Assembly (NCBI GenBank): GCA_013286145.1
Contig: JABDGH010000008.1
Coordinates: 1 to 64,000 of the forward strand
Origin: Verrucomicrobiota bacterium
Lineage (GTDB): Bacteria > Verrucomicrobiota > Verrucomicrobiia > Methylacidiphilales > UBA1321
Length of the DNA stretch: 64,000 nt
Direction of reading: 5' to 3'
The number at the start of each line of letters is the position of its first letter. Position 1 is the stretch's first letter. The notes under the pieces were generated by a model. It saw only the letters and a program-made list of their open reading frames with translations, was not told the DNA's origin and did not search any database. This document shows positions 1 through 64,000 of this stretch, one piece after another. Position numbers and translations under genes: made by a program.

Positions 1-773
1 ATGCTCAAGCCGGAAACTTTCGGGATGAGATAATAGAGGAGGCCCAGTCCGAGCGGAGCCAGCCAGAGCGTGTAGAGACCGTGGACGTACCAGGCGCTGA
101 GCAGTTCCTGGATGACATTGGAACCGGGCAGCGAATGAGAACTCAGCAGGATGGTTCCTGTCGCGTAGAGCCAAGGGAAAGCGAAGAGTGCGACGAGCAG
201 CCATGCTTGCGCAAGATGATCCCGTCCCGGTTGGCGCGCGAGATAAGTGACGACGGCCACAACGGCGAACAAGGCGTAGGCCAGCCAGAGAACCCACGAG
301 GCGTAAGCGGGGAATTCAAGAAGCTCGATGCTGGTGCTGTCGCCGACAAAAATGCCGATGAGTCCCAGCGTGATGCCCAGGTTCCAGAAGATGGCGCCGG
401 TCATCAGGAGACCGGGCAGGCAAACCGGAGTGCGCCCCAATCGTGCCAGAACCCACACCGCGAGGCCCAAGCCTGCGGTACTTGCCCAACCGTAAACGAG
501 CGCGTCGATGGCGGCGGGCCAGACGTGTCCGTAGGTGAAGAAACTGAAATTGTTGGAGAGATCGATGAACAATCCGAGAAGGGGAATCGAATCGTGCGGA
601 TGCGTGAGCGACGAGGCGTAAACGAGGAGGAACGTGCCAACGACCATCCAATGTACCGCAGAGAGAAGGCAAACCATCACGGGCCAGCGCACCGATGCGT
701 CGATGGCTGCCAACTCGGGATCGGTTGAGATGAATCCCTTGGGAGCAACAGTATTGGAGATTGAGGTAGCCAT
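1..773 (-). CDS. Divergent cbb3-like heme-copper oxidase subunit I (partial, runs off left edge)
   Basis: Not in the ORF track because it has no stop inside the window. Translating the minus strand from the ATG at 773 gives 257 open codons to the left edge. The product is strongly hydrophobic, with about six membrane segments visible. A segment near the truncated end, WYVHGLYTLWLAPLGLGLLY followed by LIPK, resembles the CcoN helix that carries a CuB-ligand histidine (WYGHN...YYFVPK). It starts two bases after the stop of the 152-aa gene and closes the act operon, so it is probably the terminal oxidase fed by Alternative Complex III. Oddity: the second helix, where CcoN has its low-spin heme histidine in an RPxHTN context, reads GHVWPAAIDALVYG, with no histidine at the aligned place. 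It could be a degenerate or re-wired oxidase subunit. The catalytic half lies outside the window. Confidence 0.72.
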   Translation of the reverse strand, partial: MATSISNTVAPKGFISTDPELAAIDASVRWPVMVCLLSAVHWMVVGTFLLVYASSLTHPHDSIPLLGLFIDLSNNFSFFTYGHVWPAAIDALVYGWASTAGLGLAVWVLARLGRTPVCLPGLLMTGAIFWNLGITLGLIGIFVGDSTSIELLEFPAYASWVLWLAYALFAVVAVVTYLARQPGRDHLAQAWLLVALFAFPWLYATGTILLSSHSLPGSNVIQELLSAWYVHGLYTLWLAPLGLGLLYYLIPKVSGLS

Positions 774-774
774 G

Positions 775-1233
775 TTACTTGGTCTCCTTTGTTGGAGATG
801 GCGGAGTGGCAGGCGCGGTGTTAGTCGTGGCTGGAGCTGCGTTTGTCGCACCGGCCGGAGCACTGTTTGTTGCGGAAGCAGGTGCGGCATTTGTAGTGGC
901 AGGAGGAGCCACTGGCACAATGGAGGCACCCGGTTCAAGTGGCTTGGTTTTTAAGGTGGCGATTTCACGGAGAATGGCTTCGTCAATTGGGATGCGAACG
1001 ATCCCTTTATTTTGATCGATCCAATCGGCGGTGCCAAGGGTTGCGCGGTCAGCATCCTGAAGCTTTTTCAATGTGGCGATGCGTTCAGTGGCCCGCGTTT
1101 GATCGTAATCGGTATAGTCGTTGGTCATCCGCGAGGAATAGGCCGCAATGACCACGAAGATCGTGAACGCCAGCAGTGTCCAAAAGATCCAACTGATCTT
1201 CACTTGGGATGATGGTGTGGGATTATCGGACAT
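775..1233 (-). CDS. Small single-pass membrane protein of the ACIII/oxidase operon
   Basis: 152 aa if started at the ATG at 1233 (MSDNPTP), two bases after the actF stop. The ORF-track start at 1257 would overlap actF and adds a His-rich MPHHHQLV lead. There is one membrane helix (about residues 12-31, WIFWTLLAFTIFVVIAAY) and then a soluble part containing GIVRIPIDEA. The C-terminal third is low-complexity Ala/Thr/Asn/Pro (repeats like TNAAPA, TNSAPAG). The position between actF and the oxidase subunit suggests a structural or assembly subunit of the ACIII-oxidase supercomplex. That role is inference from position; I do not recognise a named family. Confidence 0.7.
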   Translation of the reverse strand: MSDNPTPSSQVKISWIFWTLLAFTIFVVIAAYSSRMTNDYTDYDQTRATERIATLKKLQDADRATLGTADWIDQNKGIVRIPIDEAILREIATLKTKPLEPGASIVPVAPPATTNAAPASATNSAPAGATNAAPATTNTAPATPPSPTKETK

Positions 1234-1235
1234 AA

Positions 1236-2438
1236 CTAATTGGTGATGGTGAGGCATTCGACCAGGCGCGGATCGCGTGTCGGGAAAAGGGAGGCCCTGG
1301 CCGCGAGGCTCATGTAGGCAAAGCCGAGGATCGAACCGACAGTGATGAAGGCGACGAAATCCTGCCAGCTTGGGAGGATGCTGTGCTGATGCGCGTAAGG
1401 CATGATGTACCAGTAAAGTTCCACGCCGTGCATGATGAGAAGCCAGCCAGCGACGAAAGTCAGCGCACGCAGCCTTTTCTTGGTGTCCTGGGCAAGAAGG
1501 TAGATGGTCGGAAAAACGAATTTACCGATGATGATGAGATAGGAGAGATACTTCCACAGGCCGCGATTGTGGTCGTTGTAGAAAATCGTTTCCTCGGGAA
1601 TGTTGCCGTACCAGATGAGCAAGTATTGGCCGAAGGCGATGTAGGCCCAGAAGATGGTGAAGCCGAAAAGGAGTTTGCCCATGAGGTGAAAATGTTCCGA
1701 GTTCAGGGCGACGAGAAAACCGGCCGAGCGCAGCATCGCGATGATGACAATGCCAGCGGCCATGCTGGCTTGGACACAGATGGTGAAATTATAGACGCCG
1801 AAAAGGCTCGAGTACCAACGCCAGTCGAGACCCATAAACCAGTCGAAGCCCAGAAAAGTTTCCAGCACACCAAAAATGACCAGCGCGAGGTAGCTGTGGT
1901 CGTGCATCCGGCGCGTGAATACCGGGTTGCCGTCGATGTCCTGCGCCACGGAGTTGCGGCGGTAGTAGAGTCCGGCGAGACAAAAATAGAGGAAGTAAAT
2001 GAAAACGCGGATGTAAAAGAACGTCGGGTTTAGATAGCCGCTGCGGATTTCGACTTCATGGTCAGTGGCGTGAGCGGGACTCATCCACGTCCAGAGCACG
2101 TCGCGGAAATCGGGCCATAAGAGGGGTAAAAAGAGGACGAAGAACAGGGGCAGCAGTCCCAGCATATTTTCCCAAACGCGACGTGGCAGAACCGACCAGG
2201 CGGAGTCGCATGCGTAATGGAGCGTGACCCAGAAGAAAGCCCCGAGTGCGATGGTGAAGAAGAAGTAAAAGGCGAAGAACCACGAATAGGCAAACTGCAC
2301 ATGATCGACCGCAGCGCCGATGAGGGAGAAAATAATTCCGATCATCGACAGGGCCAGGAAGATGTAAGTCAACGGGAACTTCCAAGGCACGAGTCGCTCC
2401 GGCGCGGGAAGATGAAGGGTGTGAGGATGGCCGCTCAT
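1236..2438 (-). CDS. actF: Alternative Complex III membrane subunit ActF
   Basis: 400 aa polytopic inner-membrane protein with about ten helices, beginning APERLVPWKFPLTYIFLALS. This is the NrfD-like fold shared by ActC and ActF, the quinol:cytochrome c oxidoreductase membrane subunits. Its ATG overlaps the actE stop as ATGA (2435-2438), so it is translationally coupled. ActF lacks heme motifs, as expected. In known ACIII complexes ActC and ActF form the membrane core around the quinol site and a putative proton path. Order after ActE and before an oxidase subunit matches ACIII operons of other phyla. The assignment rests on sequence style plus perfect operon context. Confidence 0.9.
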   Translation of the reverse strand: MSGHPHTLHLPAPERLVPWKFPLTYIFLALSMIGIIFSLIGAAVDHVQFAYSWFFAFYFFFTIALGAFFWVTLHYACDSAWSVLPRRVWENMLGLLPLFFVLFLPLLWPDFRDVLWTWMSPAHATDHEVEIRSGYLNPTFFYIRVFIYFLYFCLAGLYYRRNSVAQDIDGNPVFTRRMHDHSYLALVIFGVLETFLGFDWFMGLDWRWYSSLFGVYNFTICVQASMAAGIVIIAMLRSAGFLVALNSEHFHLMGKLLFGFTIFWAYIAFGQYLLIWYGNIPEETIFYNDHNRGLWKYLSYLIIIGKFVFPTIYLLAQDTKKRLRALTFVAGWLLIMHGVELYWYIMPYAHQHSILPSWQDFVAFITVGSILGFAYMSLAARASLFPTRDPRLVECLTITN

Positions 2439-3214
2439 GGTTTCGATACTTTCTTCAAGGGCTGTTTATCGAAAGTTGTCGGATAGACCGATTCGTAGCG
2501 GGGTTTGTCAGGAGTACCCGTTGTTGGCGCGGGTGTCGCTGAAACGGGAGCAGCCGGTTTCTTCATCTTGGCTTGAAGCTCTGATTGCTCTTTCGGTGAG
2601 GCGTCATTGAGTGTGGCGTTCTGGCTGCGTTGTAACGCGCGAATATACATAACGATCCTCCAGCGATCATCGATGGAGATATTGTAGCCGTAGCCGAGCA
2701 TCTGGCCTTTGCCGTTGCTGATGGTGTTGAACAGGTCTCCGTCGTTTCTCTGGCGGATGGGATCGGTCTGATAATTGGCTGCACCGTTGAGGCCATATTT
2801 TGACGTGATGCCTTTTCCATCACCGGCGGCGCCATGGCAAACCTGGCAATTGATCGCGTACCGTTCGCGTCCCCGGCTCATGTTGACCGCGTCAATTTGT
2901 AGGGCGTGTGCGCCGTCACGTGCGGCGTGAACAGGAATACCGTTGCCCCAATGGGCACTGTCCCATTTGCCAGTCGCCCAATAATCGTTTTGCGCGGGCA
3001 TTTCCAGCGCCACGGTGCCTTCGACGGGCGGACGCGAAGCCATGCCGTCGGCAAAGAATGAACTGGTGACCTGATCCTTCACCTTGTCCTGATGAACCAT
3101 GTCGGGAAACAACTCCATGGGTGGCCGGGTCGAGTGATCGCCGCGAAAACCGGCAATCGAAACGACGGTGACCACAGCCAGAATGAGAGCGAGAAGGAAA
3201 TAGATTAGTTTCAT
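2435..3214 (-). CDS. actE: Alternative Complex III monoheme cytochrome c subunit ActE
   Basis: 259 aa. An N-terminal hydrophobic signal or anchor (MKLIYFLLALILAVVTVVSI) is followed by the ActE-typical stretch STRPPMELFPDM. One heme c site, CQVCHG, lies near residue 123, with a likely Met ligand in GKGQMLGYG. The C-terminus is Pro/Ala/Thr-rich. It acts on the periplasmic side and passes electrons toward the cytochrome c partner. Its ATG overlaps the actD stop (ATGA at 3211-3214), and its own stop overlaps the actF start in the same way, so translation is tightly coupled. Confidence 0.92.
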   Translation of the reverse strand: MKLIYFLLALILAVVTVVSIAGFRGDHSTRPPMELFPDMVHQDKVKDQVTSSFFADGMASRPPVEGTVALEMPAQNDYWATGKWDSAHWGNGIPVHAARDGAHALQIDAVNMSRGRERYAINCQVCHGAAGDGKGITSKYGLNGAANYQTDPIRQRNDGDLFNTISNGKGQMLGYGYNISIDDRWRIVMYIRALQRSQNATLNDASPKEQSELQAKMKKPAAPVSATPAPTTGTPDKPRYESVYPTTFDKQPLKKVSKP

Positions 3215-3789
3215 TCTTCTCCTATAAAGGTGAGGTTGGTGCCGCCCATTTCCTGAAGCAAATCGACCGTGGCCTTCTCATCAAAACGCGGATCCTTGGC
3301 CTCGATCACGACGAAAAACTTGTCGTGGGTCGCGCGGCTGAAGAGATCCCATTCCCAGAGCGGGTGATGGAGCCGGGGCAACCCGGAAAGAAGGATGATG
3401 CCCTTGAGCGTGAAGATCGCAGCGAGCATGATCGTGAGCAAATCGAGGATTGGAACAAAGGCGGGAAGGCTGAAATAAGGTTTTCCCTGGGTGTCCATGG
3501 GATAGATGTAAACCGACGTGATCGTGACCAGGAGAAAACCGCCGATCAAACCGTGGAGTCCACCCACGAGGGTGCAGACGCCAACCCACGATTTTTTGAG
3601 TCCCATCGCCTTGTCGAGGCCGTGGATGGCATAGGGCGTATAGCAGTCCCAAGAGCGGAAACCGTGATCACGCACTTTTTCGGCTGCCTCATAGAGAGCA
3701 GTGGGATTGGCAAACTCGGCCGCGACGGCGTAGAGCTTCTTCGGCATTTGACCGGAGCCGACGGAACAAACGAGGGGAGTATCAGTCAT
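3211..3789 (-). CDS. actD: Alternative Complex III membrane subunit ActD (DUF3341)
   Basis: 192 aa. The N-terminal cytoplasmic domain has the ActD/DUF3341 pattern of a ferredoxin-like fold (KLYAVAAEFANPTALYEAAE, then HGLDKAMGLKKSWVG). Two membrane helices follow (VGVCTLVGGLHGLIGGFLLV and the LLTIMLAAIFTLKGIILLSG region). The C-terminus (DPRFDEKATVDLLQEMGGT) is characteristic of the family. It is a structural subunit contacting ActC. Its start at 3789 lies 8 bp inside actC and its end overlaps actE by the ATGA junction. Confidence 0.92.
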   Translation of the reverse strand: MTDTPLVCSVGSGQMPKKLYAVAAEFANPTALYEAAEKVRDHGFRSWDCYTPYAIHGLDKAMGLKKSWVGVCTLVGGLHGLIGGFLLVTITSVYIYPMDTQGKPYFSLPAFVPILDLLTIMLAAIFTLKGIILLSGLPRLHHPLWEWDLFSRATHDKFFVVIEAKDPRFDEKATVDLLQEMGGTNLTFIGEE

Positions 3790-5251
3790 GGGAGCCTCCC
3801 TGGTTGTGCTCGATTACGACGGGCGGTTGATGCGGATTGGCCTCGGGAAGCACGGAACGAACTTCGGCAATCGCGATGACCGGCAGGAAGCGGATAAAGA
3901 GAAGATACATCAGGAAGAAAATTCCGAACGTCCCGGTGAAGGTCAAAACATCGATATAGGTCGGATAAAACATGCCCCATGACGAGGGGAGAAAATCGCG
4001 ATGGATGGAACTGACGATGATGACGTAGCGTTCGAGCCACATGCCGATGCTCGGGAACAGCACGATGAAAAAAGCGAGCCACGGCGTGCGTCGAACCCGC
4101 TTGCTCCAGAAAAGCTGCGGGATGACGCAATTGAAAATCATCATCAGGTCCCAGGTAAGCCAGTAGGGACCAAAGATGCGGTCGTGTAAAAGAGTGAAAC
4201 TTTCGTTCGGGTTACCGCTATAGTAGGCGATAAAAAATTCCATTCCGTAGATGTAGGCGACAAAGAGACCCATCAGCAGCGTGTAGCGGCAACAGAGGTC
4301 GATGTGGCGCAGGGTGACAATATCCTGGAGTTTGTAATATTGCCGGATCGGCACGAGGAGAATGATCAACATGCAGAAACCGCCGTAGATCGCGCCGACG
4401 CCGAAGTAGGGGATGAAGATCGTCCCATGCCAGCCGGGAATGACCGAGGTGGAGAAGTCGCTCGACACGACGGTGCAGGTCGTGATGACGAGCAGGGTCG
4501 CGATGCCCGCGAGCATGAGGTAACCAAATTCGTAATTGGCCCACTGCCGGGCGCTGCCTCGCCAGCCAAGGCAGATAACCGCATAAAAATACTTCAGTAT
4601 CTTGTTCTTGATCCGGTCGCGCATGGCCGCTGCATCGGGAATCAGGCCGACGTACCAGAACATGATGGAGACGCCGAGGTAGGTGTTGACGGCGAAGACG
4701 TCCCAGAGGAGCGGGCTGCGGAAATTGGGCCAGATGGCGTTGCCGTTCGGGATGGGAGCCATGTACCACGCAAACCAGACGCGGCCAACGTGAACGGCGG
4801 GAAAAACACCGGCGCACATGACGGCGAAGATGGTCATCGCCTCGGCGGCGCGATTGATGCCGGAAGCCCAGCGCTGACGTGTGAGATAAAGAATGGCGGC
4901 GATCATGGTTCCGGCGTGACCGATACCGATCCAGAAAACGAAGTTGGTAATGTCCCAGGCCCAGTTGGCGGCTTTGTTTTCGCCCCAGACACCGACGCCC
5001 GTCGTGATGAGATAAAGAATGCAGACGCCAGCCAACGAAGCTACGCCGCCCGCAATCCCCACGGCGATCCACCACCAGAGCGGCGCCGGATTTTCCACGA
5101 CGGAAGCAATGTGGTCGCCGACCCAAGCCGCGCTGCGCTCATTATTAACGTAAGGCTCGCGGATCAGTTCCTGGCGCGCGCGCGCGATCTCAGCCGACTC
5201 ATGTCGGTTGAGCGGATCGGCAGGCACAGTGGATGGGGTGAAATAGGACAT
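3782..5251 (-). CDS. actC: Alternative Complex III NrfD-like quinol-binding subunit ActC
   Basis: 489 aa, about ten membrane helices, PsrC/NrfD family. The family pattern is clear in LWWWIAVGIAGGVASLAGVC and in later helices with FWIGIGHAGTMIAAILYLTR. ActC couples to the ActB iron-sulfur domain and is the presumed menaquinol oxidation site in the inner membrane. Upstream lies a 283-bp gap to actB that contains palindromic repeats, unusual for an operon whose other junctions all overlap. The 3' end overlaps actD by 8 bp. Confidence 0.94.
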   Translation of the reverse strand: MSYFTPSTVPADPLNRHESAEIARARQELIREPYVNNERSAAWVGDHIASVVENPAPLWWWIAVGIAGGVASLAGVCILYLITTGVGVWGENKAANWAWDITNFVFWIGIGHAGTMIAAILYLTRQRWASGINRAAEAMTIFAVMCAGVFPAVHVGRVWFAWYMAPIPNGNAIWPNFRSPLLWDVFAVNTYLGVSIMFWYVGLIPDAAAMRDRIKNKILKYFYAVICLGWRGSARQWANYEFGYLMLAGIATLLVITTCTVVSSDFSTSVIPGWHGTIFIPYFGVGAIYGGFCMLIILLVPIRQYYKLQDIVTLRHIDLCCRYTLLMGLFVAYIYGMEFFIAYYSGNPNESFTLLHDRIFGPYWLTWDLMMIFNCVIPQLFWSKRVRRTPWLAFFIVLFPSIGMWLERYVIIVSSIHRDFLPSSWGMFYPTYIDVLTFTGTFGIFFLMYLLFIRFLPVIAIAEVRSVLPEANPHQPPVVIEHNQGGSHD

Positions 5252-5271
5252 GGGCTGGGTTAAAAAGATTC

Positions 5272-5414
5272 GTCATCCCGAGCTTGTCGAGGGATCAGAC
5301 ACGGGTTGCCGATACACAAAAGCTGAAAAGTCGAAAAGAGATATTTCTTTCCGTCATCTCCTGCGAAATGTTTTTTCGGGAACGTGTCTGATCCTTCGAC
5401 AAGCTCAGGATGAC
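5272..5414. repeat. Long-core palindromic repeat between actB and actC
   Basis: Arms of 32 nt at 5272-5303 and 5383-5414 are near-perfect reverse complements. They start GTCATCCCGAGCTTGTCGAG and end in GACACG at the core side. The unpaired core is 79 nt. The left arm carries the 'CCCGAG/GAGGG' variant and the right arm the 'CTTCG/CAGGA' variant. The same arrangement recurs at 54001-54141. Here it sits inside the act operon. Confidence 0.9.
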
Positions 5415-5472
5415 AGATTGAAGAAGTGAGAAATGGCAGATAACTTATGGATAAAATAACTGCCCTCCGCAG

Positions 5473-5496
5473 GAGCTCGACAAGCTCGGGATGACA
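5473..5496. repeat. Solo arm of the GTCATCC palindromic repeat
   Basis: A single right-hand arm (GAGCTCGACAAGCTCGGGAT followed by GACA) without a matching left arm nearby. It lies about 60 bp from the complete copy at 5272-5414, between actB and actC. It is either a decayed second element or a partial insertion. Confidence 0.75.
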
Positions 5497-5534
5497 GCTT
5501 TTAAAATTAAAATTCCTGTAAAGCATGGGTTCAG

Positions 5535-8500
5535 TTATCGCGTCGTGGCGGCCTCTGGTTTGTCCGAGCCGTTCTTGGGTTCGGCGGGCGATTTTTCTTC
5601 AAAGGGGCTGGTGTGGCCGATGTGTGCGGCACCGGGCATGGCCATGTTGGGATTACGAACGCGGCCGAGATAACTCGTGCGCGGCCTGGTGCCGAGATAG
5701 GCCAGCACTCCGTAACCGCGTTCATCCTGCTTGGCGATGGAGACCTTGCTGTTCGGATCGTTCATGTTGCCGAAAACGATGGCCTCCGCCGGGCAGACCT
5801 GCTGGCAGGCGACCTTGAACGAGTCGGTCGGCAACGTGATGTCGCCCGAGCCGTTCGCCTTGCGAAGCTGGTCGATCTTGGCCTCCTCGATGCGCTGGAC
5901 GCAATAGGTGCACTTTTCCATGACGCCGCGGATGCGTATCGAGACATTGGGATTTTTTTGCAGCGCGATGCTGTCGGGCGTACCTTTGTAAGTCAGCGGA
6001 CCATCCTTGCCCGCGAGTGGGCCGAGATAGAGTTCGCCGACCTGGCCGAGCACGGGAAGTTTCACGTTCTGGATCGGACGGTCGTTATAATTGAAGAAAT
6101 TGAACCGGCGCACTTTATAAGGGCAATTGTTCGCGCAATAGCGAGTGCCGATGCAGCGATTGTAGGCCATGACGTTAAGCCCTTCCTCGTTGTGAACAGT
6201 GGCGTTGACCGGGCAGACCGGCTCGCACGGCGCGTTTTCGCACTGCTGGCAGGCCATCGGCTGGATGAGCATCTGCGGATCATCGAGATAGGAGGAATCC
6301 TTGGTATCGTCGCTGGCGAAGTAGCGGTCATTGCGAATCCAGTGCATTTCGCGACCACGGATGACCTGGAATTTGCCGACGATGGGAATATTGTTCTCCG
6401 CCTGGCAGGCGACCACGCAGGCACTGCATCCGACGCATGAATTGAGGTCGATGACCATGCCCCACGCGGGACGGTCGGGCTGGTAATCCTTGGAATTGAG
6501 CTTGGGTGTGCCGTAACCCGATTCGTAATTCTGGTAGCCCTTGAGTTCGCCCTGCGGCGTGTCTTTGTCGATGCCGATTTCCTGAACGAAGGCGGGATCG
6601 TCGTGATATTTTTCGAGAGAGGCTTCGCGCACGAGACCGCGTCCTTCCATCGAATTGTGTTCCTGTGTGAGAGCGAGCGGCCAGGTCTTGTCGATTTTCT
6701 CAACTTTGACGCCAGTGACAAAACCGGGCGTGGCCGAGGTGCGAAGTTTATAAACGTTGAACCCGGCGTCCGCTGCGACGCGGAGAGGGGCGGTCACGTT
6801 TTTGCGCGATTCCTCAGTGAGGCGCGGTGCGGTGCGTCCCCAGCCGAGCGCGATGGTCAGCGTCTGGTCGTGCTGGCCGGGAGCGACGAGAACGGGTAAT
6901 TCCATGCTGCGACCGTCGGGCGTGGTGACCTTGAGCATCGGGAAGGCGGTGGTCGGGTCGATGGCGACGGGCGAATTGGAAGTTCTCGGCGAGACGTCGG
7001 TGTTGGGGAGATCCTGCGTATTATTATTCGGAGGCGAAACATCGACACCGAGCTTCTTGGCGGTTTTCGGGCTGACGTAGAGCGCATTGTCCCAGGTGAG
7101 TTTGCTAACCGGGTCGGGCAATTCCTGGAGCCAGCCGTTGTTGGCGTAACGGCCATCGTCGATATTTCCCAAAACGAAATTGAGTTCGTATTCGCCGGGC
7201 TGGAGGGGTTTGAAGGGAACGATATGTCCTTTTGCTAGCAGGAATTCAGGAGCAATTGCAGACGATTTCAAACGGGCATTCTCACAAAATCCATCGTGAA
7301 CATATTGGTGCCATTTTTTCTCAATCTCATCGACATAAGTGATGAGGTCGGGTTCGTTACCTCTAGTTAATTTCCCGAAAGTTTGCTGGATATGTTCCGC
7401 GCCTTTGGCCTTGGGCAAGCCAGCCAGTTCGGCGAGCAGTTCAATTTCAGAAATGCCATTGTAGAGAGGGAGAATGAGTGGTTGTTGGGAAAGATAAGCA
7501 CCACCGCAAGTGTATGCGTCGCCCCATGATTCCAGAAAATGGGCGGCTGGAATGTGAGTTGTGGCGGTGGCGCTGGTTTCGTCAACGTGAAGTCCAAGAC
7601 GGATGACCTGTTCTACCTTGGCAAGGAGACTATCGAAGCTGATTTCGGCAGGTGCGTTGAAGGCCGGGTTGCCGCCGAGAACAAAAAGGGTTTTGATCGT
7701 GCCCCGGCTGATCTGCTCGGCGAGATTACCAAGAGGCCATCCTACCGATGTAACAGATGGAATATAGTTTATCGTCTTCCCGATATTATCCAATGCTCCA
7801 TTAATTGATTGAAGTAATAAATGTACAGATGGCGGCTGCTGGCTTCCGCAAATAATGACTGAGCGACCCTTGGCACTCATCAAATCTTTGGCCATTTCCG
7901 TAATCCACGCTTCGATATTGGGGTCATTGAACGCAGTAAAGCTATTTCCCGACGCCACACCCAATTTCGAGGCAAGCAGTGTTACCACGCCGTCGATGTT
8001 ACTCGAAGGAACACGGAGGCGATGATCGGCCATTCCACCGGTGAGCGAAAAACGTCCTTCTATCGCGTAGAGGCGTGACATCGTTTCCTGAGTCTTGCCA
8101 AGACGACGGCGACCTGCGGAGAAGCCAGCAATATTTTGGATCGTACCCTCGGATGCGCCGAGAAAATCACAATCGAGCGAAACAATAACATCGGCCTTTT
8201 CCAAATTATAAATGGGTTGAGTACTTCCAGCCCACGGCCCTGCCCAAGGTTCATATTCTACCCAAGCAATCTTGGGGAATTGCTGTTGGATCAAATCGCG
8301 GATGCGTTCACGCGTCGGAGATGTGCTCGGCTCGGCCAGAATAGCGAGGCCTTCGCCGCCGTTCTTGAGGTAATCGCGGCGCAGGATGGCGAACTCTTCC
8401 CAGAAATCTTCCCAGGTCGCCTCAATGTAATCTTTGCCGCGTTCCTTCGCCTTGAGGACGACCTTGGAGCGATCTGGGTCGTAGAGATCGAGGATCGCGG

Positions 8501-8924
8501 CCTGGCCGAAGGTGTCGGTGGAACCGTTGAAACCGGGGACGTTCGGGTTGCCTTCGAGCTTGGTGGGGCGGCCATTGTAAGTCGTGGCGATGAGCGGGAT
8601 GGCTCCGCCACGGCGCGGCATGGCGGTGGCATAATGGAGTGCGTTGCCGGGAACCTGCCATTCGACGCCCTTACTATAAGGCACGGCATGGATTTCGGGA
8701 CGACGGCAACCGGTCAGGCCGAGTCCGGCCAGCGCAACCGATGCACCCATGAATTGCATGAAGCCGCGGCGGGTTATTTCATCCCCCTCCAATTCAGCCG
8801 CGCCCTGCGGGAACTCACGTTCGAGGCGCGCGCGAAATTCGGGCGTCTCCGCGAATTCTTCGAGGCTGCGCCAGTATTTCTTGCCCGTGGTTGGGGCTGG
8901 GGGGTGGTTGAAGGTGCGTTTCAT
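5535..8924 (-). CDS. actB: Alternative Complex III iron-sulfur/molybdopterin-like subunit ActB
   Basis: 1129 aa from the ATG at 8924. That start makes an ATGA overlap with the actA stop, whereas the ORF-track start at 8942 is a TTG. A twin-arginine signal (TRRGFMQFMG) near residue 58 is followed by a hydrophobic stretch and GCRRP. The middle (about 100-750) is the molybdopterin-oxidoreductase-like domain, which in ACIII is known to lack the cofactor. The C-terminal part (about 800-1070) is the four-cluster ferredoxin domain, visible as CVGCSACVVAC, CQQCENAPCEPVCP, CIGTRYCANNCP, CTYCVQRI and CQQVCP. It carries electrons from ActC to the cytochromes in the periplasm. Parts of the middle domain are clearly more AT-rich than the rest. 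Confidence 0.95.
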   Translation of the reverse strand: MKRTFNHPPAPTTGKKYWRSLEEFAETPEFRARLEREFPQGAAELEGDEITRRGFMQFMGASVALAGLGLTGCRRPEIHAVPYSKGVEWQVPGNALHYATAMPRRGGAIPLIATTYNGRPTKLEGNPNVPGFNGSTDTFGQAAILDLYDPDRSKVVLKAKERGKDYIEATWEDFWEEFAILRRDYLKNGGEGLAILAEPSTSPTRERIRDLIQQQFPKIAWVEYEPWAGPWAGSTQPIYNLEKADVIVSLDCDFLGASEGTIQNIAGFSAGRRRLGKTQETMSRLYAIEGRFSLTGGMADHRLRVPSSNIDGVVTLLASKLGVASGNSFTAFNDPNIEAWITEMAKDLMSAKGRSVIICGSQQPPSVHLLLQSINGALDNIGKTINYIPSVTSVGWPLGNLAEQISRGTIKTLFVLGGNPAFNAPAEISFDSLLAKVEQVIRLGLHVDETSATATTHIPAAHFLESWGDAYTCGGAYLSQQPLILPLYNGISEIELLAELAGLPKAKGAEHIQQTFGKLTRGNEPDLITYVDEIEKKWHQYVHDGFCENARLKSSAIAPEFLLAKGHIVPFKPLQPGEYELNFVLGNIDDGRYANNGWLQELPDPVSKLTWDNALYVSPKTAKKLGVDVSPPNNNTQDLPNTDVSPRTSNSPVAIDPTTAFPMLKVTTPDGRSMELPVLVAPGQHDQTLTIALGWGRTAPRLTEESRKNVTAPLRVAADAGFNVYKLRTSATPGFVTGVKVEKIDKTWPLALTQEHNSMEGRGLVREASLEKYHDDPAFVQEIGIDKDTPQGELKGYQNYESGYGTPKLNSKDYQPDRPAWGMVIDLNSCVGCSACVVACQAENNIPIVGKFQVIRGREMHWIRNDRYFASDDTKDSSYLDDPQMLIQPMACQQCENAPCEPVCPVNATVHNEEGLNVMAYNRCIGTRYCANNCPYKVRRFNFFNYNDRPIQNVKLPVLGQVGELYLGPLAGKDGPLTYKGTPDSIALQKNPNVSIRIRGVMEKCTYCVQRIEEAKIDQLRKANGSGDITLPTDSFKVACQQVCPAEAIVFGNMNDPNSKVSIAKQDERGYGVLAYLGTRPRTSYLGRVRNPNMAMPGAAHIGHTSPFEEKSPAEPKNGSDKPEAATTR

Positions 8925-9598
8925 CGGTGGCAGGCGGCGCAATTTTGCGGCGGGTCAATTTTCCAGTCGTGGACAAGTTTTTTTCCTAGTTCGGCCTGCG
9001 TCTTGCCAGCGGGCGGTGTCCAGTTGAGATCAAAAACCGGCGAGGTTGCGCCCGGTTTGTCGGCAGCGACAGGACGGACATATTCCTGCGGATTGCGATG
9101 GCAATTGAGGCACCACGCCATGCTTTGGGATTGGTTATGCCAGACGACGTTCATTTCGTTGACCTGGCCGTGACAACTGACGCAACTGACGCCGCGACTC
9201 ACATGCACTGAGTGGTTGAAGTAGGCATAATCGGGCACGTTATGAATCTTCACCCAGGAGATCGGCTGGCCCGTTGCCCAACTGTCGCGGACTGGCTTGA
9301 GCTTCGGGTTGGTGGCCTGGATTTGCCCGTGGCAATTCATGCAGGTTTGAGTCGAGGGAAAGTTGGAATGGCTGCTGACTTCGACGTTGCTGTGGCAATA
9401 ACGGCAGTCCAGGCCGAGTTGGCCAACGTGGAGCTTGTGATCGAAAGCGACCGGCTGGATGGGCTGGTACCCGACGCGCGAATACTTGGGAGTGAAATAA
9501 TACCAGACCGCAACCGTGACCAGGCCACCCACGATCAACAGGGCGACTAGGCCCTTGATCAAGATCAGGTTGGTGGCTTTGGGGAAAATATTGGCCAT
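8921..9598 (-). CDS. actA: Alternative Complex III pentaheme cytochrome c subunit ActA
   Basis: 225 aa. An N-terminal membrane anchor (residues 10-33, LILIKGLVALLIVGGLVTVA) precedes a periplasmic domain with exactly five heme c motifs: CRYCH, CMNCH, CVSCH, CLNCH and CAACH. That matches the five-heme ActA. It is the first gene of the act operon on the minus strand, and its stop overlaps the actB ATG. The operon promoter should lie in 9599-9876, shared with the divergent MFS gene. I could not identify a convincing -35/-10 pair there. Confidence 0.95.
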   Translation of the reverse strand: MANIFPKATNLILIKGLVALLIVGGLVTVAVWYYFTPKYSRVGYQPIQPVAFDHKLHVGQLGLDCRYCHSNVEVSSHSNFPSTQTCMNCHGQIQATNPKLKPVRDSWATGQPISWVKIHNVPDYAYFNHSVHVSRGVSCVSCHGQVNEMNVVWHNQSQSMAWCLNCHRNPQEYVRPVAADKPGATSPVFDLNWTPPAGKTQAELGKKLVHDWKIDPPQNCAACHR

Positions 9599-9876
9599 GT
9601 TGCGATGTAATAGCGGGTTTCATCTCCTCCGACCGACCTATCCTGCGTCTAAATGACAAAGGACGAATCATCGGTGAAACCCACTCTGTGGTTACCAGAC
9701 ACCCTTTGCGCGGGCAACCGGAATTGTGAAGTTTTTCATAATGTTTTTTTGGTAGCCTGTGATGGAAACTTGCAATGCAGGAATTTGCCCGGAAGCGTTG
9801 TCCATCGCTGAGCCCGCAACGGTTGATGGTTTTTCTTCCTCGCCCCCGACGCGGAGCCTGTTTTAACTCAGGGGCC

Positions 9877-11139
9877 ATGACAGACCACAGCGAATCGCTT
9901 CCCGTCACCCATACCTACCGCGAAATCGCTGCCGCTCTTCTGCACCCTGCCGTCATCGTCGGCGCACTCGGCTATTTCGTTGATATTTACGATCTTATTC
10001 TGTTCGGGGTGGTGCGTGTCCCCAGTTTGACGAAGCTCGGTTTCAGCGGCGATCAACTCGTTACCGAAGGCACCTGGCTCATCAATGTCCAGATGGCCGG
10101 GATGCTTATTGGCGGCCTGCTCTGGGGCTTGCTCGGCGACTGGCGTGGGCGGCTCAAAATCCTTTTCGGCTCCATCATCCTTTATTCGTTGGCCAATATC
10201 GCCAATGGTTTCGTCCACAACCTTAATGGATATACCGTGTGCCGGTTTCTTGCCGGGATAGGTCTTGCCGGTGAACTTGGCGGCAGTATCACGCTGGTTT
10301 CGGAGGCTTTGCCCCGCACGTTGCGCGGGTATGGCACCATGATGGTCTCGGCCATCGGCGTCCTTGGCGCGGTTGTTGCTGCAAAAGTGGGGCAATACTT
10401 TGACTGGCGCACCGCCTATTTCGTGGGCGGCGGCCTTGGTCTTCTCCTGCTTTTCTTGCGTGTTTGCGTGCGCGAATCGCACATGTTCAAGTCGATGAGC
10501 GAGAGTGGACGCCCCACTTTCGCCTCGCAATTAGGGCTTCTTTTTAAACCCAAGCGCGTGGGCCGTTACCTTTGCTGCATTCTCATCGGCCTTCCTTGCT
10601 GGTATGTTATTGGCCTCGTCATCCTCTTCAGTCCCGAATTTGCCAGGGCGCTCGGCACCACAGGCCCGGTGACCGCCGGTAACGCCATCGCTTGCAGTTA
10701 CACCGGCATCTGCCTGGGTGATCTCCTGAGCGGCGGTTTCAGCCAGTTCATCCGCGCGCGTAAAACCATGCTTCTTATTTTCATCCTGGCCACGTTCATT
10801 TTGGCCAATATCTTTTTTTCCCTCAGCAAGCCCAGCCCGGAATTGCTTTACGCTTCTATTTTTCTGATTGGCATTGCGGTCGGTTATTGGGCGGTATTTG
10901 TCACCGTGGCAGCCGAGCATTTCGGTACCAACTTGCGGGCGACCGTTGCCACCACCGTTCCGAATTTTGCCCGTGGTGCGGTTATCCCGGCCACCATGCT
11001 TTATAATGTACTCAAACCGGAATTCGGCATGCTTCACAGCGGGCTGGCCGTGGGCTGGATTGTCACTTTCCTCGCGTTGATCGGCTGGTTTGGACTCCGT
11101 GAAACTTTCCACGATGACCTCAATTACGTTGAAGAATAG
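9877..11139 (+). CDS. Major facilitator superfamily transporter
   Basis: 420 aa from the ATG at 9877 (MTDHSESLP), preceded by an AGGGG ribosome-binding site. The 34 extra codons of the ORF track before it (MQEFARKR...) look untranslated. There are twelve hydrophobic segments. The MFS loop 2-3 motif appears as GDWRGRLKIL, and helix 5 contains GIGLAGELGGSITLVSEALP, as in the sugar/aromatic-acid symporter group (sugar-porter or AAHS-like). The substrate cannot be told from sequence alone. It is transcribed divergently from the act operon and ends just before a strong hairpin. Confidence 0.85.
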   Translation: MTDHSESLPVTHTYREIAAALLHPAVIVGALGYFVDIYDLILFGVVRVPSLTKLGFSGDQLVTEGTWLINVQMAGMLIGGLLWGLLGDWRGRLKILFGSIILYSLANIANGFVHNLNGYTVCRFLAGIGLAGELGGSITLVSEALPRTLRGYGTMMVSAIGVLGAVVAAKVGQYFDWRTAYFVGGGLGLLLLFLRVCVRESHMFKSMSESGRPTFASQLGLLFKPKRVGRYLCCILIGLPCWYVIGLVILFSPEFARALGTTGPVTAGNAIACSYTGICLGDLLSGGFSQFIRARKTMLLIFILATFILANIFFSLSKPSPELLYASIFLIGIAVGYWAVFVTVAAEHFGTNLRATVATTVPNFARGAVIPATMLYNVLKPEFGMLHSGLAVGWIVTFLALIGWFGLRETFHDDLNYVEE

Positions 11140-11143
11140 GGTA

Positions 11144-11167
11144 GGGACGCGAGTCCCTTCGCGTCCC
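11144..11167. repeat. Strong hairpin, left partner of a covarying inverted pair
   Basis: A 9-bp perfect stem (GGGACGCGA / TCGCGTCCC) with a 6-nt loop, starting four bases after the MFS stop codon. No T-run follows, so it is not a classical intrinsic terminator, though it could still stop transcription or protect the 3' end. A related hairpin in inverse orientation lies at 11349-11374. Confidence 0.8.
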
Positions 11168-11203
11168 ACGAATGAATAATACCCGTATCATTTGTTTTTA
11201 GAT

Positions 11204-11313
11204 TTCTGTCATCCTGAGCTTGTCGAAGGATCAGCTTCCAGAAAGTGAACGCTTCCAGCTAAAGATTTTTATTTGCCGGGGGCTGATCCTTCGACAAGCT
11301 CAGGATGACAGAA
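11204..11313. repeat. Short-core palindromic repeat, copy between MFS gene and carB
   Basis: Arms of 32 nt at 11204-11235 and 11282-11313 are exact reverse complements (TTCTGTCATCCTGAGCTTGT...). The core is 46 nt and begins TTCCAGAAAG. The same 32/46/32 geometry occurs at 16526-16635, and in slightly longer form at 20657-20772. The cores resemble one another once oriented. Confidence 0.95.
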
Positions 11314-11348
11314 TGGTTAAGACTAAATTCAATTGAAAAATGGTATTA

Positions 11349-11374
11349 GACGGCAAGAGACTGCCGCCCCTACC
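11349..11374. repeat. Hairpin, right partner of a covarying inverted pair
   Basis: Read on the minus strand it is GGTAGGGGCGGCAGTCTCTT and on to GCCGTC, a counterpart of the plus-strand hairpin beginning at 11141. The stem pairs CGGCA with TGCCG where the partner pairs CGCGA with TCGCG, so both stem sides changed together. The two hairpins bracket the palindromic repeat at 11204-11313. Confidence 0.7.
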
Positions 11375-11451
11375 TTGAAAAAAGTTCGTTGCCCCGCGCC
11401 AGCCGCCCTTTATAAACGAAACTGGCGCGTTGACCTGTAGCGCGCCTTCAC

Positions 11452-14727
<3,276 letters not shown>

Positions 14728-14738
14728 TTGAAAAAATC

Positions 14739-15033
14739 CGTCATCCTGAGCGGAGCCGAAGCGAAAAGTTTTAGTCGAGCTTACGGTTGACCCGAGGCGA
14801 AGTCGAAGGATATGGCTTGATAAACCAAACGTGAAAGTGGCGTCATAAAATTTCAAGGCACCGGAAGGTAATCCCGCTCGTCGCTTATACGAAATGAGAG
14901 AGCCCTTGCGAGCCAATAAATCTTTCGTCTCATCTTTAACTCAGTCTCTATTCCAGCCATATCCCTCGACTGCGGTTCGGGTTCACGATGTGTTCAAACA
15001 GATTTTTCGGCTCACCTTCGCTCGGGATGACGA
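14739..15033. repeat. Large imperfect inverted repeat after carB
   Basis: The ~310-bp gap between carB and the convergent GlcD-like gene holds two related ~80-nt units in opposite orientation (about 14739-14820 and 14951-15033), separated by ~130 bp. Both share an outer end GTCATCC(T/C)GAGC and an inner end with a version of AGCCATATCC(T/C)TCGACT. The outer end matches the terminus of the GTCATCC palindromic family, but the interior differs. No gene is visible in the stretch. Confidence 0.65.
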
Positions 15034-15044
15034 GGGAAAATGCT

Positions 15045-16415
15045 CTAAACAAACTTCCCGGGATTGAGAATATGCTTCGGATCGAGCGCTTTTTTTACCC
15101 GGGAATGCAACTTGCGTAATTCCGGCGAGGCGGCCTGTGGCCACCACGGCAGCTTGGCCAGACCGATCCCGTGCTCGCCGGTGATGACGCCGCCCCACGC
15201 AATGACTTGCCGGAAGAGCTCATCGAGCGCGTTATCGGCCCGCTTTTTCACGCCGGGCAAGGTCATATCCGCCATGATGTTCACATGGATGTTGCCATCG
15301 CCCGCATGACCGAATGAGGCGATCTCGATCCGATATTTTTTTTGCAGGCGCGTGGTGAAATCAAAAAGATCGACCAATCGGCTGCGCGGCACACAGATGT
15401 CTTCGTTGAGCTTGGTCAGGCCGGTCGCTTTCAACGACGCGGAGAATTCGCGGCGCAAACCCCAGAGCCGTTCGCAATCGACTTCCGTGGTTGCGGTGGT
15501 GATTTCGAGCGCGCCACCCGTCTTGAGAATTTTGGCGAGGGCGCGCGCTTCGGAGCGTACCGAATCGCGCTGGCCGTCGATTTCGAGCAACAGATGCGCG
15601 TTGCCCGACGGCAATGATTTCGATCCAAGATGACGCCGCGCCGCATTAAGTGTGAAACGATCCGCCAATTCGATTGCCGAGGGAAGAAAGCCTTTGCCCA
15701 GGACATGTTGCACACAGGCGGCGGCCATCGACGCATTCTTGAACGACGCAGCCAGCACGGCACGGGCAGGAGGCGCAGGGATGAGGCGCAGCGTGATTTC
15801 AGTGACAAGGCCGAGCAGCCCTTCCGAGCCGACAAAAATACCGACGAGGTCGAAACCACTTTTATTTTTCTGCGTGCGCCCACCCACGCGCACCAGCGTA
15901 CCGTCCGCGAGGGCAACCTGGAGCCCGAGCACGTAGTGTCGAGTCACGCCATACTTCAAACAACGCGGGCCACCGGCGTTCGTGGCGACATTGCCGCCAA
16001 GGAAACATTCCTTGAGACTCGCAGGATCGGGCGGGTAAAGGAGACCGAGTTGGCGCACCTTCGCCTGAAAATCACCTGTGATGACGCCAGGCTGAACAAC
16101 CCCAACGCCGTCAACCGGGTTGATTTCGAGTATACGATTCATCCGGGTAAACGAGACGACGATGCCACGTCGCTTCGGCACACAACCGCCGACGTAACCG
16201 CGTCCAGCACCGCGAGCCGTGACGGGAATGCGCCGCTGATTCGCGAAACGCAGCAAGGTTGCGACGTCCTCGGCCTTGCGTGGAAAAACCACCGCCTGCG
16301 GCAACATCCTCGCGAACCAGGCATCACCCGCGTGGGAGCTTAGGGTCTCCGCATCGGTTGCGACGACACCGCGCGGGAAAAGCGCGGCAAGTTGGCGAAG
16401 CCAGAGAGTGGACAT
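15045..16415 (-). CDS. FAD-linked oxidase, GlcD/D-lactate dehydrogenase family
   Basis: 456 aa, normal for GlcD-type subunits. The N-terminal FAD-binding PCMH fold includes PVTARGAGRGYVGGCVPKRR and LGGNVATNAGGPRCLKYGVT. The C-terminal FAD-oxidase domain ends with FGHAGDGNIHVN, GVITGEHGIGLAKLPW and LDPKHILNPGK. Such enzymes oxidise a 2-hydroxyacid (glycolate or D-lactate) and pass electrons to a quinone or partner subunit. No GlcE or GlcF is adjacent, so the electron acceptor and substrate are unresolved. It converges with carB across a repeat-rich spacer. Confidence 0.88.
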   Translation of the reverse strand: MSTLWLRQLAALFPRGVVATDAETLSSHAGDAWFARMLPQAVVFPRKAEDVATLLRFANQRRIPVTARGAGRGYVGGCVPKRRGIVVSFTRMNRILEINPVDGVGVVQPGVITGDFQAKVRQLGLLYPPDPASLKECFLGGNVATNAGGPRCLKYGVTRHYVLGLQVALADGTLVRVGGRTQKNKSGFDLVGIFVGSEGLLGLVTEITLRLIPAPPARAVLAASFKNASMAAACVQHVLGKGFLPSAIELADRFTLNAARRHLGSKSLPSGNAHLLLEIDGQRDSVRSEARALAKILKTGGALEITTATTEVDCERLWGLRREFSASLKATGLTKLNEDICVPRSRLVDLFDFTTRLQKKYRIEIASFGHAGDGNIHVNIMADMTLPGVKKRADNALDELFRQVIAWGGVITGEHGIGLAKLPWWPQAASPELRKLHSRVKKALDPKHILNPGKFV

Positions 16416-16525
16416 ACCGTCATGCTAGCTGATTTATTGCACGGAGGCAAAAGATGGAAATGGGATGTCTTAAATTGAGTTCTGATAATCCCGGGCGATA
16501 GTGCGCCCTCATTGATCACTTCCCA

Positions 16526-16635
16526 CTCTGTCATCCTGAGCTTGTCGAAGGATCAGCCTCCGGTAAGCCTTGCACATATAAAAGAAAGTGTACGCTTTTG
16601 GGAGCTGATCCTTCGACAAGCTCAGGATGACAGAG
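16526..16635. repeat. Short-core palindromic repeat, copy after the HNH gene
   Basis: Arms of 32 nt at 16526-16557 and 16604-16635 are exact reverse complements (CTCTGTCATCCTGAGCTTGT...). The core is 46 nt. On the minus strand the core begins TCCCAAAAGCGTACACTTT and ends TTACCGGAG, resembling the cores at 20692-20737 and 11236-11281. It lies between the GlcD-like gene and the HNH gene. Confidence 0.95.
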
Positions 16636-16650
16636 AGTTATTTCAAATTT

Positions 16651-17010
16651 TCAGGTATAGCGTTTTGCCGCTTGACGTTCCTGATGGCACTTTGCATGCA
16701 CCAATTCCGTATTTTCTGCGATATATCCATCCACGGCATTCTTGCGGTCGAGTTCGGAATATTTCAGAGATAATTCTTCGCCGCAGTGAGCGCATTTGCC
16801 ATTTTGAATTCCCCATTTCAAGACTTTGAGTTTGGCACGAGCAACAGGCTTTCCTCTCTCATCGTACCCAAGCTCCTTAACCACTTTTCGACGATAGGCA
16901 AATAGTAAAGCAGGATCGCCAGCCGCCAAGCTGGTTAACCGTGCGCGAATATCCGTCAATAATTCATTTGCGCACTTTAGTTCGTCGGAGTTGAGATTTC
17001 TGTTTGGCAT
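16651..17010 (-). CDS. Small HNH-type zinc-binding protein
   Basis: 119 aa, ATG at 17010. The C-terminal half holds an HNH-like arrangement: KCAHCGEELSLKYSELDRKN, then a spacer GYIAENTELVHAKCHQ. The two CxxC/HxxxC pairs could bind zinc, and the central Asp/His region could be the nuclease site. The N-terminal half is basic and helical and may bind nucleic acid. It is more AT-rich than its neighbours and sits 16 bp from a palindromic repeat. It is a stand-alone gene with no phage or restriction context, so its target is unknown. Confidence 0.7.
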   Translation of the reverse strand: MPNRNLNSDELKCANELLTDIRARLTSLAAGDPALLFAYRRKVVKELGYDERGKPVARAKLKVLKWGIQNGKCAHCGEELSLKYSELDRKNAVDGYIAENTELVHAKCHQERQAAKRYT

Positions 17011-17071
17011 GTCAGTTCTGTCATCTGCTAACTATCACATTGGAAAAGGTGCTGGAAGGCTAGGTGGAAAT

Positions 17072-17791
17072 TTATTTCCGCACCCTCTGCCATGTCCGCC
17101 ATGTATCGCAGAAGATTTGCCACACGACAGGCAGGCCAATCCCACCGAATTTCATCGAGTGCCGGACAACGACTGGCGCTTCGACCATTACCGCACCGAG
17201 CCGTACAAGACGCACGAGCAATTCCAGATCGAGGGTAAAGCCACGACTTTCAGTTTTTTCCAAGGCTTGAAGAAGCAGGTCGCGACGTACGAGTTTCAAA
17301 CCAGTTTGCGTGTCGCGTACAGGCAAGCCGAAGAGAAATTTGACCAGCCAGAAATAACCGAGGCTGTAGATGCGCCGGATGAGCGGATAATCGACCGTGC
17401 TATCGGGATGCATCTTGCTGCCGATGACAGCATCGGCTTTTTTCACGCGCTGAATGGCGACAAAAAAGAGAATTTGTTCCGGCGGTAAATCGAGATCTGC
17501 ATCGAGGAAGACCACAAACTCGCCACGCGCTATCTGTGCGCCACGTCGCAGGGCCTCGCCTTTGCCGGAGCGGGGAAGATGGAGGGTGACGATCTCGCCG
17601 GGAAACTTTTCCGCCAGGCGCACGATTTCTTCACCCGAATTATCAGAACTACCGTCGTTGACCAGGATCATCTCGGACGGCCCGAGCATCCGCAGGACGT
17701 CGTGCGTTTGCTCGACGTTGGGAGTAATTCGTGCGCCCTCATTATAAAGAGGCATCACGACCGAAAGTTTGATGCCAGCCGCTGAGTTCAT
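17072..17791 (-). CDS. Family 2 glycosyltransferase (polyprenyl-phosphate sugar transferase type)
   Basis: 239 aa from the ATG at 17791, which overlaps the flippase stop as ATGA. The ORF-track N-terminal 53 residues are inside the upstream gene and are rejected. GT-A features are visible: LSVVMPLYNEGARI, LVNDGSSDNSGEE, FLDADLDLPPEQI and the DPM1-like tail GYFWLVKFLFGLPVRDTQTG. This class transfers a sugar from a nucleotide donor to a lipid phosphate at the cytoplasmic membrane face. It is the last gene of an operon with the flippase and the M20 hydrolase, so it likely serves an exported glycan. Confidence 0.85.
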   Translation of the reverse strand: MNSAAGIKLSVVMPLYNEGARITPNVEQTHDVLRMLGPSEMILVNDGSSDNSGEEIVRLAEKFPGEIVTLHLPRSGKGEALRRGAQIARGEFVVFLDADLDLPPEQILFFVAIQRVKKADAVIGSKMHPDSTVDYPLIRRIYSLGYFWLVKFLFGLPVRDTQTGLKLVRRDLLLQALEKTESRGFTLDLELLVRLVRLGAVMVEAPVVVRHSMKFGGIGLPVVWQIFCDTWRTWQRVRK

Positions 17792-19098
17792 GGCTGCCTG
17801 CGGCCCCAGCGGACCACGCCGACAAAAAGAACCAGAAGAAGCGAGAAGAGCGCTCCGCCAAACATCTCGGTCAGCATCATGACAGGTTGCTTGCCCTCGA
17901 TGTAGAGTAGAAGCACGTAACCGATGCTGCACCCGCCGAGAATAAAGCACTCCGGATAACGCCGCGAAGCTAGGGCAAACATGCCCACTCCCTGAACTAT
18001 TCCGAGCAACGTCATTGCGATGGCAAACATGGGGATGAGCTTATACGTCAACGGAGAATCTCCCCCGCAAAAAAGCCAGCTTAAGGGTCGGCCCAGAAGA
18101 GCGAGCAGCACTGCGCCAGCCAACAAGACGCCGAGATAAATCCAGAAGTATTTGAGCGAGGCGCGAGTGGTGCGGTTCAGGCGCGAACGTTGCATGAAAA
18201 AAATCAGCAGCAACGGCTGGGTGCCCCAAAGAAGCGCCCGGCCAAGCAATCCGGCGGTCTGATAACCGTCCAATGCGGGCCAATCCACCAAACCGAGATT
18301 ATTGTTATAGGAGCGTCCGAACCAACTCTGCGCAACAATACGATCCGCGCTGGAAAAAAGAAAAAGCGCCAGGACCACACTGAAGGTTGCGCTTAAATAA
18401 AGTAAAAAATCGCGATTCCATAGGATTTTCCATTCCTTCATCGTCGCCAGTTCAGCTTCGGGTTGACGCAATACCGGCGTCAGCGTGATAAAACCGGCAA
18501 GCACAAAAGCCGCCAGTCCCGATTCCGCCCAAGGTTCCTTCCAGGCGATTCCCGCTCCCAACAGCACACGCATTAATGCAGCGATTACGAGGAACCAGCC
18601 CCAGGCGCGCAATGATTTCTTATTTTGGCAAATCGATCCGCTCACCAGGGTGCCCAGCGAAATCAAGACCGTCATAAAGGTAAAAAGAGAAAGCGAGAAA
18701 CGAGGCAGATTGAGCAACGGCAACAGAACAAATAATACCAAGATGGAAATTCCTCCCCAGATGAGGGCGACGGTTTGCGTGACAAGCGGAGCAGCAGCGC
18801 GGAAAGCATTGATTTGTTCCTGACGTTCCGGGGAATCATTTTGCGCGAGGTAAAAAATGAAGGCCAGGTGAAGCGCCAACACAGGGACGATCATCAGTCC
18901 CACCACGCCAAGAAGGGTATTCAGGGAACTGAATTCGCCCTGGGCGAGTTCCCGGTGAAAAATGATTTGAGCGGCGAAATTCAGCAATGCGACAATCGCC
19001 CAAACTCTCAGCGACTGCCCCGTTTCCTCCCTGAAAGAAAGGAAAATTTGACGGAAAAAGTTTGGGCCTTTTGCAGTTGATGGTGGAGTGGTATTCAT
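17788..19098 (-). CDS. Polysaccharide/lipid-linked glycan flippase-like membrane protein
   Basis: 436 aa with about twelve to fourteen membrane helices and no soluble domain. The hydrophobic pattern and the paired helical bundles suggest the MOP superfamily (polysaccharide transporter, Wzx-like), but no diagnostic motif is present. It is coupled by ATGA overlaps to the upstream hydrolase and the downstream glycosyltransferase. A role in moving a lipid-linked saccharide across the membrane is inferred from this context. Confidence 0.68.
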   Translation of the reverse strand: MNTTPPSTAKGPNFFRQIFLSFREETGQSLRVWAIVALLNFAAQIIFHRELAQGEFSSLNTLLGVVGLMIVPVLALHLAFIFYLAQNDSPERQEQINAFRAAAPLVTQTVALIWGGISILVLFVLLPLLNLPRFSLSLFTFMTVLISLGTLVSGSICQNKKSLRAWGWFLVIAALMRVLLGAGIAWKEPWAESGLAAFVLAGFITLTPVLRQPEAELATMKEWKILWNRDFLLYLSATFSVVLALFLFSSADRIVAQSWFGRSYNNNLGLVDWPALDGYQTAGLLGRALLWGTQPLLLIFFMQRSRLNRTTRASLKYFWIYLGVLLAGAVLLALLGRPLSWLFCGGDSPLTYKLIPMFAIAMTLLGIVQGVGMFALASRRYPECFILGGCSIGYVLLLYIEGKQPVMMLTEMFGGALFSLLLVLFVGVVRWGRRQP

Positions 19099-20240
19099 TC
19101 GGTTGATTTTTCGGCGGTTTGCATCCAGCGACTGAAAAATTCTGCTCCATCCTCCAAATTGCGCAAAAGAATAAATTCATCTTTTGTATGAGCCTGGGCG
19201 ATGGAACCCGGCCCGACACAAACGGCGGGACATTGCGGGCCACTCAAGACGGATGCGTCGGAAAACCAAGGTGCCGTGGTAAATCCACGGGATTGTTCGC
19301 CGAGTCGTCGCACCCAGGGCAAAGATTCGTTCGTGTAAAGTGGAGGCGAGTGGCGTTGCAAACGCACCACGACATCGGGTACGACCGCTTGCAAATCGGT
19401 TTCGATCTTCCCTCGCAATTTCTCCACATCGATGCCCGGCACAAAACGACAATCGACTTCGAGCCGACAATGATCCGGCACGATATTGATTTTGCTGCCG
19501 CCGGAGATTACCCCGGCATTCAGGGTGGTGGGGCCGAGTTTGGGATGCGATTGCCGGGCCAGGTCGGGAATAAGTTTGTCCTCGATTATTTCAAGGACGC
19601 GGCGCATGGCGTAAATGGCGTTGCGTCCCTGATCGGGCGTTGAGCCATGGCAGGCCGTACCACTCGTGAGGATTTCGAGCCAGAGCGCACCTTTATGTGC
19701 TGTGACGACTCCAAGCTCGGTCGGTTCAAGCACAAGCGTAAGGTCGCTCGAAAAACCTTTTTTTGCGAGGGCATGAGCACCATCGTTGCCAGCCTCTTCG
19801 CCCATCAGTGCTAGAAATATCCAGTGAATATGCGACTGCGCGCGGGCCGGGCTTTGCGCCCATTCACGCACGGCCCAGAGTGCGGCGGCCATCGGTCCTT
19901 TTGTATCGCTGGAACCGCGTCCCCAAAGTTTGCCGTCACGAATCACGGGATCAAAAGGCGCAATGGTCATGCCCGCGACGCTAACCGTATCGAGATGCGG
20001 TGCGAATGCCAGGCGCGGCGCATCCGGCTGTTTTGGCGCGAACGAGGCAATGACGTTGGGCCGTCCCGGCTCCACCGGATCGATGGTCACCTCGGTACCG
20101 AGCGTACGAAGAAATTCGGCTACATATTCGGCCATGGCCTGCTCGCCGACACGATCCGTCCCGGGATTGCCCTGCGGATTGACGCTGGGAATCGCCACCA
20201 GGTCTTGCAGCAATTCGACGACATTGTGCGGCGCGGGCAT
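19095..20240 (-). CDS. M20 family metallopeptidase (ArgE/DapE-like deacylase)
   Basis: 381 aa from the ATG at 20240 (MPAPHNVVELL); the 34 earlier codons of the ORF track are rejected. The M20 metal site is intact: FAPHLDTVSV (His, Asp), WGRGSSDTKGPMAA (bridging Asp) and FLALMGEEAGNDG (catalytic Glu pair). A lid domain with a conserved His region (GTACHGSTPDQGRNA) lies in the middle. Enzymes of the family remove acyl groups from N-acetylornithine, succinyl-diaminopimelate or similar amino acids; the substrate cannot be chosen from sequence. The unusual partners (flippase and GT2) raise the possibility of a cell-envelope amino-acid or peptide substrate. Confidence 0.85.
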   Translation of the reverse strand: MPAPHNVVELLQDLVAIPSVNPQGNPGTDRVGEQAMAEYVAEFLRTLGTEVTIDPVEPGRPNVIASFAPKQPDAPRLAFAPHLDTVSVAGMTIAPFDPVIRDGKLWGRGSSDTKGPMAAALWAVREWAQSPARAQSHIHWIFLALMGEEAGNDGAHALAKKGFSSDLTLVLEPTELGVVTAHKGALWLEILTSGTACHGSTPDQGRNAIYAMRRVLEIIEDKLIPDLARQSHPKLGPTTLNAGVISGGSKINIVPDHCRLEVDCRFVPGIDVEKLRGKIETDLQAVVPDVVVRLQRHSPPLYTNESLPWVRRLGEQSRGFTTAPWFSDASVLSGPQCPAVCVGPGSIAQAHTKDEFILLRNLEDGAEFFSRWMQTAEKSTE

Positions 20241-20365
20241 AAGAGAAGCGTAAAGAGAGGAGGGGGAAGTGTCATCCGCGATTTTCTTCTTTGGAGACGA
20301 TCCTTGATTTGAAATGACCCATAACCTACCCTTTGATCTCAAACTACAAGTCCCAGGAAGGCACG

Positions 20366-20575
20366 ATGAAAATCAAGGAACCAGAAATGATTTACAAGAG
20401 CGGCAAGCCAACTGCAGTAATTTTACCCCTGGCTCAGTATGAAGACCTTTTGGAAAGAGCTGAGGATACAGCCGATTTGCAATGGCTGAGAAAAACTCGC
20501 CGTCAGGGTGTCGTCTATCGGCCCTTTTCCGATTATCTGAAAGAAAATAAGCGGCGTGTATCAGGTCATCATTGA
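20366..20575 (+). CDS. Phd/YefM-type antitoxin, apparently orphaned
   Basis: 69 aa from the ATG at 20366, which has a good GGAAGG ribosome-binding site (the ORF-track start at 20333 is upstream of it). The fold signature is the N-terminal Phd/YefM strand-helix with KPTAVILPLAQYEDLLERAE. The tail (LRKTRRQGVVYRPFSDYLKE) is the toxin-binding part. The cognate toxin frame begins in overlap at 20556 but stops after 16 codons, so the antitoxin is probably left without an active toxin. Confidence 0.8.
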   Translation: MKIKEPEMIYKSGKPTAVILPLAQYEDLLERAEDTADLQWLRKTRRQGVVYRPFSDYLKENKRRVSGHH

Positions 20576-20606
20576 ACGTAGAGCGGAAAAAGACCTGAGT
20601 AATTAG
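20556..20606 (+). pseudogene. Truncated RelE-family toxin remnant
   Basis: From the GTG at 20556, overlapping the antitoxin 3' end as in phd-relE operons, the frame reads (M)YQVIIERRAEKDLSN and then TAG. That is a recognisable RelE N-terminus. Just beyond the stop, in the same frame, HQDDVRV resembles the HRxDVYR end of RelE toxins, which would fit an internal deletion. The second part of this reading is tentative. Confidence 0.6.
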
Positions 20607-20656
20607 CATCAAGATGATGTTCGAGTGGTCTCAAGCCAATCATTTAGCGATACTTC

Positions 20657-20772
20657 CCGTTCCGTCATCCCGAGCTTGTCGAGGGATCAGCCCCCGACAA
20701 GCAATCACTTATAGAATAAAGCGTAGGCTTTCTGGATGCTGATCCCTCGACAAGCTCGGGATGACGGAACGG
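20657..20772. repeat. Short-core palindromic repeat, copy after the toxin remnant
   Basis: Arms of 35 nt at 20657-20691 and 20738-20772 are exact reverse complements (CCGTTCCGTCATCCCGAGCT...). The core is 46 nt, identical in length to the two other short-core copies. On the minus strand it reads ATCCAGAAAGCCTACGCTTT and ends GCTTGTCGGGG. It lies 50 bp after the toxin remnant and 100 bp before the MurK-MurQ gene. Confidence 0.95.
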
Positions 20773-20874
20773 TTATTTTGGAGGCATTTTTTCAATTCCT
20801 CAAATTAAGGCACTCCCGGACTTTCCATAGGATTTCGATGGCCTTTCTGCCGCAGGAAAGGTGATAGTGGTTGA

Positions 20875-22683
20875 ATGGCTGGACATGAAAAAGCGGGCAT
20901 TCTCGGCATTGAGGGCGGTGGAACCAAAACGACCTGGGCTTTGTTCACTGCCAACCAAGTTGTTGCACGAGGTGAAACCGGGCCGGGCAATACGCTTCTG
21001 TTGACCGACGCGGCCCTCGAACGTCTGTTCCGAGAAATCCGACGGAAGGCGGGAGTACGCATCAAGGCCATTGGCGGAGCCTTTGCCGGATGCCAGCTTG
21101 CCGCTGAACAAGCGCGTGTTGAAAAAATCATTCATCGTGTCTGGCCGCAGGCGCAATCGGTGCGTGTGATGGAAGATACGCGCTCCGTTCTCGTGGCGGC
21201 GTTCGGAGAAGTACCGGGCATTGTGGTTATCGCGGGCACCGGTTCAAATGTTGCGGGACAAAAATCGACCCATGAACCCGTGGAGAAAGCAGGCGGTTGG
21301 GGACATCTCTTTTCGGATCGCGGCAGTGCTTACGACCTGGCCCGGCGCGGTCTCGAATGCGCGTTTAACCGTTACGATGAAAGCAAAAAAACCTCTCTTC
21401 TCGCGCAGGAATACCTGACCGCCACGGGAAAAACTTCGCTGGAGGAACTCGTCCCCTTTATCTTAAGCGATACGAGTAAAACCGTCGTGGCCCAATGGGC
21501 GCGATGTGTTTTTTCTGCTGCACAAAAGGGTGATCGTGATGCTCGTTCGTTGCTCGACCATGCGGTTACTGCCCTGGCGGAACGAGTTGAGTTTCTTGCG
21601 CGACGGCTCAAGTTTACTCATCCAAAAGTGGCGCTGACGGGAGGTCTCTTTGAAAATCAGCCTGAGTATCGTGCGCGATTTCAACGTGCCTTACACCGGA
21701 TATGTCCACGCGCCAGGACGTTTCTTTTAACAGTGCCGGGAATTTTTGGTGCGGCCCGGCTCGCCGGATTGGCAACGCTTCCGGCCAACAAAACGACCAC
21801 GGAGAAAAAAGCGTCCGTCTCCAGTCCGGCCCAGCTTGCCGCTTTTGCCCAGGCATCGACCGAGCAACGCAATCCCCGTTCACGCGGATTGGATCGCAGA
21901 TCCATTTCGCAATTGGTCGATCTCTTTATCCGCGAGGAACGCCAAGTCGAAAAGGCTCTCGCAGCTCAGTCCCCGCAAATCACAAAAGCAGCGACTCTTG
22001 CGGCGAAGCATCTTTGTCAGGGTGGACGTCTTTTTTATGTCGGAGCAGGAACAAGTGGGCGCTTGGGAGTCGTCGATGCGAGCGAAATGCCACCCACCTT
22101 CAACGCGCCCCCAGAACAGATTCAAGCCATCATCGCCGGAGGCCCGGCTGCCGTCTTCCGGAGCCAGGAAGGCGCGGAGGATGCGCGTGAAGCAGGCGCA
22201 GCCGAGTTGCGAATACGTGGTTTGACCAAGCGCGATGTCGTCTGCGGGATTGCGGCGAGCGGCCAGACGCCTTTCGTGCTTGGCGCGTTGGAGTTTGCCC
22301 GGAGGAAGGGAGCGGGAACGATTCTGCTGTCGTGTAATCCGAAACGCTCGATTCGCGTGCCGGTCGATGTCGAGATTGATCTGCCGACGGGGCCGGAACT
22401 TGTCACGGGTTCAACGCGCCTGAAGGCGGGCACCGCCACCAAGCTTGTTTTGAACATGCTCAGCACCATCGCGATGGTTCGCCTGGGCCGTGTGAGGGAC
22501 AACTTGATGGTGAACGTCCAGGCGACCAATGACAAACTCCGCGCTCGTGCCGTGCGTCTTGTTCAGGCTTTGACCCAAAGCACCTATGCCGAGGCTCAAG
22601 CTGTCCTGGAAGCGCACAACTGGCGTGTCACTACGGCTGCGGAAGTGATTTCTAAAACCGCCAAAGTCTCTCGTAAAAGATAA
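20875..22683 (+). CDS. Fused MurNAc/GlcNAc kinase (BadF/BcrA type) and MurNAc-6-phosphate etherase MurQ
   Basis: 602 aa with two enzymes in one chain. Residues 1-300 are an ASKHA sugar kinase of the BadF/BcrA group: GIEGGGTKTTWALF, VVIAGTGSNVAG and GGWGHLFSDRGSAYDLARRG. Residues ~325-600 are MurQ: GAGTSGRLGVVDASEMPPTF, EGAEDAREAGAAEL (second catalytic Glu) and GIAASGQTPFVLGALEFAR. Together they would phosphorylate MurNAc, or anhydro-MurNAc, and cleave the lactyl ether to GlcNAc-6-phosphate in cytoplasmic muropeptide recycling. The linker (LPANKTTTEKKASVSS) is short and flexible. The kinase could instead act on GlcNAc. The ATG at 20875 is preceded by GTGGTTGA without a strong Shine-Dalgarno. 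Confidence 0.9.
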   Translation: MAGHEKAGILGIEGGGTKTTWALFTANQVVARGETGPGNTLLLTDAALERLFREIRRKAGVRIKAIGGAFAGCQLAAEQARVEKIIHRVWPQAQSVRVMEDTRSVLVAAFGEVPGIVVIAGTGSNVAGQKSTHEPVEKAGGWGHLFSDRGSAYDLARRGLECAFNRYDESKKTSLLAQEYLTATGKTSLEELVPFILSDTSKTVVAQWARCVFSAAQKGDRDARSLLDHAVTALAERVEFLARRLKFTHPKVALTGGLFENQPEYRARFQRALHRICPRARTFLLTVPGIFGAARLAGLATLPANKTTTEKKASVSSPAQLAAFAQASTEQRNPRSRGLDRRSISQLVDLFIREERQVEKALAAQSPQITKAATLAAKHLCQGGRLFYVGAGTSGRLGVVDASEMPPTFNAPPEQIQAIIAGGPAAVFRSQEGAEDAREAGAAELRIRGLTKRDVVCGIAASGQTPFVLGALEFARRKGAGTILLSCNPKRSIRVPVDVEIDLPTGPELVTGSTRLKAGTATKLVLNMLSTIAMVRLGRVRDNLMVNVQATNDKLRARAVRLVQALTQSTYAEAQAVLEAHNWRVTTAAEVISKTAKVSRKR

Positions 22684-22792
22684 AGCTTCGTGGAAGCCGA
22701 CATTACAAAATGTAATCAAGAGGCGTCATTAGTCTCTTCTGAGGCTAGGAGATGATTGACTTTTTATCGAAAAATAATTTAAATCTATCCGC

Positions 22793-24775
22793 GTGCGTTG
22801 GCCTATTTATTTGATTGGTTTTGGAGTCTGGATCTTTGTAACTCCGGCGTCTCTTCTTCGCGCGGAACCGACTCCTCAAGAACAGTATCTCAATATCTAC
22901 GTCGCGATTCACACGGCGGGCGAACTCGAAAAGCGGGGCGATTATCGCGGTGCTCTGGATGGGTTTAAAGACTGTTATACCAAGCTGCAAAAAATCCATT
23001 TAGACAATCCCGATTGGGAAACGGCCATGGTGACCGCGCGCCTGCGCGATTTCAAAGAAAAGATCACAGATTTACAGCCCAAGGTTGACGCGATGGCTCC
23101 TGAGCCTGCGCCGACTCCTCCGACTCCGCCGGAACCAAATCCTGGAGCAAACAATCCTGCTGCGAATGTTTCTCCTTCACCTACTGATCCCACTGCTTCC
23201 CTCCAACAGCAATTGGCTGATTTGAAACAAAAATTGGAGGACATGACGGCCAAATATCAAGATTCTCGAACTGAAGTGCAGACCCTTCGCGCACAACTCA
23301 AGACGGTGACCGAGCAACTGGCCGCGGCAAACAGCCAGCAATCGATGGATAATAGCATGGGTAAACTTTTGGCTGAAAATAAGGCCTTGAGCGATAAGCT
23401 GGCCGATGCGCAAAAGCAGCTCGAGCAAATCAAATCACCCCAGGCCATGACGTTGTTGCGGGCCAAATTGAAAAATACCGAGGATAACCTGGCTGTCGCC
23501 CAGGCTAACAATCAGGCCTTGCAGCAAACGACCAACACCTTGAAGGCACAATTGGATCAGGCACAAACCGACCTGACTGAGGCCAATCAGAAGCTTGCCT
23601 CCACTTCCGTGACCAGCCCGGAATACGCGACGATCAAACACGAAAACGAAACCATGCGCGGCATCCTGACACGTGAAATTCAGGAGCAGGCCCACCGGGA
23701 TATGGCCAAACGTCTTTATCAGGAAGAATTCGATAATCTCAAGATCAAGTCGAAGGTTCTGCAGGAGAAGGTTGATATTCTCGCAACGCCCATGACTGCT
23801 CCTGCGAATGACGCGGAACGGGTTCTTTTGGCCAGTCTCAAAGTGCCCGGCATGGAGGCACCGAGCAACGTCCTGACAGCGACAAATACTCCTCCGGTTT
23901 CCCCCTCACCGGATGATTCGACGAATACACCGCCCGTTACCGTGATGGGTGATACTAATAATCCGACACCTCCATCCGGGGATACGAATGCACCTCCTTT
24001 GACCTCAACCAATTCAACAAATATGGATGCGGGGACTACTGGCACCGCGCCTGCGACCGATACCAATACGGCGCCTAATCCGGCTCCGCCGGACATGGGT
24101 GACAAGACCGTGTCTAATATTCCCGGTGCCACCACGGTGATCAAAGACACGAAGATCGTACAGAACGATAACTCCAAGCAACCGGATTTTACGCAATATG
24201 CCAACCATCCCCGTCTTCCCGATGACATGCGCGACACGGCCCAGCAAGCGGCTGATTTTTTCAAGGCGCAGCGTTATGACGAGGCATCCGACAAGTACCA
24301 GGTCATTATCGATAAATATCCCGAATCGCTTTACGCGTGGAGCAACTTGGGCGTGGTTCGTTTTCAACAGGGCAAGCTGAACGAGGCGCTCAGGGCCTTG
24401 CAACAGGCGGTCAAGCTTTCGCCCACCGACGCCTTTTCGTACATGAACCTCGGCATCGTCTATTACCAGTTGAACCAGTATGAAAGCGCCATCGATGCCC
24501 TGCAGCGGGCGCTCGCTCTGGATCCCAACAATGCCAAGGCCCACAATTATCTCGGTTGCGCTTGCTCGCAAAAAGGCTGGCAGGAAGTCGCGGAAAAAGA
24601 ATTCCGCAAGGCGATCGATATCGATGAGACCTTTGGCGACGCGCATTTCAATCTCGCGCTGGTTTATGCCACGTCCAAGCCGCCCTCTCTCGAACTGGCC
24701 CGCCGTCATTATAACCGCGCGGTGGAACTCGGCATTTCCAAGGACGCCCGCCTGGAAAAATTGCTGCAACCCTAG
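22793..24775 (+). CDS. Secreted coiled-coil protein with C-terminal TPR repeats
   Basis: 660 aa from a GTG start. Signal peptide 1-24 (IGFGVWIFVTPASLLRAEP). A helical N-terminal domain is followed by a Pro-rich linker, a long coiled coil (~135-330, repeats such as LQQQLADLKQKLEDMTAKYQ), a second Pro/Thr/Asn linker (~345-455) and about four TPR units (~470-655: LYAWSNLGVVRFQQGKLNEA, AFSYMNLGIVYYQLNQYESA, AKAHNYLGCACSQKGWQEVA). The architecture recalls periplasmic scaffold proteins of the CpoB/YbgF kind, but it is much longer and I do not claim orthology. It is monocistronic. Confidence 0.8.
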   Translation: MRWPIYLIGFGVWIFVTPASLLRAEPTPQEQYLNIYVAIHTAGELEKRGDYRGALDGFKDCYTKLQKIHLDNPDWETAMVTARLRDFKEKITDLQPKVDAMAPEPAPTPPTPPEPNPGANNPAANVSPSPTDPTASLQQQLADLKQKLEDMTAKYQDSRTEVQTLRAQLKTVTEQLAAANSQQSMDNSMGKLLAENKALSDKLADAQKQLEQIKSPQAMTLLRAKLKNTEDNLAVAQANNQALQQTTNTLKAQLDQAQTDLTEANQKLASTSVTSPEYATIKHENETMRGILTREIQEQAHRDMAKRLYQEEFDNLKIKSKVLQEKVDILATPMTAPANDAERVLLASLKVPGMEAPSNVLTATNTPPVSPSPDDSTNTPPVTVMGDTNNPTPPSGDTNAPPLTSTNSTNMDAGTTGTAPATDTNTAPNPAPPDMGDKTVSNIPGATTVIKDTKIVQNDNSKQPDFTQYANHPRLPDDMRDTAQQAADFFKAQRYDEASDKYQVIIDKYPESLYAWSNLGVVRFQQGKLNEALRALQQAVKLSPTDAFSYMNLGIVYYQLNQYESAIDALQRALALDPNNAKAHNYLGCACSQKGWQEVAEKEFRKAIDIDETFGDAHFNLALVYATSKPPSLELARRHYNRAVELGISKDARLEKLLQP

Positions 24776-24934
24776 TCGGTCAAATCGATTTTGAAGCGAT
24801 CACGTAAAAATTTCCCAAGCGTCGATGTGCGAAATAACATATATTTCGTTTGAACTTCTCTCTTATCTCAAGCAGGTTTGATTTTGCCTTTTGAAGAAAG
24901 AGGATGCTCGAGTCGAAGCCTTATCCCTATTTTT

Positions 24935-25393
24935 ATGCAAATCAGCAGCCTGCTTAAGCCGGAACAGATCAAGCTCGAATTGGGGCAGCAAAAACGATGC
25001 AACGCCATCAACGAAGTTGCCCAGCTTCTGCAAACGAATCCCAACGTCACCAATTTCGCTGGTTTTTACGAAGAGCTGCTGGCGCGTGAACGGATCGAAT
25101 CGACCTGTCTCGGTAATGAAATCGCTTTTCCCCATGCCCGCACCGACTACCTCAAAGGCATGGTCCTGGCCATCGGGCGCAGTCCCCAGGGTGTCTGGTT
25201 TGAGAATTCGGGCCAGACGGTAAAACTCATTTTCGTCATCGGCACACCCAAACGAATGGTCACCGATTATCTCAGTATCGTGGGCGGCCTGGCGCGTCTC
25301 CTCAAGGATAACTCGACCCGCGAACATCTCATCTCCGCGCCCACCGTTGAAGAATTCATCGCGACGCTGACCCAGGCTGAACTGGCGCGGTAA
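24935..25393 (+). CDS. PTS EIIA (fructose/nitrogen-type) phosphocarrier domain protein
   Basis: 152 aa from the ATG at 24935 (MQISSLLKPEQIKLEL); the 19 codons before it in the ORF track look spurious. It is a single PTS_EIIA type-2 domain. The phosphorylated histidine is in GNEIAFPHARTDYL. Then come the typical VKLIFVIGTPKRMVTDYLSI and a C-terminal helix (HLISAPTVEEFIATL). With no EIIB/EIIC beside it, it is likely a regulatory EIIA (PtsN-like) rather than a sugar importer component. Some members lacking neighbours act on transporters or kinases. Confidence 0.82.
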   Translation: MQISSLLKPEQIKLELGQQKRCNAINEVAQLLQTNPNVTNFAGFYEELLARERIESTCLGNEIAFPHARTDYLKGMVLAIGRSPQGVWFENSGQTVKLIFVIGTPKRMVTDYLSIVGGLARLLKDNSTREHLISAPTVEEFIATLTQAELAR

Positions 25394-25399
25394 AAAGAG

Positions 25400-26623
25400 T
25401 TAGCGCCGACGGACGCCGAAGCTGTAGCCCTTGCCAGCGCGACCGCCGCGAATATTTCCCGCTTTGCCGACGACGTGCTTTTTCTTGTCGTCGAGCGCGA
25501 GGGAATAGACGTAAGTGAAATTTTCGATTTTGACGCGGGGGATTTCCTGGCCGATGAACCGTTCAATGGCGGCCACATCGGGACCCTCTTCCGCCGTCAT
25601 TAACGTGAACGCATCGCCATCGGACTGCGCGCGGCCAGTGCGCCCGATACGATGGACATAATCTTCGGGATGCTGTGGCACATCGTAATTGATGACATGG
25701 CTGATGCCCGCCACGTCGATGCCGCGCGACGCGATGTCGGTGGCGACCATGACCTCGTATTTGCCATTGCGAAAACCATCCAACGCTTCCTGCCGTTCTG
25801 TTTGCGAGCGATTGGAGTGGAGTACCGCGACGGAATGTTGCGACGATTTCAGCTGCGATGCAATCCGGTCGGCGGCATGTTTGGTGCGGACGAAAATCAG
25901 CACAGAATCAAAATTAGTTTTCTTGAGGAGTTCGACCAACAGGTCGTATTTTTGCACGGCGGCAACGGGATAAAGCGCATGCGTCACGGTCTCGGCAGGC
26001 GAACGTCGCGCGCCGATCTCAATCTTTTCAGGTGTGCGCAAAGCCCACTCGGTCAATCGCGCAATTTCGGGCGGCATCGTGGCGGAGAAAAGGAGCGTCT
26101 GGCGTTCGCGCGAAATGAGTTCGATAATGCGCCGCACATCGGGCATGAAACCCATGTCGAGCATCCGGTCGGCTTCGTCGAGAACGAGATGCTGGATCGT
26201 ATCGAGCTTCACGTTGCCCTGTTCGATATGATCGAGAAGACGGCCCGGAGTCGCCACCAGCACATCCATGCCGCGCTTGAGATCGGTCAATTGCTGGCCA
26301 TACCCAACGCCGCCGTAAATAACCGTGGTGCGAATATCGGAAAAGCGCGAGTAATCGCGGAAGGCCGTTTCCACCTGTGCAGCCAATTCGCGGGTTGGTT
26401 CCAAGATCAGCACGCGCAAGGCACCGTGATGTTTCAACTGCGTGAGAAGCGGCAATGCGAAGGCCGCCGTTTTGCCGGTGCCGGTTTGCGAAGCGCCGAT
26501 GAGATCTTTGCCGCCGAGAATAATGGGGAACGCGCGTAACTGAATCGGCGTCGGGTCTATATAACCCATGGATTGGACGCCGTGGACGACTTCCTCAGAG
26601 AGACCTAGATTTTGGAATGACAT
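25400..26623 (-). CDS. rhlE: DEAD-box ATP-dependent RNA helicase (RhlE-like)
   Basis: 407 aa. All helicase motifs are present: Q motif (GYIDPTPIQLRAF), ASQTGTGKTAAF, PTRELAAQ, TPGRLLDH, VLDEADRMLDMGF, SATMPPEI, then in domain 2 HSNRSQTERQEAL, VATDIASRGIDV and HRIGRTGRAQ. A short basic C-terminal tail (GGRAGKGYSFGVRRR) replaces longer RhlE tails. It unwinds short RNA duplexes in ribosome assembly or mRNA turnover. It lies five bases downstream of rho on the same strand, so the two are likely co-transcribed. The 3' end faces the PTS gene across 6 bp. Confidence 0.93.
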   Translation of the reverse strand: MSFQNLGLSEEVVHGVQSMGYIDPTPIQLRAFPIILGGKDLIGASQTGTGKTAAFALPLLTQLKHHGALRVLILEPTRELAAQVETAFRDYSRFSDIRTTVIYGGVGYGQQLTDLKRGMDVLVATPGRLLDHIEQGNVKLDTIQHLVLDEADRMLDMGFMPDVRRIIELISRERQTLLFSATMPPEIARLTEWALRTPEKIEIGARRSPAETVTHALYPVAAVQKYDLLVELLKKTNFDSVLIFVRTKHAADRIASQLKSSQHSVAVLHSNRSQTERQEALDGFRNGKYEVMVATDIASRGIDVAGISHVINYDVPQHPEDYVHRIGRTGRAQSDGDAFTLMTAEEGPDVAAIERFIGQEIPRVKIENFTYVYSLALDDKKKHVVGKAGNIRGGRAGKGYSFGVRRR

Positions 26624-26628
26624 GGGAT

Positions 26629-27747
26629 TTAGGTGGCTGGGCGCGCGGGGAGTTGTTCGAGGGCGGTTTTGTTATCGGGGAATTTTTTGAGGATCATCAG
26701 CAACCGCTCCATTTGCGCCTGCACCGGCAGACCATGAAGGCCGCGCCGAATGGTCGTCACCTTATCTAAAATGGCCTTGGGCAGAAGCAGCTCTTCGCGA
26801 CGGGTACCCGATTTTTCAATATCGATGGCGGGGTAAACCCGGGCTTCGGCAAGGCGGCGATCGAGCACGATCTCCATGTTGCCGGTGCCTTTGAACTCCT
26901 GGAAAATGACTTCGTCCATGCGCGATCCGGTGTCGATCAGCGCCGTTGCGACGATGGTCAGGGCGCCGGCTTCCTCGGTCTGGCGGGCGGCGGCAAAAAT
27001 CTTGCGCGGAATTTCGAGCGCGCGGGAACTGATACCGCCGCTCATCGTGTTGCCCTTCGCCCCGGCATTAAAGGCACGGCCCAGGCGCGTGATCGAATCG
27101 AGCAGGATGAAGACATCGCGACCGCTTTCGACCAACCGCTTGGCGCGTTCGATCACCAGCCGGGCCAGTCGCACATGGCTCGCGTTTTCCTGGTCGTTCG
27201 AGGACGACCAGAGTTCGCCGCGTCCGGCCAAAAATTGGCGGAAGTCGGTCACTTCCTCGGGTCGTTCATCGACGAGGACGATCATCAAAAAGGTATCGGG
27301 AGAATTGCTCAGCACCGCGTCGGCGATGGCCTGCATCAGCATCGTTTTGCCCGAGCGGGGCGAAGAGACGATCAGGCCGCGCTGGCCATGGCCGATGGGC
27401 GTCATCAAGTCGAGCACACGGGCGGAAAGTTTGTCGGCATTGGTTTCGAGCTTCACCCAGCGGTTCGGATTGATCGTGGTCAATTCCTCAAAAGGAAGCT
27501 GGTCGCGGTACAAGTCGATGGCGCGGTCGTTGACCTGCTGCAACTCGATCAACTGCGGGCCGCGCCCGTTGGCGATGCTCACGCCAGAGAGTTGCACGCC
27601 GTCGCGCAAGCCGTTGCGCTTGATCATATCGGGCGGCACAAAGACATCCTGCGGCGTTGGCGCGCTGCCCCGTTCGGGTCTGCGCAAGAAGCCGTAACCT
27701 TTATCGTGAATTTCTAAGATGCCCGCTACGGGCGACGAATCTGACAT
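26629..27747 (-). CDS. rho: Transcription termination factor Rho
   Basis: 372 aa from the ATG at 27747 (MSDSSPVAGIL); the 13 codons before it in the ORF track are rejected. It is shorter than the ~419 aa E. coli protein because the N-terminal helical domain is missing. The cold-shock RNA-binding domain starts at once (GILEIHDKGYGFLRRPERGS). The ATPase has a P-loop SSPRSGKTML, Walker B-like DVFILLDSITRLGRAFN, Q-loop GNTMSGGIS and R-loop EFKGTGNMEIVLDRRLAE. It terminates transcripts as a hexameric RNA translocase. Confidence 0.95.
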   Translation of the reverse strand: MSDSSPVAGILEIHDKGYGFLRRPERGSAPTPQDVFVPPDMIKRNGLRDGVQLSGVSIANGRGPQLIELQQVNDRAIDLYRDQLPFEELTTINPNRWVKLETNADKLSARVLDLMTPIGHGQRGLIVSSPRSGKTMLMQAIADAVLSNSPDTFLMIVLVDERPEEVTDFRQFLAGRGELWSSSNDQENASHVRLARLVIERAKRLVESGRDVFILLDSITRLGRAFNAGAKGNTMSGGISSRALEIPRKIFAAARQTEEAGALTIVATALIDTGSRMDEVIFQEFKGTGNMEIVLDRRLAEARVYPAIDIEKSGTRREELLLPKAILDKVTTIRRGLHGLPVQAQMERLLMILKKFPDNKTALEQLPARPAT

Positions 27748-27848
27748 GGTGGGAAAACGTACCGCCGACGGGCAGTACTCCCGCAACTTGGACTATTCCG
27801 CCCCCTAAAGCAAGGATTTATTTCACCCCCATGGTTCTCTTCAAGCAA

Positions 27849-27875
27849 CTGATCCCTCGACAAGATCGGGATGAC
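27849..27875. repeat. Solo arm of the GTCATCC palindromic repeat upstream of purB
   Basis: A single arm, CTGATCCCTCGACAAGATCG followed by GGATGAC, 19 bp before the purB start codon. One base in the arm differs from the family (AAGATC instead of AAGCTC). No left arm is found between rho and purB. Confidence 0.75.
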
Positions 27876-27893
27876 TGATCTTTAGTAGTACCC

Positions 27894-29189
27894 ATGATTC
27901 CCCGTTATTCTCGGGCCGAAATGGCCGCCCTTTGGAGCGAAGAAGCCAAGCTCAAACACTGGCTCGAAATTGAAGTACTCGCCTGCGAAGGCATGGCCTG
28001 GTTCGGCCATATCCCGGCGGAGGACGCGAAGACCATCCGCGCCAAGGCAAAGTTCGACATTGCGAAGGTGCACGAGAACGAGAAGCGCACCAACCACGAT
28101 GTCATCGCATTTTTGGAGGAGGTCGCTTCGCACGTCGGGCCAGCAGGCCGGTTCATTCATCGTGGCCTGACTTCGTCCGATCTGCTCGACACCACGCTTG
28201 CGCTGCAACTGACCGCGAGCGCCGATCTGTTGCTCGCCGATCTGGGCCGCCTGTGCGAAGCCGTGGCCGTTCGCGCGAAGGAACATAAATTCACGCCGAT
28301 GATGGGTCGCTCGCATGGCATCCATGCCGAGCCGATCACTTACGGACTCAAGCTTGCGCTCATGTACGACGAATTCGGTCGCGCCGAACGGCGTCTCATT
28401 GAGGCGCGAGATCAGATTGCCGTCGGCAAGCTCTCCGGCGCGGTCGGCACCCACGCGCATCTCGACCCCCAGGTCGAAGAATACGTTTGCAAAAAACTGG
28501 GGCTTAACGCGGCGGACATCTCCACGCAAATCATCCAGCGTGACCGGCACGCCCATTTCATGAACACGCTGGCGCTCATCGCCAGCAGCATTGACCGCTG
28601 GGCGACCGAATTTCGCCATCTGCAACGCACCGAGGTACTCGAAGTGGAGGAATTTTTCGCTGAGGGCCAGAAAGGCAGCAGCGCTATGCCTCACAAGCGC
28701 AATCCAATCACAGGCGAAAAATTGAGCGGTCTCGCGCGGGTCATTCGCGGCAATGCCGTGGCGGCACTGGAGAACGTGGCGCTCTGGCACGAACGCGATA
28801 TTTCCCATTCCTCGGTGGAGCGGATCATTTTCCCGGACAGTTGCGAACTGCTCAGCTACATGCTCGTTCTGCTTACTGATCTCGTTGCGCGGCAAATAGT
28901 CTATCCCGAGAACATGGCGGCGAACCTGGCCAAGTCGAAGGGACTCATTTTTTCCCAGACGGTGCTGCTCGCTCTCGCTGACAAGGGTCTTCCGCGCCAG
29001 ACGGCTTATGAAGCGGTGCAGGCTGCCTCTATGGCGTGTTGGCGCGGCACTGAAGCGCTCCAGGTTCATCTCAAGAAATCGAAGGAAATTCGTTCCGTTC
29101 TATCCGAAAAGGAGATCGACGAGCTTTGTTCGCCCGAGCGTCATTTCCGTTACGTGGATGATACGTTTAAGAAATTGGGGTTGGCGTAA
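27894..29189 (+). CDS. purB: Adenylosuccinate lyase
   Basis: 431 aa, normal for the family. The fumarase/aspartase signature is GSSAMPHKRNPITGEKLSGL; the catalytic His region is THAHLDPQVEEYVC together with GRSHGIHAEPITYGLKLA; and the C-terminal ADSL domain ends in RHFRYVDDTFKKLG. It cleaves SAICAR to AICAR and adenylosuccinate to AMP in purine synthesis. The ATG at 27894 follows a half palindromic repeat, and no clear Shine-Dalgarno is visible. Confidence 0.96.
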   Translation: MIPRYSRAEMAALWSEEAKLKHWLEIEVLACEGMAWFGHIPAEDAKTIRAKAKFDIAKVHENEKRTNHDVIAFLEEVASHVGPAGRFIHRGLTSSDLLDTTLALQLTASADLLLADLGRLCEAVAVRAKEHKFTPMMGRSHGIHAEPITYGLKLALMYDEFGRAERRLIEARDQIAVGKLSGAVGTHAHLDPQVEEYVCKKLGLNAADISTQIIQRDRHAHFMNTLALIASSIDRWATEFRHLQRTEVLEVEEFFAEGQKGSSAMPHKRNPITGEKLSGLARVIRGNAVAALENVALWHERDISHSSVERIIFPDSCELLSYMLVLLTDLVARQIVYPENMAANLAKSKGLIFSQTVLLALADKGLPRQTAYEAVQAASMACWRGTEALQVHLKKSKEIRSVLSEKEIDELCSPERHFRYVDDTFKKLGLA

Positions 29190-29293
29190 TAACAAAGTTC
29201 TGGCCGGTATCATGGTGATGCCTATTAGGACACGCTAAATTCAGTTGTACGCATCTCCAACTAAGAGTATCCTGACTTACTAGGAAAAAAACT

Positions 29294-29584
29294 ATGCAGC
29301 ATCCTTTCTTCGCTTTCGGTCTTCCTCACGGGATGGAATGGTTTTGGATCGCGCTGATCGTCATCCTGCTTTTCGGCGCGGACAAGCTGCCCAAACTGGC
29401 CCGCGGGCTTGGCAAGAGCCTCGGCGAATTCAAGAAGGCCAAGGAAGATTTCGAAAAAGAAATTCACAGTGCCGCCTCGGAAACCGACGCCAAGAAAATT
29501 GAGGATAAGAATCAAATTGGCGGCGCTTCCACGACTCCTGTCAACTCGGCGACTTCCGTCAACGATCTGACCAAAAAGATCTAA
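29294..29584 (+). CDS. tatA: Twin-arginine translocase subunit TatA/TatE
   Basis: 96 aa. A short periplasmic lead and one transmembrane helix (MEWFWIALIVILLFGADKLP) precede the amphipathic helix RGLGKSLGEFKKAKEDFEKE and a disordered tail. The Phe-Gly hinge is present as FGADKLPKLARG. TatA rings form the pore for folded Tat substrates such as ActB of this window. No tatB or tatC is adjacent. Its 3' end overlaps the convergent MFS gene by 26 bp. Confidence 0.92.
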   Translation: MQHPFFAFGLPHGMEWFWIALIVILLFGADKLPKLARGLGKSLGEFKKAKEDFEKEIHSAASETDAKKIEDKNQIGGASTTPVNSATSVNDLTKKI

Positions 29585-30902
29585 GGGCCGCGAGATTGGT
29601 CAGCGCCAGTAACACGGCCATTGTAATCGCAGCGATTCCCACGTCCTCGATCAGCAGCGATGGTCCGAGTTTGCTGAGCAACCTGCCATCCAGGTTCACG
29701 GCCAGACCAAGCAGAAAACTCACGGTCGTGCAGAGATTCCTTAAAGCGAAAACGCGTCCTCTGCGCGCATCATCGACATCGTTTTGCAGCCGCGACTCGA
29801 TCGGAATCAAAATGAACGCCGAGAGCACACCCATGAAGGCCGCGCCCGCCACGGCTGGGAGATATTCCTGGATTTGTGAAAATCCAAGCAACGCCACGCC
29901 GAGCAAGGCCAGGGCCACATAGGGAAGCGCCTTGCTGCGGCTCCAATATTTCGATGCGCCGCAAATGGCAACGCCCAAGCCAAGCCCCATTCCAATCGCC
30001 GCCATCAGCAATCCAAACGCCAGGATGCTGATTTCAAAAACAGGCGGCCTGGGTGCGAACATGCCAAGAAACTCTTTCAGATAATTGGCTAATGTACGAA
30101 CCGATCCCAAGTCAACCGTCAACACGACTTGTTGCAGGATGGTGATAAGCACCATGGCGCTGATGAAGGAAAAGGCCGAATTGACCAGCACCAGCGCACC
30201 CAATTCCCGTTGTTCGCGCAGCACGCGCCAACCTGCCAGTGAACCGCGCCATGTACTGACTTTGTCAGCCCCTCCCGCATTCGTACGGTCAGGCGAAAGA
30301 TCGGTACGGATATGATAAATGCACCAGGCCGAGGCAAGGAAACCCATCGAGTTGAACAGGAAGCTGCTGCGCGCGCCAAAGATCGAAACGATGAGGCTGG
30401 CAATGGGAATGCCGATGAAATTCGCAATGACCCCGATTAACGAAATGAGCGCGTTGGCAGTGACCAGTTCCCGGCTCGAAACGATTTGAGGCAACGCCGC
30501 TTGTCGCGCTGGAATAAAGAGGCCGTTGAAAGCACCCATCAGGAACACGATGGCATAAACCGCAAACAGATTGTGGGATTGAAACCACAGGTCGAGTATC
30601 GTGAGGGTCAACACGGCCCGCGCGAGATCAGAATAAAACATGACCCAGCGGCGGGAAAAGCGATCCACGATCCAGCCATAGAGCGGCGCAAAGAGGAGTC
30701 CCGGCAACATTGCGCAAAAAGTCACACGTGCGCTGTCTTTGCCCACATCCATACCCTGCTTGATGCCGAGGATCACGTAAAGCAGGGCGAACTGGTAAAA
30801 GCGGTCGCCGAAGCTGCTGATGATCTGGCCGTACCAGAGCCGGGCGAAATTTTTTTCCGCCAGGATACTGCGGAATGTGGCGGGCGGAGGCTCAGGCTTC
30901 AT
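29559..30902 (-). CDS. MFS transporter of the drug-efflux/LplT-like type
   Basis: 447 aa with about twelve helices. It begins with a cytoplasmic lead and NFARLWYGQIISSFGDRFYQ, typical of the DHA3/enterobactin-exporter-like MFS group. The intracellular loop motif is DRFSRRWVMFYSDLARA, and RRGRVFALRNL marks the second half. It may export drugs, siderophores or lipids; the substrate is not determinable. The end of the gene overlaps tatA tail to tail. Confidence 0.82.
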   Translation of the reverse strand: MKPEPPPATFRSILAEKNFARLWYGQIISSFGDRFYQFALLYVILGIKQGMDVGKDSARVTFCAMLPGLLFAPLYGWIVDRFSRRWVMFYSDLARAVLTLTILDLWFQSHNLFAVYAIVFLMGAFNGLFIPARQAALPQIVSSRELVTANALISLIGVIANFIGIPIASLIVSIFGARSSFLFNSMGFLASAWCIYHIRTDLSPDRTNAGGADKVSTWRGSLAGWRVLREQRELGALVLVNSAFSFISAMVLITILQQVVLTVDLGSVRTLANYLKEFLGMFAPRPPVFEISILAFGLLMAAIGMGLGLGVAICGASKYWSRSKALPYVALALLGVALLGFSQIQEYLPAVAGAAFMGVLSAFILIPIESRLQNDVDDARRGRVFALRNLCTTVSFLLGLAVNLDGRLLSKLGPSLLIEDVGIAAITMAVLLALTNLAALRSFWSDR

Positions 30903-30964
30903 GCAAGAGTGCTAATCAACCACAACCCGCCGAGGAAAGCGTGAGAATTTTACACATCGACCGC

Positions 30965-30987
30965 AGCGGTGATCATGAACCACCGCT
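30965..30987. repeat. Hairpin downstream of the cyclophilin gene
   Basis: AGCGGTG at 30965-30971 pairs with CACCGCT at 30981-30987 around a 9-nt loop, and the pairing is nearly extended on both sides (CGC.../...TACG). It lies between the stop of the cyclophilin gene and the start of the MFS gene, both on the minus strand. There is no T-run. It may be a repeat-type hairpin or a Rho-independent stop of weak form. Confidence 0.5.
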
Positions 30988-31021
30988 ACGATACGACAAG
31001 CCCGGTGCAAAAAAGTGATTA

Positions 31022-31600
31022 CTATCCCCGCGTGGCGCTGATGAGGATCACCGCTTTCGCAGGGACATCCGAATAAGGGCCCATGGTGGTGGTTTCCACT
31101 TTTGCCATCTTGTCGATCACATCAAGCCCCTTTGTGATCTTGCCGAATACGGCATAGCCCTCGGGGCTGACGCCGCCTGGATCCAATTTGCTGCTGTTAT
31201 CGACCAGGTTGAGAAAGAATTGTGAAGTTGCACTGTTGGGATTGTTGGTTCGCGCCATCGAAATGGTGCCGCGAAGATTATGGAGACCATTGGTTGCTTC
31301 GTTTTTGATCGGAAGCCTGGTCTCTTTTTCACTCATCTGGGCTGTGAAACCGCCACCCTGCACCACGAAACCGGGAATGATCCGATGGAAAACCGTGCCG
31401 TCGTAGAACTTCTTGTCCACGTAAGCCAGAAAATTGGCCGTGGTGATGGGAGCGTTCTTGGGATCAAGCTGGATCGTGATGTCGCCCATGCTGGTCTTGA
31501 GCACAACGACAGGATCGGCAGCTTGCGCGGGTTGAGCCCAGGCGAAGGAGACTGCCAGGGCGAAAGAGGTGATGACTTGGAGGAAGGTAGATCGTTTCAC
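31022..31600 (-). CDS. Periplasmic cyclophilin-type peptidyl-prolyl isomerase
   Basis: 192 aa. Signal peptide of ~27 residues (SFALAVSFAWAQPAQAADP, cleavage after AQA). The cyclophilin core shows VFHRIIPGFVVQGGGFT, GTISMARTNNPNSATSQFF and GYAVFGKITKGLDVIDKMAK. The catalytic Arg (FHRII) and the Gln/Phe active-site residues are present. It catalyses proline isomerisation of exported proteins. Confidence 0.93.
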   Translation of the reverse strand: MKRSTFLQVITSFALAVSFAWAQPAQAADPVVVLKTSMGDITIQLDPKNAPITTANFLAYVDKKFYDGTVFHRIIPGFVVQGGGFTAQMSEKETRLPIKNEATNGLHNLRGTISMARTNNPNSATSQFFLNLVDNSSKLDPGGVSPEGYAVFGKITKGLDVIDKMAKVETTTMGPYSDVPAKAVILISATRG

Positions 31601-31657
31601 CCTGCCATTTTCGGGCTGTTGCGGCAGCTTGTCACGCGCAAATTTATAATGATTGCG

Positions 31658-31816
31658 TTAACGCTTAAGCAACGTCGCGATTTCGGCGAGCCGCTTATTT
31701 GTTTCTTCCCTGCTCTTTCGGATTTTATTTACTTGGACAGAAATACCGACCGTGCAAACCACCATGAATAATAGAGCCAAAAAGATTAATAGGGGAAAAG
31801 GCAGTAGAGGATCCAT
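31658..31816 (-). CDS. Small single-pass membrane protein
   Basis: 52 aa from the ATG at 31816; the ORF-track extension to 32011 lies inside the upstream glycosyltransferase and is not believed. A hydrophobic helix (PLLIFLALLFMVVCTVGISV) is followed by a charged, helical cytoplasmic tail (KIRKSREETNKRLAEIATLL). It starts 38 bp after the end of the glycosyltransferase on the same strand. I do not recognise a family. Confidence 0.55.
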   Translation of the reverse strand: MDPLLPFPLLIFLALLFMVVCTVGISVQVNKIRKSREETNKRLAEIATLLKR

Positions 31817-31854
31817 GCCGCAAGTATCCCGAGAGAGTAATCTAAAACAAGAAG

Positions 31855-33270
31855 TTATCCCACTAGAGGCGCGGCCACATTCACCTGTCTTTGTGGCATC
31901 CAATTGATCTTGCCGCGCAGGAAGGCGAGCCACCCGAGAACGGCTCCGAGTTGGCGCATGATCTGAAAGACAAAAGGCTCTGTTAATGTCGCGCCCAGGG
32001 ATTGAATCCATAGCTTGCGCGAAAGAGGAACCCCGAGCCAGCGTTGGTACAGAATGATGGAGTAGGCATGTAATGTAAGGTCAAAAACAAGCTTAGCGAT
32101 AATTAGTTTAACGATAAAGCTATCTAAGAAGTGCCTAATTAACAGGATTTCTATCAAAACCACCAGTGCCGCTAACGCATAGATGGGCAGGAGCAGATCG
32201 AGCGTTTTCAGGCACATCATATAACGTCCAACGGCTCCGTAGCGTCCGTTTGCCACCATCCCTTTAAACTTGAAATGGGTGGCGATAAAACCGGCGAACC
32301 AGCGTCGCCGTTGATTGAGGAAAGTCTTCACCGCCGCCGGGGCATCGGTGGTTCCACGCGCACCCGCGAGCGTCTTCACCGTCACATGCTGGCCTCGTTC
32401 GAAGGCGTCCCGGTAAACGCGATGAGTCAGTTCGTAATCCTCCACCCAACTCTTCGTGTCGAATCCCCCGGCACTTTCCAAAACCGTTCGGCGATAAGCG
32501 GCAAAGGCACCGGAGATAAGCAAAAGCATATCGTATTGCATCCAGGTCAATCGCCAGAGAAAGCCGCGCGCATACTCGAAGGTCTGGAAGAATTGGAAGA
32601 ATCCGGCCCATGCGGTGCGCTGGCAGACCGGAATCAGCACGCCACCGGCAATCCCCATGTCGGGGTCTTCGACAAAACCATCGCGGATCGCCGCCAGTGC
32701 TTCAGTTTCGAGATAGGTATCGGCATCAAGCGTGACCACGATTTCGCCCCGGGCCATTTCCCAACCGAGATTGAGCGAATCGGCCTTGCCTGAATTTGCC
32801 TTACGCAGGACGCGCAGAGCGGGCCAGCATGTGGAAAGTCCCAGGGTGTTCGATCCCATCGCCTCAAAGTGGAGATCATGTTCGGAGGTCAACCAATCGA
32901 CCATGGTATCGGTTGAACCGTCGTCGATAACGATAACCTCGTCCGCGAGTTCCGTCTGAACGCTCAAGGCGCGGAGACATTCCGGCAGCACCAACCGTTC
33001 GTTGCGCGCACAAATGAGCACCGATAAGGTGGGCCGTTCTTTCTGCGAAAGAGGAGAAGTACCGCGAGTGCTTTTCCTTTTGCGCTCCAGCCTCGACACC
33101 GCGATCTGGCTCGATATGACCATGAAGCCAAGCAGGAGTGAGTCATAGGAAATATAAATCACCCCGATGCTCCAGGCCGCTACGCCCCTAAAAGCAAAAG
33201 AGGCGTAGAGGGTCAAAATCAGCACACCGATAACCGTGCCGAAAAGAAGAGGCCAGCGAAGCGATTGCAC
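31855..33270 (-). CDS. Membrane-bound processive family 2 glycosyltransferase
   Basis: 471 aa from a GTG. Two N-terminal helices, a GT-A domain and three or more C-terminal helices, the layout of PgaC, hyaluronan or cellulose synthase-like enzymes. Key residues: LSVLICARNERLVLPECLRA, VIDDGSTD, TLDADTYLE (DxD), SWVEDYELTHR (catalytic base) and NQRRRWFAGF, a Q/RxxRW-type product-binding motif. It should build and extrude a polysaccharide. No partner deacetylase or outer-membrane porin gene is beside it, so the product is unknown. Confidence 0.88.
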   Translation of the reverse strand: MQSLRWPLLFGTVIGVLILTLYASFAFRGVAAWSIGVIYISYDSLLLGFMVISSQIAVSRLERKRKSTRGTSPLSQKERPTLSVLICARNERLVLPECLRALSVQTELADEVIVIDDGSTDTMVDWLTSEHDLHFEAMGSNTLGLSTCWPALRVLRKANSGKADSLNLGWEMARGEIVVTLDADTYLETEALAAIRDGFVEDPDMGIAGGVLIPVCQRTAWAGFFQFFQTFEYARGFLWRLTWMQYDMLLLISGAFAAYRRTVLESAGGFDTKSWVEDYELTHRVYRDAFERGQHVTVKTLAGARGTTDAPAAVKTFLNQRRRWFAGFIATHFKFKGMVANGRYGAVGRYMMCLKTLDLLLPIYALAALVVLIEILLIRHFLDSFIVKLIIAKLVFDLTLHAYSIILYQRWLGVPLSRKLWIQSLGATLTEPFVFQIMRQLGAVLGWLAFLRGKINWMPQRQVNVAAPLVG

Positions 33271-33331
33271 AGGAGAATCTCATCCTAGCATCGTTTAAAA
33301 AATGATCTACTTCGATATAAAACCACCTCCG

Positions 33332-34036
33332 TCAGTTCATGGGCAAACAACGGAAGGTGTCAGAAGTTCGATTTTCGACCTCGAAGGGAGGATTGCCTCC
33401 GCCTTGGTTGCCATAAGAATAAATGACGAGACAATACTTTTCGCCGTATTGAGTTGCACCTTTAACGAAGTCGGCGGCCGAGGTAAGGGTGAAGTGTGTT
33501 TTACGGACGAATTTATTGTGATTTTCACCCCCTAGCAAACCCAGGACAGGGTAAATAGTATTGCGAGTTGGGTAATATCCGGGTGTCTCGCGAACTTCCG
33601 GTTGAATTTTTTCCGCACAAACCACGAGGCTGGGTTTATCAAAAACATCCCTTGGAAGGGTAAGACGTGAATTCCAAAGACCAAATCCGTTATCATTGAT
33701 CATCACCAATTCTCGAGTGACGAAATTCCATCCGAGGGAAAGAGTGCCCTTTCCGTAATCGCTTTTGTTCCAGGGCATAGCTGTGGTTAGTAAATACCGG
33801 CGGGTGAATTTTCCGTCCGTGTAACACTCCGCGAAAAAATAAGAAGAGAAAGGTACCTTCGCAAATGAATAGGTATATCGATATTCCTTGATACCTTGCA
33901 AAATTTGCTGGCGCATTTCCTCTCTTGGCACGACTGCTTCTTTCAACGAAATAGGGAAATCTTGTCCAAGGAGTCTTGAAGCAGGAGTGACCACGCAAAG
34001 GAACAGGACAAGCAACGTCAAAAATTTATTGGTCAT
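33332..34036 (-). CDS. Hypothetical secreted protein
   Basis: 234 aa with a clear signal peptide (LTLLVLFLCVVTPASRLLGQ, cleaved near residue 25). The rest is soluble, with aromatic-rich beta-like stretches (EYRYTYSFAKVPFSSYFFAE). No family is recognised. Codon use is noticeably AT-richer than in the flanking glycosyltransferase and rnc, like the other small secreted gene at 55265-55684. It is a stand-alone gene. Confidence 0.65.
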   Translation of the reverse strand: MTNKFLTLLVLFLCVVTPASRLLGQDFPISLKEAVVPREEMRQQILQGIKEYRYTYSFAKVPFSSYFFAECYTDGKFTRRYLLTTAMPWNKSDYGKGTLSLGWNFVTRELVMINDNGFGLWNSRLTLPRDVFDKPSLVVCAEKIQPEVRETPGYYPTRNTIYPVLGLLGGENHNKFVRKTHFTLTSAADFVKGATQYGEKYCLVIYSYGNQGGGNPPFEVENRTSDTFRCLPMN

Positions 34037-34162
34037 GATAAGTCTATCGCATTGGATCGCTCTTATCTTACTTCGATTTCAATAAACAACGAATGCTTTG
34101 TCGATAACAGATACCATCTTGTTCGGCATGTTAAATTTTCTCGAAAGCTGCTTGAGTTGGGC

Positions 34163-34855
34163 ATGGCTTCAAGCATCGACGATTTTCAACAGCGCCTCGG
34201 GCATGTCTTTGCCGACCCCGCCCTGCTGGGTCTTGCGTTGACGCATGCTTCCTTTGGCCATGAAAAACGCCAGCGTACGCCGGATAATCAACGGCTCGAA
34301 TTTCTCGGTGACGCGGTTCTCCAGCTTGCGGTGACAGCGGAGCTTTATCGCCGTTTCCCGGAATTGCCCGAAGGTCGGCTCACCGTCCTGCGTGCGCAAT
34401 TGGTGAATCGGCATCATCTCCAGACGCTCGCGCAAGACCTGGGACTCGGAGATCATCTGATCCTCGGGCGTGGCGAGGAAAACAGCCAGGGGCGACAGCG
34501 TGGCTCCATTCTCGCTGACGCGATGGAGGCGGTCATCGGAGCCATTTTTGCCGAGGCTGGTTGGGATGTTTCACGCGAGATTATTTTGCGTCTGCTGGAG
34601 CCATCGCTCACGGTTCTGACCAACGAAAGCGATGCTGCCCTGGCCAATAATCCCAAAGGGAATCTCCAGGAAAAACTTCAGGCCGAGGGCGAGCAACCAC
34701 CGATGTACCGTTGCGTTTCCGAAACCGGCCCGGCCCATGCGCGAGTTTATGAGGTGGTGGTCGAATGGCAGGGCCGCGAACTGGGGCGCGGCCAGGGCGC
34801 CAGCAAAAAAGAAGCGGAGACGCATGCCGCGCAGGTAGCGCTGGATGCGCTTTAA
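34163..34855 (+). CDS. rnc: Ribonuclease III
   Basis: 230 aa from the ATG at 34163 (MASSIDDFQQRLG); the ORF-track start is a TTG 111 bp upstream. The catalytic signature is NQRLEFLGDAVLQL, and the second metal-site helix is DAMEAVIGAIF. The C-terminal dsRNA-binding domain reads NPKGNLQEKLQAEGEQPPMY, then GQGASKKEAETHAAQVALDA. It cuts double-stranded RNA in rRNA processing and regulatory RNA decay. Its stop overlaps the convergent M50 gene by 4 bp. Confidence 0.96.
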   Translation: MASSIDDFQQRLGHVFADPALLGLALTHASFGHEKRQRTPDNQRLEFLGDAVLQLAVTAELYRRFPELPEGRLTVLRAQLVNRHHLQTLAQDLGLGDHLILGRGEENSQGRQRGSILADAMEAVIGAIFAEAGWDVSREIILRLLEPSLTVLTNESDAALANNPKGNLQEKLQAEGEQPPMYRCVSETGPAHARVYEVVVEWQGRELGRGQGASKKEAETHAAQVALDAL

Positions 34856-35676
34856 GAATCTTCCCAAAGATAAGAGAGATGCTGGCTTGCATCCCAATAG
34901 CCCAGCAACAATGCCGCAATCAAACCCACGTACATGAGGGCCATGATCAATCGGTTGGAGATATGAGTTGAGTAGTAACGCCGCATTTCCTCCGTGGGTG
35001 TGCTGAAAAGAGTTTGCTTCATTCGCGGGAAGGCCACGATCAGGACAATGATGATGATAAAGATCGAACTTATGGCATGGAAATAAAGGATGGCGGCACC
35101 AAGTAAAAGCAGTCCAATCAGCCAGAACCATGGCGACACGGCGGCGCAGATACGTCCACCATCAAGCGGTGGCACGGGGATCATATTAAATAGATTGATG
35201 ACAAAGCTGGCCGAGGCGACTGCCATCAGCCACGTCGTATGGAATCGAATGGCGGCATACCAGCAGATCCACGAGCCGATACAACCAGCCAATGGACCGC
35301 CGTAGGCCATCCACGCTTCAGTCCATGCATCGCGTGGATTTTGTTTCATCATGATGGCGGCACCCATAAACGGAATAAAAACGGGTGCGCTCACGGGAAT
35401 ACCGAGCCACTTCGCGGCGATGACATGACCCATTTCATGCACGAAAATAAGAAAGACAAAACCTGCGGCAAAGGGCCAGCCAAAAGCCCAGGAATAGATC
35501 CAAATCATGAGGAACATCGAACCGACGGTCTTGAGCGATTTAAGAAGAAGGAGTCCAAATTTTCCGACTGCAATGGCGCCAGCAATCAACCACCCGAAAA
35601 TTCCCTGGGGCGATGTTTTTGGCGGGGGAGGTTGTGGCTGCTGCCCAGGCGGGAGCACTTGGAAATTAGGTTCCAT
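34852..35676 (-). CDS. Site-2-protease-type (M50) membrane metalloprotease
   Basis: 274 aa. A Pro/Gln-rich cytoplasmic head is followed by about six helices. The zinc motif HEMGH is in LIFVHEMGHVIAAKWLGIPV and the third ligand region is FNMIPVPPLDGGRICAAV. Such proteases cleave transmembrane segments of anti-sigma factors or signal peptides. The absence of a PDZ domain and the 274-aa length place it with the short M50 type. It is convergent with rnc, and the next gene on the same strand is a pseudopilin-like gene ending about 80 bp upstream. Confidence 0.88.
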   Translation of the reverse strand: MEPNFQVLPPGQQPQPPPPKTSPQGIFGWLIAGAIAVGKFGLLLLKSLKTVGSMFLMIWIYSWAFGWPFAAGFVFLIFVHEMGHVIAAKWLGIPVSAPVFIPFMGAAIMMKQNPRDAWTEAWMAYGGPLAGCIGSWICWYAAIRFHTTWLMAVASASFVINLFNMIPVPPLDGGRICAAVSPWFWLIGLLLLGAAILYFHAISSIFIIIIVLIVAFPRMKQTLFSTPTEEMRRYYSTHISNRLIMALMYVGLIAALLLGYWDASQHLSYLWEDS

Positions 35677-35755
35677 CGGAGTGAGTATAAGGAATGGGAA
35701 CGCGCTGGCCAGTTACATTGCAGTTAATATGTCCGTTAGCGAACACGCGAAGACT

Positions 35756-36802
35756 TTACTGGGATGGAACCTCCGACCATGCCGAGGAGGGAAGAAGGAT
35801 ATGACGCTGAAGGATACGATGCCCTGTTTTTTGCGAGGTAAGTGTGCTGTCTAACGATGCAAGATCAGCATCAAGCTGATCCGCTTGGAGAAAAAGACCT
35901 TTGGGAACAAGCGGCGGCGGACTCGAGCCGTATTGGTTGGCCAATCGTTGCGCCGAAATATTATCCAGGGCGACAAGAACCAAACGCACCCGCGGCGGCA
36001 ATTGATTCCGGGTCAAGGGCTGGCTGGTATCGCGCGAATCGTAACGGAAGTCGGGTGAAAGCGCGGCCTTGGAATCGTTGGGTAATCGCTCCGGCAGGAC
36101 GAGCAGCGTCACGACATTTTCAGCCAGCACGGGAGTGACGGCTCCGGGCTGCACCATCTCCTGAATCCATGTCATCGGGGGAGAAGGCGCGAAGATGTGC
36201 AGGGATTCGGCGGGCTGCACGATTTGTTTCAGTCGCCAACGCCAGGAATGGGCGCTCAAAAGAAACGTCGGGCCAGTATCATCGCCAAATTCCACAAAAT
36301 AACCGAGGGCATTGAGTAAATGCTCCATTCCTCCATGCGCGTAGGTTTGCGTGTAACCGTGTGGAGCCAAAAAGAATACCGCGCTGCCGGTGGTGATTCG
36401 TCCGCTTGCCGAAAGAAGCCCGTTTGAACCTGCAGATGGTTCACAGACGAAATCCAAATCAGAACGACGCGCCGGATGATCCGGAAGAAAGGACGGGTTC
36501 GAGCCGGTACGAAAGGCACCACCGCTGTCGGCATAATCCTGATAAGTCTCAAGTGTTGCCGTGGAGAGATTCCTGGCCACAACTTCAAAAGCATTTTCCG
36601 CTTCTGCATAGGGATCCTCGGCGGCAACTTTCCATACGTGATCAACGTCGGTCATGAATTGCAAAAGTGCGACAAGAATAATCAGCAGCACCATGAGGGT
36701 AACCAGCACCTCAAGCAGGCTGAATCCACCTGTAAAACGGGGAAACTGCCGGTTTGCGCGACGAAAATGCCCTTTAGTACGGAGCAGAAAAAATGACCGC
36801 AT
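35756..36802 (-). CDS. Pseudopilin-like protein, Verru_Chthon cassette protein C-like
   Basis: 348 aa. A type IV pilin-like N-terminus, GGFSLLEVLVTLMVLLIILV, follows a 25-residue basic leader, so a prepilin peptidase probably processes it at G/F. The large globular domain has DLDFVCEPSAGSNGL and the late motif LPPRVRLVLVALDNISAQRL, which I associate with the Verru_Chthon cassette C family. The ATG overlaps the 3' end of the B-like gene by 29 bp. It probably belongs to a secretion or surface-appendage assembly, function unknown. Confidence 0.75.
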   Translation of the reverse strand: MRSFFLLRTKGHFRRANRQFPRFTGGFSLLEVLVTLMVLLIILVALLQFMTDVDHVWKVAAEDPYAEAENAFEVVARNLSTATLETYQDYADSGGAFRTGSNPSFLPDHPARRSDLDFVCEPSAGSNGLLSASGRITTGSAVFFLAPHGYTQTYAHGGMEHLLNALGYFVEFGDDTGPTFLLSAHSWRWRLKQIVQPAESLHIFAPSPPMTWIQEMVQPGAVTPVLAENVVTLLVLPERLPNDSKAALSPDFRYDSRDTSQPLTRNQLPPRVRLVLVALDNISAQRLANQYGSSPPPLVPKGLFLQADQLDADLASLDSTLTSQKTGHRILQRHILLPSSAWSEVPSQ

Positions 36803-37202
36803 AAATCCGCGGGTGATCGGGCGATCCCGTGGGAGTGATTCGCAGCGTCAGCCAGGTTGGGGAAGCTGTCTCAGTTCCAGTCATCGGGCTGTCACTAATC
36901 GGCTTGAGAACCGCCTGCACTGTATAAATTGTCTGGGCAACGGGACAGGGATTGCCCTGCGCATCGAGGTGAAGCGTTCCCGGCGAAAGGGTGCCCTGCC
37001 TGGCTTCTTCAATGAGATTTTCGGCGATCTGAACCGTGGCTCGATTATCATGCGCCAGACGAGCCGTTTTCGTTCCCAAGGCAAGCAAAGGAATCAGCGA
37101 TAAAAATCCGAAACTCAACACCCCGATGGAAAATGTTGCCTCGACCAAACTGAAGCCACCTTTCAGTCGATTTTGATAACGATTGAAATTATAAAATTTC
37201 AT
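36774..37202 (-). CDS. Pseudopilin-like protein, Verru_Chthon cassette protein B-like
   Basis: 142 aa from the ATG at 37202; the ORF-track start is a GTG 48 bp earlier. Pilin-type signature GGFSLVEATFSIGVLSFGFL with the conserved Glu at +5. Then a helical segment (TKTARLAHDNRATVQIAENL) and a small beta domain. Short length and the partner gene match protein B of the Verru_Chthon four-gene cassette. A and D members are not found beside it: a glycosyltransferase lies upstream and the M50 gene downstream. Confidence 0.75.
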   Translation of the reverse strand: MKFYNFNRYQNRLKGGFSLVEATFSIGVLSFGFLSLIPLLALGTKTARLAHDNRATVQIAENLIEEARQGTLSPGTLHLDAQGNPCPVAQTIYTVQAVLKPISDSPMTGTETASPTWLTLRITPTGSPDHPRIYAVIFSAPY

Positions 37203-37292
37203 TTTGGGAGAAGGCGGCCAATTAAGCGTCTTCTTCACTTGGGTTAGCACACTTTATTTGATCGTCACTTTCTTTTTAATCCCGCAGGTAAA

Positions 37293-38246
37293 TCAAGGCA
37301 CCCTCTCACCTTTCTCGTTATAGATGGCGATTTCGGATTCAGAGTCAGGGAGAGGAAAAAGGAGCGCAAACCAACCGATGACTTGACCCAGGATATAAAT
37401 CAACGGGATGAGCGGGGCGATCAATCCGGCCATGCAACGCTGTCCCAGGCTAAGCTGTGAATCGCACGTTGCGGCGATGGTGATCGATGCCAGCAACCAT
37501 AGAGAACCAAGGCATGTTTCAAAGGGCCAGCCGAGAATAATGGCGAGCACCGGGACGATCAAAAGAAGGGGCAGGAAATGATGGATCGATACCTGCCAGC
37601 CGTTGACTTGAAGTTGACGGGTTCGCCCCATCCCGTAACGAAAAAGCATCCGGGCCATCTCTCCCCATGTGGAACGCTGGGGACGGAAAACCTGCTGGCG
37701 CGGATCGTAATAAATGCCGTGATCGGCCTGCGCACGGTCGAGCCATTCATTTTCCTCGTTGGGATAAAGCCTGGGAGAAAGCGTGCCGATATTCGTGAAG
37801 GTCGAGCGACGCGCGGCGAGATTGCAGAGAATCAATTGCATTTGGGTGGCGGCTCGAAATGCGCCACGAGCCGCATATCTTGAGCAAACTGGCCCCACCA
37901 CGAGTGGATGGGTCAGCAGGGCATGAAAAATCTTTTCCGGCCCTGTGGCTTCGGCGCGCAGCAAGGCCGGACCACCGACAATCTCCACCTCGGGACGCAT
38001 AAAAGCGGTTTCAAGGGCCTCCCAAAAAATTAGTCCTAGACAACAATCGTTATCAAGAAAGACGATGATTTCTCCCTGCGCCTGGGCCAGGGCTGCGTTG
38101 CGCTGGCGGGCAGGATGCCGGCCTTCAACCACCAGAATTTGCGGCATCCCGCTTGCGGGAGCCGTTTCGCGAAGGCTCGCCAGCACAGGTTCATCGGCTC
38201 GAAAATGAAGCACCGGAATAATAACGGTGTAACGCGGCGAATCCAT
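37293..38246 (-). CDS. Family 2 glycosyltransferase with C-terminal membrane helices
   Basis: 317 aa. The GT-A fold has YTVIIPVLHFRADEPVLASL, EGRHPARQRNAALAQAQGEI and FLDNDCCLG (DxD-like). Two to three helices close the protein (QVSIHHFLPLLLIVPVLAII and later). The glycan is unknown. It sits 90 bp upstream of the pseudopilin pair on the same strand and may be in the same transcript. Confidence 0.8.
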   Translation of the reverse strand: MDSPRYTVIIPVLHFRADEPVLASLRETAPASGMPQILVVEGRHPARQRNAALAQAQGEIIVFLDNDCCLGLIFWEALETAFMRPEVEIVGGPALLRAEATGPEKIFHALLTHPLVVGPVCSRYAARGAFRAATQMQLILCNLAARRSTFTNIGTLSPRLYPNEENEWLDRAQADHGIYYDPRQQVFRPQRSTWGEMARMLFRYGMGRTRQLQVNGWQVSIHHFLPLLLIVPVLAIILGWPFETCLGSLWLLASITIAATCDSQLSLGQRCMAGLIAPLIPLIYILGQVIGWFALLFPLPDSESEIAIYNEKGERVP

Positions 38247-38419
38247 GAAGGGCGAAGCGTACCAGACCGTGCAAGCCGTGGGAAAGCCAGCGGATAAAAT
38301 GATGCGATTTCGTATCGTTATTTTTTACCAGTTGCTCTTCACTTAATTCCAACTGTCTCCCGGATTTGTCGAAAATCAGGATGGCAGGTTTTTTAATAAG
38401 AACTCACCCACGCAATACC

Positions 38420-39040
38420 ATGTCCAAAATTCTCGTCATCACGTCCAGTCCACGCGGCGAACGTTCTGTTTCACGGGCGCTCACCGCCAAATTCGCGCAA
38501 CTCTGGGCGCAACAGCATCCGCAGGACACCATTTTCCTGCGCGACATTGGCCATCATCCCGTGCCGCATGTTTCGGAACCGTGGGTCATTGGCGCATTTG
38601 GATCACCGGAAGCACAGACACCCGAATCGAAAGCGGCGATTGCGGTCTCAGATCAATTGGTCGAGGAATTTCTCAATGCGGATCGCTACATCTTTGGCGT
38701 GCCGATGTATAATCTGAACATCCCTTCCACGCTGAAGGCTTATATCGATCAAATCGTGCGCGCCGGGAAAACTTTTGCGGTGGGGCCGAATGGTTACGAA
38801 GGACTCGTCAAAGACAAGAAAGCGCTTTTCATCACCAGCAGCGGCGGCTCCTTTCCACCCGGTTCGCCGATGGCATCTTATAATTTTCAGGAACCTTACC
38901 TGCGCGCCATCTTCGGATTTATCGGCGTTACGGATGTTCATTTTGTCGTCGCCGATAGCATGAACCAGGGTGACGATTCGGCAAAACTTTCGCGCCAAAA
39001 AGCTGAAAATGCCCTCACTGAACTAGCGGCCACGTGGTAA
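38420..39040 (+). CDS. azoR: FMN-dependent NAD(P)H-azoreductase/quinone reductase
   Basis: 206 aa from the ATG at 38420 (MSKILVITSSPRGE); the 18 upstream codons are rejected. Flavodoxin-like fold of the AzoR family with SSPRGERSVSRAL, the FMN-contact block PMYNLNIPSTLKAYIDQIVR and ITSSGGSFPPG. Enzymes of this family reduce quinones and azo compounds with two electrons, mainly as protection from quinone stress. It is 20 bp upstream of the DUF5069 gene and probably co-transcribed with it. Confidence 0.9.
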   Translation: MSKILVITSSPRGERSVSRALTAKFAQLWAQQHPQDTIFLRDIGHHPVPHVSEPWVIGAFGSPEAQTPESKAAIAVSDQLVEEFLNADRYIFGVPMYNLNIPSTLKAYIDQIVRAGKTFAVGPNGYEGLVKDKKALFITSSGGSFPPGSPMASYNFQEPYLRAIFGFIGVTDVHFVVADSMNQGDDSAKLSRQKAENALTELAATW

Positions 39041-39060
39041 TCGAGTATGGTAGAATCCTT

Positions 39061-39531
39061 ATGAGTACTCTTAATGAAAAAGTAAAAACGCTGGCACCTG
39101 ATCTCACCAAGTCTTTCCCCCGCAGTCCTCGCTCCACACTGGGAGGTTATGTTATAGCAGCCCGTGCCGTGGATAAATGCCGGGCTGACCTGGCGGGAAA
39201 AGTTGGTGAGTACCACTACGATTGCCCACTGGATAATGTTTTCCTCGGCTTTGCGGAAATCAAAGGCGCAGACCTGCGCGAGTTCGTGGCCACTGGCGCG
39301 GATGACGAAGCGGTAGGCAAGTGGATAGGGGAACATGCGAAAAAACATTCGCGTATCGAGATTATCCGATGGAACAACGAATGGCGTTACAAGCGGATCA
39401 GTGAAACGCCCGACATGCTCCAGGAATTCATGGAGGACTACATTCCCAAGTCGATCCCGGTCGAATTAATTCCGCATATCGATTATCTCTTTGATGTTTT
39501 TGACGCCGAAGAAAAAAGGATCAAAGCCTGA
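39061..39531 (+). CDS. DUF5069 family protein
   Basis: 156 aa from the ATG at 39061 (MSTLNEKVKTLAPDLTKSFP); the ORF track starts nine codons earlier inside azoR. The family signature begins LTKSFPRSPRSTLGGYVIAA and continues AVDKCRADLAGKVGEYHYDC with PLDNVFLGF. It is soluble, with no known activity. It lies just downstream of azoR, which suggests a shared stress role, by inference only. Confidence 0.78.
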   Translation: MSTLNEKVKTLAPDLTKSFPRSPRSTLGGYVIAARAVDKCRADLAGKVGEYHYDCPLDNVFLGFAEIKGADLREFVATGADDEAVGKWIGEHAKKHSRIEIIRWNNEWRYKRISETPDMLQEFMEDYIPKSIPVELIPHIDYLFDVFDAEEKRIKA

Positions 39532-39667
39532 TTCTTTTTAGAAACATTTTTTTGAACTTTTTTAGCCCTGGCGGCGTCTCTTCATATAAGAGGATTGATG
39601 CTTTTTGCAAGAGGGAGAACCTTGAGCAAGCTTCCGTAAAAGATACCGTTCAAAACGATTGATTTAC

Positions 39668-40849
39668 ATGTTTTCCAATATTGCATGGGCCACGCGGGGC
39701 GGATTGATTCTCGGCCTGGCCATCTGCCTGACGGGGTCGAGGGTGTGCGCTCAAAACGCAAACCCGGCGACAAGTCCCTTGCCCAATTATGGGCAAAACT
39801 ACGACGTGCTGAAATCTCTCGAAGATCAGCAGCATCCGGCCGATTCAAGTTCCACTTTCAGCACTGCGGTGAAACAGCCCACCGATCCTTTTTCCGTGAT
39901 CTCGACCGGTTCGCTTTGGCAGGAAAAATATGGCTCTGTTTACACGCATCGGGTAAACGATGCGCTTTTGCTCTCCTGCGAATCGAGCACCGTCACCTTG
40001 AATGATGGATTGAATTCATTTCAACCGCTATCGGACGGCACGAATGATCTTTCGCGCGGACAAAAAGCGGGGCTTCAATTTCATCCCATCGAAGCGTTGA
40101 CGCTCAGTGGAAATATCCACAACTCGGTAAACGATTCGCTCCTGTCCGCAGATTCAAACGTGACAGGTGGTACCGGATTTTCTGCGGAAAGCCGCCTGCC
40201 GTTTAAATCGGTGCTGACGTTCGGCGTCAATTCGGATCGAACCGGTGCGGATTTCGTTTCAGGCCATGCCTTCCAGAGTACCGCCTACGACGCCCAGCTT
40301 CAGCAGCCTCTCGGCCCGATGCCGCTGACCGCCGTGCTCAAGTCTCATTATGATGAGACGACTTATGCTGGCTCGTCCGTTACACGAAACCCTTCGCTGG
40401 AACAATCTCTCGTCTGGAAACCGGCTCAGGATACGACGGTGAAAATGGGTTTGCGCCAGCAGCATTATCAGGATTTTCCGGGCATCGCCAACGAGTTCAA
40501 CCAGGCGCTCTTCGCCGATTGGTCTCAAAAAATCATATCCGATATCACCTGGCACAGTTACGCGGAGATGCTCAACTCGCGTGGAATCCAGGATGTTGCG
40601 CCTGCCGTGCCGCTGGCTTCCGGCGCGAATGGCACACCCCAAGCCTCGACCCCCGGCCCAACTTTAAGCAGCGCCCTGCCCCTGACTCTCGACGACAAAA
40701 CGCTCACTTTTTCCACCGGGCCTTCCTTTCTTTTGCAGGAAGATGTTTCAGCGAGTATCGAGTACAGTAATCGTTGGGATCAAAATCCGCTGCCGGGTAG
40801 CGTGGGCCCGGAGCAACGTCTTTCCATTTCGCTCAAGGGGATGTTTTAA
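39668..40849 (+). CDS. Putative outer-membrane beta-barrel protein
   Basis: 393 aa from the ATG at 39668. Signal peptide (GGLILGLAICLTGSRVCAQN). The mature protein is rich in alternating polar/hydrophobic strands (ALTLSGNIHNSVNDSLLSAD; TTVKMGLRQQHYQDF) and ends in phenylalanine (LSISLKGMF), the usual outer-membrane assembly signal. Strand number and cargo are unclear. It could be a surface structural protein or a porin-like protein. Confidence 0.7.
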   Translation: MFSNIAWATRGGLILGLAICLTGSRVCAQNANPATSPLPNYGQNYDVLKSLEDQQHPADSSSTFSTAVKQPTDPFSVISTGSLWQEKYGSVYTHRVNDALLLSCESSTVTLNDGLNSFQPLSDGTNDLSRGQKAGLQFHPIEALTLSGNIHNSVNDSLLSADSNVTGGTGFSAESRLPFKSVLTFGVNSDRTGADFVSGHAFQSTAYDAQLQQPLGPMPLTAVLKSHYDETTYAGSSVTRNPSLEQSLVWKPAQDTTVKMGLRQQHYQDFPGIANEFNQALFADWSQKIISDITWHSYAEMLNSRGIQDVAPAVPLASGANGTPQASTPGPTLSSALPLTLDDKTLTFSTGPSFLLQEDVSASIEYSNRWDQNPLPGSVGPEQRLSISLKGMF

Positions 40850-40856
40850 TTGCTCG

Positions 40857-41351
40857 CTAGACACCGTGCTCCTGCCAGAAATCCTCCTCTTCCGTCGTCA
40901 TATTCGGAATCCAGAAACCTGAGGCTTGCCGTCCACCCCGCTTGATCCACTCCGCATGGAAAACTTCCAGGCGATCCATCGGAAGCAGGAACGCATCCTC
41001 GTCCGGGTTCACCAACAGCCCCACGCAGTTCGTTGTCCGCCGCTCCAGGCACCAGGGCATCGCCTTGACCGTCGGTATTGTGATGATCGGCAATGGGTCA
41101 TCCGCCTGAAATTGTCCGCCTTCACCCATCAACTCCTCGACCCGATCCATGTTGGAAAAAACCAGAAGGTGGCGTCCGTTCTCCATCTCCACTTCAGCCG
41201 ATATGGGTTTTTCCTTCGTTCCGACATTCAGAAAATGCCATTGCTCCAACCCCGCCATGGCGCCGAGCACGTAGTCGGCCTGCCGCGCCAGATCGCGACA
41301 TTCCCGTGCCTTACGCACCCAAAGATCAAAGCGATCCGGTAAGCGAGCCAT
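40857..41351 (-). CDS. SseB-like conserved hypothetical protein
   Basis: 164 aa, ATG at 41351. The central part, YFLNVGT-like (WHFLNVGTKEKPISAEVEME, GRHLLVFSNMDRVEEL, then LVNPDEDAFLL), matches the general pattern of the SseB N-terminal domain family of soluble proteins. The family has no agreed activity in free-living bacteria. It lies 43 bp downstream (minus strand) of the tRNA-Leu gene and ends 7 bp from the convergent outer-membrane protein gene. Confidence 0.5.
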   Translation of the reverse strand: MARLPDRFDLWVRKARECRDLARQADYVLGAMAGLEQWHFLNVGTKEKPISAEVEMENGRHLLVFSNMDRVEELMGEGGQFQADDPLPIITIPTVKAMPWCLERRTTNCVGLLVNPDEDAFLLPMDRLEVFHAEWIKRGGRQASGFWIPNMTTEEEDFWQEHGV

Positions 41352-41393
41352 GGTTTAAACTTATCTCATAATAGCTCATCTCTCCAGAGGTAA

Positions 41394-41476
41394 TGCCGGT
41401 GGAGGGACTTGAACCCCCACATACTTGCGTATAACAGATTTTGAGTCTGTCGTGTCTGCCATTTCACCACACCGGC
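41394..41476 (-). tRNA. tRNA-Leu (anticodon CAA)
   Basis: 83 nt, class II. The acceptor stem GCCGGTG pairs with CACCGGC, with A as discriminator. The D-arm region is GGTGAAATGGCAGACAC. The anticodon stem ACAGA/TCTGT holds loop CTCAAAA, giving anticodon CAA, read for UUG leucine. A long variable arm (TATACGCAAGTATG) is typical of tRNA-Leu. The T-arm is GGGGGTTCAAGTCCCTCC. CCA is not encoded; the next bases on that strand are TTA. Confidence 0.96.
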
Positions 41477-41618
41477 GATGTGCATTCCATTATGCGCGGT
41501 GATCTGTCGGGAACAAGAAAAAGTGAGCAAGGCTGTCCAGAATATCAAGCGGGTGAGGATTCATTTCTATGAACCGAAAAAACGCTGTACCCCCTCGATG
41601 CGCCAAGTACGAATCCGT

Positions 41619-41831
41619 TCAGTGCTTTGCGGGCGTGGGAGCAGAGGATGGGGTTGATTTTGGAAGGACTTGATTCGCGATCCTCTTGTCGTTCTCGGCC
41701 ACTGCATTTTTCCCGGTGAAGACTCCGCCCACATAGGCTAGCCCAAGTCCGCCTCCAACGAGGAATAAGAAGATGACGGCCAGGAGAATGAGAGCAGGGA
41801 TTGGGGAATCTTTTTCGATAAGTGTAGTCAT
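41619..41831 (-). CDS. Small single-pass membrane protein
   Basis: 70 aa from the ATG at 41831 (MTTLIEKDSP). One helix, IPALILLAVIFLFLVGGGLG, then a short outside segment and a Ser/Pro/Thr tail. The ORF-track line 41545-41907 is in another frame and lacks this character. It is transcribed away from the hairpin repeat at 41889. No family recognised. Confidence 0.6.
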   Translation of the reverse strand: MTTLIEKDSPIPALILLAVIFLFLVGGGLGLAYVGGVFTGKNAVAENDKRIANQVLPKSTPSSAPTPAKH

Positions 41832-41888
41832 AGTTCGATCCAAGTTTGTTTTTACGTGAATAAGATACCCGGCAGATGGAGCGATGGT

Positions 41889-41953
41889 AATGGGGTACAG
41901 ACCCCATTGGAGCGAATGGTTTCCCTGCTTACTCTCACATTTATTAAAGCAAT
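41889..41953. repeat. 65-bp hairpin repeat, copy A
   Basis: It starts with the hairpin AATGGGGTACAGACCCCATT (7-bp stem, 4-nt loop), followed by GGAGCGAATG and, further on, CTCACATTTATTAAAGCA. Copy B at 44535-44597 has the same parts in the same order and orientation with scattered changes. The rest of the ~357-bp gap (41832-42188) before the next credible gene holds nothing I can identify. Confidence 0.7.
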
Positions 41954-42188
41954 TACTCCCGAAGCAAACCCAACTCCATAACTCAAAACTTACATGATAA
42001 AAAACCTGATCTTCTCCTGCCTAGTCACATTTGTGCCCATGATGGGAGACTTTCTCCCTTATGCGAATCTTCTACTACAACGCTGCCCTCAGCTAACAAG
42101 GATATGAGCCACGCTTTCTTCTTCCTGGCTGAGCCGGAGAAGATTGACTCCTGCCGCCTGACTACTAAAAAACTTAACCTTTTATTAT

Positions 42189-43355
42189 ATGGAAAGCCTT
42201 CGTGGGAGTATTACCGACCCCGCCCTGGAACCACAATTTTCCCGCCCACCTTCCATGTCACAAGCGACTCATCCACGGCTGCAATTTGGAAACAAGCGTA
42301 ACCGCCTCATCATTGAGTCTCTCCTGCTGGTGGCAGCAGTTGTTTTCGTCGCTATCTGGTTTTCAACGCCCTATTTTGCCCGGGACTACATCAATCGAAG
42401 CCTTTCTGATCTCCCCGATTATACAGGCCGGGTGGAATGGGTTCGCATTCATCCCTGGACGGCCAGCGTGGATGTTTACGATGTGCATCTCGACAAGAAG
42501 ACAGGAGAAATCCCCGTCCACTTTTTTTATTCGCCCCGCTCAAATATCTCTCTGCAATGGTCGCAACTCTTCCACGGTGGCAAGCGAGCCTCAGTTACGG
42601 TATTTGATCCGCAAATCAACCTCGTTGCGGGCCCCAACCCGGAGCAGAGCCAACTCTCCATCAACAAAGTTTGGATCGATACCATCAAGCAGATGATTCC
42701 CTGGCGCGTTAATCAAATTAGAATTTATCGCGGCGATATTCATTTTCACGATTTTCATACCAGCCCACAGGTCGATTTGGAATTGAGCCAGCTCGAGGGT
42801 GCCGCTGAAAATATGAGCAACAGCAAGGGACTCAAAATTCCTTTGCCATCGACGATAAAAATCAGTGGTCGCCCCTTGCTGACGGGAACTTTTGAAATGA
42901 ATCTGGATGTCAATTTTGATGAACCGTTTGCAACTTTCACGCAAAACTTTCGCGTTGAACACGTACCCGCTGCGGGAGCCAATTATATCATGCAAAAAAG
43001 CTTAAAAGCCAGGATCAAGAGCGGCGAAATCGGGCTTTACGGTGAACTCACCAGCGACAAGGGAATTTACCACGGTTACGTGAAACGCTCCTTTTACCAT
43101 CTGGAATTTGAACCCAAATCCTCCGACGAAGGAAACCCGGGAGCAATTTGGTCTGGAATTTTAAACGTGGCGAAAGGACTTTTTGAAAACGATCAGCACG
43201 TGATCGACACCCGGAGGGAAATTTCGGGGCGGATGGATCAGCCCGATGTCGATGTCGTAAGTGCGTTCGTGAGTATCTTATGGAACGCCTCCACCGAAGC
43301 TCTTCATCCCGGTTCCGGCACCACCTCTTCCTCCCTATCAACCCCCCATAAATAA
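42189..43355 (+). CDS. DUF748-like periplasmic/AsmA-type protein
   Basis: 388 aa from the ATG at 42189; an alternative ATG is at 42255 (MSQATHPRLQ). A single N-terminal helix (IIESLLLVAAVVFVAIWFST) leads into a large domain: DVYDVHLDKKTGEIPVHFFY, WRVNQIRIYRGDIHFHDFHT and LNLDVNFDEPF-type strands. This is the DUF748/AsmA-related pattern of envelope proteins that handle lipid transport or outer-membrane integrity. It ends in a Ser/Thr-rich tail. Confidence 0.65.
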   Translation: MESLRGSITDPALEPQFSRPPSMSQATHPRLQFGNKRNRLIIESLLLVAAVVFVAIWFSTPYFARDYINRSLSDLPDYTGRVEWVRIHPWTASVDVYDVHLDKKTGEIPVHFFYSPRSNISLQWSQLFHGGKRASVTVFDPQINLVAGPNPEQSQLSINKVWIDTIKQMIPWRVNQIRIYRGDIHFHDFHTSPQVDLELSQLEGAAENMSNSKGLKIPLPSTIKISGRPLLTGTFEMNLDVNFDEPFATFTQNFRVEHVPAAGANYIMQKSLKARIKSGEIGLYGELTSDKGIYHGYVKRSFYHLEFEPKSSDEGNPGAIWSGILNVAKGLFENDQHVIDTRREISGRMDQPDVDVVSAFVSILWNASTEALHPGSGTTSSSLSTPHK

Positions 43356-43376
43356 TCCTCCATTCGAAATACTATT

Positions 43377-43520
43377 ATGTCGCTCATTCTCATTATTGTT
43401 GTCCTTGTTCTTCTCTTCGGCGGCGGCGGATATGCCTACCGAGGCAGTGCCGGTGGTGGTGGTGGGATCGGCTTGGTACTTGTCATATTGTTGGTACTTT
43501 ATCTTATGGGATACCTCTGA
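43377..43520 (+). CDS. DUF3309-like 47-aa membrane protein
   Basis: Too short for the ORF track. The frame is 47 codons from the ATG at 43377 to the TGA at 43518: MSLILIIVVLVLLFGGGGYA, then YRGSAGGGGGIG, then a second hydrophobic segment ending YLMGYL. Two short helices around a Gly-rich loop match the DUF3309 pattern of very small membrane proteins. It starts 21 bp after the DUF748-like gene and ends 48 bp before the NlpC/P60 gene, so the three may form a transcript. Confidence 0.72.
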   Translation: MSLILIIVVLVLLFGGGGYAYRGSAGGGGGIGLVLVILLVLYLMGYL

Positions 43521-43568
43521 CGAGGTACTCAGGATTTCAAACTAACCTCACTGTCGGCTCGAGAAAGT

Positions 43569-44483
43569 ATGTCCAAGCACGGTCTCTTTCGACTTTTCGT
43601 ACCAATGAAGGCGTCATTCCCTCTCTATTTGACCGCCTTCTTCTTCGTCGCCATCTTCACATTGAGCCAAGGGCGGGCAGAAAACGAGAGACCTTCCACG
43701 AATAATCCTGCGTGGACTGGAGAGCCCAGTGTAAAAACGACCTCTCTTACAACCAATGCAGCCTCCGCTATAGACCCGGTTAATTCGACAAATTCCGCCC
43801 CTACATCCGCCTCCACCAAGAAGGTCACGTCTCTCCCTCCTATTCCGCCTACTGAAACCAGCAGCCAGGTGGCCACACTTGCTGTCTCGGATCTGCGCGA
43901 ATATGAAACGCAATCCCCGGCAGTGAAACAATTGCTCGACCATGCCCTGGCATTGACCACCCTCAATCTCATTTATAAATATGGCTCTTCCGATCCTAAA
44001 AACGGTGGGATGGATTGTTCCGGTACTGTCTATTACTTGCTCAACGAAGCCGGCTTGAAAGACGTCCCGCGCGATGCCAGCGGCATGTATAAATGGGTAT
44101 GGACTCACGGTCGCTTTCAAGCGGTCACCAGTGCCAATCCAGACACCTTCGAGCTTGCTCTCCTGAAACCCGGCGACCTGCTTTTTTGGACTGGCACATA
44201 TCAGGTTGACCGCGATCCTCCCGTCACGCATGTCATGATTTACCTGGGCATCAACCGACATAGCGGTCACCGAGTCATGGTGGGAGCCAGCGAAGGCCGC
44301 CCATTCGACAGCAAATCCCGGTATGGCGTCAGCGTCTTCGACTTCACGATGCCGGGTAAAAGTCATCAATCTGATTCCACTTCCAAAACATCCTCCGCTA
44401 CTGATCTCCAGGCTCGATTTATCGGTTATGGTTCAATCCCGGGCCTTGAGGAAATCGGTCACGCCGACGATTCCAAGAAGTAA
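43569..44483 (+). CDS. Secreted NlpC/P60 cysteine peptidase
   Basis: 304 aa, with a signal peptide after a short lead (an alternative start is the ATG at 43605, MKASFPLYLTAFFFV). A Ser/Thr/Asn-rich linker precedes the catalytic domain, from about residue 120: catalytic Cys in GGMDCSGTVYYLLN, His in VTHVMIYLGINRH and a polar third residue in HRVMVGASEGR. Such enzymes cut D-Glu-meso-DAP bonds in peptidoglycan. It sits between the DUF3309-like gene and a DUF4410-like lipoprotein gene. Confidence 0.87.
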   Translation: MSKHGLFRLFVPMKASFPLYLTAFFFVAIFTLSQGRAENERPSTNNPAWTGEPSVKTTSLTTNAASAIDPVNSTNSAPTSASTKKVTSLPPIPPTETSSQVATLAVSDLREYETQSPAVKQLLDHALALTTLNLIYKYGSSDPKNGGMDCSGTVYYLLNEAGLKDVPRDASGMYKWVWTHGRFQAVTSANPDTFELALLKPGDLLFWTGTYQVDRDPPVTHVMIYLGINRHSGHRVMVGASEGRPFDSKSRYGVSVFDFTMPGKSHQSDSTSKTSSATDLQARFIGYGSIPGLEEIGHADDSKK

Positions 44484-44534
44484 TTCCGCCTTGCATGCCG
44501 GATGGGAATTGGAAAAATGTTGGACGAAATCCCT

Positions 44535-44597
44535 TATGGGGTGCACACCCCATAGGAACGAATGAGGAACCTGCGTAGGATCACATTTATGAAAGCA
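44535..44597. repeat. 65-bp hairpin repeat, copy B
   Basis: TATGGGGTGCACACCCCATA forms the hairpin, followed by GGAACGAATG and, further on, ATCACATTTATGAAAGCA. It matches copy A at 41889 in order and orientation. It lies 52 bp after the NlpC/P60 stop and 69 bp before the lipoprotein ATG. Confidence 0.72.
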
Positions 44598-44665
44598 TTT
44601 TCAGATAAGGCTGATCTGGATTAATGTTACGCTGTACAAAAACAACTACTTTCCCGGAATAATTC

Positions 44666-45355
44666 ATGACTAATTTTATTTTAAAATCCACATCGGGTTT
44701 AGCCCTGATTCTGGCATTGGCGTCGTGCGCTTCGGTAAGCGTTCAAAAAACTGCGGAGCAAGCCACGCTTAAGATGCCGCAGAAAATTTACGTGGCCGAT
44801 TTTGATGTAGCGAACGGCAACTTCAAGGTGGATCGAGAAGGCGCTGAACTCATCAAGTTTAAACAAAATCTTCAAGCCATGATGCAAACGGGGTTGGTCA
44901 CGGATCTATCTCATCGTCTCATTCCCGCCGTTTCCACGTCCAAGAAACAAGGGTTTCAACCGGAAAATGCGTGGTTAATCCGGGGTGAATTTACGAAGGT
45001 CAACCAGGGCAGTCGTCTCCTTCGTGGAGCCATCGGCTTTGGGGCAGGCGGGACCAAGGTGGAAACCAATATCTATGTGTATGACTTGAACCAAAGTACG
45101 AACACCCCTTTCCTTACTTTTTCAACTACAGGTGGCAGCGGAGCCGAACCTGGCGCGATTACAGGAGTCGCGACCGATCCCGTGGTTGTCGCCATTCAAG
45201 TGGTGGCAAGCGGAGCCGGCGGTGTCGCTCATGGCCTGACGGAGGACACGGCGCGAACGGCGCGGGAAGTTACGGCAGAACTGTCCGATTACATGTATCG
45301 GAGCGGTTGGATTTCAAAAGATAAGTGGATCGAACCCAAAAAAGTAAGCGAATAA
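44666..45355 (+). CDS. DUF4410-like lipoprotein
   Basis: 229 aa. Signal peptide with lipobox-like LASC at residues 19-22 (LALILALASCASVSVQ). After the lipidated Cys, the domain begins KIYVADFDVANGNFKV, then LIRGEFTKVNQGSRLLRGAI and GFGAGGTKVETNIYVYDLNQ. This matches the pattern of DUF4410 lipoproteins, where the GxGxG-like stretch follows a beta hairpin. Likely outer membrane, function unknown. Confidence 0.72.
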   Translation: MTNFILKSTSGLALILALASCASVSVQKTAEQATLKMPQKIYVADFDVANGNFKVDREGAELIKFKQNLQAMMQTGLVTDLSHRLIPAVSTSKKQGFQPENAWLIRGEFTKVNQGSRLLRGAIGFGAGGTKVETNIYVYDLNQSTNTPFLTFSTTGGSGAEPGAITGVATDPVVVAIQVVASGAGGVAHGLTEDTARTAREVTAELSDYMYRSGWISKDKWIEPKKVSE

Positions 45356-45483
45356 TCGCGGAAAGTTGTTTCAGGAAGTAGGAGTACGGTTTAGTAGCTT
45401 GGGGAATAAGAGGACGATCAATAAACCGTCGAGACAATCGAATCGCGCTTTCCCGAAGAGCGTGAGCCCGCTATGTGTCAACG

Positions 45484-48048
45484 ATGGAATCGTCGGCTAA
45501 CTCCACCTCCAACACACGGCCATGGACTTCTCTTTGGATCGTGGCTCTCGTTTCGCTACTCGCGCAACTTTGGATATGCCAATTTTTTTCCTTTGGTGAG
45601 CGGGTGCCGATGTCGATTGACGTTGATCCATCGAATCTCTGGAAAAACGCCTATCATTTTCCGCCTCAAGGCTCGTTCCTTGTTTTGAACTGGCTCGGCG
45701 TTGCGAATCTGCCGCCGCCGTTAAATCCCTTTGCGCTCGCGGCCAATCTGCCGCCCTGGTTATTTTTCACGATTTACACGCCGGTCGTGGCGACGCTGGC
45801 TTTGCTGGCCATGGCGGTTTTCCTGCGTGAACTGGAGTTGCCCCGGCCTGCGGCGCTTTTTGGTGGAGTCATCTATGCGTGGCAGGGTGACATTCTCCCT
45901 TTTGTTTTTCCCGGTCATTACGCCTACATCTCCACGTGGCCTTTTTTCGCGATGGCAGCGTGGGGAGCCTTGCGCGCCCAGCGAACGCGTCACTGGGCCT
46001 ACGCGCTGATCAGCGGGGCAAGTTGCGGTTTGATGGTGGGGTTGCAGCCGGATCGCGGTTCCATCGCGAGTCTGCTCATTGCCATACTGTACGCCGCACC
46101 GATTCTGCGGTGGCCACGCGAATGGCCGATGAATGTGCGGCATCTTGCTCTTTGCGCAGGCGTGGCGTTGCTCGTTGCCCTGGCGGCGTTACTGGCACTT
46201 TTCCAAAGTTATATCGTGGGAGTCAAACTTGGCGGTGAAGGCAATCGCGAAGAGACGTACAAGCTGGTCACGCAATACAGTTACGGGCCGGAAGATACGC
46301 TGACTTACCTCGTGCCCGGCTTGCTCGGCTGGCATAGCAACAACGCGAACGGCCCTTACTGGGGTTCCATTGGCCGCACGGTCGATTGGCCGAAAAGTTC
46401 CACCAGCACACGCAACCTCAATCTCGCCATCAGCACGACCGGGACGCTATCAGCCGTGCTGGCACTGATGGCCACGTGTCTGCTTCTGCCGGGACGTCTG
46501 GTTGGTCCCGATCGAATGACGGATCAGCAACGCTTCTATGGCCGGGTCTTCCTCGTTTTTGGCTTAGTCGCGCTGGTTCTTTCGTGGGGCTGGCATACGC
46601 CGCTTTATCGTCTCCTCTTTGAATTGCCGTTGATGGATAAATGGCGCAACCCGCTCAAATGGCTCGAGTGGACCAATTTTGCGCTGGTTGTTCTAAGTGC
46701 TTATGGTGTGCAGCATCTCATGGTCTCGCTCGAAGCCTCCGTGCCGGAGATCAAGATCATGCGCCGACGCCTGATGTGGTTCATCGGGGGAATGACGGCA
46801 CTTTTTGGAATCAGTCTGATATGCAGCAGTAATTACCTGCTGGGAATCGTGTTGATGGCCAGACTTCAGGCGATGGATTACGAACCCGCTGCCATCGCCA
46901 ATATTTTGAGCACCGTCCACATGTCGCTTCTGGTGGCCCTTGTCCTGACGACCTCGCTCTGGGTTCTTTTAATTGTCTTGTGGCAACCGGAACGATTGCG
47001 GGAATGGACATTGGATAATCCGCTTCTCCATCGTCTTTGGCAAAAAATGCTCACGTCCGAGTATTTGCCGCTGACCCTGGCCCTGGCGCTGTCCGCGCTC
47101 AGCGTGGCGCAATTACAGTGGGTGGCAGGTCAATTCATCGGAGCAGTCCAACTTAATACGTTGACGCAGACCAATCCGCTTTTGGAGGAACTGAAAACGG
47201 AAGGCAACCAGGTTCGGGTAAGCGTGGCGCCCCAGGATCCCGTTCTCAATGTGCTGCTGCAAAATCAATTCAACGCGGAAAATATCTCATGCCTCGATAT
47301 TTCCGCAGCTTCGCGCCTTCCGGATGATCTCCATACTTTTTTGAAACTCTTCGACGATAACCACGCGCGTTTGTGGCTTCTCGCCGGAGTGAAAAATGTC
47401 GTTGTGCCGCAAGAGTTCATGCCCCAGTTGCAACACAACCCCGATATCGCCGCGAATATCGCCCATGCTGATGGTTACACACTGATACCAACGCTTAATA
47501 ATATGCCGAGCCATGCCCTCGTGCAGATGCGCGATTATCTGGCGAAGGCGACTTTTGTGCCCCAGGCGGAAGTGATTTCCACGGACGACGCGCTGCTTAA
47601 ACGGCTTGAAGACCAGGCATGGAATCCACGGGAAACGGTGCTGCTAAAATCGCCCGCACCGGAATCATCGCCCCATCCTTCGTCTAATGGAACAGCTTCT
47701 TCCACGACGGATCAGGTGGAATTGACGACTTATACGGCGCGGGAAATTGAGATCGAGGCGCAATCGACAAAAGGCGGTTATGTCCTGATTAACGATCACT
47801 ACGATCCCGACTGGGAGGTGAAGGTGAACGGCTCTTCTGTTCCCCTCCTTCGCGCCGATTATCTGCTGCGGGCAGTTGCGATCCCGGCGGGCGCATCCAC
47901 GATTACGATGCATTATGTCGCACATTATCACATGGCGAGGCTGAATCTGCCTGTCGAGATGATAAACAATTTTAGCGACGGGACGATGATCGCTGCGTGG
48001 ATGATTGCGGGGGTGGTGTTGTGGAGAAGAAAAAGGCTGACCGCATGA
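45484..48048 (+). CDS. Large YfhO-like polytopic membrane protein
   Basis: 854 aa from the ATG at 45484 (a GTG at 45475 is an alternative start). About twelve helices over the first ~530 residues (TSLWIVALVSLLAQLWICQF and on), then a ~270-residue extracytoplasmic domain ending GGYVLINDHYDPDWEVKVNG and a last helix. The final domain pattern (DWEVKVNG...LLRADYLLRAVAIPAG) is typical of YfhO-like proteins and GT-C glycosyltransferases, thought to glycosylate envelope polymers. Donor and acceptor are unknown. Confidence 0.75.
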   Translation: MESSANSTSNTRPWTSLWIVALVSLLAQLWICQFFSFGERVPMSIDVDPSNLWKNAYHFPPQGSFLVLNWLGVANLPPPLNPFALAANLPPWLFFTIYTPVVATLALLAMAVFLRELELPRPAALFGGVIYAWQGDILPFVFPGHYAYISTWPFFAMAAWGALRAQRTRHWAYALISGASCGLMVGLQPDRGSIASLLIAILYAAPILRWPREWPMNVRHLALCAGVALLVALAALLALFQSYIVGVKLGGEGNREETYKLVTQYSYGPEDTLTYLVPGLLGWHSNNANGPYWGSIGRTVDWPKSSTSTRNLNLAISTTGTLSAVLALMATCLLLPGRLVGPDRMTDQQRFYGRVFLVFGLVALVLSWGWHTPLYRLLFELPLMDKWRNPLKWLEWTNFALVVLSAYGVQHLMVSLEASVPEIKIMRRRLMWFIGGMTALFGISLICSSNYLLGIVLMARLQAMDYEPAAIANILSTVHMSLLVALVLTTSLWVLLIVLWQPERLREWTLDNPLLHRLWQKMLTSEYLPLTLALALSALSVAQLQWVAGQFIGAVQLNTLTQTNPLLEELKTEGNQVRVSVAPQDPVLNVLLQNQFNAENISCLDISAASRLPDDLHTFLKLFDDNHARLWLLAGVKNVVVPQEFMPQLQHNPDIAANIAHADGYTLIPTLNNMPSHALVQMRDYLAKATFVPQAEVISTDDALLKRLEDQAWNPRETVLLKSPAPESSPHPSSNGTASSTTDQVELTTYTAREIEIEAQSTKGGYVLINDHYDPDWEVKVNGSSVPLLRADYLLRAVAIPAGASTITMHYVAHYHMARLNLPVEMINNFSDGTMIAAWMIAGVVLWRRKRLTA

Positions 48049-48072
48049 ATGCTCCTGCGCAAATAATGAAAA

Positions 48073-48627
48073 TTACGATGCGCGAATCGCAGTCACAATC
48101 TCTGCACGGTGATGCTGCCAGAGATGCCGTAATGCTCCCGCAAAATGTTCCGGAACTTTCTCCAACAACGAATCGAGTTCATCGGGCACAATCCAGCGCC
48201 CCTCGGTAATTTCCTCAGGATGAAGTTTAAATGGACCTGAGAGTGGGCCGAGCAGAAAAATCTTGATGAATTCGTGACCAGTCTCGGGTGAAGCGTGGAG
48301 TTTGAACAGAGGGCGCAGGGGCAGAGATTGGTCATGCCAACCGAGTTCCTCGCCCAATTCGCGGCGCGCGGCCGTGACGTAATTCTCCCCCACATCGACG
48401 TGACCGCTGCATGATGAATCCCAACAGCCGGGGAAAGTGTCCTTGCTCAAACTGCGTCGTTGCAGAAACAAATTTCCAGCAGGGTCGTGAACCAGAACGT
48501 GAACGGCGCGATGCAATAGTTTTTTGGCGTGAACTTCGCGCCGGGGTGCCTGTGCGATAACCTGGTCGTTGCTATCGACCACATCGAAAAATTCATCGAC
48601 GCTTACATGAGACGAAATTTGATTCAT
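48073..48627 (-). CDS. Nudix hydrolase (IPP-isomerase-like group)
   Basis: 184 aa from the ATG at 48627 (MNQISSHVSVDEFFDVVDSN); the upstream part of the ORF-track line lies in the toxin gene. The Nudix box GHVDVGENYVTAARRELGEE is complete and fits Gx5Ex7REUxEExGU. The lead FDVVDSNDQVIAQAPRREVH and WDSSCSGHVDVG place it with the YfcD/IDI-like group. These hydrolyse nucleotide-type diphosphates; the exact substrate is unclear. It is 10 bp downstream of the RelE gene. Confidence 0.88.
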   Translation of the reverse strand: MNQISSHVSVDEFFDVVDSNDQVIAQAPRREVHAKKLLHRAVHVLVHDPAGNLFLQRRSLSKDTFPGCWDSSCSGHVDVGENYVTAARRELGEELGWHDQSLPLRPLFKLHASPETGHEFIKIFLLGPLSGPFKLHPEEITEGRWIVPDELDSLLEKVPEHFAGALRHLWQHHRAEIVTAIRAS

Positions 48628-48637
48628 GACAAGAGGG

Positions 48638-48931
48638 TCATCTGCGCGAATCAGGGACTGAGGACAAGCGCAAAAAAGTTTCGTAAATGATGCTGCGACG
48701 TTCAGCGAAGTCACACCGAATCATGCGTGAGCGCCCGGTATAATCGTAACGAAAAATAATCCGATAAGAATCGATGCGCAGGCGGTGATAACCTTCGAGA
48801 CGTCCCTCCAAAGGTTTGATATCACCTTTCTCCTGTTTCAATTTGCGCAGAGCATCCCGAAGTTTGCGGCGCGGTTCCGGGGGACAGGCGCGGATGAATT
48901 CCTGTACCTGCTCGGTGACTTCAATCTTCAT
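48638..48931 (-). CDS. RelE/ParE-family toxin
   Basis: 97 aa. Short alpha/beta RNase/gyrase-toxin fold: MKIEVTEQVQEFIRACPPEP, KLRDALRKLKQEKGDIKPLE and the family core LEGYHRLRIDSYRIIFRYDY. The C-terminus (IIYETFLRLSS) is intact, unlike the remnant at 20556. The ATG overlaps the antitoxin end by 11 bp, as is common in such operons. It probably cleaves mRNA on the ribosome when free. The antitoxin gene is the immediate upstream neighbour. Confidence 0.85.
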   Translation of the reverse strand: MKIEVTEQVQEFIRACPPEPRRKLRDALRKLKQEKGDIKPLEGRLEGYHRLRIDSYRIIFRYDYTGRSRMIRCDFAERRSIIYETFLRLSSVPDSRR

Positions 48932-49169
48932 CGATTACTTCCAATGGATAATAGCGGGTCTTGCCTTGACGCGCATCTTCCAGTGCTTTCATGGCTTTGG
49001 GATTGCCGAGAATTTCCAAGGTCTCGATAATCGCTTCCATCCGTTCCCTTGAGACCACATAGGCGACTGGTTCATCATGCTTGGTGATGGTGATTAATCC
49101 CCCGGTAGATTCACGAACCAAGGTGGGGAGGTTTGCTTGGGCACCAGTAATTGAATACGTAGTCTTCAC
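48921..49169 (-). CDS. YefM/Phd-type antitoxin
   Basis: 82 aa from a GTG. The N-terminal DNA-binding and dimer strand reads TTYSITGAQANLPTLVREST, followed by LITITKHDEPVAYVVSRERM, the classic Phd/YefM core. The C-terminal part (ALEDARQGKTRYYPLEVI) is the toxin-wrapping tail. It overlaps the toxin start. It likely represses its own operon. Confidence 0.86.
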   Translation of the reverse strand: MKTTYSITGAQANLPTLVRESTGGLITITKHDEPVAYVVSRERMEAIIETLEILGNPKAMKALEDARQGKTRYYPLEVIDED

Positions 49170-49270
49170 GCCAAAACTATGTAGGATTTTCGAAGGCCTA
49201 GCAAGAACAGATTATGGCCGCTTTCGACGAGTCAACCCGCACCTGCCTCACTTTTAGAAAGATGCAGTAT

Positions 49271-49417
49271 CTACCAGGAATAGAGGACTGGATTGAGAGG
49301 AGTGTTGATGATTTCGCCGACCTTGGCACCGGGGCGCCAGGTTTCCCAATCAATTTTCTGGTTTTTGTTTTTCGGCTCAATGAGGCGCATGTCTTCGTCC
49401 ATGTAGATGATGGTCAT
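49271..49417 (-). CDS. Possible 48-aa hypothetical protein
   Basis: From the ATG at 49417 the minus frame reads MTIIYMDEDMRLIEPKNKNQ and ends INTPLNPVLYSW. Its composition (charged start, aromatic/Pro-rich end) looks more protein-like than the plus-strand ORF 49214-49513 over the same bases. The latter starts in a non-coding context and has no recognisable domain. The 383-bp gap 49170-49552 between the antitoxin and ligA contains nothing else I can name. Low confidence. Confidence 0.45.
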   Translation of the reverse strand: MTIIYMDEDMRLIEPKNKNQKIDWETWRPGAKVGEIINTPLNPVLYSW

Positions 49418-49519
49418 GACTTCACGTGGGCGGATGAGCTTACCGGAGAAAGACTTCACGAACCTGGCCGAAAGGGTCAAAGAAGAATTGTCGCACTAGG
49501 CGAGATAGGGTGAAATTAA

Positions 49520-51559
<2,040 letters not shown>

Positions 51560-51601
51560 CGCCATTCGTATTATTGGAAAGGTCTTGTTACTTTTTATTC
51601 C

Positions 51602-52282
51602 GTGAAAATTTCAGCACTTTTACTCTGCTTTATCTGCCTGGCTGGATTGTCGTTTATGTTATATGCGGAGGATCCTGGAGCACAGCAGGATGCGGAGGCA
51701 GCGCGCGCAAAACTTCTCAAGGCTGCCGATCAAATCGACATGATCGAAACCCATTCGGAAACGACAAAAACGGCCCTTGATGGCATGAAAGCCGACATTT
51801 CCAAGTTACAAGAGGAAAACGCGACGTTGAAACAGCAACTGGCCGAATTGCAGGCCACCTTCGAAAAGGCGGAAGCTGCCCATGCCAAGGAACAAAAAGT
51901 TCTTTTGGATACCGTGGCCGGAATGGTGGCATCTGGAAAAAACTCATCCACTTCCAAACCACCTGCGAAGAAAAAGGAGGTCTCGACACCGCCGAAAGCT
52001 CCCGATGGCGAAGCCTCTACTGGTACGACGGATACGGGTAATCCCGCCGGGACTACGACTACCACCGACAGCGCGGCTGTTAGCGATACATCGGCTCCCA
52101 AGACACAAAAAGGCTATTATCATATTGTCGAAAGTGGCGAAACATTGACACTTATTTGCTCGGCCTATCGCCAACAAGGTGTCAATGTCACCATTGTTGA
52201 GATTCAAAAAGCGAATGGCCTGACGGACAAAAGTGTTTTAAAAGTGGGTCAGAAGCTATTTATTCCCAAACCTGGAACTTGA
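51602..52282 (+). CDS. Secreted LysM-domain protein
   Basis: 226 aa from a GTG. Signal peptide (ISALLLCFICLAGLSFMLYA). A coiled coil (~40-100, DISKLQEENATLKQQLAEL) and a Ser/Thr/Pro linker lead to a C-terminal LysM domain (~175-222: YYHIVESGETLTLICSAYRQ and LTDKSVLKVGQKLFIPKP). The LysM domain should bind peptidoglycan. Three bases separate its stop from the GYF-like gene, so they are co-transcribed. Confidence 0.87.
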   Translation: MKISALLLCFICLAGLSFMLYAEDPGAQQDAEAARAKLLKAADQIDMIETHSETTKTALDGMKADISKLQEENATLKQQLAELQATFEKAEAAHAKEQKVLLDTVAGMVASGKNSSTSKPPAKKKEVSTPPKAPDGEASTGTTDTGNPAGTTTTTDSAAVSDTSAPKTQKGYYHIVESGETLTLICSAYRQQGVNVTIVEIQKANGLTDKSVLKVGQKLFIPKPGT

Positions 52283-52285
52283 TCT

Positions 52286-52861
52286 ATGAGCAAACTTTTA
52301 CCGGTTGATCCCGAACCGCCCGCGCCCTGGCGGGTCAAGAAAGCTACCGATAATGCCATCTATGGACCTGTGGATGACGATACCCTGAAAGAGTGGGCGA
52401 ATTCCGCGCAGATCTCGCCTCAGGATTTCGTGGATAGTGATGGCGATGAAAAATGGCGTCTTGCGCCTGAGATCGAATTTCTCCAGATGCTCTGGTTTGT
52501 CAAACTGCCGGATGAGGAAGTTTACGGCCCAACCACGGTTGGCACCCTGCATGAATTCGTCGATGAGGGGCTCATCACCGAGAAGACCCTGGCGACGCAC
52601 GTAAAAACGAAACAGTCTCTTCCCATCGGTGCGCTGTTCGCCGCCATGGAATTCGAAGAGAAACGAGCAGCGCGAAGGCCGCCAAAGGAAAGCAAGAAAT
52701 CGACCGCCTCTCTCGCTGTCGATATGGCCAAGGATCAACGTATCCGGCAGTTGGAGGAGGATTTGAGGGAACTTCGTCGTGAGCACGAAACGCTCACGCA
52801 CAAATACCGTCAACTGACACTTCAATTGCAGCAAAGTACCACCTCTAAAAAATCCCATTGA
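52286..52861 (+). CDS. Protein with two GYF-like domains and a C-terminal coiled coil
   Basis: 191 aa. Two tandem repeats of the GYF_2/DUF4339 type: WRVKKATDNAIYGPVDDDTL with EWANSAQISPQDFV, and WFVKLPDEEVYGPTTVGTLH with EFVDEGLITEKTLATH. The end is a coiled coil (QRIRQLEEDLRELRREHETL). No signal peptide, so cytoplasmic or peripheral. GYF_2 folds often bind Pro-rich peptides or membrane proteins. Its function with the LysM partner is unknown. Confidence 0.75.
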   Translation: MSKLLPVDPEPPAPWRVKKATDNAIYGPVDDDTLKEWANSAQISPQDFVDSDGDEKWRLAPEIEFLQMLWFVKLPDEEVYGPTTVGTLHEFVDEGLITEKTLATHVKTKQSLPIGALFAAMEFEEKRAARRPPKESKKSTASLAVDMAKDQRIRQLEEDLRELRREHETLTHKYRQLTLQLQQSTTSKKSH

Positions 52862-52938
52862 CCCTGTCTCTGCGGATAGCGTTGCCCGCAAGGTGTGATT
52901 TGACGTCCTGACTATTTCGATTCTTTTATTACTTTACC

Positions 52939-53988
52939 ATGAGTTCTCCTTCCACCGCCCCCATTCCGGTTACTGTCATCACGGGCTTCCTCGGTGCTGG
53001 CAAAACCACTCTCTTAAATCGTATTTTGACGGAAAATCACGGCAAGCGCATCGCGGTGATCGAAAATGAATTTGGAGAAATTGGCGTGGATCATCAATTG
53101 GTGATCCAGTCCGACGAGGAAATCTTCGAGTTGAACAACGGTTGCATCTGCTGCCGCGTTCGGGGAGATCTCATTCGTATCCTCGCGAAATTACGCCAGC
53201 GACGTGATAAGTTCGACGTCGTACTCATCGAGACGACTGGCCTGGCCGATCCGGGGCCGGTTGCCCAGACGTTTTTTACTGATGAGGAGGTAAAGGAGAG
53301 CTTTGCTCTCGATGGAATCGTGACTGTCGTTGACGCCAGGCATGTTGGACTTCATTTCGATGACACACGCGAGGTGCGCGAACAAATCGGTTTTGCCGAT
53401 GTTATTTTACTCAATAAAACCGACCTTGTTTCGCCTGCCGAACTGGAAAAAATCGAGGCACGTATTCGCAAAATGAATCCGATGGCAAAAGTCCATCGGA
53501 CGGAAAATGCGGCGATCGATTTGAACAAGGTTCTAAACATCGGTGGTTTCGATTTGAAACGCGCGCTCGAACTCGAACCCGATTTTCTCAAGGCCGCCGA
53601 GGATGAACATGAACATCATCATCACGAGCATGACCATGAGCACGAGGGCGAAGATCATCATGAACACGAAGAGGAGCACGATCATCACCACGATGAAGAT
53701 GTCACTTCGGTAGGTATCAGCACGCCCGGCGATCTCGACGAGAAAAAACTTTCCGACTGGCTCGGCACCTTGTTGCGCACCAAGGGCCAGGATATCTTTC
53801 GCATGAAGGGAATTCTTTCGGTCAAGGGACGGGATATGCGTTTTGTTTTTCAGGGCGTTCACATGCTGATGGATGGCCGCCCTGATCGACCCTGGGGCAA
53901 GGAACCGCGGCATAATGCGCTGATCTTCATTGGCCGGAACCTGGATCGCCAGGCACTCAACGAAGGATTCAAATCGTGTCTTGTTTGA
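52939..53988 (+). CDS. COG0523 (CobW/G3E) GTP-binding metallochaperone
   Basis: 349 aa. Walker A in [17 protein letters not shown]; the metal motif [15 protein letters not shown] (CxCC); the switch [11 protein letters not shown]; the base motif [10 protein letters not shown] long His/Asp/Glu-rich loop ([20 protein letters not shown]) lies between the GTPase and the C-terminal CobW domain. Such proteins deliver Zn or another divalent metal to a client enzyme. No Zur-like operator was recognised upstream. The gene is followed by a palindromic repeat and then a WD40 gene. Confidence 0.92.
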
Positions 53989-54000
53989 TAATAGAGGATT

Positions 54001-54141
54001 GTCATCCCGAGCTTGTCGAGGGATCAGACACGCTTTCGTTGTCCACCATGTCGGGCGAATACAGAAAGTCAGCTATCAGAGATTTTCCATTTTATTGCTT
54101 GTGCGGATACGTGTCTGATCCCTCGACAAACTCGGGATGAC
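54001..54141. repeat. Long-core palindromic repeat between COG0523 and WD40 genes
   Basis: Arms 54001-54032 and 54110-54141 pair over 32 nt with one mismatch (CTCGACAAACTC instead of CAAGCTC). The core is 77 nt. Arms end in GACACG at the core side, as at 5272-5414. Part of the core (AATACAGAAAGTCAGCTATCA) resembles the core of the first copy, GATACACAAAAGCTGAAAAG. It begins 12 bp after the COG0523 stop. Confidence 0.9.
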
Positions 54142-54171
54142 AGATTTTAGAATTGTGATTTTTAGGGTACC

Positions 54172-55215
54172 ATGAACTCCAGTTCCCAACTGCGTCCCGT
54201 CGCGTTTAGCTGGCATGCCCGGCTCGACGATTTCATCACGGGCGTCGCGTGGTCTCCCAGGGGAGATTATCTTGCTACGGCTTCCGTATCGGGTCAGGTT
54301 GCGATCTACGATGCGGTCAAGGGCCGGACGATTCATCTTTTCGAACGGGCCCACGCGGATGGATGCGATGCGCTCGCGTGGCGTCCCGATGGCGCGGCAC
54401 TGGCTACAGCCGGGCGCGACGGAAAATGGAAACTTTGGAACGCGGAAGAAGGCAAAGTTCTCGTCGAGCATGAAGCCGGGGCGTTATGGGCCGAGCACCT
54501 TGCGTGGAGTCCGCGTACGGTAGGTGAGCGCGGACATCTGCTCGCTCTCAGCGCGGGAACCAAGGTAACGCTCTGGACGGAACCGGGTGAATCCGCAGGT
54601 GAAGCGATGACTTTTCCTAGAACCGTGACGGCTCTTGCCTGGATTTTGGAAGGAAGCACCCTCGCTGTTGCAACCAGCACGAGCGTGAGCCTGCGCAATC
54701 CACTCACGGGTAAGGAGGAGCGTTCCTTTCCGTCACGCGATCCGATTTTGAACATGGCCTTTAGCCCGTCGGGGAAATGGTTGATGACCGGCAATCAGGA
54801 TTGCTCCGTGCACGTCTGGAATACCGACAGCGGTACCGAAATGCACATGCGCGGGTATGCCTCCAAGGTACGACAACTGGTCTGGCATCGCGGCAGTCGA
54901 TGGCTGGCAGCGAGCGGCGGAGATGTCGTGTCGGTGTGGGATTGCTCGGGACGCGGACCGGAAGGCCGTACGCCGACCCTGCTCGAATGGCATCCCGATC
55001 AGATCAGTGCCCTCCATTATCAGCCCGAGGGCGATTGGCTCGCTTCGGGTGCGCGCGATGGCAGCGTCGCCGTTTGGTCGCCCACCCAGCGGCAAAATCT
55101 GATTAGCGGCGCAAAAATCTCAAGCGGCGTCACTCACGTCGCATGGTCACCGGACGGCAAATGGCTGGCAGCAACCGGCGAAGATGGTGAGGTGCAGGTG
55201 CTGTCGGTGGAATAA
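54172..55215 (+). CDS. WD40-repeat beta-propeller protein
   Basis: 347 aa composed of about seven WD40 units: ITGVAWSPRGDYLATASVSG, CDALAWRPDGAALATAGRDG with KLWN, LNMAFSPSGKWLMTGNQDCS with HVWN, SALHYQPEGDWLASGARDGS and THVAWSPDGKWLAATGEDGE. No signal peptide, so cytoplasmic, acting as a protein-interaction platform. It lies just downstream of the COG0523 gene across a palindromic repeat; a functional link is an inference from adjacency. Confidence 0.88.
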   Translation: MNSSSQLRPVAFSWHARLDDFITGVAWSPRGDYLATASVSGQVAIYDAVKGRTIHLFERAHADGCDALAWRPDGAALATAGRDGKWKLWNAEEGKVLVEHEAGALWAEHLAWSPRTVGERGHLLALSAGTKVTLWTEPGESAGEAMTFPRTVTALAWILEGSTLAVATSTSVSLRNPLTGKEERSFPSRDPILNMAFSPSGKWLMTGNQDCSVHVWNTDSGTEMHMRGYASKVRQLVWHRGSRWLAASGGDVVSVWDCSGRGPEGRTPTLLEWHPDQISALHYQPEGDWLASGARDGSVAVWSPTQRQNLISGAKISSGVTHVAWSPDGKWLAATGEDGEVQVLSVE

Positions 55216-55216
55216 T

Positions 55217-55235
55217 CTCTCAATTGTAGTGAGAG
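55217..55235 (+). terminator. Possible weak terminator hairpin after the WD40 gene
   Basis: CTCTCA pairs with TGAGAG around a 7-nt loop starting immediately after the WD40 stop. It is followed by AACATTTAAAG, which is AT-rich but not a clean T-run. Only a modest stem. Confidence 0.3.
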
Positions 55236-55264
55236 AACATTTAAAGAGATAACCTCTGGCTTAG

Positions 55265-55684
55265 TTATTTTTTCAAGTTCTTCGACACCTTAAAAGTAAA
55301 ACCTCCAAAATCAGTCTTGGCTAAAGCGCCGGGAATTTGGTTGGTATAAACGATCAATTCCGCATTTCCATCCAAAGCCTCGAATAAATCCAAACCTATA
55401 TTTATTGAACCATCGGTGGAATGTCCGAGAGAAATATTAATTTCAGCGAGCAGTGTCCCTTGGTTATTTTTGAAATAGAGACGTGCATCCTTGCAATAAT
55501 GAGCCGATGTAGGAGAAATCGTCAGGCGAAAACTCGGATTGTTGCCATTGATTCTCGAAATTACATACCCCCATTTTTGTTGGTCTGCTTTTGACAGACT
55601 CTCGAAATCAGGGAATTGCATTTCTGCGTGCATCGTCTCGGTGAATGCCATGAATAAAAAGCCGACGAGTAACCAGAATTTCAT
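55265..55684 (-). CDS. Hypothetical secreted protein
   Basis: 139 aa. Signal peptide of ~20 residues (FWLLVGFLFMAFTETMHAEM, cleavage after HA). The mature part is a small soluble domain (KWGYVISRINGNNPSFRLTI, DARLYFKNNQGTLLAEINIS) with no family I recognise. It is distinctly AT-richer than the flanking genes, as is the secreted gene at 33332-34036. It converges with the WD40 gene and lies apart from the downstream permease. Confidence 0.6.
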   Translation of the reverse strand: MKFWLLVGFLFMAFTETMHAEMQFPDFESLSKADQQKWGYVISRINGNNPSFRLTISPTSAHYCKDARLYFKNNQGTLLAEINISLGHSTDGSINIGLDLFEALDGNAELIVYTNQIPGALAKTDFGGFTFKVSKNLKK

Positions 55685-55818
55685 ATTTTTTTAAGCCTCC
55701 ACCTATTGAGTCTTCTATTTACGATCAAAACCTAGCTTGTTTCACAATTTTGGCTTCTCAAGCACAAATCCGTCTCGACCAAAGAAGGCGGCAAGGGTAA
55801 GCAAGGCGGAATTAATTT

Positions 55819-57426
55819 ATGGCCGCCTCCGAGACTTTCATTTCGAAATCATTCCTGAGGGGATGGTTTGTCCCCAACGACATCGACGGTTTTTTTGGGC
55901 TTTTTGTCGATAACCTATGCCAGCTCATTGTCGTCGTGGGATTGTGTCCCGCACTGGCTGGCCTGCCGAATTCGCTGGTAGTGGAGCGTATCCTTCCGGG
56001 CATCGCGATCTCGCTCGTCGCGGGAAATCTTTTCTACGCGTGGCAGGCGCACCGACTCTCGCAACAGACGGGGAAGCCCGTGACGGCGCTGCCGTTCGGT
56101 GTGAACACGGTAAGTCTGTTCGCGTTTATCTTTTTGATCCTGGGGCCTGTTTATCGTGAGACGCATGATGCCGACCTGGCGTGGAAAGTTTCCTTGGTGG
56201 CGGGATTTCTCGGAGGTGTATTGGAAATTGCCACCTCTTTTTTCGGTGCGTGGATGAGAAGACATACGCCGCGCGCGGCCCTGCTTTCGACGCTGGCCGG
56301 AGCCGCCATCACGTTCATCTCGATGGGCTTCATCTTCCAGATTTTCAGCGCACCGCTTATCGCCCTGTTTCCGGCGTTGTTGGTCCTGATCGGCTACGCA
56401 GGCCGTGTCCGATGGCCGTTTGGATTACCAACCGGATTGATCGCCGTCGTACTGGGTACTATGGCCGCGTGGATTTTACGCGGGTTGAATGTTGCGCCGA
56501 TGCCTGTTTGGCCTGTGTCGCATGTCGGTCTCTATCTGCCCGTGCCGATTTTTGGCGATATTTTTTCCCTGCTGACGGATCAGCGCGTCTGGAAATATGC
56601 TGCGGTGTTCCTTCCGATGGCGGTATTGAATGTGATCGGTTCGATCCAGAATCTCGAAAGCGCGGAGGCAGCGGGAGACAAATTCCAGACACGCTCATCT
56701 CTTTTGGCGAACGGTATCAGCGCCGTGGTCGGCGTTTTTTTTGGCAATCCATTCGCACCGACCATTTACATCGGCCACCCGGGCTGGAAAGCAATGGGCG
56801 CGCGCGTCGGATATTCGGTGATGAACGCGGTGGCCGTGACGCTGATCTGCCTGACGGGCGCGGTGCCGTTTCTGCTTTATTTCATGCCGTTGGAAGTGAC
56901 CCTCGGCATCCTGCTCTGGATCGGGTTGATCATCACGGCGCAGGCCTTTCAGGAAGTGCCGAAGGCGCATGCCCCGGCGGTGGCCATCGGGTTCATTCCT
57001 TCGCTGGCCGCGTGGGGCGTGTTGCTGATTCAAACGACGCTCGGGAAAGCTGCGCCTACTTATTCCTTGCGTGAAGCAGCGGCGAATTTCAGTCCGCAGA
57101 TTTTCATCAACGGAATGCTGAGCCTGGCGCAGGGTTTTATTCTCATCTCGATTTTCTTCAGTGCGATCATGGCCAAGGTGATCGATCGACAATGGCGGGC
57201 GGCATCGATCTGGTGCCTGATTGCCGCAGTGGCTTCAAAGTGCGGCATCATCCACGGGTTTGTCTTCACCGACGATGGAGGCTATGCCCCGGCGCTCTTT
57301 CAGTGGACGGGTTTTGGCGGGAATGGAGGAAATCCCTCCAACCTCGATTTCGCGGCAGTCTATTTCCTCGCGGCAATTTTATTGTTCATCATGCACATCC
57401 TGAAACCGGGCGAGATCGAGCATTAG
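55819..57426 (+). CDS. NCS2-type nucleobase/xanthine permease-like transporter
   Basis: 535 aa, ~12-14 helices. Starts WFVPNDIDGFFGLFVDNLCQ. Helix 3 half-repeat VTALPFGVNTVSLFAFIFL and the mid-protein block GNPFAPTIYIGHPGWKAMGA are in the NCS2 style. Such carriers take up purines or uracil with protons, but some members carry other anions. The 5' region lacks any recognisable purine riboswitch. Transcribed toward the bta genes and ends 4 bp from the btaB stop. Confidence 0.7.
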   Translation: MAASETFISKSFLRGWFVPNDIDGFFGLFVDNLCQLIVVVGLCPALAGLPNSLVVERILPGIAISLVAGNLFYAWQAHRLSQQTGKPVTALPFGVNTVSLFAFIFLILGPVYRETHDADLAWKVSLVAGFLGGVLEIATSFFGAWMRRHTPRAALLSTLAGAAITFISMGFIFQIFSAPLIALFPALLVLIGYAGRVRWPFGLPTGLIAVVLGTMAAWILRGLNVAPMPVWPVSHVGLYLPVPIFGDIFSLLTDQRVWKYAAVFLPMAVLNVIGSIQNLESAEAAGDKFQTRSSLLANGISAVVGVFFGNPFAPTIYIGHPGWKAMGARVGYSVMNAVAVTLICLTGAVPFLLYFMPLEVTLGILLWIGLIITAQAFQEVPKAHAPAVAIGFIPSLAAWGVLLIQTTLGKAAPTYSLREAAANFSPQIFINGMLSLAQGFILISIFFSAIMAKVIDRQWRAASIWCLIAAVASKCGIIHGFVFTDDGGYAPALFQWTGFGGNGGNPSNLDFAAVYFLAAILLFIMHILKPGEIEH

Positions 57427-57429
57427 ATT

Positions 57430-58074
57430 TTACAATTTCCGAAACGTGGCGAGGTAGGCATACCGTCCGGCGACCGATTGCAGGGTAAGTTTTCCCACGC
57501 CTTGCGTATCAAGATGGCGGAGATGCTCGAGCAATTCGGGCCGGTGATGAACGTGAAAGAGATCGAGCCACCGCCTAAGCATGAAACGGAACCAACGTGG
57601 CCAATCGGCCTGATCCCAAAAATCGACAACGTAGAAGGCGGCGCGTGGCTTGAGATTCGCCAATGCAGCGTCAATCGCCTGCGGCCAGGTCGGAATCATC
57701 GAGAGCGAGTAGGAAAAGAAGGCCGCGTCGAATGGCGCATCGAGACCGAAGGTCTTCGTATGGTCGAGTTCCTCCGCGAGGCAATGCTTGAGCGTGATGC
57801 GTTGCTCCAGGCCGCGACTCTTCACCTTGTCCATGGCGGTGGCGAGCATTTCGGTCGAGGCATCAAGCCCGTAGCAATGGAGGTCGGGCCGCTGGCGGGC
57901 GAGGCGAATCAAATTACGCGCGGTGCCACAACCGATCTCCAAGACATGGGCGCCGGGTTGAAGTTCCATGTCGCGCAAAAGCCGGTCGCGCCCGAGAAGA
58001 TAATATTTTCGGGTGAAGTCGTAGATGTACCGCTGGAGACGGTACATCTGATCCATTTCTTCGGTGGTGGCCAC
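57430..58074 (-). CDS. btaB: Betaine lipid N-methyltransferase BtaB
   Basis: 214 aa. The N-terminal signature MDQMYRLQRYIYDFTRKYYL with LGRDRLL is that of BtaB. The SAM-binding motif I is VLEIGCGTARNLIRLARQRP, with motif II in YGLDASTEMLATAM. It trimethylates the homoserine amine of diacylglyceryl-homoserine to form DGTS in the membrane. It follows btaA by 82 bp, which hold a solo palindromic arm, and is the last gene of the pst-phoU-bta block on the minus strand. Confidence 0.9.
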   Translation of the reverse strand: MATTEEMDQMYRLQRYIYDFTRKYYLLGRDRLLRDMELQPGAHVLEIGCGTARNLIRLARQRPDLHCYGLDASTEMLATAMDKVKSRGLEQRITLKHCLAEELDHTKTFGLDAPFDAAFFSYSLSMIPTWPQAIDAALANLKPRAAFYVVDFWDQADWPRWFRFMLRRWLDLFHVHHRPELLEHLRHLDTQGVGKLTLQSVAGRYAYLATFRKL

Positions 58075-58094
58075 GGAATTTGAGATTGAAGACG

Positions 58095-58119
58095 GTCATC
58101 CCGAGCTTGTCGAGGGGCT
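58095..58119. repeat. Solo arm of the GTCATCC palindromic repeat between btaA and btaB
   Basis: GTCATCCCGAGCTTGTCGAG followed by GGGCT, in the 82-bp space between the btaA stop and the btaB start. No right arm is visible. The following GGCTACCTCCTACGGCTTTG is unrelated to the known cores. Confidence 0.75.
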
Positions 58120-58156
58120 ACCTCCTACGGCTTTGCCGTCGCTCGGAGAGCAACAG

Positions 58157-59392
58157 CTATCCTTCCATCACATAAAGATGGAAACCGCCATAGATGGCGG
58201 AGCGGTCTTCCTGGAGGAGAGCCTTGGAGAGGGCTTCCTTGTAATCGAACTTGGCCTTGAGGGCGGGCGGCAGGGCGGTTTCGACTGGTGAAGCAGTGGC
58301 AGCCGTGCGGAAAACGATGCGTGATCCGGGACGTCCCACACGCGCAATCTCAGTCCACATTTCGGCGATTTGTTCCGGTCTCATCCAATCCTGTGAGTCG
58401 AGGAAGACGAACCGGTCGAGCGAATCGTCGGGTTGCGAGCGCATGTACTCGATGAGCGTGGTGTTTTTGACCGATACCCGGTGGAGATTATCCTTCAAAG
58501 TCTGGAAGTTTTCCTCCTTCAGATATTCCGGCATGGCGCAACGTGCGGCACGGTCGTAGCTGCGGCCAAAGGCCTGCCAACCAAAGTAATTTTCGGAGAT
58601 AGGGAAATCGCAGGCAAGGCGTTTGACCCGTTCGCGGTACATGGCGACCAGCCCTCCCTCCGTCTCGGTCTCCATGGCGCTGAATTGTTGTGGTGGAATA
58701 CCGAGGGAATAGAGCATGACGGGCATATTGCCCGTGGCGCGAACAAACCAATTGTCGAAGAAGGGAGCGATATTTTGCTCGAAAATTTCTTCCTGCTCGG
58801 CGCGGCTGGAGGCGGAGAGCAGTCGCGAGGGATCCCACTTGCAAACGCGCGCGATGGTGTGCAGGAAGCGGATGAAATAACCCATCTTGGCGTAGTCGTA
58901 AAAATTCTTGGTGAAATACTTGATGCGCGGGCCAAAGAAAAGGAGGCGAACCAGGCTTCCCTTTTCCCAGAAGGCGCGGGTGTTTTCGTCGAGGTGTTCA
59001 GCGAGATAGGTGAAGTAGTTGTACCGGTTCAACTCATCATCTGCGCATCCAAAAAAGAGGAAAAAATCGTCGTAGTTGGGCAGGTATTCGATGGCGGCGA
59101 GCTTGAGTTTAAGGACACAAAGATGACTGCGATTGAGGTCAACGGCCTGGATATGTTCCGGCTTGTGGATAAGATAATTAAGAACATTACAACCACCCGA
59201 AGAAATGGTGAGCATACGGCTCTCGGGGGTCAGCGCCAGGGCCTTGAGATCGACGCGGGGATCTTCCCAAATCTGGTTGTAAACAAAGCTGTTGAACCAA
59301 AACGTGAAGAGACGTTCCGAAACACCCCGGGGGCTCAATGGATGATGATGGTGCACGGCACCTTCGAGATATTGAGCAGTGGTTGAGTTCAT
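58157..59392 (-). CDS. btaA: Diacylglycerol 3-amino-3-carboxypropyltransferase BtaA (DUF3419)
   Basis: 411 aa from the ATG at 59392 (MNSTTAQYLEGAVHHHHPLS). A longer start at 59476 is possible but extends past the usual BtaA N-terminus. Family signature: FNSFVYNQIWEDPRVDLKAL, the SAM site LTISSGGCNVLNYLIHKP, AVDLNRSHLCVLKLKLAAI, and C-terminal RFVFLDSQDWMRPEQIAEMW with RVGRPGSRIVFRTAA. It moves the aminocarboxypropyl group from SAM to diacylglycerol, the first step of DGTS. It lies 244 bp downstream of phoU on the same strand. Confidence 0.9.
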   Translation of the reverse strand: MNSTTAQYLEGAVHHHHPLSPRGVSERLFTFWFNSFVYNQIWEDPRVDLKALALTPESRMLTISSGGCNVLNYLIHKPEHIQAVDLNRSHLCVLKLKLAAIEYLPNYDDFFLFFGCADDELNRYNYFTYLAEHLDENTRAFWEKGSLVRLLFFGPRIKYFTKNFYDYAKMGYFIRFLHTIARVCKWDPSRLLSASSRAEQEEIFEQNIAPFFDNWFVRATGNMPVMLYSLGIPPQQFSAMETETEGGLVAMYRERVKRLACDFPISENYFGWQAFGRSYDRAARCAMPEYLKEENFQTLKDNLHRVSVKNTTLIEYMRSQPDDSLDRFVFLDSQDWMRPEQIAEMWTEIARVGRPGSRIVFRTAATASPVETALPPALKAKFDYKEALSKALLQEDRSAIYGGFHLYVMEG

Positions 59393-59587
59393 GACGTCAG
59401 GGAAATTGACAGGTCGAAAATAAGGCGGATTGGTCAATCCTAGCTTTGGTCTTGTTCGGAACAAGCTCCATCTCATCAAGGGCTCTTTATCAATGAGTTA
59501 GCTGTTCCTTAAGAACCCGGCATTACCTCTGGGATCAATCGGCAGGGAGGGGCAAAATCGATCAAACTTGAACGAAAGGGGCTGAAA

Positions 59588-59618
59588 ACTGGCTTAAATA
59601 GGGGATATAAAAGCCAGT
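59588..59618. promoter_or_regulatory. Inverted repeat between phoU and btaA
   Basis: ACTGGCTT at 59588-59595 pairs with AAGCCAGT at 59611-59618 with a 15-nt AT-rich spacer. It starts 18 bp after the phoU stop and ~195 bp before the btaA start on the minus strand. It could be a terminator-like structure or a protein-binding site. It is not a recognisable Pho box, whose repeated CTGTCAT motif I do not see here. Confidence 0.35.
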
Positions 59619-59636
59619 CCCTTCGAGCAAAATGCG

Positions 59637-60332
59637 TTAAGAAGTCGGCGTCCGGTCGTGGCGTATATCGATGGCCTGATAAAGGTAGTAAACTTCTTCG
59701 GCGATATTCTTGCAGTGATCGGCAATGCGTTCGAGGCAACGGGCCACGATGGTAAGGTTCAACGCGCGCGTGATCGTCGTTGGATCTTCCAGCATGAAGC
59801 TGGTTAATTCGCGGGCAAGTTGCTTGTTGATCGCATCGACTTCCTTGTCGCGCTTGATGATTTCCTGGGCAAGTTCGGGTTTGCGCTCGATGAGCGCGGT
59901 AACGCTGTCACGGAGCATCCCCTCGGCAATCTGCGCCATGCGTGGGATGTCGATCAGCGGCTTTAAAAGAGGTTCCTTGTTCAATTCGAGAGAGCGGCGG
60001 GCAATGCTGACAGCCTGGTCCGCAATGCGTTCGAGGTTGCTCGAAATTTTCGAGGCCACGAGCATGAACCGGCAATCGGTGGCAACCGGCGCGTGGGTGG
60101 CCATGTGGTTGATGACAAGTTCGTCAACGCTGATTTCGAGTTCATCGAGCTGCGAGTCCTCCGCCTCGACCGACGCAGCAAGTTTTTCATCCCGTTCCAC
60201 CAGGGCGCGCATGGCCAGGGAGAGATTTCGATTTGCGAGACTGGCCATTAGCAGCAGCGTTTCGCGAATATTGGCAATTTGTTCCGAAGCCGGACCGTTG
60301 GAATAGGGAGCGTTGGAAGGAGTTGTGGTCAT
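59637..60332 (-). CDS. phoU: Phosphate transport regulator PhoU
   Basis: 231 aa. Two three-helix PhoU repeats: ANIRETLLLMASLANRNLSL with DSQLDELEISVDELVINHMA, and MAQIAEGMLRDSVTALIERK with DAINKQLARELTSFMLEDPT. It forms part of the Pst-PhoR signalling complex that damps phosphate uptake when phosphate is plentiful. It follows pstB by 29 bp in the same operon. The C-terminus (CKNIAEEVYYLYQAIDIRHD) is family-typical. Confidence 0.93.
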   Translation of the reverse strand: MTTTPSNAPYSNGPASEQIANIRETLLLMASLANRNLSLAMRALVERDEKLAASVEAEDSQLDELEISVDELVINHMATHAPVATDCRFMLVASKISSNLERIADQAVSIARRSLELNKEPLLKPLIDIPRMAQIAEGMLRDSVTALIERKPELAQEIIKRDKEVDAINKQLARELTSFMLEDPTTITRALNLTIVARCLERIADHCKNIAEEVYYLYQAIDIRHDRTPTS

Positions 60333-60361
60333 GATAAAAATTTATGGAGTAGAAGGAAGGA

Positions 60362-61240
60362 TCAACCGAAACGTCCGCTGATGTAATCCTCTGTCTGTTT
60401 CTGGGTGGGATTGGTGAAGATTTTTTCCGTCGCATCGATTTCAATCAGACGCCCCATGTAAAAGAAAGCGGTGATGTCGGAGCAACGACCAGCTTGCTGC
60501 ATGTTGTGCGTGACGATGACGATGGTGTAGTCCTGTTTCAACTGGTGAATGAGCTCCTCCACCTTGACCGTGGCGATGGGATCAAGCGCGGAGCAGGGTT
60601 CATCCATGAGGATAATCTCGGGTTCCACGGCAATGGCGCGCGCGATGCAAAGACGTTGCTGCTGGCCGCCGGAGAGGCCGAGCGCGCTGGTGTGAAGGCG
60701 GTCACGTACTTCTTCCCATAGTGCGGCCCCGCGCAGGCTGCGTTCCACGGTTTCATCGAGGCGGCCCTTGTTGTTGATGCCCTGGAGACGAAGACCGTAA
60801 ACGATGTTTTCGTAAATGGACTTCGGAAACGGATTCGATTTTTGGAACACCATGCCGACCCGTTTGCGTAACTCAATGACATCGACAGAAGGATCATAAA
60901 TATCGACGCCAGAAATCTTAATCGAACCAGCACCAATGCGCGTACCGTCCACCAGGTCGTTCATGCGGTTGAGGCAGCGCAGAAGAGTCGATTTGCCACA
61001 ACCCGACGGCCCGATGAAGGCGGTGACGAGCTTTTCCTTGATCGGAAAATTAATGCCGTGGAGCGCCTTGCTCTGGCCATAATAAAAATCGACATTGTTG
61101 ATGTCGATAATGGTCGGCGCATTGAGGCGCGCGGCTTTATCCGAAGCGGAAGGTGTGGCGACTGGCGTGTGCACAACCTCCGTAGTTTGAGTGGTGGGAA
61201 TGGATTCGTCCATCATAGTTGTTGGTTGGGTTTGACTCAT
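60362..61240 (-). CDS. pstB: Phosphate ABC transporter ATP-binding protein PstB
   Basis: 292 aa from the ATG at 61240 (MSQTQPTT). An ATG at 61264 overlapping the pstA stop is the alternative, and the ORF-track start far upstream lies inside pstA. A ~45-residue Thr/Ser-rich N-terminal extension precedes the NBD. Walker [20 protein letters not shown], signature [19 protein letters not shown], Walker [17 protein letters not shown] and the H-loop [13 protein letters not shown] are intact. It powers the Pst phosphate importer. Confidence 0.94.
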
Positions 61241-61257
61241 GAGAGAGGCTTTCGTGG

Positions 61258-62448
61258 TTACCATTTGAGGCGGCTGCGAAGACGGATGCGAAGGAGAACG
61301 GAAGCGAGGGCGATCATCATGACGACCAGGAGAAAGACAAAGGCCGTGCCATACTGAACCCGCTCGGTGTACTCGTTCTGCGGTATCTTGGAACTTACAA
61401 CGTAGATGTGATAAGGCAACGCATTGACACCGTGAAAGGCAAAGTCGTGCAGCCACGCAAAGGGGTATTCGAGATAGCCGAGAAAACCGGAATGGAGACG
61501 ATCCGGGGAAATATTCAAATCCCAGGGGAGCTTGTCACTGGTGGCATAAGCCGCGGTAAAGAGAATCGGCGCGGTTTCTCCCGCCACGCGCGCAATCCCA
61601 AGCACAGAGGAAGTCAGGATGCCGGGCAACGCATAAGGCAGGACATTGAGATAAACGGTCTGCCATTTGGTTGCGCCAAGGGCAAGTGAACCTTCGCGAA
61701 AGCCCTTCGGCACCGCGCGCAATGATTCTTCGCTCGCCGTGATGATGACCGGCAACACCATGAACGCGAGAGTGAACCAGCCCGCCATGAGTGAGATATT
61801 CCAGCCAAACGCGAGCACGAAGAGACCAACGCCGAAGAGGCCGAAGACAATCGATGGCACACCCGCCAGGTTAATGATCGCCAGGCGAATGGCACTGATG
61901 AGCGGGCCTTGCTTGCTATACTCACTGAGATAAATCGCGCTGAAAATCCCCAGGACAAGGGCGATCGCCATCGAGCCGATTACGAGCAGGATAGTGCCGA
62001 CAATCTGGGGCCAGATGCCTCCTGCTGCGTAGCTGTAGGTCTCATGGTCGGTGATGTCACTTGAATTGATACCTGTGGTGGAAAGAACGGGGGATGGTGG
62101 CGAGGCGGTGAGTGGGTTGGCTGGAGGAGGCGTGGAAGCATCCGGACTCTGGCCGACGAAGGTGTAGTAATCGGCAGCAGACATCTGCTTGATTTCGCCC
62201 TTGTACTTGAAGACGTGGAGCGTCTGCGGCTTGGTGAAAAGAAAATCGTTATGGAGGAAGGGAAAAGTGCCATCGATCCGCTCCGAACCGAAAACGGCTG
62301 GCGATCCCTTGTAAATGATCGTCGAAAAAATGATCACGCCAAAACCGAGGATGATGTAGGTGAAGGCACGCAAGGCCCAAAAAACACCTGCTTCGCGGTA
62401 ACTGGCGACAGTCGTCTTACGTTGAAAAGGATGGGTGCGGGCAGTCAT
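61258..62448 (-). CDS. pstA: Phosphate ABC transporter permease PstA
   Basis: 396 aa from the ATG at 62448, five bases after the pstC stop; the ORF-track lead of 37 codons lies in pstC. It is longer than the usual ~290 aa. After the first helix ([20 protein letters not shown]) comes a ~100-residue extracytoplasmic insert with a Pro/Thr-rich part, then the normal five-helix permease with the EAA-type loop [20 protein letters not shown]. It forms the inner-membrane channel with PstC. Confidence 0.93.
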
Positions 62449-62453
62449 GGGAT

Positions 62454-64000
62454 TTAGCCAATGGAAATCTTGAATCGATGAACCACGCGCTGGGCGAGGA
62501 AGTTGATCACCAGTGAGATGATGAAGAGAAGCAGGCCGACCATGAAAAGCGCGCGCCACTCGATGCTGCCGTTTTCCGCCTCACCCAATTCCTGGGCAAT
62601 AATACCCGTCATGGTGTGAACGGGCTGGAACAAAATCATGAGGCCTTTGCTCAGCGGCGGAATGGAAATGCTGTTACCGGCGCAAAGAAGAACCACCATC
62701 GTCTCGCCAATCACGCGACCAAATCCGAGTAGAACGGCGGAAATGACCCCCGAGAGAGAAGCAGGCAGGATGATGCGCCAGATCGTCTGGAGTCGGTTCG
62801 CGCCCAGTGCATAAGAGGCTTCCTTGAAAGCGCGCGGAACATTATTGATCGCGTCCTCAGTCAGCGTGAAAATGGTCGGCACGGCCATGAAGGCGAGAAG
62901 AATACCCGCAGTCATGATGTTGAGTCGCTCGCTGAATGGCGGCAAAACTCCCCACCGCGAAAGTTGTCGCAAAAACTCACCCAAGACAGCGACACCAAAA
63001 AAGCCGAGCACCACGGAGGGAATAGCGGAGATGAATTCAATGGCAGGCTTGACGATGTTCTGCTCCCAGGGTGTGGCGATTTGGTTGATGTAAATCCCCG
63101 CTCCGACCCCGAGCGGCACGGCAATGGCCAGTGCGACCATCGAAATCAAGGTTGAACCGACCAGCAGCGGCAGGATCCCATAATAATTCTGCCACTGGCT
63201 TGCGGTCAGCCAATTGGTATTGAAAAAGAAATCGATGATGCCCGCGTACCACGGCAGCGGCTTATTGAAATCCCAGGTTTCCAGTTGGTTCTGATAAGCC
63301 GGGATGGCAACTACCAGGGCACGGACGCGACCTTCAAATCCAGCCAGATGATTTTTCATCGCATCATCGAGCACTGGCGGTGACTGGCTGATAAAATTGA
63401 CAAGTCCAGCGCTAAACTTCGCATTGGCATCATGGATCAAGGGCAACGCATCCTTGAGCGGTTGTGTTGCTGCAACCAGATCGACTTCCTGATAAGTGAC
63501 CTTATCCGCCAGATCTTTTTTACCAGAACGGAGATAAAGCTGTTTTTCAGCTTTCCGATCCTCGACGTTCTTGATCGCATCCCTCGTGGCGGTGACCGTT
63601 TCACCAAGATTGGAAACGATCCCGTCCAGGCCGTTGCCCTGCGAACCGAGTTTGCTCGCGTAATCATCGTAGGCCGCCAGTGCTGCGTTGGCTTCAACCA
63701 TGGCTTCGTCTTCCGTCTTGCCCTGTTTTTTACCCTCAGCCAGAAGATGCTTGAGTTCTTCAAGACGGGCCGCACTCAGATAACTGCTGAGCTGATCGAG
63801 ATCGCTGGTCTCTTTTTTAATGATATCGACGAACTCAAGTCCCGCTTGCCGATAGATGAGAAGATTACGGTAATTCTGGCCGAAAAAGCCATCGACGGGG
63901 TTCAATCCGATACTTTGGCCGTAAAGCGAAAGCATGATCAGGCCAAGAACAACAATGGAAATCCAGGCATTGGCGCCAAAAAAATACTTGATGACGTCAT
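62454..64000 (-). CDS. pstC: Phosphate ABC transporter permease PstC (partial, cut at right edge)
   Basis: The ORF track starts at an internal Met (63935), but the frame continues open to the right edge with VIKYFFGANAWISIVVLGLI, the usual PstC first helix. So the true start lies outside the window. The visible part is 514 codons, while most PstC proteins are ~300-330 aa. The excess is a ~230-residue helical, charged extracytoplasmic insert between helix 1 and the core (residues such as LEELKHLLAEGKKQGKTEDE). The permease core has EFISAIPSVVLGFFGVAVLG and the loop NNVPRAFKEASYALGANRLQ. pstS, if present, would be beyond the edge. Confidence 0.93.
   Translation of the reverse strand, partial: DVIKYFFGANAWISIVVLGLIMLSLYGQSIGLNPVDGFFGQNYRNLLIYRQAGLEFVDIIKKETSDLDQLSSYLSAARLEELKHLLAEGKKQGKTEDEAMVEANAALAAYDDYASKLGSQGNGLDGIVSNLGETVTATRDAIKNVEDRKAEKQLYLRSGKKDLADKVTYQEVDLVAATQPLKDALPLIHDANAKFSAGLVNFISQSPPVLDDAMKNHLAGFEGRVRALVVAIPAYQNQLETWDFNKPLPWYAGIIDFFFNTNWLTASQWQNYYGILPLLVGSTLISMVALAIAVPLGVGAGIYINQIATPWEQNIVKPAIEFISAIPSVVLGFFGVAVLGEFLRQLSRWGVLPPFSERLNIMTAGILLAFMAVPTIFTLTEDAINNVPRAFKEASYALGANRLQTIWRIILPASLSGVISAVLLGFGRVIGETMVVLLCAGNSISIPPLSKGLMILFQPVHTMTGIIAQELGEAENGSIEWRALFMVGLLLFIISLVINFLAQRVVHRFKISIG

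Follow-up and report, generated by a model that had tools for sequence, protein, structure and literature searches.

The window, a 64-kb stretch of DNA, represents contig C8 of a 2.33-Mb assembly (genome G000, 66% complete). In it, a gene for an MFS transporter is followed on the same strand by carB, which codes for the large chain of carbamoyl-phosphate synthase, and the 312 bp that separate them (11140-11451) are largely taken up by a composite of palindromic sequences (Table 1). An earlier note, made from the sequence alone, had described two inverted hairpins in this gap that share GGTAGGG, AGTC and CTT, with a 32-46-32 palindrome between them. A direct check of the sequence confirms that paired hairpins and palindrome (11204-11235, 11236-11281 and 11282-11313) are real.

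Table 1. Features of the MFS-carB region, in window coordinates
Feature	Position	Strand	Remarks
MFS transporter gene	9775-11139	+	Pfam MFS_1, E 5e-25; TAG stop directly abuts left REP arm
Left REP arm	11140-11167	+	GGTAG tag plus 9-bp stem, 6-nt loop; matches family consensus exactly
Parts of left hairpin	tag 11140-11144; stem 11144-11152 with 11159-11167	+	GGTAG tag; stem GGGACGCGA pairs with TCGCGTCCC
Left part of dimer spacer	11168-11176		ACGAATGAA; compared with the 11-14 nt spacers of 12 intact dimers
Proposed inserted palindromic element	11177-11348		TAATACC...GGTATTA; possibly duplicated TA; exact ends inferred
Outer layer, left	11190-11207	+	ATTTGTTTTTAGATTTCT; also in inner-element copies G000:C41 and G000:C28
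Inner 32-46-32 palindrome	11204-11313		Repeat-family core 11208-11309 (GTCATCC...GGATGAC, 102 bp)
Outer layer, right	11310-11335	+	AGAATGGTTAAGACTAAATTCAATTG; also in the C41 and C28 copies
Right REP arm (CGGCA type)	11349-11374	-	Somewhat decayed: outer stem base lost, A-T pair broken
Likely carB promoter	TTGCCC 11389-11394; TATAAA 11411-11416	+	3' of the composite; inferred from conservation
carB, carbamoyl-phosphate synthase large chain	11452-14727	+	Pfam CPSase_L_D2, E 3e-117

On the minus strand, starting at 11374, the right hairpin reads GGTAGGGGCGGCAGTCTCTTGCCGTC. It is identical to the left hairpin at 20 of 26 positions, and two central stem pairs are swapped between them (C-G to G-C and G-C to C-G); the stem that remains intact on the right is only CGGCA/TGCCG (11351-11355 with 11362-11366). 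When the window was searched for GGTAGGGACGNNAGTC with up to two mismatches, the two hairpins were the only sites recovered, against 0.16 expected by chance.

A dispersed GTAG-tagged repeat with two arm types

The earlier note had called for a genome search for the GGTAGGG hairpin, alone and in pairs. This search reveals that the two hairpins are related, that both have many other copies and that these are mostly paired: they are the arms of a single 65-bp repeat unit, GGTAGGGACGCGAGTCCCTTCGCGTCCC-(12 nt)-ACGGCATGGGACTGCCGTCCCTACC. The 28-nt left arm GGTAGGGACGCGAGTCCCTTCGCGTCCC occurs 24 times in the own genome (2.33 Mb, up to three mismatches; none for a reversed-pattern control), and the matches listed include 11 exact copies of the right-arm type GGTAGGGACGGCA. 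For nine of these 11 there is a left arm at a distance of 51-54 bp; the two arms face each other in every case, with constant polarity. Half of the left arms (12 of 24) are followed by an intact right arm across a spacer of 11-14 nt, which measures exactly 12 nt in eight cases; in a further four the right arm is truncated in place, in one it is interrupted (in the copy on contig C45 the interruption falls inside the right arm), and six have none. The one that remains is the window copy, with a spacer of 182 nt.

Beyond the own genome, at least 27 left arms are present in the congener G003 among the matches listed. The unit is present once, with a single left arm, in a second congener, G006, and once in G181, from another family of the class; of 384 sampled genomes from this class, almost all others lack it. 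The right arm in the window differs by one base from that of the G006 copy (L154). Many G003 copies start shortly downstream of a stop-like triplet, and the window copy is intergenic, in a family dispersed in many copies. Across 19 aligned units the GGTAG tag is nearly invariant, standing unpaired at one end of a 28-nt imperfect palindrome. The family thus shows inverted REPs with their tags outside and a short, regular distance between them, the arrangement that defines a REPIN, which in the window appears once the insert is subtracted. On sequence anatomy, then, the unit can be classed as a GTAG-tagged head-head heterodimer REP of REPIN/BIME-like type. A second REP family, GGTAGCCGCCGATGGCCCATCGGCGG, adjoins many GGTAGGG dimers (L002, L003, L047, L049, L051 and L006), which suggests composite mosaics.

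If the family works like a REPIN, as its anatomy would imply, its mobility would depend on a RAYT, and this dependence is putative. None of the RAYT (PF01797) loci in five repeat-bearing genomes (G000, itself 66% complete, G003, G006, G181 and G242) is flanked by the GGTAGGG family. The only RAYT-like gene of the own genome (L039, C2:707-1072) is flanked by GGGTGGCCCGGACAAC palindromes; the inverted GGGTGGCCCGGACAACTTGTTGTCCGGG palindromes on both sides of this PF01797 gene constitute a separate repeat family, a relative of which adjoins a GGTAGGG arm in L004. Similarly, the RAYT-like gene of the congener G001 (L111, C264) is flanked by GTAGCGGCGGTC palindromes and bracketed by GTAGCGGCGGTCTATGACCGCCGAC REPs, and a closely similar REP occurs in G000 (L034 and L069). 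A TnpA gene in G003 (L090) was considered as a candidate RAYT and rejected, its locus containing no GGTAGGG copy and the gene itself looking like an IS200-type TnpA.

The inner palindrome and a proposed order of events

What, then, separates the two arms in the window? The palindrome between them belongs to another family. Its arm has 121 and 124 matches on the two strands of the own genome (up to three mismatches; control 0), and many full copies of 101-103 bp lie in unrelated surroundings. It is short, non-coding, bounded by terminal inverted repeats and present in many copies, features that it shares with MITEs. Within the window, 5393-5414, 16523-16634 and 20657-20769 are further copies or half copies of this 102-bp family. 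Searches of the literature for the sequence of the inner repeat, and of a plasmid collection, gave no match.

In two copies, C41:2226-2394 and C28:12124-12274, the core is surrounded by the same outer layer as in the window (ATTTGTTTTTAGAYTT...GGTTAAGACTAAATTCAAWT); a search of the genus for the outer layer alone gave no further clear copies. Relative to this layer, the loop of the inner palindrome in C28 points the other way from that in C41 and the window, which looks like an inversion of the loop between its arms. In the window the outer layer runs on to TAATACC (11177-11183) and GGTATTA (11342-11348), with TA at both proposed ends. If 170 bp are deleted so that one TA is left, the spacer shrinks to 12 nt and the unit to 65 bp, the modal size of the family. 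When the flanks were shuffled, in a test framed post hoc, 0.2% of trials gave an inverted repeat of 7 bp that had TA at its ends and left a spacer of fitting length, and 20% gave a 7-bp inverted repeat of any kind. Only about half of the bases in the 12-nt spacer so obtained match the consensus. Moreover, clear homology in C28 and C41 ends near ATTTG...CAAWT, and such ends would leave a residual spacer of 38 nt, not 12. As neither copy has clean TA ends or a clean TA duplication, the borders given here for the insert are provisional.

The nesting of the palindrome inside the dimer is well supported because two dimers in G003 are likewise expanded by other palindromes, one (L138) with a 109-nt spacer that holds what is left of a member of the inner family and one (L226/L149) with a 130-nt spacer that holds a GGTAGCCGCC inverted palindrome pair; the exact ends and the TA duplication are putative. 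The nested insertion proposed in the earlier note is accordingly upheld, in the form of one unit whose spacer, normally 11-14 nt, here measures 182 nt and contains a palindrome of another family. We consider it probable (about 0.8) that the composite is a GTAG-tagged, REPIN-like REP heterodimer split by a later palindromic repeat of a different family, an ordinary case of repeat-in-repeat insertion.

Alternatively, the arms could be unpaired singlets of the same REP family that arrived independently to the left and right of an inner palindrome already in place. Solitary left arms do exist (the six above), and other REP families cluster beside the GGTAGGG family at several loci. Right arms, however, are almost never solitary, given the 9 of 11 exact listed copies found next to a left arm of the same polarity, and the pair in the window keeps the polarity of the family and returns to modal spacing on removal of 170 bp. 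We regard independent arrival as decidedly improbable.

A relative without the composite bears on when the repeats arrived. In G006 the MFS gene is also followed by carB, but the two genes are only some 100 bp apart and nothing of the composite is seen there; the repeats therefore arrived in the lineage of the window, or were cleanly lost in G006. As the MFS gene has its stop codon in G006 as well, this codon was not supplied by the TAG of the repeat. For a later insertion into a dimer, we infer the following order. The 65-bp REPIN-like dimer would have landed directly 3' of the MFS stop codon in the lineage of the window, mobilised in trans, as in other REPINs, by a putative RAYT-type single-strand transposase. 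The palindromic repeat (a 102-bp core plus outer layer, some 160-172 bp, MITE-like) would then have entered the short AT-rich spacer of the dimer, probably at a TA that may have been duplicated, moving the arms apart by 170 bp. Together with the one in the window, there are at least three palindrome-expanded dimers, and it is conceivable, though we hold it only tentatively, that the AT-rich spacers of REP heterodimers are a preferred landing site (with TA as target) for unrelated MITE-like palindromes, and that nesting is recurrent in the genus.

Stem differences, folding and position relative to carB

The earlier note had also read the stem difference between the hairpins, CGCGA/TCGCG against CGGCA/TGCCG, as compensated change under selection on structure. 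The difference is real; the selection at this site is not upheld. CGCGA on the left and CGGCA on the right is a standing difference between the arms, found in nearly every copy in G000, G003, G006 and G181. Being fixed across the family, it is inherited rather than the product of local compensation. Among the 19 aligned units, with the window row entered after removal of the insert, 92.7% of stem cells pair, and double changes occur at only two stem pairs, in five cells (GC-to-AU in four rows, AU-to-UA in one); their count is above that in shuffles, yet amounts to about two events. A model in which the ends of the dimer pair with each other as a long outer stem was rejected, as it showed no covariation. 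REPs that transpose via single-stranded hairpins would also keep their pairing, as may be inferred from PMC3116915 and PMC8266576, so pairing is by itself no argument for a function as RNA.

That the whole 235 bp might be one selected three-stem RNA or cruciform acting in the carB leader finds its encouragement in the predicted fold, which is very stable (z = -12.2 as RNA, -11.0 as DNA). This stability follows from the 32-bp inverted repeat of the inner element, which makes most of the pairing; covariation is slight, and the Rfam scores, far below the gathering cut-offs (AaHKsRNA41, 42 bits against 97; mir-3524, 30 against 99), were rejected as chance palindrome matches. The composite, furthermore, occurs once in the assembly, and is missing from the syntenic G006 locus. 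Nor does its position fit. A TTGC-N18-TATAAA element lies ahead of carB at equal spacing in all six congeneric genomes with a carB start, and since this conserved promoter-like element is downstream of the composite, the composite is probably outside the carB leader. The leader role raised in the earlier note thus finds no support, and a selected three-stem structure of this kind is highly improbable.

Could the hairpins instead serve the MFS gene, as an intrinsic terminator pair or as hairpins that stabilise the 3' end of its mRNA, the family being kept for that role? In favour are the direct contact of the left arm with the MFS stop, the many G003 copies that begin closely behind a stop-like triplet, and the typical location of REPs downstream of genes (PMC3733652). 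Against this, there is no T-run, a scan for terminators and promoters found nothing, the syntenic locus in G006 lacks them, and a position downstream of genes is equally expected from insertion followed by purifying selection; we think such a role unlikely. As DNA or as MFS 3' RNA the composite can only act as a hairpin, and it is probably without a dedicated function at carB.

When the copy number and the standard spacing of its parts have been established, a striking multi-stem structure in raw sequence can thus be understood as layers of mobile repeats, and the case carries a warning that stem differences between the arms of REP heterodimers should not be taken as local compensatory evolution. 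It also adds a REPIN-like family, with nesting that may be recurrent, for a poorly studied genus of Methylacidiphilales.

The repeat unit and known REP systems

Verrucomicrobia are known hosts of GTAG REPs (Opitutus terrae; PMC3733652), and two-residue stem differences, partners separated by inserted DNA, and REPs placed directly against stop codons have all been described (PMC3733652, PMC3116915). The unit resembles the head-head heterodimers of Di Nocera et al. (2013, PMC3733652), in its outer GTAG tag and short imperfect palindromes, and in facing pairs with a short conserved spacer and arms that differ at two stem residues, although the string GGTAGGG is absent from the main text of that paper. 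With the REPINs of Bertels and Rainey (2011, PMC3116915) it shares an inverted REP doublet as the unit, a spacer less conserved than the arms, and singlets that are decayed or disrupted doublets; the arms here are of two distinct types, whereas those of REPINs are nearly identical. Interruption of a REP structure by a mobile element is known from IS1397, IS621, ISPpu9 and ISPsy8 (PMC1525189), but in the present case a short non-coding palindrome has been inserted, and the site is the spacer of a dimer rather than one REP. A palindrome and a REP dimer are also nested in the GTAG-15 dimers within long palindromes of A. variabilis (PMC3733652, section 7), with the order reversed: there the dimer lies inside the palindrome, here the palindrome inside the dimer.
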